Shown here: positions 1-39,206 of the stretch, one piece after another
Layout of the letters: every line of letters starts with the position of its first letter
Numbering within the stretch: the first letter of the stretch is position 1
Source: a virus
Virus record (IMG/VR): IMGVR_UViG_3300025133_006373
Location: 1-39,206 of that record
DNA: 39,206 nucleotides
Direction: 5' to 3' (one strand)
The notes under the pieces: model-generated
Databases searched by the model: none
The model's input: the letters and a program-made list of their open reading frames with translations, nothing else
What the model was told of the DNA's origin: nothing
Position numbers and translations under genes: made by a program

Positions 1-246
1 GTACCAATAGAACTGTTCGGGAAGAGGGATCTTATCCAATCTCCCAAATGCAATATCGCCACCATACCAACCCGATAAAAGGGTTGCGGTCAAGATAACC
101 GATGTGAAAGCCCACATCCAATACCACTTAACCTTGTTACTGTTAGAACTAATAAATGTCCCGAGGGTCTGTGCACTGTCGTTTCCAATAACGGAATAAG
201 CCGCTAAGAGAAACCCAACAGAGCCATAGACCATTGATAAAGACAT
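1..246 (-). CDS. PiT-permease-like membrane protein (C-terminus outside window)
   Basis: The 82 visible residues start at an ATG preceded by AAGGAG seven bases upstream; the frame runs off the left edge with no stop. The N-terminus is hydrophobic (FLLAAYSVI) and is followed by a GNDSAQTLGTFISSN stretch, then a second membrane segment (WMWAFTSVILTATLLSGW). The GND...GT pattern resembles the repeated Asn-Asp signature of PiT-family inorganic phosphate transporters (GANDVANxxGT), which move phosphate across the inner membrane. If so, this would be a phage auxiliary gene for phosphate uptake. Only the first part is visible, so family membership is an inference; another polytopic membrane protein is possible. 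Confidence 0.55.
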   Translation of the reverse strand, partial: MSLSMVYGSVGFLLAAYSVIGNDSAQTLGTFISSNSNKVKWYWMWAFTSVILTATLLSGWYGGDIAFGRLDKIPLPEQFYWY

Positions 247-281
247 GATGGCTCCTTTTGCTATAGCTATACTAAATAGCC

Positions 282-309
282 GATATAACATTGGAAACCA
301 TCATGTCAC
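282..309 (-). promoter_or_regulatory. Weak sigma70-like promoter
   Basis: Read on the minus strand: GTGACA, 16 bp, then TATATC preceded by TG (extended -10). It shares the ACATT/ACATG-like spacer end with the stronger promoters of this genome and lies 36 bp upstream of the PiT-like gene start. Confidence 0.45.
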
Positions 310-331
310 AGTATTGGGACAAATTTTGCTA

Positions 332-673
332 TTAACCGTCTTTTAGAGATAATTGTTTTATCCCTTCTGGTGTGAATGACGAGGCAACAGGGCGATTATC
401 AACCCAATGATACTCTTGCCCTTGTTTGATCCTCGGCTTGTTGTAGGTAACTCCTTTGTAGGGAAAACCATGTTTGTCCAACCAAGCTTCCGTAGCTTCG
501 GCATGCTCGCTTGTTCTTGCGGTGAAGAACCAGATCTCTCCGGTCTTTTCCATCTCTTTAACTTTCTCTAAAGCACCTTCTAGTGGCTTTGCTGTTACGA
601 AAAGCTCAGGTGTCTCATTAGGAATATCGTCACAGACTGTTCCGTCAATGTCTATCAGCCATACTTTATTCAT
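332..673 (-). CDS. HAD-superfamily hydrolase (small phage phosphatase)
   Basis: A 113-residue protein. The ATG at 673 is chosen over an upstream in-frame start because it is preceded by GGAGAAAG and overlaps the clpS stop as ATGA. HAD motif I is DIDGT (Asp8, Asp10), motif II is FFTAR (Thr51), and the C-terminal part has a lysine (Lys79) and a WVDNRP motif (Asp92) that can supply motifs III and IV. It has no cap domain, so it is a minimal HAD fold such as the phosphatase half of phage polynucleotide kinases or nucleotidases. The substrate cannot be read from sequence; a 3'-phosphatase or 5'-nucleotidase role is possible. Confidence 0.75.
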   Translation of the reverse strand: MNKVWLIDIDGTVCDDIPNETPELFVTAKPLEGALEKVKEMEKTGEIWFFTARTSEHAEATEAWLDKHGFPYKGVTYNKPRIKQGQEYHWVDNRPVASSFTPEGIKQLSLKDG

Positions 674-996
674 TCTTTCTCCAGTGTTACTAAAAGTGGA
701 TGATCCTGTTGTTTTGCCCAATCCATGGATTGCAGGACCTTCATTTCGGCAATTTCTTTTGAATAGACTCCGGCGATGCCTTTGCCCTCAGTGTGAACTT
801 GCATTGTGATAGCATTTGCTTTTTGGTGATCCATGTGAAAGACTTGGGTCAGAACCTCTACAACAAACTGCATATGTGTATAGTCATCATTATAAAAGAC
901 AACCTTATACTTGCTGGGCGGAACGACCTTTTCTCGGTCCATTGTGCCGACTCCGGCTCCCGCTCCATGCTTCTTATCCTTCTGTCGTTTCGTCAT
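670..996 (-). CDS. clpS: ClpS-like adaptor of the ClpAP protease
   Basis: A 108-residue ClpS homologue. ClpS binds the ClpA N-domain and delivers N-degron substrates to ClpAP. The core from about residue 26 matches ClpS: PPSKYKVVFYNDDYT, then HTEGKG. The N-degron pocket residues are present: Asn36, Asp37 and His69, with the gatekeeper Met42. The N-terminal 25 residues are basic and Gly/Ala-rich, as in the flexible ClpS tail. The start at 996 follows AGAGGTG; an earlier start at 1014 is possible. The gene overlaps the preceding membrane protein by 23 bp and the HAD gene by 4 bp. In a phage it could redirect host proteolysis (inference). Confidence 0.93.
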   Translation of the reverse strand: MTKRQKDKKHGAGAGVGTMDREKVVPPSKYKVVFYNDDYTHMQFVVEVLTQVFHMDHQKANAITMQVHTEGKGIAGVYSKEIAEMKVLQSMDWAKQQDHPLLVTLEKE

Positions 997-1213
997 TGAC
1001 ACACCTCTTTTCATTCTCTACTTCTTGCTTAGCAATGTAATAAGATGTAGCTGTTAGGTAAGTAATGATGTACATCACAGCTGTAAGGAAATGTTCTCCA
1101 CCCAGCAAGCCGGCAAAATAACTACATAAATACAAGTAGCCGACCGCCAATAGGATCATACCAAGTATTGTAAGATTGTAGATAGCCATTCTTTTTAATA
1201 TTTCTAAATTCAT
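974..1213 (-). CDS. Small two-helix membrane protein
   Basis: A 79-residue protein with two predicted membrane segments (about residues 10-35 and 40-60) and a charged C-terminal tail (KQEVENEKRC...). The ATG follows GGAGGAA six bases upstream and is the first gene after a strong promoter at 1244-1271. It heads a three-gene operon with clpS and the HAD hydrolase. No family is recognised; small phage membrane proteins of this shape are often accessory, but no function can be assigned. Confidence 0.7.
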   Translation of the reverse strand: MNLEILKRMAIYNLTILGMILLAVGYLYLCSYFAGLLGGEHFLTAVMYIITYLTATSYYIAKQEVENEKRCVNDETTEG

Positions 1214-1243
1214 AAAATTCCTCCGTTATTGAATTATGTATAC

Positions 1244-1271
1244 ATTATAACATGATTTAAAATTTTGTCAA
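1244..1271 (-). promoter_or_regulatory. Sigma70-like promoter
   Basis: Minus strand: TTGACA, 16 bp, TATAAT with extended TG. It drives the small membrane protein, clpS and HAD genes and lies just downstream of the adenosine deaminase stop. Confidence 0.8.
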
Positions 1272-1284
1272 GTTGTTTTTTTAT

Positions 1285-2181
1285 TTATCTTTTAAATAAT
1301 GCATTGAATGCGGTTTTCTCACAAAGATCAACATTTTCTTCGGTTAAACCATTCTCATACATCAGATGTGAAAACTCAACAGATAAGTCTGTATTTGATA
1401 ACAGTAAATTGTCAGAGCAAATTGCCACAGGTATTTCTTGTCTAATCCACTCTTTTATTGGGTGATCACCGATTTCATTTATTAGACCTGTGTGCATATT
1501 AGATGTGGGGCAAGCCTCTAATACAATATTTCTCTCTCTAACTAGATCAACTACCTTTTGATCTTCTAAGACCGTCAGGCCATGGCCAATCCTCTGTGCA
1601 TGTAAGAAGTTGATCGCTACGGCAATTTCTTGAGCAGATCGCCCTTCTCCGGCATGTACGGTTCGGTTTATCCCTAGTCGCTTAGCACGAGTAAATTGAG
1701 TAGCATAATCAAACATGCCCCATTTATGAGTTGGCATTGGTGCACCAGCTAGGTCTATTCCAACAACCTGTTTTCTTGTTCTTGCAAGATCCACAAGTTC
1801 GTCAAATATCTCTGGTGGATCTCCATATAGGCCACAAAGGATAATACTTGCGTCACCATTAGCACCATCAATGGCAGCATCAACAATCTTGTCTATTGGA
1901 GCCCCAGTGTGAAGATGTGGTGCGAATCTCAACTCCAAACGACTAACGCCTGAGCTATCTGCATCTTCGCAAATCTCTCTAGCTACTCTACAAAGCGATT
2001 TTGGTGTTTGGAGCACTGATAGTGTTATTGCAAACCTTGAGAGCGCTTCATTCAAATTCATACCCTTGTAGAAGAAAATCTCTGAGGGGCTGGTTGGAAT
2101 TGTTATTCCCTGTTGGCGTGCTAGTTGATGAAGGGTGTGATATCTTAGTGAGCCGTCTAAATGACAATGTAAATCAATCAT
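1285..2181 (-). CDS. Adenosine deaminase-like amidohydrolase
   Basis: A 298-residue member of the adenosine/AMP/adenine deaminase family, which hydrolyses the purine 6-amino group to give inosine-type products, with zinc. Metal and catalytic residues are visible in order: HCH (His5, His7), HAGE (His176, Glu179), RIGHG (His200), CPTSN (224-228) and SDN (Asp257). It is slightly shorter than typical bacterial enzymes (about 330-350), mainly because it starts directly at the first motif. The ATG follows GGAGAT and overlaps the stop of the small upstream gene. The natural substrate may be adenosine or deoxyadenosine; adenine or a modified purine is possible. Such a gene is uncommon in phages. Confidence 0.9.
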   Translation of the reverse strand: MIDLHCHLDGSLRYHTLHQLARQQGITIPTSPSEIFFYKGMNLNEALSRFAITLSVLQTPKSLCRVAREICEDADSSGVSRLELRFAPHLHTGAPIDKIVDAAIDGANGDASIILCGLYGDPPEIFDELVDLARTRKQVVGIDLAGAPMPTHKWGMFDYATQFTRAKRLGINRTVHAGEGRSAQEIAVAINFLHAQRIGHGLTVLEDQKVVDLVRERNIVLEACPTSNMHTGLINEIGDHPIKEWIRQEIPVAICSDNLLLSNTDLSVEFSHLMYENGLTEENVDLCEKTAFNALFKR

Positions 2182-2335
2182 TTTCTAACATCTCCAGTGC
2201 TTCCTCAAGCTCTTTAATAGCCTTGTCTATATTCTTCTGATGGGAATCCAGTGAGGTTGTCCAGAATCTACCTTGTTTAAGTTTTCTTAGGCAGGAATCC
2301 AGAAGCAACCATAATTTTTGTTCTTGTGTGTTCAT
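2174..2335 (-). CDS. Small helical protein (53 aa), unknown
   Basis: A short frame fills the gap between the methyltransferase and adenosine deaminase genes. It begins with ATG ten bases after the methyltransferase stop, behind a weak GGGG site, and ends with TGA overlapping the deaminase ATG by eight bases. The protein is mostly charged and likely alpha-helical, with an acidic C-terminal helix (KAIKELEEALEMLEND). The tight coupling to both neighbours argues that it is real. No family is recognised. Confidence 0.6.
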   Translation of the reverse strand: MNTQEQKLWLLLDSCLRKLKQGRFWTTSLDSHQKNIDKAIKELEEALEMLEND

Positions 2336-2344
2336 TTGTGGCCC

Positions 2345-3385
2345 CTACTTGTCTATCACGAAGAAAAATTCAACTAGATTTTTTTGTTGTTTTTTCATCT
2401 TTTTAGGTTGCATGCAAAGCTTGTGACTTTGGTCATAAACCTTCACTGTACCGTGTTTTTGGCTGGTTAAGAGCAAGTCACTAAATGAAATAGCATTTCG
2501 TGTACCGTTACTATAGGATAGGATGATTCTCTTGCAATCAAACTGTCCCAAGAGCTTGTCAAAATCATCTTTTACTGTTTTTTTCATATAAAATGCACCA
2601 GCACATTCTTGATTTTTTCGAAAACACACTCTATCTGGTCTTGGAAGAGCATAGGAATGATCCAAATCAGGCTTATCCCAGAGAACAACTGAATCGTTTA
2701 AGTGATAACAAGCATCATAAAGAACACCTGTAGTATAGGGTGGATCTAAATAGACGACATCTGCTTGAGTATTTTTAACATCAAAAATCTCGCAACATTC
2801 AACATCGCCTTTCTTTCCTGTTATGAGGGTTGGCATTTTGAATTCGACTGTTTTTTGTGATTTTGCTGTCCATTCGGCCAACGAACTCTTTTGATCATTT
2901 GTGCCATTAAAAACACTATTAAGTGCTTGGATCGCACTAAACAAAAGAGCATCTTTTTCTGGAGATGCTCCTAGTGTGTGGATATACTCAAAAGCAGCAT
3001 CTAATTTTTTAGCATTTGATTCTATAAACGCTCTTGGTCTCCAAACCGGAGCAGCGACTCCTCGGACTTGCCTTAAATACTTACCAGAATAGTTCTGAAA
3101 TAACCATCCGTCCTTTTCTGGTAGATTGTTTAAGGTGATGAGGGCCTTTTCAATTAAATCTTCATCAAAGCCATTTAAGAACACTCTTGCAAACAAAGCT
3201 GCAGAGGGCATTTTATCATTGGCGGTTACTTTGAAGCCTTGTTGTCTCATATGTGCCGATACTATTCCTGATCCAGAAAATCCATCAAAAAAAGTTTCAG
3301 CATTTGGAACCTCTTCTGTTAGTTTTTGAATGGTCTCTAGAAGCTTTCGCTTTGAGCCTTTAAAGCCTACTGTTTTGTATTTCAT
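2345..3385 (-). CDS. D12-class N6-adenine DNA methyltransferase (Dam-like)
   Basis: A 346-residue protein. The start at 3385 has GGAGGAAAA directly upstream; the frame stays open further upstream only because it reads through the tRNA-Lys gene. Methyltransferase signatures in alpha order are GSKRKLL near residue 10, the SAM-binding FxGSG motif (GFSGSG, 35-40) and the catalytic DPPY (214-217). It should methylate adenine N6 in double-stranded DNA and protect phage DNA from restriction or mark it. The recognition site cannot be deduced. No cognate endonuclease lies beside it, so it is probably an orphan enzyme. It is transcribed from the promoter at 3489-3516 after the tRNA. Confidence 0.9.
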   Translation of the reverse strand: MKYKTVGFKGSKRKLLETIQKLTEEVPNAETFFDGFSGSGIVSAHMRQQGFKVTANDKMPSAALFARVFLNGFDEDLIEKALITLNNLPEKDGWLFQNYSGKYLRQVRGVAAPVWRPRAFIESNAKKLDAAFEYIHTLGASPEKDALLFSAIQALNSVFNGTNDQKSSLAEWTAKSQKTVEFKMPTLITGKKGDVECCEIFDVKNTQADVVYLDPPYTTGVLYDACYHLNDSVVLWDKPDLDHSYALPRPDRVCFRKNQECAGAFYMKKTVKDDFDKLLGQFDCKRIILSYSNGTRNAISFSDLLLTSQKHGTVKVYDQSHKLCMQPKKMKKQQKNLVEFFFVIDK

Positions 3386-3402
3386 TTTTCCTCCGTATGA
3401 AA

Positions 3403-3478
3403 TGGTGGGTTGTATAGGATTCGAACCTATGACCGATCGATTAAAAGCCGACTGCTCTACCAGCTGAGCTAACAACCC
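3403..3478 (-). tRNA. tRNA-Lys (UUU)
   Basis: A complete 76-base cloverleaf can be folded on the minus strand. The acceptor stem is GGGTTGT/ACAACCC, the D arm GCTC/GAGC, and the anticodon loop CTTTTAA with anticodon UUU. The T arm is ATAGG/CCTAT around TTCGAAT, with discriminator A and an encoded CCA. The anticodon stem has G-U pairs at both ends. It is the first product of the promoter at 3489-3516. UUU reads AAA/AAG, which suits an AT-rich phage. Confidence 0.97.
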
Positions 3479-3488
3479 GACTGTTTAT

Positions 3489-3516
3489 ATTATAACACAA
3501 TCTTAAAATTTGTCAA
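3489..3516 (-). promoter_or_regulatory. Sigma70-like promoter
   Basis: Minus strand: TTGACA, 16 bp, TATAAT. The -10 box ends 11 bp before the 5' end of tRNA-Lys, so the transcript would start almost at the mature tRNA and continue into the methyltransferase gene. Confidence 0.8.
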
Positions 3517-3678
3517 GTTGTTTTTTGATATTTTTACTTCTTGTATGTCGGCAGCAATAGGATATTCAAAGTATAAGTGTAGGTAAGCCTCTGATTCGAA
3601 TATACAGTAACACCTCATGCCTTTTTTAAGAAGTCCATGATCTTCAATAACTATAAAGTGTTTGCCGGTATAGTCCAT
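3490..3678 (-). CDS. Small conserved-type phage protein, unknown
   Basis: Encodes about 62 residues (Met-Asp-Tyr-Thr start), with a beta-rich pattern (KHFIVIEDHGLLKKGMRCYCIF) reminiscent of the SH3-like small proteins found nearby. The ATG at 3678 has no clear Shine-Dalgarno but lies seven bases after the stop of the preceding gene, which fits re-initiation. An in-frame TTG at 3705 is the alternative. The stop lies inside the promoter for tRNA-Lys. Function unknown. Confidence 0.55.
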   Translation of the reverse strand: MDYTGKHFIVIEDHGLLKKGMRCYCIFESEAYLHLYFEYPIAADIQEVKISKNNLTNFKIVL

Positions 3679-3685
3679 ATAATAA

Positions 3686-3784
3686 CTAGGTGTTCGTTTT
3701 ATCAAACCAAATACTTAATTGTCCTAATGTTATAATTGCTGCCGAAGCGGCTGCTATAATAAATAAAATTATGTATGCTGTCAT
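3686..3784 (-). CDS. Single-pass membrane microprotein (32 aa)
   Basis: Starts at ATG 3784 behind GGAGACAAA and overlaps the previous stop as ATGA. Nearly the whole protein is one hydrophobic helix (YIILFIIAAASAAIITLG) with a short polar tail. The frame continues open upstream to 3880, but that extension lies inside the preceding gene and lacks an RBS. Its role is unknown; a holin-like or inhibitor role would be speculation. Confidence 0.6.
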   Translation of the reverse strand: MTAYIILFIIAAASAAIITLGQLSIWFDKTNT

Positions 3785-4068
3785 TTTGTCTCCATTTTGA
3801 TTATCATGCTTTCGTCTAAAAAAGCAAAGTCGTTTCCGTCTATCCATTGAACTTTGTATTCTGTTACATACGTGATACAAACCGAAGGATCATAGCTTTC
3901 TTGAATAAAGAAGAGGACCTCCACTATTAAACCCATTTGTCCACAACTGACCCAGCTATATTGGTCCTGATCGTGGAATGTGACCATTTTGACCAAATCT
4001 CCAACACTGTATTTTGCTTTGATACCGTCCGATCTTTCGTTGACTTGTAAATATCTAAAAGTTTTCAT
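3781..4068 (-). CDS. Small SH3-like GDLV-motif protein
   Basis: A 95-residue protein with the pattern SVGDLVKMVTF ... GLIVEV ... YKVQWIDG ... FLDES, a small beta-barrel layout common among uncharacterised phage proteins. Similar GDLV motifs occur in the products of 4462-4698 and 10139-10519, so the genome carries at least three members. It starts at ATG 4068 one base after the preceding stop, and translation is probably coupled because no strong Shine-Dalgarno is present. Function unknown. Confidence 0.6.
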   Translation of the reverse strand: MKTFRYLQVNERSDGIKAKYSVGDLVKMVTFHDQDQYSWVSCGQMGLIVEVLFFIQESYDPSVCITYVTEYKVQWIDGNDFAFLDESMIIKMETK

Positions 4069-4069
4069 T

Positions 4070-4465
4070 TTAATAAAAGTTGTTTATACATTTCACGCAG
4101 TGCTTAGCAAACAAGGGGCCTCTTGAAGATCCGACCTTCTCACAGTCGTATGAAGAACAAGTTTTGCAGAGCTTTGTACATTGTAGTTCTGCTATTTCTA
4201 TTGCACCTCTTATAAAATCATCTGCATTATCGATGTAGAATCTGAGTCCACCGAATTTAGATTTAACTTGGCTTACTTGGTAGCTTGTTTCTTTATTCCA
4301 CTCTTCACGATGTTTCATCAAAATTACTAAATCTGCTATGACAGTATCCCATGTCTTATACGGCGAATACCCATGGCAATGTTCAAATTTTTTGAGCACG
4401 AAGACTTCGTAATCCTCAGACAAAAAACTCGATAGTCTATTCCATACTATTTCATTTGTTTTCAT
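4070..4465 (-). CDS. Conserved phage protein with C-terminal zinc-ribbon-like cysteines
   Basis: A 131-residue protein. The centre (QVKSKFGGLRFYIDNADDFIRG) and the cysteine pairs that follow (CTKLCKTC and CVKC near the C-terminus) form a pattern I recognise from hypothetical proteins of many tailed phages; the cysteines probably bind one zinc. It overlaps the upstream GDLV gene by four bases. No enzymatic motif is visible and function is unknown. Confidence 0.65.
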   Translation of the reverse strand: MKTNEIVWNRLSSFLSEDYEVFVLKKFEHCHGYSPYKTWDTVIADLVILMKHREEWNKETSYQVSQVKSKFGGLRFYIDNADDFIRGAIEIAELQCTKLCKTCSSYDCEKVGSSRGPLFAKHCVKCINNFY

Positions 4466-4698
4466 TTTTTCACCTCCAATCTCTCTATTTCATATTCTAT
4501 AGCGACTATTTCATGTGTCGCATCGGTTAAAACATAATCAAAAACACTAAATTCTTCAGGGGTTTTATTAACAAAATCCTTAACAAGCCAAACCTTATCC
4601 TTGTCTTCATCATGCATTTGAGAATAAGGTCTAAAAATAACCAAATCACCTATCTTGTAGATCAAATCTTTCTGATTACCTGTTGAAGTGTTATCCAA
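4462..4698 (-). CDS. Small SH3-like GDLV-motif protein
   Basis: A 78-residue protein if translated from the TTG at 4698, with GGAA nine bases upstream; the 37-bp overlap with the preceding gene makes a later start possible. It carries YKIGDLVIFRPYS ... VWLVKDFV, and is acidic towards the C-terminus. It is the same class of small beta protein as 3781-4068. Function unknown. Confidence 0.55.
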   Translation of the reverse strand: MDNTSTGNQKDLIYKIGDLVIFRPYSQMHDEDKDKVWLVKDFVNKTPEEFSVFDYVLTDATHEIVAIEYEIERLEVKK

Positions 4699-4868
4699 TT
4701 TGTTTTTTCCTGTTTTATGTTGTATACTTTTATGTAAAATAACATTTGTAGGTTGCAGACCATTATCATGCCGAGGGACAGCTCACCAGTATCAAGTGTT
4801 CTGAATTCCACAATATCTCCGGCATCAATCAACAGGCTAACAACCCCAATCGCAATCGCAAGGATCAC
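4662..4868 (-). CDS. Small two-helix membrane protein
   Basis: Two hydrophobic segments are visible (ILAIAIGVVSLLI and LGMIMVCNLQMLFYIKVY). I favour the GTG at 4868 because it overlaps the stop of the Cys-rich gene as GTGA, an arrangement also used at 8359 and 25873 in this window. An ATG at 4925 would give 87 residues but has no Shine-Dalgarno and would overlap the Cys-rich gene by about 60 bp. Function unknown. Confidence 0.5.
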   Translation of the reverse strand: MILAIAIGVVSLLIDAGDIVEFRTLDTGELSLGMIMVCNLQMLFYIKVYNIKQEKTNWITLQQVIRKI

Positions 4869-4972
4869 AACCACAAGCTGGGCATTGGCTGGTCTTGTTC
4901 GTGACCACAGCAACCACACGAACATTCTGGTGGCTTACAGTCGCAACATTCGCATCTTTTTTCACTTGACAT
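4865..4972 (-). CDS. Cys-rich metallothionein-like microprotein (35 aa)
   Basis: Starts at ATG 4972 with a strong AGGAGA site five bases upstream, and ends with TGA overlapping a GTG start. Eight of the first 22 residues are cysteine, in CxCC, CxC and CGCC patterns (KRCECCDCKPPECSCGCCGH), followed by a histidine. This spacing is typical of small metal-binding metallothionein-like peptides. It could bind Zn or Cu, or act as a redox peptide. No homologue is recognised by eye; the assignment rests on composition and the good ribosome binding site. Confidence 0.55.
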   Translation of the reverse strand: MSSEKRCECCDCKPPECSCGCCGHEQDQPMPSLWL

Positions 4973-5022
4973 GACGTTCTCCTATTCTTCATTAGTAAAT
5001 AGTCCTCGCTGGTAAGAAAGAA

Positions 5023-5096
5023 TGGAGCAGATGCCGAGAATCGAACTCGAATTTCTGCCGTGCAAAGGCAGTGTAATCCCTTTATACTACATCCCC
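5023..5096 (-). tRNA. tRNA-Ala (UGC) with unusual acceptor end
   Basis: A 74-base cloverleaf on the minus strand. The anticodon stem CTGCC/GGCAG encloses loop TTTGCAC, anticodon UGC (Ala). The D stem is GTA/TAC, the T stem TCGAG/CTCGG around TTCGATT, and CCA is encoded. The acceptor stem GGGGATG/CATCTGC contains the G3-U70 alanine identity pair but also a G2-G71 mismatch, and the discriminator base is U rather than the usual A. It is transcribed from the promoter at 5108-5136. Isotype is assigned by anticodon. Confidence 0.85.
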
Positions 5097-5107
5097 ATTC
5101 ATTATAT

Positions 5108-5136
5108 AGTATAACATGTTAAGATGCACTTGTCAA
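5108..5136 (-). promoter_or_regulatory. Sigma70-like promoter
   Basis: Minus strand: TTGACA, 17 bp, TATACT with ACATGT just before the -10. It lies immediately upstream of tRNA-Ala and overlaps the end of the lipoprotein gene region. Confidence 0.7.
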
Positions 5137-5141
5137 GCTTT

Positions 5142-6065
5142 CTATTGAATGATTCCTGTTCCAACAACTTCCCATTTCATATGTGTCTCGATAAATGAGT
5201 TATTAATGTCAGTCTCAACCAAAGCAACTTTGTGTCGCTCCAAGTGAATTGCTGCTAAGGAACCGGCTTGAAAAGGTTGTAGATACTGTGCTGGTATCAT
5301 CATGTATCCGTTATCTGGTCCAGAACAGGTGACATAACCCAAGAACTGACTTCCATCCCAAGAATACACCGCTACGGTTATCATAAAGGTAGAGTCGGCA
5401 CTAGTTGGTCCCCAATTAAATGTCGCCCCAGAACGATATATCGGGGCCTCAAAAGCATAAGAGGGATCAACCCAAAGCATGGTGTATGGTTCAATGAAAT
5501 CAAACCCATGAGAAGAAATAAAGCTATAGCTACCTTGATCTGTCTGTACATCATATTGTGTATCCCTTTGAAGCTGAGGTTCCCAAATAGCATTGTTTTC
5601 ATAAGTTCCAACTGTGATAGGGTTTGCCGCAAAAGAATGCCCATTTGACTGCACATTGATTGAATTTCCTACTGAAATGGGGATTGTCGATGGAGATACT
5701 GAAATCAAATTCGTTGTACACTGGCCATTTTGGGGAATCCAGTCAGCGTGGCCATCTGATGATGGTTGATGGAACATTGCCGTGAAGGAGATGGAAATCT
5801 CTTGAGTCTCTCCCATGCATGCAGGACAAGCAACTTGCCTTAAACCTAAATAAGTATAACCACTAATCCCACTGCGTTCTTGATGTTCTGTGCTTGGCTC
5901 TGTGGCAGGCTGGGGATCAGGCTCACTTGTGGGTTCGGGATCTGGTTCTTGACTCGGTTGTCTTTGAGTGTCTGCTGAGTCTACTGTTGTCTTTTTTGAT
6001 GTGTCTTCTATTCTCTTCATTATGGACACATCCCCATAACAAGATAATAAAACGAATAATAACAT
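5142..6065 (-). CDS. Secreted lipoprotein with Pro/Glu-rich linker
   Basis: A 307-residue protein. The ATG follows GGAGAT. The N-terminus is a very short hydrophobic stretch ending in LLSC, a lipobox with Cys9 as the likely lipidated residue; the signal lacks the usual basic residues. Residues 30-63 are a disordered Asp/Glu/Pro/Ser/Thr linker with EPDPEP-type repeats. The rest (65-307) is beta-rich, with a CPAC pair near residue 80 and no enzyme motif I recognise. It is probably displayed on a membrane surface. Superinfection exclusion or host-surface modification is conceivable but unproven. It precedes the tRNA-Ala gene. Confidence 0.65.
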   Translation of the reverse strand: MLLFVLLSCYGDVSIMKRIEDTSKKTTVDSADTQRQPSQEPDPEPTSEPDPQPATEPSTEHQERSGISGYTYLGLRQVACPACMGETQEISISFTAMFHQPSSDGHADWIPQNGQCTTNLISVSPSTIPISVGNSINVQSNGHSFAANPITVGTYENNAIWEPQLQRDTQYDVQTDQGSYSFISSHGFDFIEPYTMLWVDPSYAFEAPIYRSGATFNWGPTSADSTFMITVAVYSWDGSQFLGYVTCSGPDNGYMMIPAQYLQPFQAGSLAAIHLERHKVALVETDINNSFIETHMKWEVVGTGIIQ

Positions 6066-6682
6066 TATATCTCCAATTTAAATAAATGCTTTAAAAACTG
6101 TTTAACTAAGTATTCCTTACAATTTTCATTGTCCTCACATTCAAACAATTTCCAGCTATAACTTTGCTCGTTATTAGCAATTTCTTTCCTCAGAGAGTCA
6201 ATTTCTTCTCTCATGAGAGGGAAAATTTCTTTAAAATTATCAGGTAAAATATCAAGTTCTGCTGCGGATTCTAGGAGCACTGACCAGTGCCCTTCATTAT
6301 ATGCCTCTGATACTTTTTTAAATTTTTCTGCATTTTTTGGATCTTTGTCTGGGTGTAACTCTCTTGCTAGTTTTTTATAGATTTTGGCAAACTTATTTGC
6401 CTTTCTTTTAACCTCAATTTTATCAGCAGTGATCAGCTGATCTTTTTCATCATATTTTAATGCCAATGGGTCATCGGGCATTATCTGCGATACTCTCTCG
6501 GAGTGTTTTGTATTTAAATCAGCCAGATCAACATCATTATTTGCACACCATTCTCTATAAAATGATTCAAAGTCGTGATGGGCAGCGCGTAAAACTTCCT
6601 CCTGATAATCCAGTTCAGATCTAAGATAGGTTACCTCCTTAAGAAGTTTTTGATATTTTCTAAGATTTATTGTATAAGACAT
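6065..6682 (-). CDS. J-domain (DnaJ-like) protein
   Basis: A 205-residue protein with a C-terminal-half J-domain: helix II (KFAKIYKKLAREL), the HPD tripeptide at 110-112 followed by Lys, and helix III (AEKFKKVSEAYNEG). HPD stimulates the ATPase of DnaK-type Hsp70 chaperones. The N-terminal 80 residues are coiled-coil-like, and the region after the J-domain is acidic and helical. There is no Gly/Phe or zinc region, so this is a class C J-protein that probably steers host DnaK to a phage target. The start is ATG 6682, just after the preceding stop; a GTG at 6712 is the alternative. Confidence 0.85.
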   Translation of the reverse strand: MSYTINLRKYQKLLKEVTYLRSELDYQEEVLRAAHHDFESFYREWCANNDVDLADLNTKHSERVSQIMPDDPLALKYDEKDQLITADKIEVKRKANKFAKIYKKLARELHPDKDPKNAEKFKKVSEAYNEGHWSVLLESAAELDILPDNFKEIFPLMREEIDSLRKEIANNEQSYSWKLFECEDNENCKEYLVKQFLKHLFKLEI

Positions 6683-6709
6683 TATAACATACTCACTTGG
6701 ATGTGTCAA
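6681..6709 (-). promoter_or_regulatory. Possible internal sigma70-like promoter
   Basis: Minus strand: TTGACA, 17 bp, TATAAT, a perfect match in both boxes. A transcript from it would begin a few bases downstream of the J-domain ATG, so it would mainly serve the lipoprotein and tRNA-Ala genes. It may be fortuitous. Confidence 0.4.
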
Positions 6710-7598
6710 CACCGACTCTATGAAATTCCGAATATTTCATGTATTTTGGTCTCTTGATTGTGTTTGAGAGGTCCGAAGATAAATAGTTCTTGTATTCCTC
6801 CCATCTCCTTAAATCATAAAATTCATTTGTGCAAATGGAGTTGTCATCGCTAATATCTAAATCAACAAACACGTCTTTTAAATCAAACCACCGAGCAGAA
6901 TACCTCTCCTCAAAGGGCAACCTATTTGATGGACCTAAGCGACCCTCTTCAACAAAATTAGTAAACTCTCCGGTGCCTTTTCTTACTTGTCGCCTAAAAT
7001 GCACAAACTCATCTTTACCAAATGTAAATGAGCAAGGTATGTTATCTCCTACTGACATGTTGTTATAGGTTACATAGAAATTGCTTGCCGATGAAATCTT
7101 TCTTCTGTGTTTTCGCAGAATCATCGGGTTATACATTCCGTAAGGAAAAGAAACAAAGTATTTGTCCGGTATCAGCCACTTTGATATATTTGCAGAAACC
7201 TTAAAAGCATTAAGAGCACCGTAAATAACAGACCAGCTTAAACAATCCCTTCGATCTCTATCTTTAGGGTGAATAGGGACATAATAAATTGGAATTCGTT
7301 TTTTATGCTCGGAAGGGAACCTCTCATAAGTCCTATTTGCCCAAACAGGATCTTGAACATAGTCACCAATTCTTTGCCTGACGAATCTGGCCGTATCATG
7401 GTGCATACAGAGCCAGATAGTATCGCAACCAGCATAAGCACATTCAAGTATTGCGGCTTCAAGCATTGTATAGTTTGGTGCGACAGGCATCATAAAATCA
7501 GGCCATTCCATTCCGTATTCTAATGGCTGGCCTGCACAAGGTATCACTCCGGCTAAGTGAAAACCATTTCCCTTAAAAGGTTTGTCGTTAATTTCCAT
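6693..7598 (-). CDS. Nucleotidyltransferase-like (GT-A fold) protein
   Basis: A 301-residue protein. The N-terminal region (about 16-68) has the layout of sugar-nucleotide pyrophosphorylases: AGVIPCAG, then a proline-rich turn, MLEAAILECAYAG and a strand IWLCMHHD. The canonical GxGTR Lys signature is degenerate (GQPLEYGMEW), so activity is uncertain. The rest does not match a family I can name. It overlaps the Rossmann-like gene by 46 bp, suggesting the two act together. Homologous pairs occur in marine T4-like phages as far as I recall; their role is unknown. Confidence 0.55.
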   Translation of the reverse strand: MEINDKPFKGNGFHLAGVIPCAGQPLEYGMEWPDFMMPVAPNYTMLEAAILECAYAGCDTIWLCMHHDTARFVRQRIGDYVQDPVWANRTYERFPSEHKKRIPIYYVPIHPKDRDRRDCLSWSVIYGALNAFKVSANISKWLIPDKYFVSFPYGMYNPMILRKHRRKISSASNFYVTYNNMSVGDNIPCSFTFGKDEFVHFRRQVRKGTGEFTNFVEEGRLGPSNRLPFEERYSARWFDLKDVFVDLDISDDNSICTNEFYDLRRWEEYKNYLSSDLSNTIKRPKYMKYSEFHRVGVDTSK

Positions 7599-8359
7599 AA
7601 ATCACTCTTTGTATCTAATTTAAGCCTCAGTAATTCTTCAACATGAGGTTTATTGTTGTATTTGTAACGAGTTTCTCGGTACATGTGTTCAATTTTTATT
7701 GCATAATGCAGCTGGTGTCCTTTTTTATTATATCCGTTGGATTGTCCCCGTATACCATTCTCTTTCATAAGCTGTAAAACTCGCATACGAACATAATTCT
7801 CAGACCACTCTATGTCGTTCATTTGTGACTCTGGGACCTCTGAAACTGCACAGACATCTTTCATGTCTTTCCTAGTTTTGGCTCTGGTGGAGGGATGAAA
7901 CAACAAGGTATGAGCGAAGCTGGTATTTGGCGTTCTTATAACTTCCTGATCGTGTCGGGCTCCGGATCTTACTGCAAACCAGTCATAAACCAACATGTAT
8001 TCTTCTCTATCTTTATCAAATTCTATAGCATTTTTAAATGTTATTTGAAATCTTTTGTTGTTGTTCAGAATAATGTTCATTTTCCCCTTTTCTTGTCTAA
8101 AATTCTGTACATTATTAGGAAAAATCACCAGACCAGCCATTGACAGTAGGAACACTAGTCTATCCCAAACTTGACTCTTTTTATGTGTCAATTTGGAAGA
8201 AAAACCAACAAAGTTGAGATCCCAATGTTTTGGGCATTCTTCTAATGCAAAAGGTATGTGTGCTTGATCTATTATTATGGGTAAATTGTGTTTGTAAGCG
8301 TATAAGAGTGCGGCTAGTGAGCCACCAATTACAACTTTATCAAAATATAGCTCATTCAC
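7553..8359 (-). CDS. Rossmann-like nucleotide-binding protein, unknown
   Basis: A 268-residue protein starting at a GTG that overlaps the previous stop as GTGA and follows GGAGG. The first strand-loop-helix (DKVVIGGSLAALLYAY) looks like a dinucleotide-binding beta-alpha-beta with a GGSLxA loop, followed by a second strand (LPIIID). The remainder is not recognisable. FAD or NAD binding is suggested only by this N-terminal fingerprint. It is co-transcribed and overlaps with the nucleotidyltransferase-like gene. Confidence 0.5.
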   Translation of the reverse strand: MNELYFDKVVIGGSLAALLYAYKHNLPIIIDQAHIPFALEECPKHWDLNFVGFSSKLTHKKSQVWDRLVFLLSMAGLVIFPNNVQNFRQEKGKMNIILNNNKRFQITFKNAIEFDKDREEYMLVYDWFAVRSGARHDQEVIRTPNTSFAHTLLFHPSTRAKTRKDMKDVCAVSEVPESQMNDIEWSENYVRMRVLQLMKENGIRGQSNGYNKKGHQLHYAIKIEHMYRETRYKYNNKPHVEELLRLKLDTKSDLWKLTTNLLREMVFT

Positions 8360-10161
8360 ACAAACCTCCGAAAAGCTCTCCTCAGATGCTCATTGATGCC
8401 GAGTTTAGATCTTGCTGTTTTTACATAGTCTCTAAATTCTTGACGGTCTTCTTCGCTAATGGCAAAATCACTAACCTTTCCATCTTCCATCTTTCTTTCT
8501 AAACGATTTAAGAAGTTTTCTAGCTTTTTGATTTCATTTGCTTTAGGTGACTCTTGGTTACTAACTGCTATTATGGCGGCTAATTTTTTTGAAAAGTCCT
8601 TTTTTGCTCTTCGGTTTGTTTGTTGTAGTGATCTAGAAACCTTTTGTTCTTCTGGGGATTTTTGTTGTGTTTTTGACGCAAGACTTTCAAGATCCTGTGG
8701 CGTTACGAGAATCTCATACCAATCTTCGCGAATGTATCTGTTATCTCCGTAATCGGCAGTGTTAGGGTTGTTTTCGTTAGTTAAACCTTTGTTGACCAAA
8801 GCACGATAAGCTTGGCTCATTAATTTCAACTCTCTTTCTTCGATGTTATCTCTTAACAAGGCTGGGAGATACGGGAATAAATAATGAAAAGATTCCGCTC
8901 GCTCAACAATATCCAGCAAAGTGAATCCTCTATTATCTGGAAAGCCTGTGGGCTGCTCAGGTGGTTGTGATCCATAAGCAACCTTTGGTAATCCTCCATC
9001 GGGATAGGCAGTTACGATATCAACCAATTCTGCTAAGGTCTCTGGTCCAATTATTTCCGATGTCCTGAGTGCAAGGCTGTCAAGATGCTCTTCGGAAAAT
9101 TGTTCTGACGGGGCATCCATGAGCATTCTGACTTTAAGTAAAAAATCTGATAGTGTGTTTCCTGCCAATAGTGAACCTCCGGCTCTTATTAGGTCTGAAG
9201 CCATCACATCTTGATAATGCTTGTTCAGCTCAGAGGTTGTCACTGTGTTAATATAATTTGATTCGAATTCTTTAGCGGTCATAGCTTCTACTTGGACTTC
9301 TTCTTGGTGATCCTTTGAAAAACCAACTGCCATTTCATAAGCTTGTTCTGGGTTAATTCTTTTTTCAAAAATGTTAACAAGCGCTAATGGAGTCATTGGT
9401 CCTAAGTCTTTATACAATAAAATGACTGCAATGGCCAAGGGAAAATACGGAGAAAACAAAAAATGGTCTTCTTCCGGAATATTGTGCATTTCTGGTGAAT
9501 CTTTATACATAAAATCCTGATTGACGAAACTAACAGGTTTTGAGCCGGATCCAATCGCAGTAACAGAAAAAGACATGTCTGGTCCGATGGAGTGAAGTGC
9601 TGCATCTGCTCTACCCAATTCACCTTGGGAAAGAACACCCTGTTGTTGTAAATAATCCTTTCGCTCTCTCTTAAACTGATTATATCTGTCTTCCATTGTG
9701 GCAAAATCACTTATAAACACGTCCTTTGCCATCTGGTTATTATCAAAATGTTTCATGAAGTCAATAACCTTGCTAGCAGTTAATAAAATGACAGCTCTTC
9801 TATTAGCCTCATTCATCAGCCGACCATCAGGGTCTATGCCTCTATACGCATAATATAGAAAAGGAACTTGTCTCCCTTGCTTTACTATGTCCTTAAATTT
9901 AGTTAGATGCTTCCATTTGGCAGGATCTTCTGGCTCTGTATCTTCCGGAGAGGCTGATAATCGGCTTCCAACTTCAGAGTCTTTTTGGCCTTCAATACTG
10001 TCTCTCATCTTATCATCTATCTTTGGAGAAAGTATGGCTCTGTCAATAGCGGTCGCTATCCCTATTCTTGTTTGTTCTAGGTCTTCTGGGTCTGCTTCGA
10101 GAGCATAATTAACCTCTTTTAAGAATTGTTTCCATTCTTTAATTATCTTGTTCATCTTCAT
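8356..10161 (-). CDS. Large acidic phage protein of unknown function (601 aa)
   Basis: An acidic, largely helical protein starting at ATG 10161 (a GTG one codon earlier is also possible) behind AGAGGT. It opens with KIIKEWKQFLKE, an N-terminal helix type I associate with hypothetical proteins of T4-like marine phages, and ends in a basic helix (LRRAFRRFV). Two Pro/Gln-rich stretches break the helices near residues 70-85 and 405-420. No catalytic motif is seen. It could be a virion-associated or replication scaffold protein; no assignment is made. It overlaps the genes on both sides. Confidence 0.6.
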   Translation of the reverse strand: MKMNKIIKEWKQFLKEVNYALEADPEDLEQTRIGIATAIDRAILSPKIDDKMRDSIEGQKDSEVGSRLSASPEDTEPEDPAKWKHLTKFKDIVKQGRQVPFLYYAYRGIDPDGRLMNEANRRAVILLTASKVIDFMKHFDNNQMAKDVFISDFATMEDRYNQFKRERKDYLQQQGVLSQGELGRADAALHSIGPDMSFSVTAIGSGSKPVSFVNQDFMYKDSPEMHNIPEEDHFLFSPYFPLAIAVILLYKDLGPMTPLALVNIFEKRINPEQAYEMAVGFSKDHQEEVQVEAMTAKEFESNYINTVTTSELNKHYQDVMASDLIRAGGSLLAGNTLSDFLLKVRMLMDAPSEQFSEEHLDSLALRTSEIIGPETLAELVDIVTAYPDGGLPKVAYGSQPPEQPTGFPDNRGFTLLDIVERAESFHYLFPYLPALLRDNIEERELKLMSQAYRALVNKGLTNENNPNTADYGDNRYIREDWYEILVTPQDLESLASKTQQKSPEEQKVSRSLQQTNRRAKKDFSKKLAAIIAVSNQESPKANEIKKLENFLNRLERKMEDGKVSDFAISEEDRQEFRDYVKTARSKLGINEHLRRAFRRFV

Positions 10162-10519
10162 CACTTTTTACCTCTTCTAAGAAAGTTTCTGGCATCATTT
10201 TAATTAGCTTTCCGCCAACTAATATATCATAGGTCCAATATTCAAAATAAAACAAATCTTCAACTAGGTGTGAATGAGTGGTTGTTTTGAAGATGTAAGG
10301 GCCATCCGCGATGATTCCCAAATTAGTTATTGGCTCTTGAAGTAAGAGGCCAAAGTTATTAATCATAACCAAGTCACCGATTTCAAACATAGGGTCGTCT
10401 AAAGGTCTTTTACTCAACTTTGCCCCTCCAATATGAGCCAGAAGCCACAAACCACTAATTAAGAGCGATCCACAAGCACGCGATAAGAGGGCCCTAATTT
10501 TAATTAGGATCGGAAACAT
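10139..10519 (-). CDS. Membrane-anchored SH3-like GDLV-motif protein
   Basis: A 126-residue protein. The ATG at 10519 has GGAG five bases upstream. It starts with a hydrophobic anchor (about residues 9-32), followed by FEIGDLVMINNFG and a beta-rich acidic C-terminus (EEVKSDEDEQDN). The soluble part resembles the small GDLV proteins at 3781-4068 and 4462-4698. If the anchor is not translated, Met44 is an alternative start without a Shine-Dalgarno. Function unknown. Confidence 0.55.
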   Translation of the reverse strand: MFPILIKIRALLSRACGSLLISGLWLLAHIGGAKLSKRPLDDPMFEIGDLVMINNFGLLLQEPITNLGIIADGPYIFKTTTHSHLVEDLFYFEYWTYDILVGGKLIKMMPETFLEEVKSDEDEQDN

Positions 10520-10528
10520 CCAATCTCC

Positions 10529-11293
10529 TTATGGCCTTTCTTTAGCTAAAATACTCTTCATTTGTTCATCATCACAGTTTTCTATATAAGAAGTGACTGC
10601 TATTGGCCATAAATCCAAGGCTATGTCTAGGCAAGCATAAGCAACTTGCTGGATTTCCCATTGGGCACCTTCATGCGTCCGAAGTGAAATAAATTTCAAA
10701 AGGTTCGAGCAATTAGTTGTTCCATAATACTCTGTATAGAGGTTTTGAGGAAGAATCATCCTAGCTTGCTCTCGACACACACCTCTATCTAAAAAATCAT
10801 TGTATGCTTCAAAACACTTATTCGTGCAGATCTCCATGTATTCGGAAACAGTTGTGTTTGATGGCATCATAGCACCATCATCGATGTCCCACATTTTTGG
10901 ATTAATCAATTCTTCGGCATTTGATGCTTGTCTGTTGCTTTTGTGTTGTGTCCGAAATGCTTCTGGTAAGTAGAATTCCAAGCCCTTATCTGTATATCTG
11001 CGCGAAATCTCATTATAAGACCACGTACGATGCCTGTGGTGCTGAGAACGTACAAAGAGAGGCACGACAAATTTAAAACTAACAACGTTATGCTCAAATG
11101 TTGAAGTGTGCTTGTGCTTAACGAGATATTTAACCAGTCGTTTATCCCTATCGCTAAGTTCATCTCTTGTATTGCCAAAGCTGACCCGAGCACTATTAAC
11201 GACGGTAAGGTCAGTGCCCATATGATCAACATAAGATACCCTACCAATTCCATCGCCATACAAAGGTAGTGTTCGATTATATCGATCATTCAT
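10529..11293 (-). CDS. thyX: FAD-dependent thymidylate synthase ThyX
   Basis: A 254-residue enzyme that methylates dUMP to dTMP with methylenetetrahydrofolate and NADPH through FAD. The ThyX signature RHRxxSxNExSxRY is intact (RHRTWSYNEISRRY, residues 87-100). The C-terminal region has REQARMILPQNLYTEYYGT, also typical. The start at 11293 follows GGAGGAACCA. It sits directly after the GroES-like gene in one operon from the promoter at 11702-11730, and works with the ribonucleotide reductase upstream to supply DNA precursors. Length is normal for the family. Confidence 0.97.
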   Translation of the reverse strand: MNDRYNRTLPLYGDGIGRVSYVDHMGTDLTVVNSARVSFGNTRDELSDRDKRLVKYLVKHKHTSTFEHNVVSFKFVVPLFVRSQHHRHRTWSYNEISRRYTDKGLEFYLPEAFRTQHKSNRQASNAEELINPKMWDIDDGAMMPSNTTVSEYMEICTNKCFEAYNDFLDRGVCREQARMILPQNLYTEYYGTTNCSNLLKFISLRTHEGAQWEIQQVAYACLDIALDLWPIAVTSYIENCDDEQMKSILAKERP

Positions 11294-11304
11294 TGGTTCC
11301 TCCA

Positions 11305-11598
11305 TTATTCTTCACCTTCAAGAACTAGACTGCCATAGACATAGTTCTCTAATATTAAATAGTAAGTCTCGTCCGCAATCTCAATTTGTTCAATCATACT
11401 GCGTTGGGCAACAACATTGCAATTGGTTGATAAATTTAGCTTGCAATCATCAGAATAATCCAACACTTTGCAAACAACATACGGCGATTTTGACTTTTTA
11501 TAGTCAGTCGGTAAAAGAACTTGACTTTGTGTCACCTCTTCCTCTTCTTCAATCAGTTCTATTAGAACATGTCTATTAAATGGTACAAACGTTTTCAT
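11305..11598 (-). CDS. GroES-like co-chaperonin
   Basis: A 97-residue protein starting at ATG 11598 with GGAGGT four bases upstream; open frame further upstream is non-coding leader. The pattern fits the GroES fold: N-terminal strand around a HVLIELIEEEEE segment, an ILLPTDYKK-like mobile loop region (VLLPTDYKKSKSP), a VVCKVLDYS strand, and the C-terminal ETYYLILENYVYGSLVL. Similarity is to fold pattern rather than clear identity, as for T4 gp31. It would cap host GroEL for folding of capsid or other phage proteins (inference). Confidence 0.65.
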   Translation of the reverse strand: MKTFVPFNRHVLIELIEEEEEVTQSQVLLPTDYKKSKSPYVVCKVLDYSDDCKLNLSTNCNVVAQRSMIEQIEIADETYYLILENYVYGSLVLEGEE

Positions 11599-11618
11599 AT
11601 AACCTCCAAATGTTAAAT

Positions 11619-11649
11619 GCCTGTCGCGTAAAGAAAAGTTACCACAGGC
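11619..11649 (-). promoter_or_regulatory. Leader hairpin before the GroES-like gene
   Basis: In the roughly 95-base 5' leader, GCCTGT pairs with ACAGGC and an inner GTAA pairs with TTAC, giving a stem of about ten pairs with an internal loop. It ends about a dozen bases before the Shine-Dalgarno. A second small hairpin (TATCT-GGT-AGATA) lies just upstream near 11655-11675. A role in translation control or mRNA stability is possible. Confidence 0.45.
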
Positions 11650-11701
11650 CCTGTTATCTACCAGATAGTTAACAGCATAAAAAAATCCGTTATGTGCTAA
11701 T

Positions 11702-11730
11702 ATTATAACACACAACGGACAGTTTGTCAA
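11702..11730 (-). promoter_or_regulatory. Sigma70-like promoter
   Basis: Minus strand: TTGACA, 17 bp, TATAAT with extended TG. It drives the GroES-like, thyX and downstream genes after a long structured leader. Confidence 0.8.
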
Positions 11731-11744
11731 GTATTTTTAACTAC

Positions 11745-11927
11745 TTATTGATTCTTTTTATCTTGGACTTCTTTACGAAGTTCAGCAAGTTCATTTCTAC
11801 ATTCCTGCATGACCTTTCTGGCTCTTACAGCTGCTGATTTGTATCCGTAGAGTTGACCCTCTACTTTGTCAAGCTCAACAAGAATTCCTTCAAGTTTAGC
11901 AATCATGTCTTTTAATTGTTCTCGCAT
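11745..11927 (-). CDS. Histone H1-like (Hc1-type) small basic coiled-coil protein
   Basis: A 60-residue protein starting at ATG 11927, five bases after AAGGAGT. It is one long helix: heptad-like residues 1-25, then a GYKSAAVRARKVMQE segment resembling the conserved KxAAxRARK core of Hc1-type histone-H1-like proteins, then LAELRKEVQDKK. Phage proteins of this kind are commonly annotated histone H1. DNA or RNA binding is plausible. It follows the ribonucleotide reductase gene with a small overlap of the intergenic signals. Confidence 0.6.
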   Translation of the reverse strand: MREQLKDMIAKLEGILVELDKVEGQLYGYKSAAVRARKVMQECRNELAELRKEVQDKKNQ

Positions 11928-11937
11928 AATGTACTCC

Positions 11938-13794
11938 TTAGATAATCTCACATGCTCCACCGGCACAGGCTAGTTCACCTTTTAAATCAGTGTTATCTTC
12001 AATCTCAATCACATTGTCTAGATTGACCTCTACCAGTGTAGTAAGTAGTTTCTCATACTTTTCTTGATCACAATCTTCAAAGGGGGCTTGCTTGTATGAG
12101 TGATCCGAATAGGGCAAAACAGACAGGCCGTTATAGTTATGTCTATTGTTCCACATCCACTCGCCAACCTCCGGCCACTCATCGGGTTTAATTGTAATAG
12201 TTGCCGAAACATTGTTTGTGTTTTGTCCGCTTCGGTGTCCCTTTTTAACCCAGTTGAGATGAACTGCCTTTACTCTCTCAAGCAAATCCAAAGCAGATTC
12301 GTGCCTTGTTGTAGAGCCCTCTGGTGCCTTCTGAGGGACAGAAATGACTGCTGTGTCGTGTGGCCTAAAGAATTCATCTTCAATCATCTCTGGGTGGTTT
12401 ATGGCCAAGTAAGAGTAGATTGCCTCGTTCTTGCCCACTCGGAGTCTTCTAATATAGTGATCATTGTGCCATGCATGAATACCACTTGAGGTTCCAAGAG
12501 TTAGGCTTGTAGTTCCTGCTGGTTTTACTGTTGTACAACGGGAAGCGGGCTTGATTCCTATTCTCTCCGCAATTTCTGCGTTGATTAGCTTTACAATCTC
12601 TGCTGCTCTTGGCATGTTCAATCTCAAAACCTTTCCGGAAGCGATACCGGTCATTGAGACGCCAATAAGATAGTCTTTCTCTGTGTTTCTCTGCCAAATC
12701 GGTCTAAGGTAATGAAAATCAGTATAGCTTGCTTGTAAAGTACCTATGACAGCAGCAGCTTGGGCTCTTGCTTCGTATTCCTCTTGTGTTTCTACATCCG
12801 AGACGTTGACTTCGGTGAGGTTGCAGAATTGGAAAGGACGGAGAGAAATCTCGCAGCAAGGATTACAACCGTAATCTTTGTCATTAGTGAAATAAAATCC
12901 CGGCTCACCAGCACCAGATTGCTTAACTCTGTCCCATAGATCCATAAAAGTGGACTTGTCAATGCGATGCCGCATAATAACCACAGAGTTATTTGCACGA
13001 CCTCTCTGAGGGTTGAGTTCCCACCAATTACCTGCTTTGGCAGATAACATAGCTTGATCGTCAGCAGAAAAAAGAGAAATAAGAGCAGCACGGCGAATAC
13101 CACCAGCCAAGACAGCATCCGCCACATGGCAAACGATATCGTGGACTTCAATAGACGACAACTGATCGCCTTCATCTTTTGAATCCAATATTCCTTCAAC
13201 TTTAACAAGACACTCTCTTAATGGTTGGGGTCCGGGAGCTTTACCACCTGATGTAACTAGTCTTGCACCTTTCGGACGGATATCAGAAAAATCAAATCTT
13301 ACCTTTGAAGTTCCCTTAAAATAGGACTTAATCAGCATGTTAACAGCATCAGCCCATCCTTCAATTGAATCTCCAATTAAAAATCGGCGAGTTCTTTTAG
13401 TATTGGGTTTGTTTATCGCTGGTAGCTTTTCAATATGACTTCTTTGTACTGAATATCCTACGCCTGTTCCACCGAGCAAAAGAAACATGATCTCTCCAAA
13501 TACACGAATGTCATCAATTGGAGCGTAAGCACAGTTAAATACACGATTAGGAGAAACCTCAATTGGTTTGCCTCCAAACTGCATGGATCTCATGGAAGGT
13601 AATACCTTCTTATCATAAACATACTGATAAGCTGCTTCAATCTCTTGTTTTAAACTGGGGAATTTTTTAAGATGCATTTCCTTGTTTCTGGTAACTAATT
13701 CGTCCCAGTTTTCTCTCCTTTGCTTTTCTGGTAGATATCTAGCATACTTCATGTGTACGGTGATATCTGATAGTATTTCGTTCTCTATTGCCAT
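11938..13794 (-). CDS. nrdJ: Class II (adenosylcobalamin-dependent) ribonucleotide reductase
   Basis: A 618-residue monomeric-type reductase converting ribonucleotides to deoxyribonucleotides. Family features include PSMRSMQFGG and NRVFNCAYAP (reactive Cys88), LLLGGTGVGYSVQ, NPCCEISLRPFQFCNLTEVN with active-site cysteine, and the C-terminal redox cysteine pair (ACAGGAC). It is shorter than Lactobacillus RTPR (about 740 residues). No class I small subunit or class III activase is seen nearby, consistent with class II. It needs host-derived B12. The start follows AAGGAGAAC, and it is co-transcribed with the helicase. Confidence 0.93.
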   Translation of the reverse strand: MAIENEILSDITVHMKYARYLPEKQRRENWDELVTRNKEMHLKKFPSLKQEIEAAYQYVYDKKVLPSMRSMQFGGKPIEVSPNRVFNCAYAPIDDIRVFGEIMFLLLGGTGVGYSVQRSHIEKLPAINKPNTKRTRRFLIGDSIEGWADAVNMLIKSYFKGTSKVRFDFSDIRPKGARLVTSGGKAPGPQPLRECLVKVEGILDSKDEGDQLSSIEVHDIVCHVADAVLAGGIRRAALISLFSADDQAMLSAKAGNWWELNPQRGRANNSVVIMRHRIDKSTFMDLWDRVKQSGAGEPGFYFTNDKDYGCNPCCEISLRPFQFCNLTEVNVSDVETQEEYEARAQAAAVIGTLQASYTDFHYLRPIWQRNTEKDYLIGVSMTGIASGKVLRLNMPRAAEIVKLINAEIAERIGIKPASRCTTVKPAGTTSLTLGTSSGIHAWHNDHYIRRLRVGKNEAIYSYLAINHPEMIEDEFFRPHDTAVISVPQKAPEGSTTRHESALDLLERVKAVHLNWVKKGHRSGQNTNNVSATITIKPDEWPEVGEWMWNNRHNYNGLSVLPYSDHSYKQAPFEDCDQEKYEKLLTTLVEVNLDNVIEIEDNTDLKGELACAGGACEII

Positions 13795-13805
13795 GTTTGT
13801 TCTCC

Positions 13806-15161
13806 TTATTTTTTGTGCTTGGCGTATGTTTGTCTTAATCTGCTTAGAGTGTCTGTTGTGCTTTCCACTCTTGCTTCTCCGTCATCTGGATCATCAAGTA
13901 TCTTGATTTTTATATTTGACCAGTCAACGAAAGAGTGAAAGATCAAGCCATCTGGTCCATTTCGGTTCTTTGCTACAAAGATCCTGCCTTTGTTGGCTTG
14001 CTTATCGTTTGGTGTTCTTGAGAGTGAGAAGATAAAGTCCGCTACGAAACATTTGTTGAATGCTTCTGAGATGGACTCCATAGTGATCACTTCTGCATTT
14101 AAGCCTCCTCGGTTTGTTTGAGAGGCTGTAACGACTGAGCAATCGTTCTCTTGTGCAAGTGCTCGTAATTCTTCATAAATATTCTCAAGTTCGTGTCTCT
14201 TCTCAGCAGAAGATGTAGTCGGCCTCAACAAGTCAGCATAATCAACAAGAATGAGATCCGGATAAATACCCTTCTTCTTAAGCTTCTCAACATGGTTCTT
14301 GATAGTCCTTGTTGAAGCAGACTTTGTAGGATATTCTTTAATAATTAGCTTGCCCGGAATGTCTTTGATTTTATCCATAACAATTTCTTTAGAATGAATC
14401 AAGTCTTGTAGTGGAACCTCTGTCATACGGGAATCGTATCTTTGTCCTACAACTGTATCTGCAAGCTCTAAAGTATAGTGAACTACGGTCTTTCCTAACT
14501 CCAAGGCTGTTCCACCCAAATGAACCAAAATCATAGATTTACCGGCTCCTGTTGGAGCAATAACAACACCTAATTCTCTTGTTCCGAAGCCACCCTTGGT
14601 GATATTGTCAATCTCGGGCCAACCGGTTGAAATGGGCTTTCTAGATTTAACAATGAAGCGGTCTTCAACGTCTAGCATCCAATCGTGTCCAAAGTTATTA
14701 TCGGTACCCAGTGTCAGGGCTTTCTGTATCACTTTTTGAATCTGATCAAATGAAGAGGTTTTGATAAGCCCTACTGACTCCATCATGGCCTTTTTGAGTA
14801 CTTGTTTGCGGCAGAAATCAATTGCCTTGTCTTTGACCCAACCAGCATCAGAGATTTCGCCCTGTGAGGCTAAAACCCTTGCATAAAACTCTCTAATTTG
14901 AGTCTGTACTGATCTATCGTAGTCACCCAAGTCCCCTTTAATTTTCATCTCTAAAAGGTCGTATTTTGGATGAATTCCGCGTTCTTCTCGGTAGTTCAAA
15001 ACGATTTCAGTCATTGCACGAAGATAAGCTAGCTCAAAGAACTCCAAATCAATAACCTCTTCCATTTGGTCGCAGAAGCTTCTATCTTCAATCATTAATT
15101 GGCAAAGTTTCTCTTGAAAGGTCTTGCCGTACCTCATAAATGTTTCTTCTCTATTATCCAT
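13806..15161 (-). CDS. DnaB-type replicative helicase
   Basis: A 451-residue SF4 helicase. The N-terminal 160 residues are helical as in DnaB/gp41 N-domains. The RecA-like ATPase has Walker A APTGAGKS at 202-209, Walker B DLILVDYADLL near 300, and TASQTNRG (motif H3) near 345. It unwinds DNA at the fork. The ATG follows GGAGGACAAA and the gene is first after the promoter at 15184-15211, ahead of the ribonucleotide reductase. No primase domain is attached; a separate primase must lie elsewhere. Confidence 0.9.
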   Translation of the reverse strand: MDNREETFMRYGKTFQEKLCQLMIEDRSFCDQMEEVIDLEFFELAYLRAMTEIVLNYREERGIHPKYDLLEMKIKGDLGDYDRSVQTQIREFYARVLASQGEISDAGWVKDKAIDFCRKQVLKKAMMESVGLIKTSSFDQIQKVIQKALTLGTDNNFGHDWMLDVEDRFIVKSRKPISTGWPEIDNITKGGFGTRELGVVIAPTGAGKSMILVHLGGTALELGKTVVHYTLELADTVVGQRYDSRMTEVPLQDLIHSKEIVMDKIKDIPGKLIIKEYPTKSASTRTIKNHVEKLKKKGIYPDLILVDYADLLRPTTSSAEKRHELENIYEELRALAQENDCSVVTASQTNRGGLNAEVITMESISEAFNKCFVADFIFSLSRTPNDKQANKGRIFVAKNRNGPDGLIFHSFVDWSNIKIKILDDPDDGEARVESTTDTLSRLRQTYAKHKK

Positions 15162-15183
15162 TTTGTCCTCCGAATGTAAGATA

Positions 15184-15211
15184 ATTATAACCTGTCTTGT
15201 TCAACTGTCAA
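15184..15211 (-). promoter_or_regulatory. Sigma70-like promoter
   Basis: Minus strand: TTGACA, 16 bp, TATAAT. It drives the helicase, ribonucleotide reductase and H1-like genes, and lies at the very end of the exonuclease gene. Confidence 0.75.
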
Positions 15212-16158
15212 GAAATTATTTTTTTGAATATTAAATAAAGCTTGTCCAAATTCATGGTGATTTGCCCATCTTCCATCAATAACTTCGTAAAAGCCAGTTT
15301 ATTGAACTCTGGTTCAAAATTATCCACAATATAGTTGATTGACCTCTGATTTGTACCGGAAATGACCGGTTCATACAGTTGCATAATATCGTAATTTTTT
15401 TGAATTAACTCAAGATTGCCAAGAATTTTTGTATGAACGCTAATCGGTTTTGGCACGTTTCTGCAATGTTCTGCAATCGTTTCAACAGATTGGATTTCTT
15501 CGCCAACCATAAAAGGAAAACGACTTTTAACTGTTTTAAGCCCAACCCGAGGGACCCCGTCAAGGTTATCAGACTTGTCTCCCGCAATAGCTCTAGCAAG
15601 GGCAAAATTATTGGGATGAATACCATGTTCAGCGAGAAGACTATCTTCGGTAACAAGTTTCTTTTGAATTGGTCGGTATAAGCTAGTTCGCTCTCCGACG
15701 AGTTGGAAAAAATCTCTGTCGCTTGAGATAATATACTTGTGATAATCTCTATATTTAGGGTGTCCATTAAGAACAGCGATAATATCATCGGCTTCCACAT
15801 AGTCAATAACGATTTGAATGATTGGTAATTCATTTAGGTACTCCATTAATCTAACATGTTGATAGGCTTTGTTATGTTCTTGTTCTGTATCTGATAGCTC
15901 AAACATTCGTCTATTAAAACGAACAGGTTTGCGACCTTCTTTATAGTTCTTATTCATTTCTTTGCGTTTTTGAGATCCACCTTGGCCATCCCAAGCGATT
16001 ATGATCTCATCTGGTGAAAAGTCCTTACAGACTTTTTGCAGTGACTTCAAGAAGCCGACTGATCCTCCAATTAGATTCCCTTTCGGGTCCATTGTCGGGT
16101 TTATTATATACGATCTCAAAAACATGTTGAGACCGTCAATTATGACTACATTTTTCAT
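15208..16158 (-). CDS. FEN-type 5'-3' exonuclease / flap endonuclease (RNase H-like)
   Basis: A 316-residue PIN/FEN nuclease that removes RNA primers and 5' flaps. Acidic metal ligands are visible in IIDGLN (Asp8), AWDG (near 57), EADD (near 122), SSDRDFF (near 145) and GDKSDN followed by the helix-hairpin-helix GVPRVGLKTV. These match phage T4 RNase H and the 5' nuclease domain of Pol I. The start follows GGAGGAAAG. The family A polymerase in this window lacks this domain, so this gene supplies it separately. The promoter is at 16177-16204. Confidence 0.93.
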   Translation of the reverse strand: MKNVVIIDGLNMFLRSYIINPTMDPKGNLIGGSVGFLKSLQKVCKDFSPDEIIIAWDGQGGSQKRKEMNKNYKEGRKPVRFNRRMFELSDTEQEHNKAYQHVRLMEYLNELPIIQIVIDYVEADDIIAVLNGHPKYRDYHKYIISSDRDFFQLVGERTSLYRPIQKKLVTEDSLLAEHGIHPNNFALARAIAGDKSDNLDGVPRVGLKTVKSRFPFMVGEEIQSVETIAEHCRNVPKPISVHTKILGNLELIQKNYDIMQLYEPVISGTNQRSINYIVDNFEPEFNKLAFTKLLMEDGQITMNLDKLYLIFKKIIS

Positions 16159-16205
16159 CTTTCCTCCGATGTTTGTAATATAACATGCTGAGCATGTTTG
16201 TCAAG
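16156..16205 (-). repeat. Promoter/RBS direct repeat, copy 1 of 2
   Basis: This 50-bp module is identical to 17613-17662 except for one base. It contains the start codon, Shine-Dalgarno, -10 and -35 boxes. The two copies bracket the HNH-type gene and the unknown gene 17031-17615. Confidence 0.9.
16177..16204 (-). promoter_or_regulatory. Sigma70-like promoter with perfect spacer palindrome
   Basis: Minus strand: TTGACA, 16 bp, TATATT. The spacer contains the perfect inverted repeat ACATGCT-x-AGCATGT (16183-16197), positioned like an operator between the boxes. It drives the FEN-type exonuclease. Confidence 0.75.
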
Positions 16206-16221
16206 TATAATTTAATAAAAC

Positions 16222-17022
16222 CTAAAGTTTTTTTGATTTGCTTATCAACCCAGCAGCTTTGTCTTGCTCGTAAGCACATTTATGACACGCAGTTATGTGA
16301 TCTTCATCTCTTATTTCAATATACCTTTCGTTTTCCTCTATCCATGTTTCAGTTGCCTCATTCAACCAAAAAGACCTTTGATGCTTCCATCTTTCAGATG
16401 CTATATTTTGCTCTTTTGTACGTTTTTCATATTGTCGCACTTTTGGATTCTTAAAAATCTTTTTACAATTAACAACCCTTTTCCAAATATCTGGATTGCG
16501 GCTCCACACTTTTTTATAAGTTATGTTGCCGGAATATTCGGACTTACGAGTGTCTTCCCACTCGCTATAGACCTCTGGGTCACTTTTTATATCAATTGTT
16601 TGGCTTTGACTTGTATTACAGCGATAATCATTAGTAGTTTTTCTATGACTTATACTAATACCGTCACAATGTGGGCAGCACTCTCTTGTTTCATACGTTG
16701 GTGTTACCTTAGGTTCATCAAAAGTGCTCATGTGTTTTTCGAGACCTTCATGATAGTTTGGTCTAGACATGATTGACTCTTTTAGTTTCTTAAACCCTCT
16801 AGGGTGCCAAGTGTGTTGTATTGTAAGCCTATCGGTTGAGCCGCAACATTCACACTTATCTTTTAACTTCTTAGCTCTGTTATCTTGCCATTCTTTTGTA
16901 TGCCATGGTTCATATTTTGAAGAGGACTTATTGTTGTTGAAGACCTCCCAAAAGGTGTGAGAATCTATTTTTGACTGCTTGAATTCTCTCATTGCTTCAT
17001 TTATTGTATTTTGTTTATTCAT
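16222..17022 (-). CDS. HNH-type zinc-finger protein, putative homing endonuclease
   Basis: A 266-residue protein starting at ATG 17022 behind GGAGGT. Cys pair CECC (57-60) followed by LTIQHTWH (His70, His73) matches the start of an HNH/zinc-finger nuclease core. Two more cysteine clusters (CCPHC near 115 and a C-terminal CHKC) suggest further zinc sites. The protein is rich in Lys, Trp and aromatic residues. A clear final HNH asparagine-histidine set is not obvious, so it may be a DNA-binding remnant. Its placement between promoter repeats beside a GIY-YIG gene fits a mobile-endonuclease hot spot. Confidence 0.6.
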   Translation of the reverse strand: MNKQNTINEAMREFKQSKIDSHTFWEVFNNNKSSSKYEPWHTKEWQDNRAKKLKDKCECCGSTDRLTIQHTWHPRGFKKLKESIMSRPNYHEGLEKHMSTFDEPKVTPTYETRECCPHCDGISISHRKTTNDYRCNTSQSQTIDIKSDPEVYSEWEDTRKSEYSGNITYKKVWSRNPDIWKRVVNCKKIFKNPKVRQYEKRTKEQNIASERWKHQRSFWLNEATETWIEENERYIEIRDEDHITACHKCAYEQDKAAGLISKSKKL

Positions 17023-17030
17023 TTTACCTC

Positions 17031-17615
17031 CTATTGCTTCGACCAACCGGCACCGGGCAGTCTTTTTAAGTTATCAAAAACACACTCGGTTTTGGTTTTC
17101 TTTATATTGTGTTCCTCGTTGTACTGCTTTCGATACTTTTTAATTAACGGTTTTATTTCGCTGCTTGTTATATCTGGGTAATGGCCTGATAAGATCTTTT
17201 TTATTGTGACTTCGCATGCATCATGGAGCATCACTTGATCCCATACAACTAGTTGTATAAAGCTTCTTCTTTTTTCTGCTAGTTTTTGTTTTGAATAAAA
17301 GACTAAATTGTAGGTACCATCCTCGTTTATAGAGATTTGATCAACATCTATTGTATTCATGTGAATTACTATCTGATCTTCATCAAAACCTTTCTTTTTT
17401 AAACTTTCTGCATAAAGAAGTTGAATTTTTCCTCTAAGGTACCCCAATGTGTAGATTTTTGGCCAAGACTCGGGCATTTGGTCGTAAAGATCCGATTCTT
17501 TATGATCTTTGACATCTAAAATATTCATTTTAGTGCCTCCTTCTGCCACGGCTTCGTCAATTTCTTTTATTGCCTGCATTCTTTGTTTTGTACTTCTCTT
17601 CATCATATAATACAT
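17031..17615 (-). CDS. Unknown protein in endonuclease cassette (194 aa)
   Basis: The ATG follows GGAGGAAAG within the repeated promoter module. The protein has a basic N-terminus, a central YTLGYLRGKIQLLYAESLKKKGF helix, a beta segment (DGTYNLVFYSK) and a basic C-terminus. No known motif is recognised. It ends eight bases before the HNH-type start, so both genes share the promoter at 17634-17661. Confidence 0.6.
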   Translation of the reverse strand: MYYMMKRSTKQRMQAIKEIDEAVAEGGTKMNILDVKDHKESDLYDQMPESWPKIYTLGYLRGKIQLLYAESLKKKGFDEDQIVIHMNTIDVDQISINEDGTYNLVFYSKQKLAEKRRSFIQLVVWDQVMLHDACEVTIKKILSGHYPDITSSEIKPLIKKYRKQYNEEHNIKKTKTECVFDNLKRLPGAGWSKQ

Positions 17616-17662
17616 CTTTCCTCCGATGTTTGTAATATAACATGCTGGGCATGTTTGTCAAG
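17613..17662 (-). repeat. Promoter/RBS direct repeat, copy 2 of 2
   Basis: Matches 16156-16205 at 49 of 50 bases; the single difference weakens the spacer palindrome (GGCATGT instead of AGCATGT). Confidence 0.9.
17634..17661 (-). promoter_or_regulatory. Sigma70-like promoter
   Basis: Minus strand: TTGACA, 16 bp, TATATT, with the near-perfect ACATGCT/GGCATGT inverted repeat in the spacer. It drives 17031-17615 and the HNH-type gene. Confidence 0.75.
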
Positions 17663-18491
17663 CATTTTCTTTTAACATTTTTATTTGTTCTATTGTAAGC
17701 ATTAGATTATAAAGGTCTTCACCCCTATCTATCCTTCGCTCTATCTCTCTTGCTTCTTCTAACAAAAGGGTGTCTTTGTCCTTTGGAAGCTCTTTTATTA
17801 TTGACCATTCAAGTACTTCTTCTCCATGTTCATTGAAGTCTTGTTGGAGATTGTAGTTTGAATGTCGGTTTGCTCGTAAACCCCAGAGGTGAGATTTCCA
17901 GCGAAGTTCTCCTCTTGTTGTCTCGCCGATGTAAATCTTATTACTTAACACATTTTTTATTTGATAAATACATGCTGGTTGTTCGGTATTCTTTTGAGCA
18001 TGGTACTCGGCTTTCTTTTCTTTGACTTCGGGACGAGCATCATACTCGGCTTTTTGTTGTTTTATTCTTTCTTTGTTTTGAGCATACCACTCGGCAGCTC
18101 GTTGTTTTCTTCTTTCTTTGATTTCAGGACGAGCATAATACTCGGCTTGTTGTTGTTTTCTTCTTTCTTTGATTTCAGGACGAGCTTGATACTCGGCAGC
18201 TTGTTGTTTTCTTCTTTCTTTGTTTTGAGCATAATACTCGGCATTCCTTTCTTTGACTTCGGGACGAGTACGATACTCGGCATTGTATTGTTTTCTTCTT
18301 TCTTTGTTTTGAGCACGATACTCGGCAGTTTGTTGTTTTCTTCTTTCTTTGATTTCAGGACGAGCTAGATACTCGGCGGTGTATTGTTTTGTGCAAGATT
18401 TGCATTCGGAGCGATGTCCGTCTTTTTTTCTTTTATTTTTGTGAAATTCCGTTAAAGGCTTTTCAATTCCGCATTTTGAGCATTTCTTCAT
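17658..18491 (-). CDS. GIY-YIG homing endonuclease with zinc finger and repeat linker
   Basis: A 277-residue protein. Residues 1-35 form a zinc finger (CSKC ... CKSC). Residues about 40-168 are nine degenerate units of the type AEY-x-ARPEIKERRKQQ or AEY-x-AQNKERRKQ, a highly charged helical linker. The C-terminal GIY-YIG nuclease domain (about 172-255) has CIYQIKN ... KIYIGET and the Arg/Glu-rich core. The start overlaps the preceding stop as ATGA with GGAGGAAAG. Such enzymes cleave a DNA target and spread their own gene; the linker length probably varies between relatives. Confidence 0.88.
   Translation of the reverse strand: MKKCSKCGIEKPLTEFHKNKRKKDGHRSECKSCTKQYTAEYLARPEIKERRKQQTAEYRAQNKERRKQYNAEYRTRPEVKERNAEYYAQNKERRKQQAAEYQARPEIKERRKQQQAEYYARPEIKERRKQRAAEWYAQNKERIKQQKAEYDARPEVKEKKAEYHAQKNTEQPACIYQIKNVLSNKIYIGETTRGELRWKSHLWGLRANRHSNYNLQQDFNEHGEEVLEWSIIKELPKDKDTLLLEEAREIERRIDRGEDLYNLMLTIEQIKMLKENA
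18000..18385 (-). repeat. Coding tandem repeats in the GIY-YIG linker
   Basis: About nine imperfect units of 39-51 bp alternate between two types (ARPEIKERRKQQ and AQNKERRKQ). Near-identity of adjacent units at DNA level indicates recent expansion by slippage or unequal recombination. It is a protein-coding repeat, not a CRISPR array. Confidence 0.85.
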
Positions 18492-18685
18492 CTTTCCTCC
18501 GATTTGGTGTCTAATATTTTTACATTATTTCTTCCAACAAGCTTCTCCCAAAACTCAGGTGTTGCAATAGTTGGTGTTTGTCCCAAAAGGGATCTAAAAG
18601 CTGAATGGCGAACCATTCCGGCAATAACGCCAGAGGGTCGGGGCACATAATAGACCCCGTCCTCTATGATGTATTCATAGTACAT
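18488..18685 (-). CDS. Small unknown protein (65 aa)
   Basis: Starts at an ATG behind GGAGGAAAA and overlaps the GIY-YIG start by four bases. It has a tyrosine-rich N-terminus (MYYEYIIEDGVYYVPRPSG) and no known motif. It is the first gene from the promoter at 18709-18737. The tight coupling to the endonuclease suggests a shared transcript; function unknown. Confidence 0.6.
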   Translation of the reverse strand: MYYEYIIEDGVYYVPRPSGVIAGMVRHSAFRSLLGQTPTIATPEFWEKLVGRNNVKILDTKSEER

Positions 18686-18708
18686 TTTTTTCCTCCGAAT
18701 ATACCTAT

Positions 18709-18737
18709 ATTATAACACAAAACACCGTTTTTGTCAA
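18709..18737 (-). promoter_or_regulatory. Sigma70-like promoter
   Basis: Minus strand: TTGACA, 17 bp, TATAAT with extended TG. Its -35 box overlaps the last codons of the PurA-like gene. Confidence 0.8.
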
Positions 18738-19732
18738 ATCATTTCTGGGCATTTTGAGAATTTAACTTGGCTAATTTTGCCAGTTGTTTGATCAAGACAT
18801 GAAGCAACATATTGCTTAAAGGAAGTAAGGTCATTGAATTCCTTAAGCTCTCCATGGTGAAATGCTTTATAAACTCCTGTGTCCATTAGAATGTCAACTT
18901 TGTTCATAATAATATTGGTGGCTCCGCTTACATTGATGGCATGAATTAGCATATCTAAGTTTAGCCAATTTACTTTTCTCTTGCGACCGGTTGTCACTCC
19001 AATTTCGCTTCCTACCTCTCCAATCTTTGCTAATTGTGGATCATTTAGAAGCTCTTCTGGGAACAGAGGGTCAATACCCGAGCGAGTATCATAAGCCTTA
19101 CAAGTTCCGTAAATACGCCTTATTTTTTGTGGTGGAAAGCCTAGAGAACATGCTCCATACGGTAAGGTAGTGGAAGATGTGACAAATGGGTAATTACCAT
19201 GGTTTACGTCCAAGTAAAAGCCCTGTGCTCCTTCGCAAAGTATGTTACCGTATAGTTTCTCATCCCAGAGAAATGCTTCGGGCAATACGTCTCTAGCTAA
19301 GGTACCTTTGCGTCCCATCTTATCTGCATAGCATGGTCCAATGCCCTTTGAAGTGGTACCGAGTCTCTTGGCTAAGAGTGCCTTATCTGCGTTGATGTGG
19401 CGATCTTGAACAATGTGGGCCCTAGGTGAAACCTTGACCAAAGAGATATCAAAACCATTCTTCTCTAAGTACTCCATTTCTCTCTTGAAAGAGTCAATAT
19501 GAACGACACATGCTGGTCCTATGACCGACTTAACGCCATGAAATACTCCGCTGGGTATTAGATGGGTTTTGTACCGCTTACCGTTCAAGAATACCGTATG
19601 GCCGGCATTGTTTCCTCCGGCCCAACGACATACAAAATCATATTCACCTTCTCTTACTAAGGCAGAGGTGACTTTGCCTTTTCCTGTATCTCCCCATGAG
19701 AGATCTGCTACGATGTCTACATAATTGATCAT
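18734..19732 (-). CDS. Adenylosuccinate synthetase family enzyme (PurA/PurZ-like)
   Basis: A 332-residue enzyme, the compact size of archaeal PurA and phage PurZ rather than bacterial PurA (about 430). The P-loop-like motif is WGDTGKGK: the catalytic aspartate of PurA (Asp15 here) is kept, but Thr replaces the Glu of the usual GDEGKGK, as in the GSTGKG of phage S-2L PurZ. Also present are NAGHT (His45), GTTSKGIGP, LCEGAQGF, TTGRKRK (substrate loop, about 247-253) and NKVD (277-280), a guanine-specificity motif implying GTP use. PurA joins IMP and aspartate; PurZ joins dGMP and aspartate for 2-aminoadenine DNA. The substrate here is uncertain. Start follows TAGGAGG. Confidence 0.9.
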   Translation of the reverse strand: MINYVDIVADLSWGDTGKGKVTSALVREGEYDFVCRWAGGNNAGHTVFLNGKRYKTHLIPSGVFHGVKSVIGPACVVHIDSFKREMEYLEKNGFDISLVKVSPRAHIVQDRHINADKALLAKRLGTTSKGIGPCYADKMGRKGTLARDVLPEAFLWDEKLYGNILCEGAQGFYLDVNHGNYPFVTSSTTLPYGACSLGFPPQKIRRIYGTCKAYDTRSGIDPLFPEELLNDPQLAKIGEVGSEIGVTTGRKRKVNWLNLDMLIHAINVSGATNIIMNKVDILMDTGVYKAFHHGELKEFNDLTSFKQYVASCLDQTTGKISQVKFSKCPEMI

Positions 19733-19755
19733 TTAATACCTCCTAGTATAATCAT

Positions 19756-19783
19756 ATTATAACATGTTGTGATCTTTTGTCAA
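19756..19783 (-). promoter_or_regulatory. Sigma70-like promoter
   Basis: Minus strand: TTGACA, 16 bp, TATAAT with extended TG and ACATGT before the -10. It drives the PurA-like gene and begins immediately after the U-tract of the upstream terminator. Confidence 0.85.
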
Positions 19784-19784
19784 G

Positions 19785-19815
19785 AAAAAAAACCCCCAAC
19801 CTTGCGGTTGAGGGC
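19785..19815 (-). terminator. Rho-independent terminator after uvsX
   Basis: Minus strand: a nine-pair stem CCCTCAACC/GGTTGGGGG with a GCAA tetraloop and one G-U pair, followed directly by eight T. The G-U pair makes the stem better on the minus strand than on the plus strand. It lies 25 bp after the uvsX stop and abuts the next promoter. Confidence 0.92.
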
Positions 19816-19840
19816 GGAGAAACTAAAATGAATAACACAT

Positions 19841-20941
19841 TTAGCTTTTTTCTTCGTCGAGCTTGATGCCTCTGACAATTGCTTCGTCCATAATGTCAAA
19901 CACTGTTGCTCTAAAATCGTCCTTCTTTAACATCTCAATCCACTTGGTGGCTTGAAATTTAATATCCTTGCCTTTAAGTGTGGTAATGGTATACCAAGCA
20001 CCTGCTTGCTTTAGACGATCTGTTCCAGAAAGCTTGATTGCTGTAAACCAAGATTCTTCATCTTGAATGCCAACACCCTCGCCCCACATAATCTTAAAGG
20101 TACAATTTGCCTTTAATGACCCGAAGCGGGATTTTTGGATTGTCGCTTTAACCTCTGAGCCGATTACTCTTCCAACATCATCATAAATGTATGATGCCTT
20201 AGACTTACGTCCCGTTAGCCATACCCTTAATGAAGAGAAGTATTCAATCGCCTTACCGCCGGGAGCAATAAAAGGCGTCGTCATAAGCTCAGCGATGTTT
20301 GTCGTAATGTTGGTCTTCAACTGATTAATTAAAAGCAATGTACACTGATTATTCGCTAGTGGAATAGTGAGCTTCGGAAATGCTTTTGCGAAGATCCTTG
20401 GCTTTACAGCCATCGTACTTTGTGGATTGAAGTCCGATTCTATTTCCTTCTCGGAAGATGTCGCAGCAATTGAGTCCCATATAAACAAGAACCTTTGTTC
20501 TGGATATGTGTCCATCAACATTTCAATAGATTCAAGCACTTTCTCTACAGAGATTGCCTGAAAATAAAGAAAGTTCTCTTCTATGTTTACCGATGCCTGT
20601 GTTAAAAAGTCAGGATCAACGGCGGACTCTGCATCAAAATAGACTACGAAGATGTCCTTATCTTGTGCTCTTCCTGCTATCTGAGCTGCCATGTAAGACT
20701 TTCCTGTTCCGGAAAGCCCAGCAATCTCAGTTATTTTTCCAATTGGAATTCCGGCTTTGCCCTTGATTGAGATAATAGAGTCAAGCCAGCGGGATCCGGT
20801 GGGGATCCAATCAACGACAGACGATGGATCGTTGCCGTTTCCAAGAGAGTGGGCGACTTCAAGTCCCGCTTTCTTGTTAAGTTTCTTTTTCATTTCATTA
20901 ATGTCAATTTTGCCCGGTTTCATGTTAATCACTTCTCCCAT
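19841..20941 (-). CDS. uvsX: UvsX/RecA-type recombinase
   Basis: A 366-residue strand-exchange protein. The Walker A is GLSGTGKS (75-82), the Walker B LFIWDSIAA near 153, and the L2-proximal LLINQLKTN segment matches RecA/UvsX. It forms filaments on single-stranded DNA for recombination-dependent replication and repair. The length is close to T4 UvsX (391). ATG 20941 follows AAAGGAGAACTA. It works with the gp32-like protein encoded upstream and ends at the terminator 19785-19815. A cognate loader (UvsY) is not recognised here. Confidence 0.92.
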   Translation of the reverse strand: MGEVINMKPGKIDINEMKKKLNKKAGLEVAHSLGNGNDPSSVVDWIPTGSRWLDSIISIKGKAGIPIGKITEIAGLSGTGKSYMAAQIAGRAQDKDIFVVYFDAESAVDPDFLTQASVNIEENFLYFQAISVEKVLESIEMLMDTYPEQRFLFIWDSIAATSSEKEIESDFNPQSTMAVKPRIFAKAFPKLTIPLANNQCTLLLINQLKTNITTNIAELMTTPFIAPGGKAIEYFSSLRVWLTGRKSKASYIYDDVGRVIGSEVKATIQKSRFGSLKANCTFKIMWGEGVGIQDEESWFTAIKLSGTDRLKQAGAWYTITTLKGKDIKFQATKWIEMLKKDDFRATVFDIMDEAIVRGIKLDEEKS

Positions 20942-21452
20942 TAGTTCTCCTTTTATTTAGTCTCATGATTCTTCTTTGTGTATCTCTTTTCTCTCGCTCA
21001 GTACCAACATACACCAATCTGGTACCGAATAGTTTATCAAACCTATCTGTTGTCACGCCCCAATTCATCTCTTGTGTAACTGCCATGTGATGGGCATAAT
21101 GCCATGGATAATTTTCTTTGCACCACTCCGGCTCTATATGTGCCCTCCTGTGTACATAATAGTATCGGAGGGCACCGGCGGTGATTCCGCCGTATAGAGC
21201 AAAGGAGAATGCTATGACTGGTAAATGTAAGATAGTTAAAATTATAATTGAAACTGTTTCCTTAAGGGAGGGGTTGTCAATGAAGAGATTGTTTCTAGAG
21301 TTTCTATGATGTTCATAAAAATGAAAAGCAAAAAACTTATTTTTCTTATTCTTTCCTAATCTGTGGAACAAGTATTTGTGTATTATCCATTCTAAAAATT
21401 GTGTATACACAAAACCTATGTAAAACAGTCCACAAACTAACAAAATCTCCAT
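20925..21452 (-). CDS. Fatty acid hydroxylase / sterol desaturase-like membrane protein
   Basis: A 175-residue integral membrane protein with the histidine clusters of the di-iron hydroxylase superfamily: HKYLFH (25-30), HFYEHH (44-49), a later HRRAH, and HYAHH, with hydrophobic segments at the N-terminus and near 75-95. The family uses O2 and two irons to hydroxylate or desaturate lipids, for example carotenoid or fatty acid hydroxylases. It is short but all histidine clusters are present. The start has only a GGGG-type site. It overlaps uvsX by 17 bp. It may modify host membrane lipids. Confidence 0.8.
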   Translation of the reverse strand: MEILLVCGLFYIGFVYTQFLEWIIHKYLFHRLGKNKKNKFFAFHFYEHHRNSRNNLFIDNPSLKETVSIIILTILHLPVIAFSFALYGGITAGALRYYYVHRRAHIEPEWCKENYPWHYAHHMAVTQEMNWGVTTDRFDKLFGTRLVYVGTEREKRDTQRRIMRLNKRRTNGRSD

Positions 21453-21491
21453 TTAACAACCCCTTTTAAGTAACTATGAGGTTTTAAGTTG

Positions 21492-21671
21492 TTATTCCTC
21501 TGTTTCTTCTGTTTCTGCCGAGGTATCTTCTGCCTCTTCAGATTCTTCGGACTCTGCTGAAGTATCTTCTACTTCTTCTACTGCTGAGTCTGCTGCTGGT
21601 TCTGCTACGGGAGCTGAGTCAACCGACTCCTCTTCTCCACAACCAAATAGTAGTGCTGAAAAAATAATCAT
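21492..21671 (-). CDS. Short acidic lipoprotein (59 aa)
   Basis: Starts at ATG 21671 three bases after GGAGACG. A short hydrophobic signal MIIFSALLFGC carries a lipobox (LFGC, Cys11); the rest is low-complexity Glu/Ser/Ala/Thr with many acidic residues (EEVEDTSAESEE). Like the lipoprotein at 5142-6065, it lacks N-terminal positive charges. It would be a lipid-anchored, strongly negative peptide in the periplasm or at the surface. Possible roles include superinfection exclusion or spanin-like function, neither shown by sequence. Confidence 0.65.
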   Translation of the reverse strand: MIIFSALLFGCGEEESVDSAPVAEPAADSAVEEVEDTSAESEESEEAEDTSAETEETEE

Positions 21672-21697
21672 TACGTCTCCTTTTTGTTAGATTATAG

Positions 21698-21724
21698 TGC
21701 CCTCTACAAAGCCGAGGGCGGGCT
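21698..21724 (-). repeat. 27-bp hairpin repeat, copy 1, 3' of the GHKL gene
   Basis: Identical to 23431-23457. It forms GCCCTC/GAGGGC with a nine-base loop. It lies five bases beyond the GHKL gene stop, where a terminator or RNA-stabilising hairpin would be, but has no following U-tract. Confidence 0.85.
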
Positions 21725-21728
21725 ATTT

Positions 21729-23369
21729 TTATGCTGCTTTATTATACCGTGCTCTTTCTTTTACAGTTGGTTTAAAATCAAGTAGCTGCTCATGGGTTTC
21801 TGCTAGATTTAAAATTTTAATTTTTATAGAAATGTCACCAATCTTGACAGACTCGTTTATTTTTTCAACATGCTTTTTCATTGAGGAAGTTGGAGGAGCA
21901 CCCAGTGCTAAGATAAAATCAACTATTTTGTCTTCATTCACGAACTGAAACCTTTTATCTTCAATCAAATATGGTATGTAAGATACAATCTGTCCTACTG
22001 TTTTTGAAGGGTCTGAACTATCTCTTTTAAATTCGTGTGGTATATTTTCGCTGACAAGGTCTAGTTTAAAGCCGCAGTTTGGAAGCTGATATTCTTTAAT
22101 AACCATTTTTTTTATTTCATGAGGCTGGTGTTTCTTTCTCAAAACAGAGCACTCAGTGTTGTAGTATCTATCACGTATAATTTCTTCTCTGTGTCTGCAT
22201 ATTTTTTCTTTATCACTGGTAGATCCCTGATCTCCATCCTCGCTATTTATTTGTATGATTTTATCTGTCCATCTTGCAAACTCTTCTTTCCAGTACTTTT
22301 TAAAATCAAACAAGGCGTTCGCATCTTCAATTGTTCTTATTTGTTTATCCGGACCCATAGTCAAGCACTTATCAATAAAATCTCTTGGGCATTTTAACTC
22401 AATCACAAGGTGTCCTAATTGGAAGTTTTTGGATGGCCTTAGTCCTGATAGGAGTTGGCTTGTGCAGTCTTTATTGTTTCTCAAGATACACAATCCGCCG
22501 GATGAGGAGCTGGTGCCCAAAGAACCCTTTGAAGCAATTCTAATAAATCTGTAATGACATTTAAATTGTTGAGTGCCAAATGGACAAACAGTGTGTTCAA
22601 TCCAACCACCCTCCTTCATGTCATCAAAATATACCTTATCTTGGTATTTTTCTTTCACATCGAAGCTCGGCCCTTTTGGATTAAGCAGAGTACTGTTTAT
22701 GACAATTTTAACTTTATCAGAGTTTATCAAATGTCTATAAATAAAGGCAAGACTTTTCTTATTTTGTAATATTGACTTATTAAACTTTTTAATATTTCCG
22801 CTTATTTCATATTTTATTTTTCTCAAAATAACAATTGTGCCTTCCTGTTCTTCTTCGAAGAAAGAAATAACACGTTCATCTGGTGCTTGTTCTGATTCTA
22901 GCAGATCGAACTTATATAGTCTTTCCCAATTGTTGCTATTGGGATTATCGTTTAACATTTTAAGATCAAAATAAGCTCGGTTTAATTTTTGATCTTCTAT
23001 TGTTTTTGAATAAACTTCTAATGAGTGTTTTGCTAGGCCAACAGCAGCAGAATTCATTCCAACGCCCTTACACCCAAGAGCGTCTTTGTTGTTTTCTTTC
23101 TTTATAGATGATCCCATTTTTAACGCTGCTCTGAGTGTTTCGAAAGTCATGCCATCCCCATCATCATAGAAATAAAGGTCAAATGAGTCCTTATCTTCAA
23201 CGGTTTCGATTTTAACCATTTGTGCGTTTGCGTCAATAGAATTATCAACAAACTCGGCCATAATGGTGTGCATGTTGGATAAACTCCTAGATTGTTCTAA
23301 TAGTGTTTTATAATTTGGAGACATATTATTCTGGTTGGTTTTAAAGTCTTGGTTTTTTAAATTATTCAT
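21729..23369 (-). CDS. GHKL (MORC/MutL-like) ATPase with probable PD-(D/E)XK nuclease domain
   Basis: A 546-residue protein. The N-terminal Bergerat ATPase is clear: N-box AEFVDNSIDANA (Glu39, Asn43), G1 box DDGDGM (69-74) and G2 box GCKGVGMNSA (99-108), in the arrangement seen in MutL, Hsp90 and prokaryotic MORC-like proteins. The C-terminal part has LDLVSENIPHEFKR (Asp437, Glu446, Lys448) followed by a helix with VGQIVSYI, which fits a PD-(D/E)XK nuclease core. Similar ATPase-nuclease proteins are known from bacterial restriction and defence loci. The start follows AAAAGGA. Identical hairpin repeats flank the gene. A role in anti-defence or phage competition is inference. Confidence 0.75.
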   Translation of the reverse strand: MNNLKNQDFKTNQNNMSPNYKTLLEQSRSLSNMHTIMAEFVDNSIDANAQMVKIETVEDKDSFDLYFYDDGDGMTFETLRAALKMGSSIKKENNKDALGCKGVGMNSAAVGLAKHSLEVYSKTIEDQKLNRAYFDLKMLNDNPNSNNWERLYKFDLLESEQAPDERVISFFEEEQEGTIVILRKIKYEISGNIKKFNKSILQNKKSLAFIYRHLINSDKVKIVINSTLLNPKGPSFDVKEKYQDKVYFDDMKEGGWIEHTVCPFGTQQFKCHYRFIRIASKGSLGTSSSSGGLCILRNNKDCTSQLLSGLRPSKNFQLGHLVIELKCPRDFIDKCLTMGPDKQIRTIEDANALFDFKKYWKEEFARWTDKIIQINSEDGDQGSTSDKEKICRHREEIIRDRYYNTECSVLRKKHQPHEIKKMVIKEYQLPNCGFKLDLVSENIPHEFKRDSSDPSKTVGQIVSYIPYLIEDKRFQFVNEDKIVDFILALGAPPTSSMKKHVEKINESVKIGDISIKIKILNLAETHEQLLDFKPTVKERARYNKAA

Positions 23370-23430
23370 TGTGTGTCCTTTTAGGTAAAGTTGCGGTATT
23401 GTGTTTTAATTCTAAACCTGCTGAAAAAGA

Positions 23431-23457
23431 TGCCCTCTACAAAGCCGAGGGCGGGCT
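23431..23457 (-). repeat. 27-bp hairpin repeat, copy 2, 5' of the GHKL gene
   Basis: Identical to 21698-21724. It follows the SSB gene stop by nine bases. On the minus strand the GCCCTC/GAGGGC hairpin is followed by ATCTTTTTC, a weak U-tract, so this copy could act as a partial terminator after ssb. Confidence 0.85.
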
Positions 23458-23465
23458 TGGATCTT

Positions 23466-24224
23466 TTATGATTCCAATAACTTGTCAACTGCCATGTCAA
23501 CTGAGTCACGATTACCATACTTTTCTGTTTCTGAGCTTCTACCTTCGGAGGAGGAATCTGTAGAAAGGAAATCATCCAAAATTGCTTGAACTTCATCGGA
23601 GGTCTTACGTTCGAAGATCTTAGAGATTTCCGGAACAGAGTCTAGAAGTGTTTGGCAATCGGCAACTTCGTCATCACAAAGTGGAGACGGGCGTCGTCGT
23701 GGTTTCAATTGAGTTTTTGGAAAGGATCCGGGAGTACCGGGAACTGTGTAGTTAAGTACAATATCAGTTCCACTATTGGGATCAGTGATATCACCATAAT
23801 CAGGGTCAAGAACAAGTCCAAGAAGGTTTTCATAAGCGGTCTTACCATAAGCCCAAATACGAACCCCTCTATCTTCTTCGCCTCGTACCAAAATTGGAGA
23901 GAAGTACCGCTTACGAACAAAAAGCTTCTTTGCTTCTCGTTTTAAATCGTCTTCGTTCTTCTCAACACCTTCCTTCCACAAAGCGGAAGCAAAGTTACAA
24001 ATAGGACAATCTTCGCCATGATTCTTCTTAGGACAGAGGATTCCGGGATTCTTTCCTACATTGTAGTGAAAATGAAATTCCTTGAAGGGGTCGCCGTCCG
24101 CTGTTGGTACGATGCGGATAGTTTGATCGCCTTGTTGAGGTTTCCACTTGGTGTTATCACCTTTCTTCGCACCGTGCTTCGATGCTTCGAGCTTAGCTCG
24201 CATTGCTTCAATATTAATAGCCAT
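23466..24224 (-). CDS. gp32-like single-stranded DNA-binding protein
   Basis: A 252-residue protein resembling T4 gene 32. A basic N-terminus (about 1-30) for cooperativity is followed by the core with a zinc site: His51, Cys64, Cys73 and Cys76, where His-x12-Cys and Cys-x2-Cys match T4 gp32 spacing (Cys-x8-Cys instead of x9). The C-terminus is acidic and serine-rich, the usual docking tail for replication partners. It coats single-stranded DNA for the helicase, polymerase and UvsX. ATG 24224 follows AAGGAG after a 218-base AU-rich leader. Confidence 0.9.
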   Translation of the reverse strand: MAINIEAMRAKLEASKHGAKKGDNTKWKPQQGDQTIRIVPTADGDPFKEFHFHYNVGKNPGILCPKKNHGEDCPICNFASALWKEGVEKNEDDLKREAKKLFVRKRYFSPILVRGEEDRGVRIWAYGKTAYENLLGLVLDPDYGDITDPNSGTDIVLNYTVPGTPGSFPKTQLKPRRRPSPLCDDEVADCQTLLDSVPEISKIFERKTSDEVQAILDDFLSTDSSSEGRSSETEKYGNRDSVDMAVDKLLES

Positions 24225-24442
24225 AATTATATTCTCCTTATTAATTTTTTTTGACTTAAATGTCTAAGGTCCCAACACTTGTGTTGAGCCAAAGGTTGAT
24301 GATGTTTTTTAAATTCTAAAAAACTACATTAAAAAAGAAGCAAGTTTTTTACGGGAAGGTTATCTTGCGAACACCGCGATGAGATTTGTATTGTAATCTA
24401 TAATTTTGTTTTTAATTGGTTATGTTTTATGTATTTGACAAC
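24225..24442 (-). promoter_or_regulatory. Long AU-rich leader of the SSB gene with hairpin
   Basis: This 218-base gap contains no gene. On the minus strand it has several A/T tracts and a hairpin CTCAACA-CAAG-TGTTGGG (24271-24288) 46 bases before the ATG. T4 gp32 represses its own translation by binding such a structured then unstructured leader, so an autogenous operator is plausible. No consensus promoter was found inside it. Confidence 0.4.
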
Positions 24443-24688
24443 TTAGCTAAAGGAATAAGTTCCTTGGCGTGAAGTCATAGTTCCTTGAACGGTAGCATTG
24501 TTGAAGGTACGGAAAGCATTGAGATCAATATCCCATACGGTTTCAAAGCCGTTTTGATTGCTATATCGTGCAACTCGTGATTCTACAATTGAACTTGGAA
24601 GATCGCTAAAGCGAATAAAGTTCATGGTTCGTACTTCTCCCTTAAGAGTAGTGAATGCACCGGTGTGGATTGTGTATGTATTAGTCAT
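24443..24688 (-). CDS. Small conserved-type phage protein (81 aa)
   Basis: Starts at ATG 24688 four bases after GGAGGT, under the promoter at 24754-24782. The protein (TYTIHTGAF ... GEVRTMNFIRFSDLP ... FETVWDIDLNAFRTFN) is beta-rich and matches the general pattern of a small protein family I recall from T4-like cyanophage and marine phages. No function is known; it may bind nucleic acid. It has a dedicated promoter and no coupled neighbours. Confidence 0.6.
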   Translation of the reverse strand: MTNTYTIHTGAFTTLKGEVRTMNFIRFSDLPSSIVESRVARYSNQNGFETVWDIDLNAFRTFNNATVQGTMTSRQGTYSFS

Positions 24689-24753
24689 TAAGACCTCCTA
24701 TTTTGTTATACATGGTGGGATGTTTTTGTGTTGTCCTCCCTCTCAACATATGT

Positions 24754-24782
24754 ATTATAACATATTCTCAAGTATTTGTCAA
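24754..24782 (-). promoter_or_regulatory. Sigma70-like promoter
   Basis: Minus strand: TTGACA, 17 bp, TATAAT. The -35 box overlaps the stop codon of the 27-residue microprotein. Confidence 0.8.
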
Positions 24783-24862
24783 GTATTTTTTTGAGTTTTT
24801 TTCTCTTTCTTTTCGAGATTCTTCCAATAGTAATTGGAGTACCCTAGGCTTGGTTTTATCAT
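24779..24862 (-). CDS. Basic microprotein (27 aa)
   Basis: A short frame fits exactly between two promoters. The ATG at 24862 follows GGAAGG within the 65-bp repeated promoter/RBS module, the same start context as the 147-residue gene 24928-25371. The peptide begins MIKPSLGYSNYYWKNLEKK and ends in a Lys-rich tail; its TGA overlaps the TTGACA of the next promoter. It could be a real microprotein or the remnant of a deleted gene. Confidence 0.45.
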   Translation of the reverse strand: MIKPSLGYSNYYWKNLEKKEKKTQKNT

Positions 24863-24923
24863 TTTTGCCTTCCTTGTCTATACAATATAACATGTTGTGA
24901 AACTTTGTCAAATTATTTTTTTA
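24859..24923 (-). repeat. 65-bp promoter/RBS direct repeat, copy 1 of 2
   Basis: Matches 25368-25432 at 64 of 65 bases. It includes the start codon, Shine-Dalgarno, -10, -35 and an upstream A/T tract (UP-element-like). The two copies bracket gene 24928-25371. Confidence 0.92.
24884..24911 (-). promoter_or_regulatory. Sigma70-like promoter
   Basis: Minus strand: TTGACA, 16 bp, TATATT with extended TG, and an A-rich upstream stretch. It drives the 27-residue frame. Confidence 0.8.
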
Positions 24924-24927
24924 TTTT

Positions 24928-25371
24928 TTATTGTACTTGCCTAAGAACCCAAGCCCTTACGTCATCACCATGAAGCGGTTGTTTTTTAGGTGGTGTCCAC
25001 CATGGAATATTGCTCCATTGTTGCCTCAACCTACCAGCAAGTTCTGACGAATCTTGTATGTCTGTAATCATCTCAACTTTTTCAACTGCTCTGTTAAACA
25101 GTATTTCAAGTTGTTGCTGTTGGTCTGCTTCTGTTTTGAAGCACAAAATTTCTGGTTGGTCTTTTAGGAGAGACTGTCTGTTTTGGACTCCGCCTCGACT
25201 AATCCGATTTAAAAGTCTTGTTTCCGGTGAATATCTAGCGTTTTTGCTATTTTTAAGAAGCTCGTCAAGTTTAGTTTTGTGTACAGACCAGTCTTTTCCC
25301 TGTGGGGATTTAAGATACCACATTCTTTCTTTTGTGTCCCATTGAATGCGACGATTAAAATTCTTGTTCAT
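24928..25371 (-). CDS. Unknown protein (147 aa) in repeat-bracketed cassette
   Basis: Starts at ATG 25371 behind GGAAGG. The N-terminus is basic and aromatic (NRRIQWDTKERMWYLKSPQGKDW), the middle is a Gln/Glu-rich helix, and the C-terminus has WWTPPKKQPLHGDD and a final helix. No domain is recognised. It has its own promoter and lies between the two 65-bp repeats, suggesting an exchangeable accessory gene. Confidence 0.6.
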   Translation of the reverse strand: MNKNFNRRIQWDTKERMWYLKSPQGKDWSVHKTKLDELLKNSKNARYSPETRLLNRISRGGVQNRQSLLKDQPEILCFKTEADQQQQLEILFNRAVEKVEMITDIQDSSELAGRLRQQWSNIPWWTPPKKQPLHGDDVRAWVLRQVQ

Positions 25372-25432
25372 TTTTGCCTTCCTTGTCTATACAATTTAAC
25401 ATGTTGTGAAACTTTGTCAAATTATTTTTTTA
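25368..25432 (-). repeat. 65-bp promoter/RBS direct repeat, copy 2 of 2
   Basis: Differs from 24859-24923 by one base, which changes the -10 from TATATT to TAAATT. Confidence 0.92.
25393..25420 (-). promoter_or_regulatory. Sigma70-like promoter
   Basis: Minus strand: TTGACA, 16 bp, TAAATT with extended TG. It drives 24928-25371 and is probably weaker than its repeat copy. Confidence 0.7.
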
Positions 25433-25438
25433 AGTTTT

Positions 25439-25873
25439 TTATAATCTGATGTTGTATGGTTTCCAACGTATGCCAAATGTCATAAACATATCCGAATGAG
25501 GAAATTGCATCAGGCCCCAACGTTCGTAGGAAACAACATAAGTGAATTTAGAAGATATTCCAAAGTGTGCTTCAGCCCCTACTGAGAGGGGCCAAGGTCT
25601 GGCCAAGACTCCTATTCTGTAGTTGTCAAATTCCAGACCGGTTGATACTTTTGCCGTGAGTAGGGTTGGAATTGCAACTCCCATTTGGTAATCTAAGTAT
25701 CTTTTACCGGTTGTGATGGTTTTACCCCAAAGATAAGAACATCCTCCATACCAAACAACGCCGCCGATGTTCGCAGGACCTCCGTTTAGCTCCTTGTAGT
25801 TGGTTTCTTTGGCGTGTGCAGTACTTGAACAGCTTATCAGAAAACCAACAATCATGGGTATGAAATTTTTCAC
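25439..25873 (-). CDS. Secreted beta-rich (outer-membrane-like) protein
   Basis: A 144-residue protein from a GTG start overlapping the previous stop as GTGA, with GGAGGAGAA upstream. The N-terminus is a signal peptide: Lys2, hydrophobic core, then either a lipobox (LISC, Cys15) or a cleavage site after AHA. The mature part alternates polar and aromatic residues (YLDYQMGVAIP, FDNYRIGVLARPW, FTYVVSYERW, MFMTFGIRW), suggesting six to eight beta strands as in small outer membrane barrels. A phage-encoded envelope protein could alter host surface properties or block superinfection (inference). Confidence 0.65.
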   Translation of the reverse strand: MKNFIPMIVGFLISCSSTAHAKETNYKELNGGPANIGGVVWYGGCSYLWGKTITTGKRYLDYQMGVAIPTLLTAKVSTGLEFDNYRIGVLARPWPLSVGAEAHFGISSKFTYVVSYERWGLMQFPHSDMFMTFGIRWKPYNIRL

Positions 25874-26688
25874 TTCTCCTCCTGTTGTATAAAGTGTGTG
25901 TATTTTATAGAATAGAAATAGGAATAGTCAGTGGTATTTTGCCAAATTCCAAAAGAACTATTTCGTCCCTTTTCTCTTTCTAATGTAACATGTTGTTTAA
26001 TTTCTGTCAAGAGATTTTTTTCATTTTCTATTTTCTCTTGGCTTATACTGTAATAATAACTTGATTCTGTTATGTTGTCAAGTGGAAAATATAAACTTTC
26101 TTGATAATCCTCAATCTTTCCAATAGAAACCGTCCTGATGGTTGAATTTACTTTTGGTTCAAATAGGTTGCCGATCAAAGGACTGTTACTCTCAAACCAC
26201 CCATTAGTAACAATAAAATTAGCAATTCCATTATTTATGTTAGTATACAGGTCTCCAATTGGCCCTTGCCCAACAAATGACTCCATGTGGCGATTTGAAA
26301 ACAAATAAACAGAAGAAACAAGGCCCGACCGTGCATATTCTTGCAACACGTTCCAAACAACTCTATTATGCTTGGTTTGAGTCTTGGATAGAAGAAAAGG
26401 GTCTGGTGAAATAAGGGCAACTCTTATGTTTCTGTCTCTAATCTGTTCTAAGACGGCCAAAGTCGCAGCGGAAACTTTTCCTCCGCCACAAACAACAAAC
26501 CAGACATCATCTTCGTTTCCAAGCTTTAGTTTTCTACTTAATTTAGGTATATTCTGCTCATATTCCTCATAAGTGATAGAAGATGGAATTCCTTTACCTT
26601 CATCTAAGCAGATAGTCTTTATTTTTGACATTTCTTTAATACTTTCACAAATATTTTGGCCAGCTTGGCCTAATCCGATAACTACCAT
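25870..26688 (-). CDS. Divergent tubulin/FtsZ-like GTPase
   Basis: A 272-residue protein with tubulin-superfamily landmarks: N-terminal strand and GLGQAGQN loop (5-12), the T4-like glycine loop CGGGKVSAAT (67-76, versus GGGTGSG), then a strand/turn ALISPDPF and the helix-strand NVLQEYARSGLVSSVYLFSNRHME, equivalent to the FtsZ segment ending in a ribose-contacting Asn-Arg. It is smaller than FtsZ (about 380) and lacks a recognisable NxDxxD catalytic T7 loop, so polymerisation is uncertain. It might organise or segregate phage DNA as PhuZ does in jumbo phages. It overlaps polA by 7 bp; the start follows GGAGAAAA. Confidence 0.65.
   Translation of the reverse strand: MVVIGLGQAGQNICESIKEMSKIKTICLDEGKGIPSSITYEEYEQNIPKLSRKLKLGNEDDVWFVVCGGGKVSAATLAVLEQIRDRNIRVALISPDPFLLSKTQTKHNRVVWNVLQEYARSGLVSSVYLFSNRHMESFVGQGPIGDLYTNINNGIANFIVTNGWFESNSPLIGNLFEPKVNSTIRTVSIGKIEDYQESLYFPLDNITESSYYYSISQEKIENEKNLLTEIKQHVTLEREKGRNSSFGIWQNTTDYSYFYSIKYTHFIQQEEK
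25982..26010 (-). promoter_or_regulatory. Probable internal sigma70-like promoter
   Basis: Minus strand: TTGACA, 17 bp, TACATT, with the same ACATG-TG spacer end as other promoters here. It lies inside the tubulin-like gene, about 110 bp before the secreted-protein start. Confidence 0.55.
26053..26081 (-). promoter_or_regulatory. Possible second internal sigma70-like promoter
   Basis: Minus strand: TTGACA, 17 bp, TATTAT, about 70 bp upstream of the previous one. It lacks the ACATG spacer signature, so it may be fortuitous. Confidence 0.3.
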
Positions 26689-27869
26689 TGTATTTTCTCC
26701 ATTTTTCCTAAATTCTTTCCAATTTTCACATTCGTTTTGAAGTGTCCAAGTGTTGTGTCTTGAAAAAGCCGAATGATGTTAGATAACTCTTGTTTGTCCG
26801 ACTTGTGAAGGTCAATGACCAACGAGTCATGCACCAAAAAGGCAACATTCGACTTCATTCCTCGCAAATAGCGGTGGATTTTGTTGGCTTGGGTGAGGAA
26901 GTTGTCAGAAGAGGTTGACTGTACCAAGTAGTTAAGTGCATGGAAGTCATCTGAAGGTATCTTTCTTCTAAACGGAGTAGTGACAACTCCATCTGCATAG
27001 TGTTTCTCCAAGACTTTTGTCTTATCGTAGTAATCCGACTCAATGACTCGTGATGTCGGGTTGTATAGCCATGCAAAAATCTTTGTCTTCGCATCATCTC
27101 GGCTAATATTATCATCAAAAAGATTGTTTTGATTCCAATCATGAATGTCTCCTGTGGGTTGGGGGTGCCCTGATAGGTTTAAAAGTGTTCTTAACTCGGC
27201 ACCATTGAAGTCAAGCTCTACAAATAGGTCGTTTTGAGGCATAACACAATCTCGGATTTCCTTTTTAAGGTTTAAAATAGGAAAGGAGCCTTCGTGTAGT
27301 CCCAAACGGCCCGTTATTGTACCAAAAATGTTGTAATTGACCACATTCTTTCGGTCCCAACAAGATCTTGCTAGGTACATGGCTTTCTTGTCGGTATTGG
27401 CGAATTTCTTTAACAATGGCCAATCAATTTGAACCTCTTGTTTTGAAATTTCACGACATGTTATCATCAAATCGTGTAAAAATGAGTAATTCATGGGTCG
27501 CTGGTGATTTCCAACGATCCATTCCGTTATCTCATTCAAAGTTTGGTAGTAATGCTGAATGTCTTGTGGTGGAACAAGCTCATAAAAGCAAATATCGCTC
27601 ATGTTGACCTTAGAGGCCACAAAAGATTTGATATGTGCTTTCATTTTTCTTTGTCGTGCTTGCCAACGGTCCTCTAAGTGAGGAGGGCAAACATCATTTA
27701 GAAGTTTTCCCTTTGCGTATATTTTTGCTAGGTTGACTCTTTCGTCTCCAAGCCTCGGTGACCAATCCCAAGTTGCGGTCATATTCTTTGGAAGGGAACC
27801 CGCCCTTAATTTTCCATCTGCAAACCATCCTGTACAATCCTTTTTATCATCAATTATTTGAAATATCAT
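26682..27869 (-). CDS. Stand-alone family A DNA polymerase (polymerase domain only)
   Basis: A 395-residue polymerase. Motifs: TGRLG (186-190, the PolA TGRLSS segment), motif A ELDFNGAELR (218-227, catalytic Asp220), a motif B/O-helix-like RDDAKTKIFAWLYN (257-270), TTPFRRKIP (298-305), and motif C LVHDSLV (His347, Asp348), where Ser replaces the usual Glu of VHDE. Neither a 3'-5' exonuclease nor a 5' nuclease domain is attached. In phage RM378 these functions are also split between genes. It is the likely replicative polymerase. The start follows GGAGGG. Confidence 0.88.
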   Translation of the reverse strand: MIFQIIDDKKDCTGWFADGKLRAGSLPKNMTATWDWSPRLGDERVNLAKIYAKGKLLNDVCPPHLEDRWQARQRKMKAHIKSFVASKVNMSDICFYELVPPQDIQHYYQTLNEITEWIVGNHQRPMNYSFLHDLMITCREISKQEVQIDWPLLKKFANTDKKAMYLARSCWDRKNVVNYNIFGTITGRLGLHEGSFPILNLKKEIRDCVMPQNDLFVELDFNGAELRTLLNLSGHPQPTGDIHDWNQNNLFDDNISRDDAKTKIFAWLYNPTSRVIESDYYDKTKVLEKHYADGVVTTPFRRKIPSDDFHALNYLVQSTSSDNFLTQANKIHRYLRGMKSNVAFLVHDSLVIDLHKSDKQELSNIIRLFQDTTLGHFKTNVKIGKNLGKMEKIQW

Positions 27870-29062
27870 TAGCCCTCCGAAGCTTTCCTCTGTTTGTTCA
27901 ATAAATTATTTAATGTTCCTGATCTCGTTCTATACGAAGTCTGAAACTGAGTATTAATATAATCCATTGCTCTGGAGTTGTCAAGCTTTTCTGCAAAGAT
28001 TTTTGCTTTTTGTTTGACTCTTGCTTCCTCGGGCACACTTAAATAGTTGTATTCTTCTATATTCTTAAATGTTATATATAAATTAATATAAAAATTATTA
28101 TTATATATTATATTATTAATATTATTATATCTATAGGTAATATTTTTTGCTGTTTTATTGCATTTTATAATAAATTCTTTCTTTATAGGATTGCTGGTAA
28201 TAAATGTTCTATATCCGTTTTCTAAAAGTTGTCTTAAAAAGACTGTATCTCTTTCGTAGCACTTTTGGAATCTTTTTTGAAATGTTTGTCTTAAAGTTAG
28301 TAGTTCTAAATCTTGTCTATGTGTTAAAGTAGCTGGTGATTGTAGATCGCTTATTAAAATCCATGGGCTAGCTTTGTTTACATAGAATCCAAATTGTAAT
28401 GCAACTTTTGTGTAATACTCTAAGAATCTGTTTTCTAAGAAGAAATCACTCTTTTGTTCATCATTTCCACAATCTAAGTTTGCTATTGAGACTGCCAAAC
28501 CTGATGTAAAGATGCTTGACTTGCCGGATCGTTGAAAGCCTGAGAAGGTTGTTGGGAACTTTGGTCCGTTGATTCTTTGAAAAGAAACAAATTGTTTTGT
28601 CCATTCACCGTAATCAGTAATACTATCTGGCTTGACCCTGTCATTAAAAAGAAAAATTTGATTGTTTAAATACTCTCTGTAAAGATTGACTGGATCTTCA
28701 TAGGCTTTGTAAACAACTATGTTTGATAAGAATGGATCATCGCTCGGTAGTTTTCCAAACGAAACAGACTGTTTTATTTTGTTTTTAAATAGTCTCAATT
28801 GTTCAGCAACAAAATCTAAAACAAAAAAAGTTTCACCATCTTGCGGAACAAGTTTAAGTTTTGTTTCCCTAACATAAATCGTATCATCGTCTTGATTGAT
28901 TCGACCATACAAAGCTCTTTCTAAAAAGTTAAAGTCCTTAACATTCTTCGGAACCTCACCCAGCTCATCTTTAAAAGAATTTACTTTATAGTTTGCTCTG
29001 TCAACAGCTAGGGTTGATGTAATCTTTGTTTCGTTTTTTCCTTTATACTTGCTCATTGTCAT
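27869..29062 (-). CDS. Probable virion-associated protein, unknown (397 aa)
   Basis: It follows the giant baseplate gene with an overlapping stop/start (ATGA type), so it belongs to the structural operon. The protein is mixed alpha/beta with no motif I recognise. Residues about 305-340 form an Asn/Ile/Tyr-rich stretch (YNNINNIIYNNNFYINLYI) encoded by almost pure A/T, suggesting a slippage-expanded surface loop. An SGFQRSGKSS segment near 170 resembles a P-loop fragment but lacks supporting motifs. A tail or neck component is the best guess from position. Confidence 0.5.
   Translation of the reverse strand: MTMSKYKGKNETKITSTLAVDRANYKVNSFKDELGEVPKNVKDFNFLERALYGRINQDDDTIYVRETKLKLVPQDGETFFVLDFVAEQLRLFKNKIKQSVSFGKLPSDDPFLSNIVVYKAYEDPVNLYREYLNNQIFLFNDRVKPDSITDYGEWTKQFVSFQRINGPKFPTTFSGFQRSGKSSIFTSGLAVSIANLDCGNDEQKSDFFLENRFLEYYTKVALQFGFYVNKASPWILISDLQSPATLTHRQDLELLTLRQTFQKRFQKCYERDTVFLRQLLENGYRTFITSNPIKKEFIIKCNKTAKNITYRYNNINNIIYNNNFYINLYITFKNIEEYNYLSVPEEARVKQKAKIFAEKLDNSRAMDYINTQFQTSYRTRSGTLNNLLNKQRKASEG
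27956..27984 (-). promoter_or_regulatory. Sigma70-like promoter for the polymerase gene
   Basis: Minus strand: TTGACA, 17 bp, TATATT. It lies inside the 3' end of the virion-associated gene, 87 bp before the polymerase ATG, and would separate replication genes from the structural transcript. Confidence 0.65.
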
Positions 29063-32000
29063 TCACTCGTTTCTTGTTCTGCTTCAGGATCTGTAATGTC
29101 CGGAACACCTTCACCTGTTGCTGCCAAAGCAGCAATATCATTCTGGACTTTGACGATCAAACCACTACAAGAGTTTGTCTGCTCATCACCAGCATCTATG
29201 TTTGTTATGTTCTCACAAACGGATATTACCTTTTCTTTCTTATTTGTAACTCCACCCTCTTCACCAGAATAAACATAATGAGCCTCGACATCTGTCTCAA
29301 ACTTACCAGATGATATTGTGGATGTTACTTTTAAAACTTGCTGATAACCACCAATCCCCATGATGTTTGATAGGTTTGGGGCATTTTCCGTACCAACTCC
29401 TGTCTGTGGGAAGCCAAATTCCAAGCCTCCAATTCCAAATGGATTGAGCCAAAATTCCATGCCCGGATATAACAAGGTGTTTCCTATCATCTTCATAGAA
29501 CAACGATAAACAGAAGATAACTGCAAAAGACTGTTGGCACCTTGTGTAAACATTCTTGATTCTCTCAAGCCGTCAATCTCTGTTCGTGAAAATGAAACAG
29601 TTTTTACAAGACCTTGTTTTGCTCCGATGTCAAAATGATAAACACCATTTGATTCATCGATTGATCTCACTCCCCTACCGGAATGATTTGCTTGTCTGTA
29701 ATAAGGAAAAACAACTAAATAAGAAACTAAGTTTCGCACATCAGTAGTTCCGCTTCCCTCCACTGCTGTTTTAAGCGGAAGTAAACCATTGCTATAAGAA
29801 GTATCAACATCAATTATTGGTCCTTCAAGATCCCACATTGGATCCATTGCATCATAGTCGCCTTTAACTGCCAAGATATTTGTTGTTTGAAACATTAGTC
29901 GTTTTATCAAATCCTGATTGATGCAGGACTCGTTGAATACATTTGAAACAAGATAAAACATAAAACGTTTTATAAACGCTATCACAGAAAGATTATCTAT
30001 TTCCTTTTTTGTTATATGTTCATCATACCACTCTGTAAATGTTTCAAGGTCAACAGGTATTTGGCCAATGTTTATGAGCTGATCTCCTTTAAAAGGGTCC
30101 GTTATAACAAAAGAAGATAAGATGAGTTTTACATTTTCAACTTCTGGTAGTTGATTTCCTTGCTCATCATACATGCACTCTGTCAAGAAATAAACTAAAT
30201 CAGCAAAATAAAAGAAATAGATTTTTGAATTGTTTTGATAATCAGCATCTTGGACAAATTTAGAATCAATAAACGACCATGTTTCATCTATGCCCTTATT
30301 ATCCGGTATGCCCTCTGCTGGTGCGCTTTTGATTTTCTCTTTTCTCTGAATCCTTGGGGTTTTTGTAAAGAACTCTCTTCTTCTGAACTGATTTAGAGAT
30401 GGCTTGTCAATGTTTACTGTATAAAGCTTATTGTGCAAAATCAAATCTCTCACCAACCTCTGTCTTGTGTTTTCAACTGCTCCTCCGTCAAGGGCATTGA
30501 TTGCATTTTTTAATCTTCTTCTTCCTTCTTCGTCACATGCCTTATTAGGATTGATAAGTGATTCTTCAAATTCTTTTACATACTTTTCTTGTACCTTTTT
30601 TACTTCGCGATCGACAAGAGCATTCATACGGTTTGAATCCAAAACACCCTCGATGTAAGCAACATAATCAGCAGTAACCGTAACTGTTCCGTCATTTGCT
30701 ATGTCAACATTATGATCAACCAAGTTAAGATAAAATGTTTTGTTTGTGAGTGCCAAAGCGTTGTTAAAATCTTCGGATTTCAAACCTCTTTTACTTAAAA
30801 TGTTGCGAAACTCTTCATCGTTTCTCCCAGCCCACCCAACATCTGCTCTAAGTCTATAAAATGTTGGGTCATAATAAAGAGGCGAGAATGAGTTTTCACC
30901 AGATCTAGGGCAGAATTTTGTGTTTACAAAGAGATCTAAATAGCGAAACGTAAATGTCTTGTCTCCATCCACTACCGTCCTTTCTTTTACAAAGTCTTGA
31001 AATGATTGAAAAAACAATGTAAGTTTTGCCCTTACATATTTTGTAGCAGTAGCGGGAGTCTCTCCATCAAAAGAAAATGAAAACTCTTTAATTCCAAGAC
31101 CCTCTCCTCTATCAATAGAGGTAGAGTTCTCAAAAAGTTTGTTTATCCTATCTTTTGAGTTTGAAGATGGAAATGGAAACTCATGTGTGATATATTTCTT
31201 GTTTTCTTTATTAAAATAAACCTTAAACAACCTCACTTTCGGCATAAGAGCAGCATGAATGTCGGGCGTCATGTTTAGGAAACTTCTTACTTGTTCTGCT
31301 TTTGGAAGTTTAAGCTTATTTATGATTCGATTTTGATCTGGGTTTGTTTGATCTCCTGCCTGAACCATGTAGAATCTATTATTGTAATAGCCCTCTCTGT
31401 GAAGAGGGTCCAAATACTCTTCTTCTGATTTTTTGAGGCTTGAATCAGACTTCAGCTTTTTATCAAAATCTGTTTTAAGATCTTCAAGATTTAAAAGAAG
31501 GACGCATTGTTTGTAGTTCTTCTGTCTTTGCTTGATAGTTTCTTCACTAAGCTCTTCTTCATATCTGGATGAGGTTGCAAGTCCGCGAATTGCATCAATC
31601 GCGTTTTTTTCTGCATCATTCATTAATTCATTTTTCTTGGCTTTGATCTCTCCTGCAGGTAAACCCACCAGCAACTTGGCTATCTCTACTCTTACAAGTG
31701 CTTCATAGTGACGAAGTAAAAATGGAATTATTAATTCAACTGACTGGTTGGCTTGTTCATTTCGAAGATCTTCTAGCTGTCTATTCAGTGTATTTGTGTC
31801 TTGTCTTCCTAATTGTACATTGTCAACGAATCTTAAATAATGATCCAACAACACATCATCAATGTTAAATGGCTTATCTTTGAAAAAATCCCACAATGAC
31901 CCCTCTTCTTTTGTAATAAATTCAAGCTTATCTAGTCCTTCAAGTTCAAAATCTACATATTTAAGAGGCTGAGATAAAGCCTTTCTGACATCATCTCTAT

Positions 32001-32727
32001 CTTCTGGAAATAAGCTAAAATCTGAAGCATCAAGCCTATCTCTTACAGATTGTGTCGTTGCTTCGTATGCTCTTATGGGAATTTCTATTGTATTATCTCT
32101 ATATTCAAATTTGACCCCAATTCCATATGTTATTGTCGGCACTCTTCTCGCTGTTCCCGTCTGATCGTTTTCTATAAAGTTGCCTATTGTTTGCCCAACA
32201 ACCGATGCAAAATCCTTGAGCGTGAATCCAACGAGGCCCGGATATGTGTCGGCTATATAATCCGAACCTTGATACTGCTTGACAAGCTTTATCCTAAGCT
32301 CTTTTGAAAGCGATTCCGGTGCTTTGTTTTGAAATTTTATGAAAACTTCTCTTTCTACTTCTGTTATGTCTTTCTTATCTATCAATGCCTTAAACAAATC
32401 TTCAATGATTCTATCCTCAAAACCATCTTCCGTTTCAGAATTTTGTATTAAAAATCTAAATTCTTGATCGTCAAAATTAGCACCATCGGTTCCAACACCC
32501 TTTCCATAAAGGGTATTAAACCAGATTATTTGCAGTTCTATGGGAAAAGAATCAAAAGTATAGGTCCCTTCTGCTAATTGCCCTTCATAGATAATTTCTC
32601 GATCAGCTTGAAGTAAATTAAAAGTACCAGTTTCACGAGAAATTTTTATTTTACCTTCGTCTGCACCAGCCGTTTCAATTTTGACTTGATAGTCATACTC
32701 TTTTAAACTATTAGTAAGTGCTCCCAT
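29059..32727 (-). CDS. Very large baseplate hub-like structural protein (1222 aa)
   Basis: The largest gene in the window. The C-terminal 250 residues carry features of hub/late-control (gp27/gpD-like) proteins: VKTVSFSRTEIDGLRESRMF, then a strand-rich GNTLLYPGMEFWLNP and GGYQQVLKVTSTISSGKFETDVEAHYVYSG, which ends as such domains do. The N-terminal 1000 residues have long charged helices and beta segments of unknown type. It is adjacent to a LysM-like gp53-type protein, as hub proteins often are. It probably forms the central baseplate with extra host-specific domains. It ends overlapping the following gene. Confidence 0.65.
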   Translation of the reverse strand: MGALTNSLKEYDYQVKIETAGADEGKIKISRETGTFNLLQADREIIYEGQLAEGTYTFDSFPIELQIIWFNTLYGKGVGTDGANFDDQEFRFLIQNSETEDGFEDRIIEDLFKALIDKKDITEVEREVFIKFQNKAPESLSKELRIKLVKQYQGSDYIADTYPGLVGFTLKDFASVVGQTIGNFIENDQTGTARRVPTITYGIGVKFEYRDNTIEIPIRAYEATTQSVRDRLDASDFSLFPEDRDDVRKALSQPLKYVDFELEGLDKLEFITKEEGSLWDFFKDKPFNIDDVLLDHYLRFVDNVQLGRQDTNTLNRQLEDLRNEQANQSVELIIPFLLRHYEALVRVEIAKLLVGLPAGEIKAKKNELMNDAEKNAIDAIRGLATSSRYEEELSEETIKQRQKNYKQCVLLLNLEDLKTDFDKKLKSDSSLKKSEEEYLDPLHREGYYNNRFYMVQAGDQTNPDQNRIINKLKLPKAEQVRSFLNMTPDIHAALMPKVRLFKVYFNKENKKYITHEFPFPSSNSKDRINKLFENSTSIDRGEGLGIKEFSFSFDGETPATATKYVRAKLTLFFQSFQDFVKERTVVDGDKTFTFRYLDLFVNTKFCPRSGENSFSPLYYDPTFYRLRADVGWAGRNDEEFRNILSKRGLKSEDFNNALALTNKTFYLNLVDHNVDIANDGTVTVTADYVAYIEGVLDSNRMNALVDREVKKVQEKYVKEFEESLINPNKACDEEGRRRLKNAINALDGGAVENTRQRLVRDLILHNKLYTVNIDKPSLNQFRRREFFTKTPRIQRKEKIKSAPAEGIPDNKGIDETWSFIDSKFVQDADYQNNSKIYFFYFADLVYFLTECMYDEQGNQLPEVENVKLILSSFVITDPFKGDQLINIGQIPVDLETFTEWYDEHITKKEIDNLSVIAFIKRFMFYLVSNVFNESCINQDLIKRLMFQTTNILAVKGDYDAMDPMWDLEGPIIDVDTSYSNGLLPLKTAVEGSGTTDVRNLVSYLVVFPYYRQANHSGRGVRSIDESNGVYHFDIGAKQGLVKTVSFSRTEIDGLRESRMFTQGANSLLQLSSVYRCSMKMIGNTLLYPGMEFWLNPFGIGGLEFGFPQTGVGTENAPNLSNIMGIGGYQQVLKVTSTISSGKFETDVEAHYVYSGEEGGVTNKKEKVISVCENITNIDAGDEQTNSCSGLIVKVQNDIAALAATGEGVPDITDPEAEQETSE

Positions 32728-33059
32728 TACTCAAGTATCTCCATTGCTAAGACAATGTCGGTTGGGATTTTAATTTCCTCTCCAACCTCTATGTGTGATT
32801 CGGTTGGTTTTCTATTGAACAAAGCAATGAGATACCAAAGTTTGTGATCGTTGTAGTGTTGCTGAGCTAGTTTGAAGTAGCGATCTCCAACAGACCAATA
32901 GTGAGAAACATAAGGAATTCTCAATAGATCTTCATCTGTTGGGCTTTTATAAGATGGGGTAGTATACTGTTTTACTTTCTCAACACCACGAGACTCAAAG
33001 ATTTGTTCATCCTTATATGTCTTATTAACAGCAATTCTTCTCTTTCTAAATCTACTCAT
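32727..33059 (-). CDS. Baseplate protein with LysM-like domain (gp53-type)
   Basis: A 110-residue protein starting at ATG 33059, six bases after GGAG; open frame further upstream lies inside the previous gene. A basic N-terminus (SRFRKRRIAVNK) is followed by YWSVGDRYFKLAQQHYNDHKLWYLIALFN and EVGEEIKIP, a LysM-type arrangement seen in T4 gp53-like wedge proteins. It would bind peptidoglycan or link baseplate parts. It overlaps the upstream gene by eight bases. Confidence 0.7.
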   Translation of the reverse strand: MSRFRKRRIAVNKTYKDEQIFESRGVEKVKQYTTPSYKSPTDEDLLRIPYVSHYWSVGDRYFKLAQQHYNDHKLWYLIALFNRKPTESHIEVGEEIKIPTDIVLAMEILE

Positions 33060-33714
33060 CTTCTTCTCCAAAAATCCATTTCTTATAATTATCACCACCA
33101 AGCCAATTGTTTTCATTATCAAATCCAACATCATGCTGATGAAGAACATTCAACTGACAAGAGATTGTATATACTTTTGGATAATGGTTTCCGTCTTCTA
33201 TTAACATTCCCATTTCCAAATCAGGTGTGAAGCTAAAGCCATCAACATAACCTAATAAACCGTCTTCGTCATCTGCGGATCTGATTAGGTTTGAAAACTT
33301 AACTTTAATTAGTGGAGGTCGTGCGATAGAAGAAGCAGATGTTACAGTTTCACCATCAACTTGGACTTGGTCTTTGCTGTATGCCGGATATAACATCGCA
33401 CCTAATGCATTTATCATCTGAACATTTCTCTTAGCAGTTGCCAAATTTCCAGCAGGAACTGTCCACCCAACAGAGATCGTTCTCTTTGTTCCTTGGAATG
33501 TTGCGATTGGATCCATTCTTCCGAAAACTTCTTCTGAATTCCAAGTAGACGCAAAGTTTTGACTAAACTCATTTAAAAAAGCCTTAAAGGTTACTGTGTG
33601 ACCTGTGATCATGCTTTTAAATTGAAGTTCGCTCTGAGTCTTGTTGGCATAGTCATTTTGACTACCTTCATCTGGTTGGCCTTTTGTTTTATAATTAAAA
33701 GATGGAAATGACAT
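33052..33714 (-). CDS. Tail/baseplate structural protein (220 aa)
   Basis: Starts at an ATG overlapping the tape measure stop (TAATG), with GGAGGG upstream. Distinctive segments are VFGRMDPIATFQGTKRTISVGW, a PPLIKVKFSNLI strand and LLGYVDGFSFTPDLEMGM ... GNHYPKVYTISCQLNVLHQHD, which I associate with an uncharacterised virion protein of T4-like phages. Between tape measure and hub genes, a tail-tube-to-baseplate connector is likely. Confidence 0.65.
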   Translation of the reverse strand: MSFPSFNYKTKGQPDEGSQNDYANKTQSELQFKSMITGHTVTFKAFLNEFSQNFASTWNSEEVFGRMDPIATFQGTKRTISVGWTVPAGNLATAKRNVQMINALGAMLYPAYSKDQVQVDGETVTSASSIARPPLIKVKFSNLIRSADDEDGLLGYVDGFSFTPDLEMGMLIEDGNHYPKVYTISCQLNVLHQHDVGFDNENNWLGGDNYKKWIFGEEDE

Positions 33715-35837
33715 TAGCTACCCTCCGCTACTGCTACAATTGTCTCTGCTGTTGCTTTATCTATATTTTTAAGTTCTGCTTTTATGAAATCCTTGAGAGG
33801 AGCATCATTGACTGTTAAAGTGATTTCAATTTTCTGCTGATAAGCGGCGGAGATTGTATCTCGTATGCCATCAACAGTTGCTGCTGCACCTTGCGACATA
33901 GCTCTTGCAGATGTTCCAGTTGAAACTAATGCTAAGTTTTCTAAAGTATTTTGCAGCTGTATGTTGTCATTTATTAATGCTGCAACTTGAGCAAGCCCGC
34001 TTACAATTCCTGCGAACGATACGGCACCGAGTGCTGTGGCAGCGCCTGCCAATAGCCCCATACCAACTGAAGATGCCGTCGCTGCTGTTGCTAATCCGCC
34101 AAGACCTCCGGCCAATACACCGACTCCTCCGCCAATAGTAGCCACCGCTGTTGCTATAGCACCACCAGCACCAACGAAAGCAGCCGCTGCGGCACCAAGA
34201 GCAGGCCCAGCAGAGAACAATGCTGCGATCAATAGGCCAATGGTGAGAGAAGCTCCTATAAATACTTTCTCACCTTCGTTAAATCGGTTCACCATTTTAA
34301 TCAATAGATCTATAAACATCCCAACACCTTCAAGTAGGGGTTCAATAAGAACAGCAAATTCCGCCATTAGAATTGAGAACTTCTCTTGTAGTGGTATTGT
34401 TGCCTCTACTGCTTTGTTAAAGTTTTCTTGTATATTCGCTGTTCTATTCATTCTCTGCTGGTATTCTTCATACTGGCCCATGTTCATTCCAAAGATTCTC
34501 TGAGCCTCGTTCATGTCACTAATACCAGCAGCAGCGGCTATCGCTTGTTGTTTAAACCTATCCATGTCTGCAAAGTTCATACCTTGTGCTTGGACTTGTT
34601 GTATTAGAGTCTCTACTCTCTTTTCTTCTGTCATCATTAACATTTGTGTAGAAGAAAGCTGAGTTCCCAAAATAGCATTCAACCTTCCAACAGTTTCAGC
34701 AGCAGATTCAAATCTATCAAACTTGCCGGCAATAGACAATAGACTTCCCATCTCTACACCTGCTGCTTTTGCTGCTGCGGAGAGACCCTTGAACACTCCT
34801 ATAGAGCTTTTGCCATACACAGCAATTACCTTCTGTGCTGCATGAAAATCAGAAATTAGCTTGGTAGATGCAATGTCCGCATTAGCACCCATCTGAGTTA
34901 ATTCTTTTGTAAAATTAGAAGCCTCAAGCGCACTCATTCCCATGTTTAATGTAAATGTATTAAGCAAAGAAGCAGACTCCCCAGCCGAAACACCTATTCT
35001 TGTCAATAGGGCACCCGTGGTGACTAGTGTACTCTGGGTCGTGTCATTCAGATTTGTAAACCCAACAAACTGCTCCGCTAGCGATTTGAGAGATTCTCCA
35101 ACATTTTTAAAATTAGCACCGAGAACATTAGCTTCTTGTCTTATACTCAACAAAGTACCAGCATACTTATCACCCAAGCCTGTTGCTTTGGCAAATGCAG
35201 CTGAGGCAGAGTCAAATTCTCTTACCATCATTATTGTTGATTCTACCATCTTTGTTACAATACTATTAGCAAAGTTGGTTACATTGACGAATTTACCGAA
35301 AGAAGCGGTCATAACTCCAAGAGGGTTTTCTGATTCCTTGAGTGCTCCAATAAAGCCGAACATAGAGCCCGCCACACCTTCTGAGGCTTTTGTAAAGAAT
35401 CCAGACATTGTGGCATATTTGTCAAAGACAGCATCAGACTGCTTGGCAAACTTCTTCTGAGCCTCGGTTACTTGTGAAATTTCATAACCTTGATCTTTAT
35501 ATGATTGTACTACTGCTTCTCTTTGAGCGACGATTTCGCGCAACCGCTTGCCCTCTTCAGAGTGATCACTGAGTGCAGCGTCAGCGAGCTGGTTTGTTTC
35601 TTGTTGATATTTGTTAAGCTGATCTGCTATTTCCAGACGGTCGCTTTGCAATCTCGCCATGTCTAGATCTAAATTTTGAGACCTTGTCTTTGCATCAAGT
35701 TGCTCGTTTGTTAGATCGGCGATGCTCTCCATGGTTTCTTTGATCTTCTGAAGGCCACTGCCTTTGACATCAGCATCAGAAAGCTCCGCGATTGCAGCGA
35801 TCAATTCTTCTTTGGAATTTATTGGGTATTTAGCCAT
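33714..35837 (-). CDS. Tail tape measure protein
   Basis: A 707-residue protein with the typical layout: an N-terminal coiled coil (about 30-135), a long Ala/Ser/Thr-rich helical body, and a Gly/Ala-rich hydrophobic region (about 535-640) with membrane-insertion character. It sets tail length; at roughly 0.15 nm per residue this predicts a tail near 100 nm. It lies downstream of the tail tube and gp26-like genes and overlaps the next gene. Its opposite strand has long open frames caused by the Ala/Gly-rich composition. Confidence 0.88.
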   Translation of the reverse strand: MAKYPINSKEELIAAIAELSDADVKGSGLQKIKETMESIADLTNEQLDAKTRSQNLDLDMARLQSDRLEIADQLNKYQQETNQLADAALSDHSEEGKRLREIVAQREAVVQSYKDQGYEISQVTEAQKKFAKQSDAVFDKYATMSGFFTKASEGVAGSMFGFIGALKESENPLGVMTASFGKFVNVTNFANSIVTKMVESTIMMVREFDSASAAFAKATGLGDKYAGTLLSIRQEANVLGANFKNVGESLKSLAEQFVGFTNLNDTTQSTLVTTGALLTRIGVSAGESASLLNTFTLNMGMSALEASNFTKELTQMGANADIASTKLISDFHAAQKVIAVYGKSSIGVFKGLSAAAKAAGVEMGSLLSIAGKFDRFESAAETVGRLNAILGTQLSSTQMLMMTEEKRVETLIQQVQAQGMNFADMDRFKQQAIAAAAGISDMNEAQRIFGMNMGQYEEYQQRMNRTANIQENFNKAVEATIPLQEKFSILMAEFAVLIEPLLEGVGMFIDLLIKMVNRFNEGEKVFIGASLTIGLLIAALFSAGPALGAAAAAFVGAGGAIATAVATIGGGVGVLAGGLGGLATAATASSVGMGLLAGAATALGAVSFAGIVSGLAQVAALINDNIQLQNTLENLALVSTGTSARAMSQGAAATVDGIRDTISAAYQQKIEITLTVNDAPLKDFIKAELKNIDKATAETIVAVAEGS

Positions 35838-35841
35838 TCAT

Positions 35842-36216
35842 TTATGCCTCAGTGCTAAAAGGCCAAGTTATTCCAGTTGTTTGTTCAAAATTGCGAATTG
35901 CTTGGTTTAAAATCTCTTTTTGTTTAATTGTCAACATGTGATCAGGGCCATGAGCAACATATGCATCAATAAAGCCTTTCTGTGCCATAATCGCATTTGC
36001 ATAAGATTTGACATCCCTTTCTTCGCCTGTAATTGAAAAGCTTAAAGTGTTGTCCACATCTTCGCCTTCTTCTTTGATCATTTGACCAGCAAGTTCATGC
36101 GCACCGAGTTGTGCCTGCATCTTAACATCTTTGCCATAAATGTACTTGAGAATCTCTTTGTTCCAAGTCCCAAACATTTTTAACCACGATTCATTTAGTA
36201 ATTTTTTTTCACTCAT
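35842..36216 (-). CDS. Tail module protein, possible assembly chaperone
   Basis: A 124-residue helical protein from ATG 36216 with GAGGGC upstream. It contains LLNESWLKMFGTWNKEILKYIYG and KQKEILNQAIRNFEQTTGI. There is no known domain. Its position immediately before the tape measure gene is where tail assembly chaperones are usually encoded. An in-frame start at 36258 is possible but less supported. Confidence 0.5.
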   Translation of the reverse strand: MSEKKLLNESWLKMFGTWNKEILKYIYGKDVKMQAQLGAHELAGQMIKEEGEDVDNTLSFSITGEERDVKSYANAIMAQKGFIDAYVAHGPDHMLTIKQKEILNQAIRNFEQTTGITWPFSTEA

Positions 36217-36261
36217 AATAAGCCCTCGCAATAAATAGTAAATAAAAGCAAAAGCCAAGAA

Positions 36262-36495
36262 CTATCGCTTTCTCTTGGCTTTTTCAATTTGTTTTTTCTC
36301 TTCTTCGAATTCTTTTTGTAATCTTACAAGAAACCAGTTCCTCAATCCAACAGGTAGGTTATACGCCTCAATAAAGGACCAGCCACCATGATGCTTAAGC
36401 AAAAAGAATTGCTCATACACAGATTCCATGTACTTAGGAGTCAGGCCAAAAAAAGTCCGCTCCAAACGGAACCTCCAATTCTTGCACATGACCAC
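36262..36495 (-). CDS. Small tail assembly protein (baseplate/chaperone candidate)
   Basis: Up to 77 residues from GTG or ATG near 36489-36495. It contains FRLERTFFGLTPKYMESVYEQFFLLKHHGGWSF and NLPVGLRNWFLVRL, then a basic tail. I recognise this as a short protein found next to gp26-like genes in T4-like phages; in T4 that slot holds gp51, which is much longer. It overlaps the gp26-like gene by 62 bp in a different frame, so coupling or frameshifting is possible. Confidence 0.55.
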   Translation of the reverse strand: MVMCKNWRFRLERTFFGLTPKYMESVYEQFFLLKHHGGWSFIEAYNLPVGLRNWFLVRLQKEFEEEKKQIEKAKRKR

Positions 36496-37273
36496 AAGAG
36501 TCGCAAGAGAAGTTCTTTATAATCTTAACGTTGGGAGAAATCAATTTATAAGCATTTCTTAGAAATCTTGAATCCTGAGCCGGCATTACATCAACATACT
36601 TATTAATGACTTGTCGATCATCATATCCCGAAATGGATACAATCATTTGCTTAAACTGATCCGTCATAATAGACTCATTAAGTTTCTTTTTTCTTTTGTT
36701 TGTTGTTAGTGCCGCAAGTTTAATCTCGTCTTCACCAGTGAGGAGTTTAAGCTCAATGTCAAAATTAGTCATTGGTGTTCTGGCAATGAAGGTACCAGAA
36801 TCTGTTTTAGTAATGTTTACAGTCTCATCCCACTTTGATTCGGTAACTTCTGGATTTGAAATGTCAAATTCTTCTTCTTGCTTGGCACCACACGATGGGC
36901 AAGATACTTGTGTCTCATAGATATGGCCATATCCCGATGCTCTTGCAGCTACAATAATAGCATTTCTATCTCCAACTAAAATACTTTTGGAGTTAATACC
37001 CTTGTCAACCAGAATATTCTGAATGAATCTTTCTAATGCCAAGCCTTTCTTCAACAGAGTTTGAGAAGTCAGAATGTCTTCGTCTTTTGCCGTCATGAAT
37101 CTTATTTCGATAACTTCCTTCCCGCGCAAAGCATGTCCTTCTGGGTATCCGTTTCCTCTTGATGGAAGCTCAACAAACTCTGTTGGAGTTACAAAATCAA
37201 GAGGAGATGATGGTGGAGCATCTGTGGCTTGAGAGTGTGCTCCTGTTCTCTCTAAATTATTTCTATTACTCAA
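36434..37273 (-). CDS. T4 gp26-like baseplate protein with zinc cysteines
   Basis: A 279-residue protein from a TTG start behind AGGTGA. The N-terminus FVELPSRGNGYPEGHALRG and MTAKDEDILTS match the T4 baseplate (gp26-type) family. Two CxxC pairs (Cys125/128 and Cys257/260) flank the middle and can bind zinc. In T4 this protein belongs to the baseplate hub. It lies after the tail tube genes. The TTG start may keep expression low, as expected for a few-copy component. Confidence 0.8.
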   Translation of the reverse strand: MSNRNNLERTGAHSQATDAPPSSPLDFVTPTEFVELPSRGNGYPEGHALRGKEVIEIRFMTAKDEDILTSQTLLKKGLALERFIQNILVDKGINSKSILVGDRNAIIVAARASGYGHIYETQVSCPSCGAKQEEEFDISNPEVTESKWDETVNITKTDSGTFIARTPMTNFDIELKLLTGEDEIKLAALTTNKRKKKLNESIMTDQFKQMIVSISGYDDRQVINKYVDVMPAQDSRFLRNAYKLISPNVKIIKNFSCDSCGHVQELEVPFGADFFWPDS

Positions 37274-37287
37274 TTTTCACCTCGCTT

Positions 37288-37782
37288 CTAAGTAATTTCT
37301 GCTCTATCATAGCTGATTGTTAAATCTATTGTCAACAGCTCATCGCTAGAATAGTCTAATTGTCCGAAATTTGCGGATTTTATCCAAGGATTCTTAAGTG
37401 TCCAAGTATCAGAGGGTGTTCCATCTGCCTTCAATAATACTATTTGAAAATCTGCACCATTCGTAAAGTTTTTTGATAAGTTTATCTTATTTACACCATC
37501 TGTTTGACTAGCATCCGGATAATAACCTCCGAATACTAAAGTGTCATACAAATCTTTTATTCTATTGGAATCATCAACGATTGAAATCTGCACATCATTC
37601 CAATTTACGGTGCCCGGATATTTAAATTTATGATTTCCAAGCAAATAAACACCATCATTTATATCAAATGAAGGTGTTTGTGCATTCTTAACCCAATACC
37701 AAACAGAATCCTGACTACCGTTCGTAATTAAAAATCTATATTGGCGCTTAGGTTCTGTTGTCGGATTGCTCCAAAAAGCCAT
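37288..37782 (-). CDS. Tail tube protein, paralogue 2
   Basis: A 164-residue gp19-like tube protein with RYRFLITNG-type opening, YPGTVNWNDVQISIVD and the terminal DTWTLKNPWIKSANFGQLDYSSDEL followed by a final beta strand. It shares this layout with the following paralogue but is shorter. The start follows AGAGGT. One copy may form the main tube and the other a terminal or initiating ring. Confidence 0.85.
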   Translation of the reverse strand: MAFWSNPTTEPKRQYRFLITNGSQDSVWYWVKNAQTPSFDINDGVYLLGNHKFKYPGTVNWNDVQISIVDDSNRIKDLYDTLVFGGYYPDASQTDGVNKINLSKNFTNGADFQIVLLKADGTPSDTWTLKNPWIKSANFGQLDYSSDELLTIDLTISYDRAEIT

Positions 37783-37791
37783 AATTTACCT

Positions 37792-38361
37792 CTAGGAAGG
37801 GGTACCAGCCTTGAACTGCTGATCAGCGGCCTTGCTATCACATTCAGCCCAATCATACTTAAGTCCAATCTCAACTGTTTTAAGATCTTCGTTAGTGTAG
37901 TCTAGGTCTCCAAACTTAGCAGAAGTAAGAATAGGATTTTTAAGAGTCCATTTTTCAACCTGTGACCCTTCTGAGTCGATAACTGTAATAGTAACACCTT
38001 TAAGGCCATCATTGTTCATCTTGCTCTTAGAAAGAGTTGATGCTGAGCTATCTCCGACTCCAACTGGTGCCGCAGGAACAGTATAACCAGAATTGATAAT
38101 CATTTGGTTTGTCTGCTTTACCGCATTCTCAGAAATAGGATCAACCAAGGTCAAAGAAATCTCTTGCCACTGGACCTTTCCGGGAAAGTGATACTCGTTG
38201 TCTAAAAATGTATGAGATACATTAGTGACTGTATAGTTGGGAAGGCCAACTGACTTAGCATACCAGAGAGGGCTTGTATTTAAACCATCCAACTGAACAA
38301 GAAATCTATAATTTCTTTTTGGCTCGCTATTGCCGTTTGCTGTACTCCAAAATCCTGACAT
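37792..38361 (-). CDS. Tail tube protein, paralogue 1
   Basis: A 189-residue gp19-like tube protein directly after the sheath gene, the usual position of the major tube gene. It has EPKRNYRFLVQLD, FPGKVQWQEISLTLVDP and KWTLKNPILTSAKFGDLDYTNEDLKTVEIGLKYDWAE. An extra loop (about 98-118, Gly/Ser/Ala-rich) and a C-terminal extension distinguish it from the second copy. The start follows GGAGAAAA. Confidence 0.88.
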   Translation of the reverse strand: MSGFWSTANGNSEPKRNYRFLVQLDGLNTSPLWYAKSVGLPNYTVTNVSHTFLDNEYHFPGKVQWQEISLTLVDPISENAVKQTNQMIINSGYTVPAAPVGVGDSSASTLSKSKMNNDGLKGVTITVIDSEGSQVEKWTLKNPILTSAKFGDLDYTNEDLKTVEIGLKYDWAECDSKAADQQFKAGTPS

Positions 38362-38395
38362 ATTAATTTTCTCCTATAATCATTAATAACTAGTG

Positions 38396-39206
38396 TTACA
38401 GTTCAATTCCGCTACGTGTTACAACAAAGTCTACAACAATAAACTCGATTGCGCTGGCTGGCTTAATAAGAACTTTTGCATAAAGAATATTTCTATCTAC
38501 AAGGTCTGCGGTAGTGGTGGTTTCATCCAATACCAACTTATACTCTGTGATTCCAAGTCTAGACTGAACATCTGAAAGAATCTGATCTGCTTGGAACTTA
38601 AAACGATTCCAAGTTGCTTGAACATTCTGATCAAACAGAATAGTCTCTGCGACATTTCCGATTCTTCTCTTAAGATGAAGAAGTAGACGACGAACATTGA
38701 TTCGATCCAAAGCAGAAGCATTCTGCTGCATGGTCTTTTGACCGAAGATTACAATGTTACCAGAAGCAGGGAATCTAGCAATTGGATTAATATTTACTTC
38801 GTAAAGGTTATCTCTATCTGCCTTAGTAAGGTGCTCAAGAGTTCCATTAACGCGAGGACCGTTTGATCCACCTAGCTCATTGATCCCACCTCTGTTAAAT
38901 CCAGCAGGTGCAAACCAAGGCTCTGATGTTCCTTGGGACTTTGCGATTGCTCCAATAGCAGCAACTGATGGAGGAACAACAAGAACATTATTACCACCGT
39001 TGGCTGTATCTGTGATACGAACTGATGGGTAGTAAGTTGCAACATAAGATGAATTGATCAATCTAGTGTTTGCTGTTGAAATCGCAGTTGAAGCGGCACC
39101 ATTTTCTTGTGAAGCAGCCTCAAACTCATGTCGATAGATTCCATCTAAGTCAACAACTGCCATTGCATCTCCACGATCTTCACAGATTTGAATCATGCGG
39201 TTTGTG
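38396..39206 (-). CDS. Contractile tail sheath protein (N-terminus outside window)
   Basis: The C-terminal 269 residues are visible; the frame is open to the right edge, so the gene continues beyond it. Features typical of sheath C-termini are present: VVPPSVAAIGAIAKSQ, PWFAPAGFNRGG, NINPIARFPASGNIVIFGQKTM, INVRRLLLHLKRRI and the final VLIKPASAIEFIVVDFVVTRSG. It forms the contractile outer tail tube. It precedes the two tube genes, the common order in myoviruses. Confidence 0.95.
   Translation of the reverse strand, partial: TNRMIQICEDRGDAMAVVDLDGIYRHEFEAASQENGAASTAISTANTRLINSSYVATYYPSVRITDTANGGNNVLVVPPSVAAIGAIAKSQGTSEPWFAPAGFNRGGINELGGSNGPRVNGTLEHLTKADRDNLYEVNINPIARFPASGNIVIFGQKTMQQNASALDRINVRRLLLHLKRRIGNVAETILFDQNVQATWNRFKFQADQILSDVQSRLGITEYKLVLDETTTTADLVDRNILYAKVLIKPASAIEFIVVDFVVTRSGIEL

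What the first reader, a model, noticed from the sequence alone, without database searches (positions are those of the whole stretch)
21698..23457. GHKL ATPase fused to a PD-(D/E)XK-like nuclease, bracketed by identical 27-bp hairpin repeats
The gene has intact ATP-binding boxes (Glu39/Asn43, DDGDGM, GCKGVGMN) and a C-terminal Asp437...Glu446-x-Lys448 followed by a Gln-containing helix, the layout of a restriction-type nuclease core. MORC/MutL-like ATPases linked to nucleases are known from bacterial restriction and defence loci. Finding one in a phage replication region, between identical hairpins, suggests a mobile module that could cut competitor or host DNA or counter defence.
Basis: partly seen in the sequence, partly recalled or inferred. 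Interest (0 to 1): 0.85.

Follow-up and report, generated by a model that had tools for sequence, protein, structure and literature searches.

The report
Phage ATPase gene in RNA-knot-flanked cassette
A T4-like virus of bacteria carries one extra gene, for a MORC-type ATPase with a probable DNA-cutting tail, slotted in between two identical copies of a conserved RNA-knot sequence that close relatives have only once; the protein type is known from bacterial immunity, but the knot-bracketed slot in a phage is new.

Summary
The gene is on the minus strand (23369-21729, 546 aa). Residues ~20-345 form an intact GHKL+S5 ATPase of the MORC/paraMORC type (HMM and fold evidence). The C-terminal nuclease is plausible but unproven. 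D437-E446-x-K448-Q460 sit in the right order on an alpha-beta-beta-beta-alpha-beta string.

The 27-bp repeats are real (chance ~0) but are not transposon ends. Each is a candidate H-type RNA pseudoknot that lies just after the stop codon of the gp32/ssb gene in most relatives, with compensatory changes. Close relatives (L004 and others) lack the gene and keep one copy, so this is a 1733-bp insertion with a duplicated knot. In relatives the same ssb-uvsX slot holds GmrSD-like restriction proteins, methylases, Clp proteases and other GHKL proteins.

Best reading: an accessory anti-DNA gene swapped in by recombination at a conserved regulatory RNA element, resembling PeSL shuffling in T4 phages. 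It works like GHKL-Shedu/paraMORC3 but fails the Shedu profile: a new variant of a known kind. The conserved 3' pseudoknot is the most novel part.

The parts
21729..23369 (-). Gene for a 546-aa GHKL ATPase with a C-terminal PD-(D/E)XK-like domain (the cassette's only gene)
   Evidence: ORF; HATPase_c_3 8e-18; AF2 + Foldseek top hits MORC2/MORC3 about 1e-16; motifs invariant in distant relatives
22335..23312 (-). GHKL + S5 ATPase module, about residues 20-345 (E39, N43, D69, G71, G73, G99, G104, T178, K342)
   Evidence: Alignments A1 and A3; model
21732..22319 (-). C-terminal region, about residues 351-546; candidate nuclease residues D437 (codon 22059-22061), E446 (22032-22034), K448 (22026-22028), Q460 (21990-21992)
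   Evidence: Sequence; secondary-structure order in a low-confidence model; motif statistics; no HMM or homologue
23431..23457 (-). Repeat copy 1: candidate H-type pseudoknot just after the ssb stop codon (S1 AAGCC/GGCTT including one base at 23458, S2 GCCCTC/GAGGGC), followed by ATCTTTTT
21698..21724 (-). Repeat copy 2: the same element after the ATPase gene, before the small acidic protein gene; S1 one pair shorter, no T-run
21698..23430 (-). Inserted unit of 1733 bp (ATPase gene plus one repeat copy) absent from L004 and other relatives
   Evidence: BLASTN of the empty site, 27-nt overlap at L004:2045-2071
23466..24224 (-). ssb (gp32-like) gene upstream of the cassette
   Evidence: Pfam gp32 1e-16, PHROG 1192 4e-28
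21492..21671 (-). Small acidic, lipoprotein-like ORF (59 aa) directly after repeat copy 2; it directly follows the single repeat in empty relatives
20925..21452 (-). Fatty-acid-hydroxylase-like gene, marker of the close clade
   Evidence: PF04116 1e-10
19841..20941 (-). uvsX recombinase, downstream border of the cargo slot
   Evidence: PHROG 97 1e-58

Best explanation
The gene is an accessory, single-protein ATP-dependent DNA effector carried by a T4-like phage. SHOWN: an intact GHKL+S5 ATPase module of the MORC/paraMORC type, and a 1733-bp insertion between ssb and uvsX at a conserved RNA element that follows ssb and is duplicated at the insertion, with empty-site relatives. SUPPORTED BY COMPARISON: the ssb-uvsX interval is a cargo slot filled in relatives by restriction, modification and other GHKL genes; the element is a conserved H-type pseudoknot; cassettes are exchanged by homologous recombination at such regulatory elements, as proposed for PeSLs of T4 phages. 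INFERRED: ATP binding closes the GHKL dimer around DNA and lets the C-terminal PD-(D/E)XK-like domain nick or cut DNA that differs from the phage's own (competitor phage, plasmid or host DNA). The gene is read with the ssb/uvsX genes, as no promoter of its own is evident. The pseudoknot most likely ends or protects the 3' end of the ssb transcript.
For: ATPase. Insertion and empty site; L004 has flanks 89-92% identical and one repeat. Independent cargo in the same slot: GmrSD_N in L008 with a diverged second repeat; 51 cargo ORFs with D12 methylase 7, GmrSD_N 5, Clp 5, HATPase_c_3 2, ParB_N 2, MunI 1. Pseudoknot: 45 of 79 ssb loci score >=27 versus 5 of 59 after uvsX and 1 of 400 shuffles; covariation. 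Zero differences to L001 over 2343 nt around the cassette against 0.5-2% or more in flanks. Same exchange at another repeat: 147-aa gene absent from L001. Precedent for GHKL+PD-(D/E)XK in phage defence: VcSduA, both active sites needed (PMC12137116); paraMORC3 (PMC2292703). Motif order and rarity.
Against: C-terminal model pLDDT 41 and no meaningful fold match; no profile hit to any nuclease family, Shedu included; no homologue of the domain. No methylase or immunity gene next to it, so how the phage would spare its own DNA is unknown. Copy 1 and copy 2 of the repeat are identical, which also fits simple duplication without exchange between phages.
Confidence: 0.5

Rival explanations
1. The protein is a DNA-manipulating MORC/MutL-like ATPase without nuclease activity (C-terminus is a DNA- or protein-binding domain). 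It would help the phage's own recombination or repair with ssb and UvsX, or blunt host defence, instead of cutting DNA.
For: Position between ssb and uvsX; C-terminus unassigned by every profile and fold search; many GHKL relatives have no nuclease tail.
Against: Most close relatives lack the gene, so it is not part of the core recombination set; motif D437/E446/K448/Q460 with alpha-beta-beta-beta-alpha-beta order; other cargo in the slot is enriched in restriction and modification genes.
Confidence: 0.27
2. The pseudoknot is a gp32-responsive translational operator: ssb protein nucleates on it and coats the adjacent A/U-rich leader, repressing the next gene (uvsX in knot-uvsX genomes, cargo or the small protein here). 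Cassettes keep a copy at each junction and so stay under this control.
For: Knot, then A/U-rich stretch and Shine-Dalgarno of the next gene, the layout of the T4 gene 32 operator (PMC535899); in 12 of 75 loci uvsX starts within 150 nt of ssb; after insertion each downstream gene again has one knot ahead of it.
Against: In T4 and RB69 the operator precedes gene 32, here it follows ssb; many copies end in a U-run typical of terminators; a terminator after gene 32 is predicted in most T4-like genomes (PMC1524935); no binding data.
Confidence: 0.15
3. The repeats are the ends of an autonomous mobile element that moves the gene.
For: Perfect 27-bp repeats at both edges; clean insertion.
Against: The repeat pre-exists in empty relatives as part of the ssb 3' region; the cassette holds a single ORF and no recombinase; a scan of viral contigs with the clade's motif found no other record with two copies.
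Confidence: 0.05
4. Ancestral gene lost in relatives: the filled state is old and the empty sites arose by recombination between the two repeats.
For: Recombination between perfect repeats would leave exactly one copy.
Against: All other close-clade loci covering the site lack the gene, and only the two nearly identical records carry it; the gene has lower G+C (0.34) than ssb and uvsX (0.42-0.44).
Confidence: 0.12

Closest known systems
GHKL-Shedu (VcSduA; PMC12137116) / paraMORC3 (PMC2292703)
   Same: One protein with N-terminal GHKL ATPase, S5/middle domain and C-terminal PD-(D/E)XK-type nuclease (candidate here); can stand alone without a helicase or methylase
   Different: C-terminus does not match SduA_C/DUF4263; nuclease unproven; sits in a phage replication region, not a bacterial island
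MzaB and other MORC-like ATPases of MZA/restriction operons
   Same: Same ATPase module, closest by profile (NF041932, E 2e-13)
   Different: Far below cut-off (49.8 versus 850 bits), different C-terminus, no MZA neighbours
PeSL-mediated modular shuffling in T4-type phages (Arbiol 2010, Comeau 2014; cited in PMC3950731 and PMC4503421)
   Same: Short repeated regulatory stem-loops at the edges of exchanged genes in T4-like phages
   Different: The element here is a pseudoknot tied to ssb and has no early promoter attached
T4/RB69 gene 32 translational operator pseudoknot (PMC535899)
   Same: About 28-nt H-type pseudoknot tied to the gp32 gene, followed by an A/U-rich leader and ribosome-binding site
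   Different: Lies 3' of the gp32-type gene, not in its 5' leader; function not tested

Membership tests
MORC/paraMORC GHKL ATPases | GHKL motifs I-IV (E/N box, DxGxG, GxxGxG, T) | tested here: met
MORC/paraMORC GHKL ATPases | S5 domain with conserved lysine after the GHKL domain | tested here: met
   K342 invariant; MORC2/MORC3 fold match over about 400 columns
Shedu (SduA, including GHKL type I-D) | SduA_C/DUF4263 domain (PF14082) | tested here: not met
   No match at E<=10 in the record; none in Pfam scan of the C-terminus
PD-(D/E)XK nucleases | alpha-beta-beta-beta-alpha-beta core with D and (D/E)xK on adjacent strands | tested here: inconclusive
   Order seen in a pLDDT-41 model; fold search uninformative; motif rare in shuffles but post hoc
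PD-(D/E)XK nucleases | Conservation of catalytic residues in homologues | not testable with these tools
   Only an identical copy (L001) shares the domain
MzaB / BbrUII-HgiDII restriction enzymes | Score above NCBIfam cut-off | tested here: not met
   49.8 versus 850 and 35.9 versus 550 bits
PeSL elements | Stem-loop at gene boundaries associated with gene gain or loss | tested here: met
PeSL elements | Early promoter joined to the stem-loop | tested here: not met
   No sigma-70-like site at either repeat
H-type pseudoknot | Two interleaved stems with compensatory changes | tested here: met
   (covariation counted for one clade of 11 sequences; S1 variation at two of five pairs)
T4 gene 32 operator | Located in the 5' leader of gene 32 | tested here: not met
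   Element lies after the ssb stop codon
Transposon or homing element | Encodes its own recombinase or homing endonuclease within the unit | tested here: not met
   Single ORF in the cassette; repeat pre-exists in empty relatives

The most novel reading that the evidence does not exclude
A conserved pseudoknot at the 3' end of phage ssb genes is both a gp32-sensing control element for the genes behind it (uvsX, or inserted anti-DNA cargo) and the joint at which such cargo is swapped, so that a phage's weapons and its recombination genes stay tuned to the level of single-stranded DNA.
Probability: 0.13. Interest if true: 0.75.

Novelty: new variant of a known kind. Interest (0 to 1): 0.5.

Why it matters
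It puts a GHKL effector, probably with its own nuclease, a type so far known from bacterial immunity, into the core replication region of a T4-like phage. It also shows a concrete, testable way in which such phages load these genes: recombination at a conserved RNA element beside ssb. The ssb-uvsX slot is a ready place to look for phage-borne restriction, modification and counter-defence genes. The conserved 3' pseudoknot makes the old question of gp32-controlled translation outside T4 directly testable.

Tried and rejected
(1) Homologues of the C-terminus: tblastn in phages and plasmids, peptide scans of viral contigs, profile scans of viral and genome contigs, a degenerate G2-box pattern, Pfam/PHROG/PADLOC/PDB: nothing beyond the identical L001 copy. 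phrog_3514 (E 0.0065, linker region only) was judged uninformative. (2) Structure of the C-terminus: single-sequence AF2 too poor to search. (3) NucS-like nuclease by profile comparison: the script caught only one NucS_C template and gave no support, so the test is void. (4) L235, a 520-aa cargo with a NucS_C-like tail in the neighbouring slot, looked like a degenerate GHKL+nuclease. hhalign was suggestive in one run (E 4.5e-4) but weak with other settings and against controls (E 0.012; L013 cargo 0.0036; other controls from 0.04), so it is not used as evidence. (5) Shedu membership rejected. (6) Stop-codon readthrough driven by the knot: the extensions differ and soon end in the relatives inspected, rejected. 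(7) Rfam: no match to the knot. (8) The knot score is not perfect: after uvsX 5 of 59 also pass, and L015, L019 and L021, which look knot-like by eye, are missed by the scoring grid.

Full report
WHAT IS THERE. The window is the whole of a 39,206-base virus record, possibly a fragment of a larger genome. It carries a gp32-type ssb (23466-24224), UvsX (19841-20941), an adenylosuccinate-synthetase-like gene (18734-19732) and a fatty-acid-hydroxylase-like gene (20925-21452), all on the minus strand. The gene in question is 23369..21729, minus strand, 546 aa. It lies between two perfect 27-nt repeats (23431-23457 and 21698-21724). The repeat core has 0 expected matches in shuffled sequence.

THE ATPase IS REAL. 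Residues 33-139 match HATPase_c_3 at 8e-18. MzaB, BbrUII-type restriction and MutL models follow, far below their cut-offs, and solved MORC4, MORC3 and MORC2 by sequence. An AF2 model with a 28-sequence alignment is confident over the GHKL core and matches MORC2 and MORC3 ATPase modules at about 1e-16. The nucleotide-binding motifs and the S5 lysine (K342) are invariant or nearly so across distant relatives. Bacterial relatives lie in operons with Dcm, Vsr, Z1, HNH and DEAD-box genes.

THE NUCLEASE IS LIKELY BUT NOT SHOWN. D437, E446, K448 and Q460 are present. The loose motif is common by chance (64% of shuffles); the full hDh..EhK..GQ string is rare (0.06%), with the caveat that it was chosen after the fact. 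The single-sequence model gives helix, strand, strand ending at D437, strand with E446-x-K448, helix, strand, the order expected of PD-(D/E)XK, but at pLDDT 41, and fold search gave nothing meaningful. In the full-length model this region is equally poor. No HMM matches.

THE REPEATS ARE AN ssb ELEMENT, DUPLICATED AT AN INSERTION. In the close relative L004, flanks 89-92% identical to the window meet at a single copy of the repeat. L004 703-2071 aligns to window 24802-23433 and L004 2045-3979 to window 21724-19754, overlapping by exactly 27 nt. L005, L006, L007, L234, L237, L238, L241 and others have the same empty arrangement, ssb - repeat - small protein - hydroxylase. L008 carries a GmrSD_N protein in the same slot, with a second, diverged repeat copy at its far edge. 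The window and L001 show no difference over 2343 nt around the cassette (23748 to 21404), although flanking segments differ by about 0.6% (25.4-28.9 kb), 2% (hydroxylase-uvsX) and more (the purA-like gene). This fits recent exchange of the block, but the divergence is mosaic and no formal test was made. Gain is favoured over loss because only these two near-identical records carry the gene; a deletion between the repeats would give the same picture and is kept as a rival.

THE ELEMENT IS A CANDIDATE PSEUDOKNOT. Upstream of the hairpin, AAGCC can pair with GGCTT inside its loop: S1 AAGCC/GGCTT, S2 GCCCTC/GAGGGC, no spacer between the stems. A search of the 62 nt after the ssb stop codon gives a knot score of 27 or more in 45 of 79 ssb loci, against 5 of 59 after uvsX and 1 of 400 shuffles. 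Stem sequences change together between clades: AAGCC/GGCTT, ACGG/CCGT, AAGTC/GACTT, GACCG/CGGTC, ATGCCG/CGGCAT, TCCGCC/GGCGGA. In one clade of 11 sequences 97% of cells pair and 15 cells change on both sides (shuffles 4.8); sliding the partner by 1-3 columns drops pairing to 31-47%. Rfam has no match. Many copies are followed by a U-run, and T4-like phages have a predicted terminator after gene 32 in 5 of 6 genomes (PMC1524935). Ending or protecting the transcript is therefore the simplest function; a gp32-responsive operator like the one 5' of T4 gene 32 (PMC535899) is a live alternative.

THE SLOT. Between ssb and uvsX the relatives carry from about 50 bp to 3 kb. Among 51 cargo ORFs: D12 methylase 7, GmrSD_N 5, Clp protease 5, HATPase_c_3 2 (L041, L055), ParB_N 2, MunI restriction 1. 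In L001 the next junction, between uvsX and the purA-like gene, carries an MvaI/BcnI restriction enzyme and a methylase inserted at a terminator-promoter composite. Another gene of the window (24928-25371) is bracketed by a 71-nt promoter repeat and is absent from L001, which keeps one copy. Exchange at short regulatory repeats thus recurs in this phage group, as described for PeSLs (known here through PMC3950731 and PMC4503421; the original papers were not held).

HOW IT MOST LIKELY WORKS. By analogy with VcSduA, where the GHKL glutamate and the nuclease lysine are both needed for phage defence (PMC12137116), ATP binding would close a dimer on DNA and license the C-terminal domain to cut. The target is unknown; foreign or host DNA is inferred from the company the gene keeps. 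For membership: MORC/paraMORC-type GHKL ATPase, met; Shedu by profile, not met; PD-(D/E)XK, inconclusive; PeSL, one feature met and one not met.

VERDICT. It is a new variant of a known kind, together with a conserved, apparently undescribed 3' RNA element that deserves its own study.

Noticed in passing
24859-24929 and 25368-25438: A 71-nt repeat (96% identical) carrying a TTGACA..TATATT-type promoter brackets a 147-aa ORF (24928-25371); the sister record L001 lacks the ORF and keeps one repeat copy.
   Followed up: partly
19754-19815; L001:8617-10155: Terminator plus perfect TTGACA-16-TATAAT promoter after uvsX; in L001 an MvaI/BcnI restriction enzyme gene and an N4/N6 DNA methylase gene are inserted exactly there.
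   Followed up: partly
L041:3223-4752; L055:6858-8423; L019:3423-4973: Other GHKL (HATPase_c_3 or MzaB-like) proteins in or next to the same ssb-uvsX region of related phages, without the D437/E446/K448 type of tail.
   Followed up: partly
L034:2839-2872: A second pseudoknot-like element (AGCC-A-TGGAGCAG-GGCT-TAAA-CTGCTCCA) just before uvsX, after a 377-aa cargo gene.
   Followed up: no
L235:5413-6972: A 520-aa cargo protein between hydroxylase and uvsX with a NucS_C-like tail and a possibly degenerate GHKL-like N-terminus.
   Followed up: partly
18734-19732: Adenylosuccinate synthetase-like gene matching PHROG 1211, the PurZ-like family linked to 2-aminoadenine DNA; whether this phage makes modified DNA was not examined.
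   Followed up: no
2345-3478: D12-class adenine methylase (PF02086 1e-16) whose listed TTG start runs into a tRNA gene (3406-3478); the true start is probably further downstream.
   Followed up: no
17658-18491: 277-aa ORF with many degenerate repeats of an ARPEIKERRKQ..AEY type ahead of a GIY-YIG-like end; the repeat region differs strongly in length from L001.
   Followed up: no
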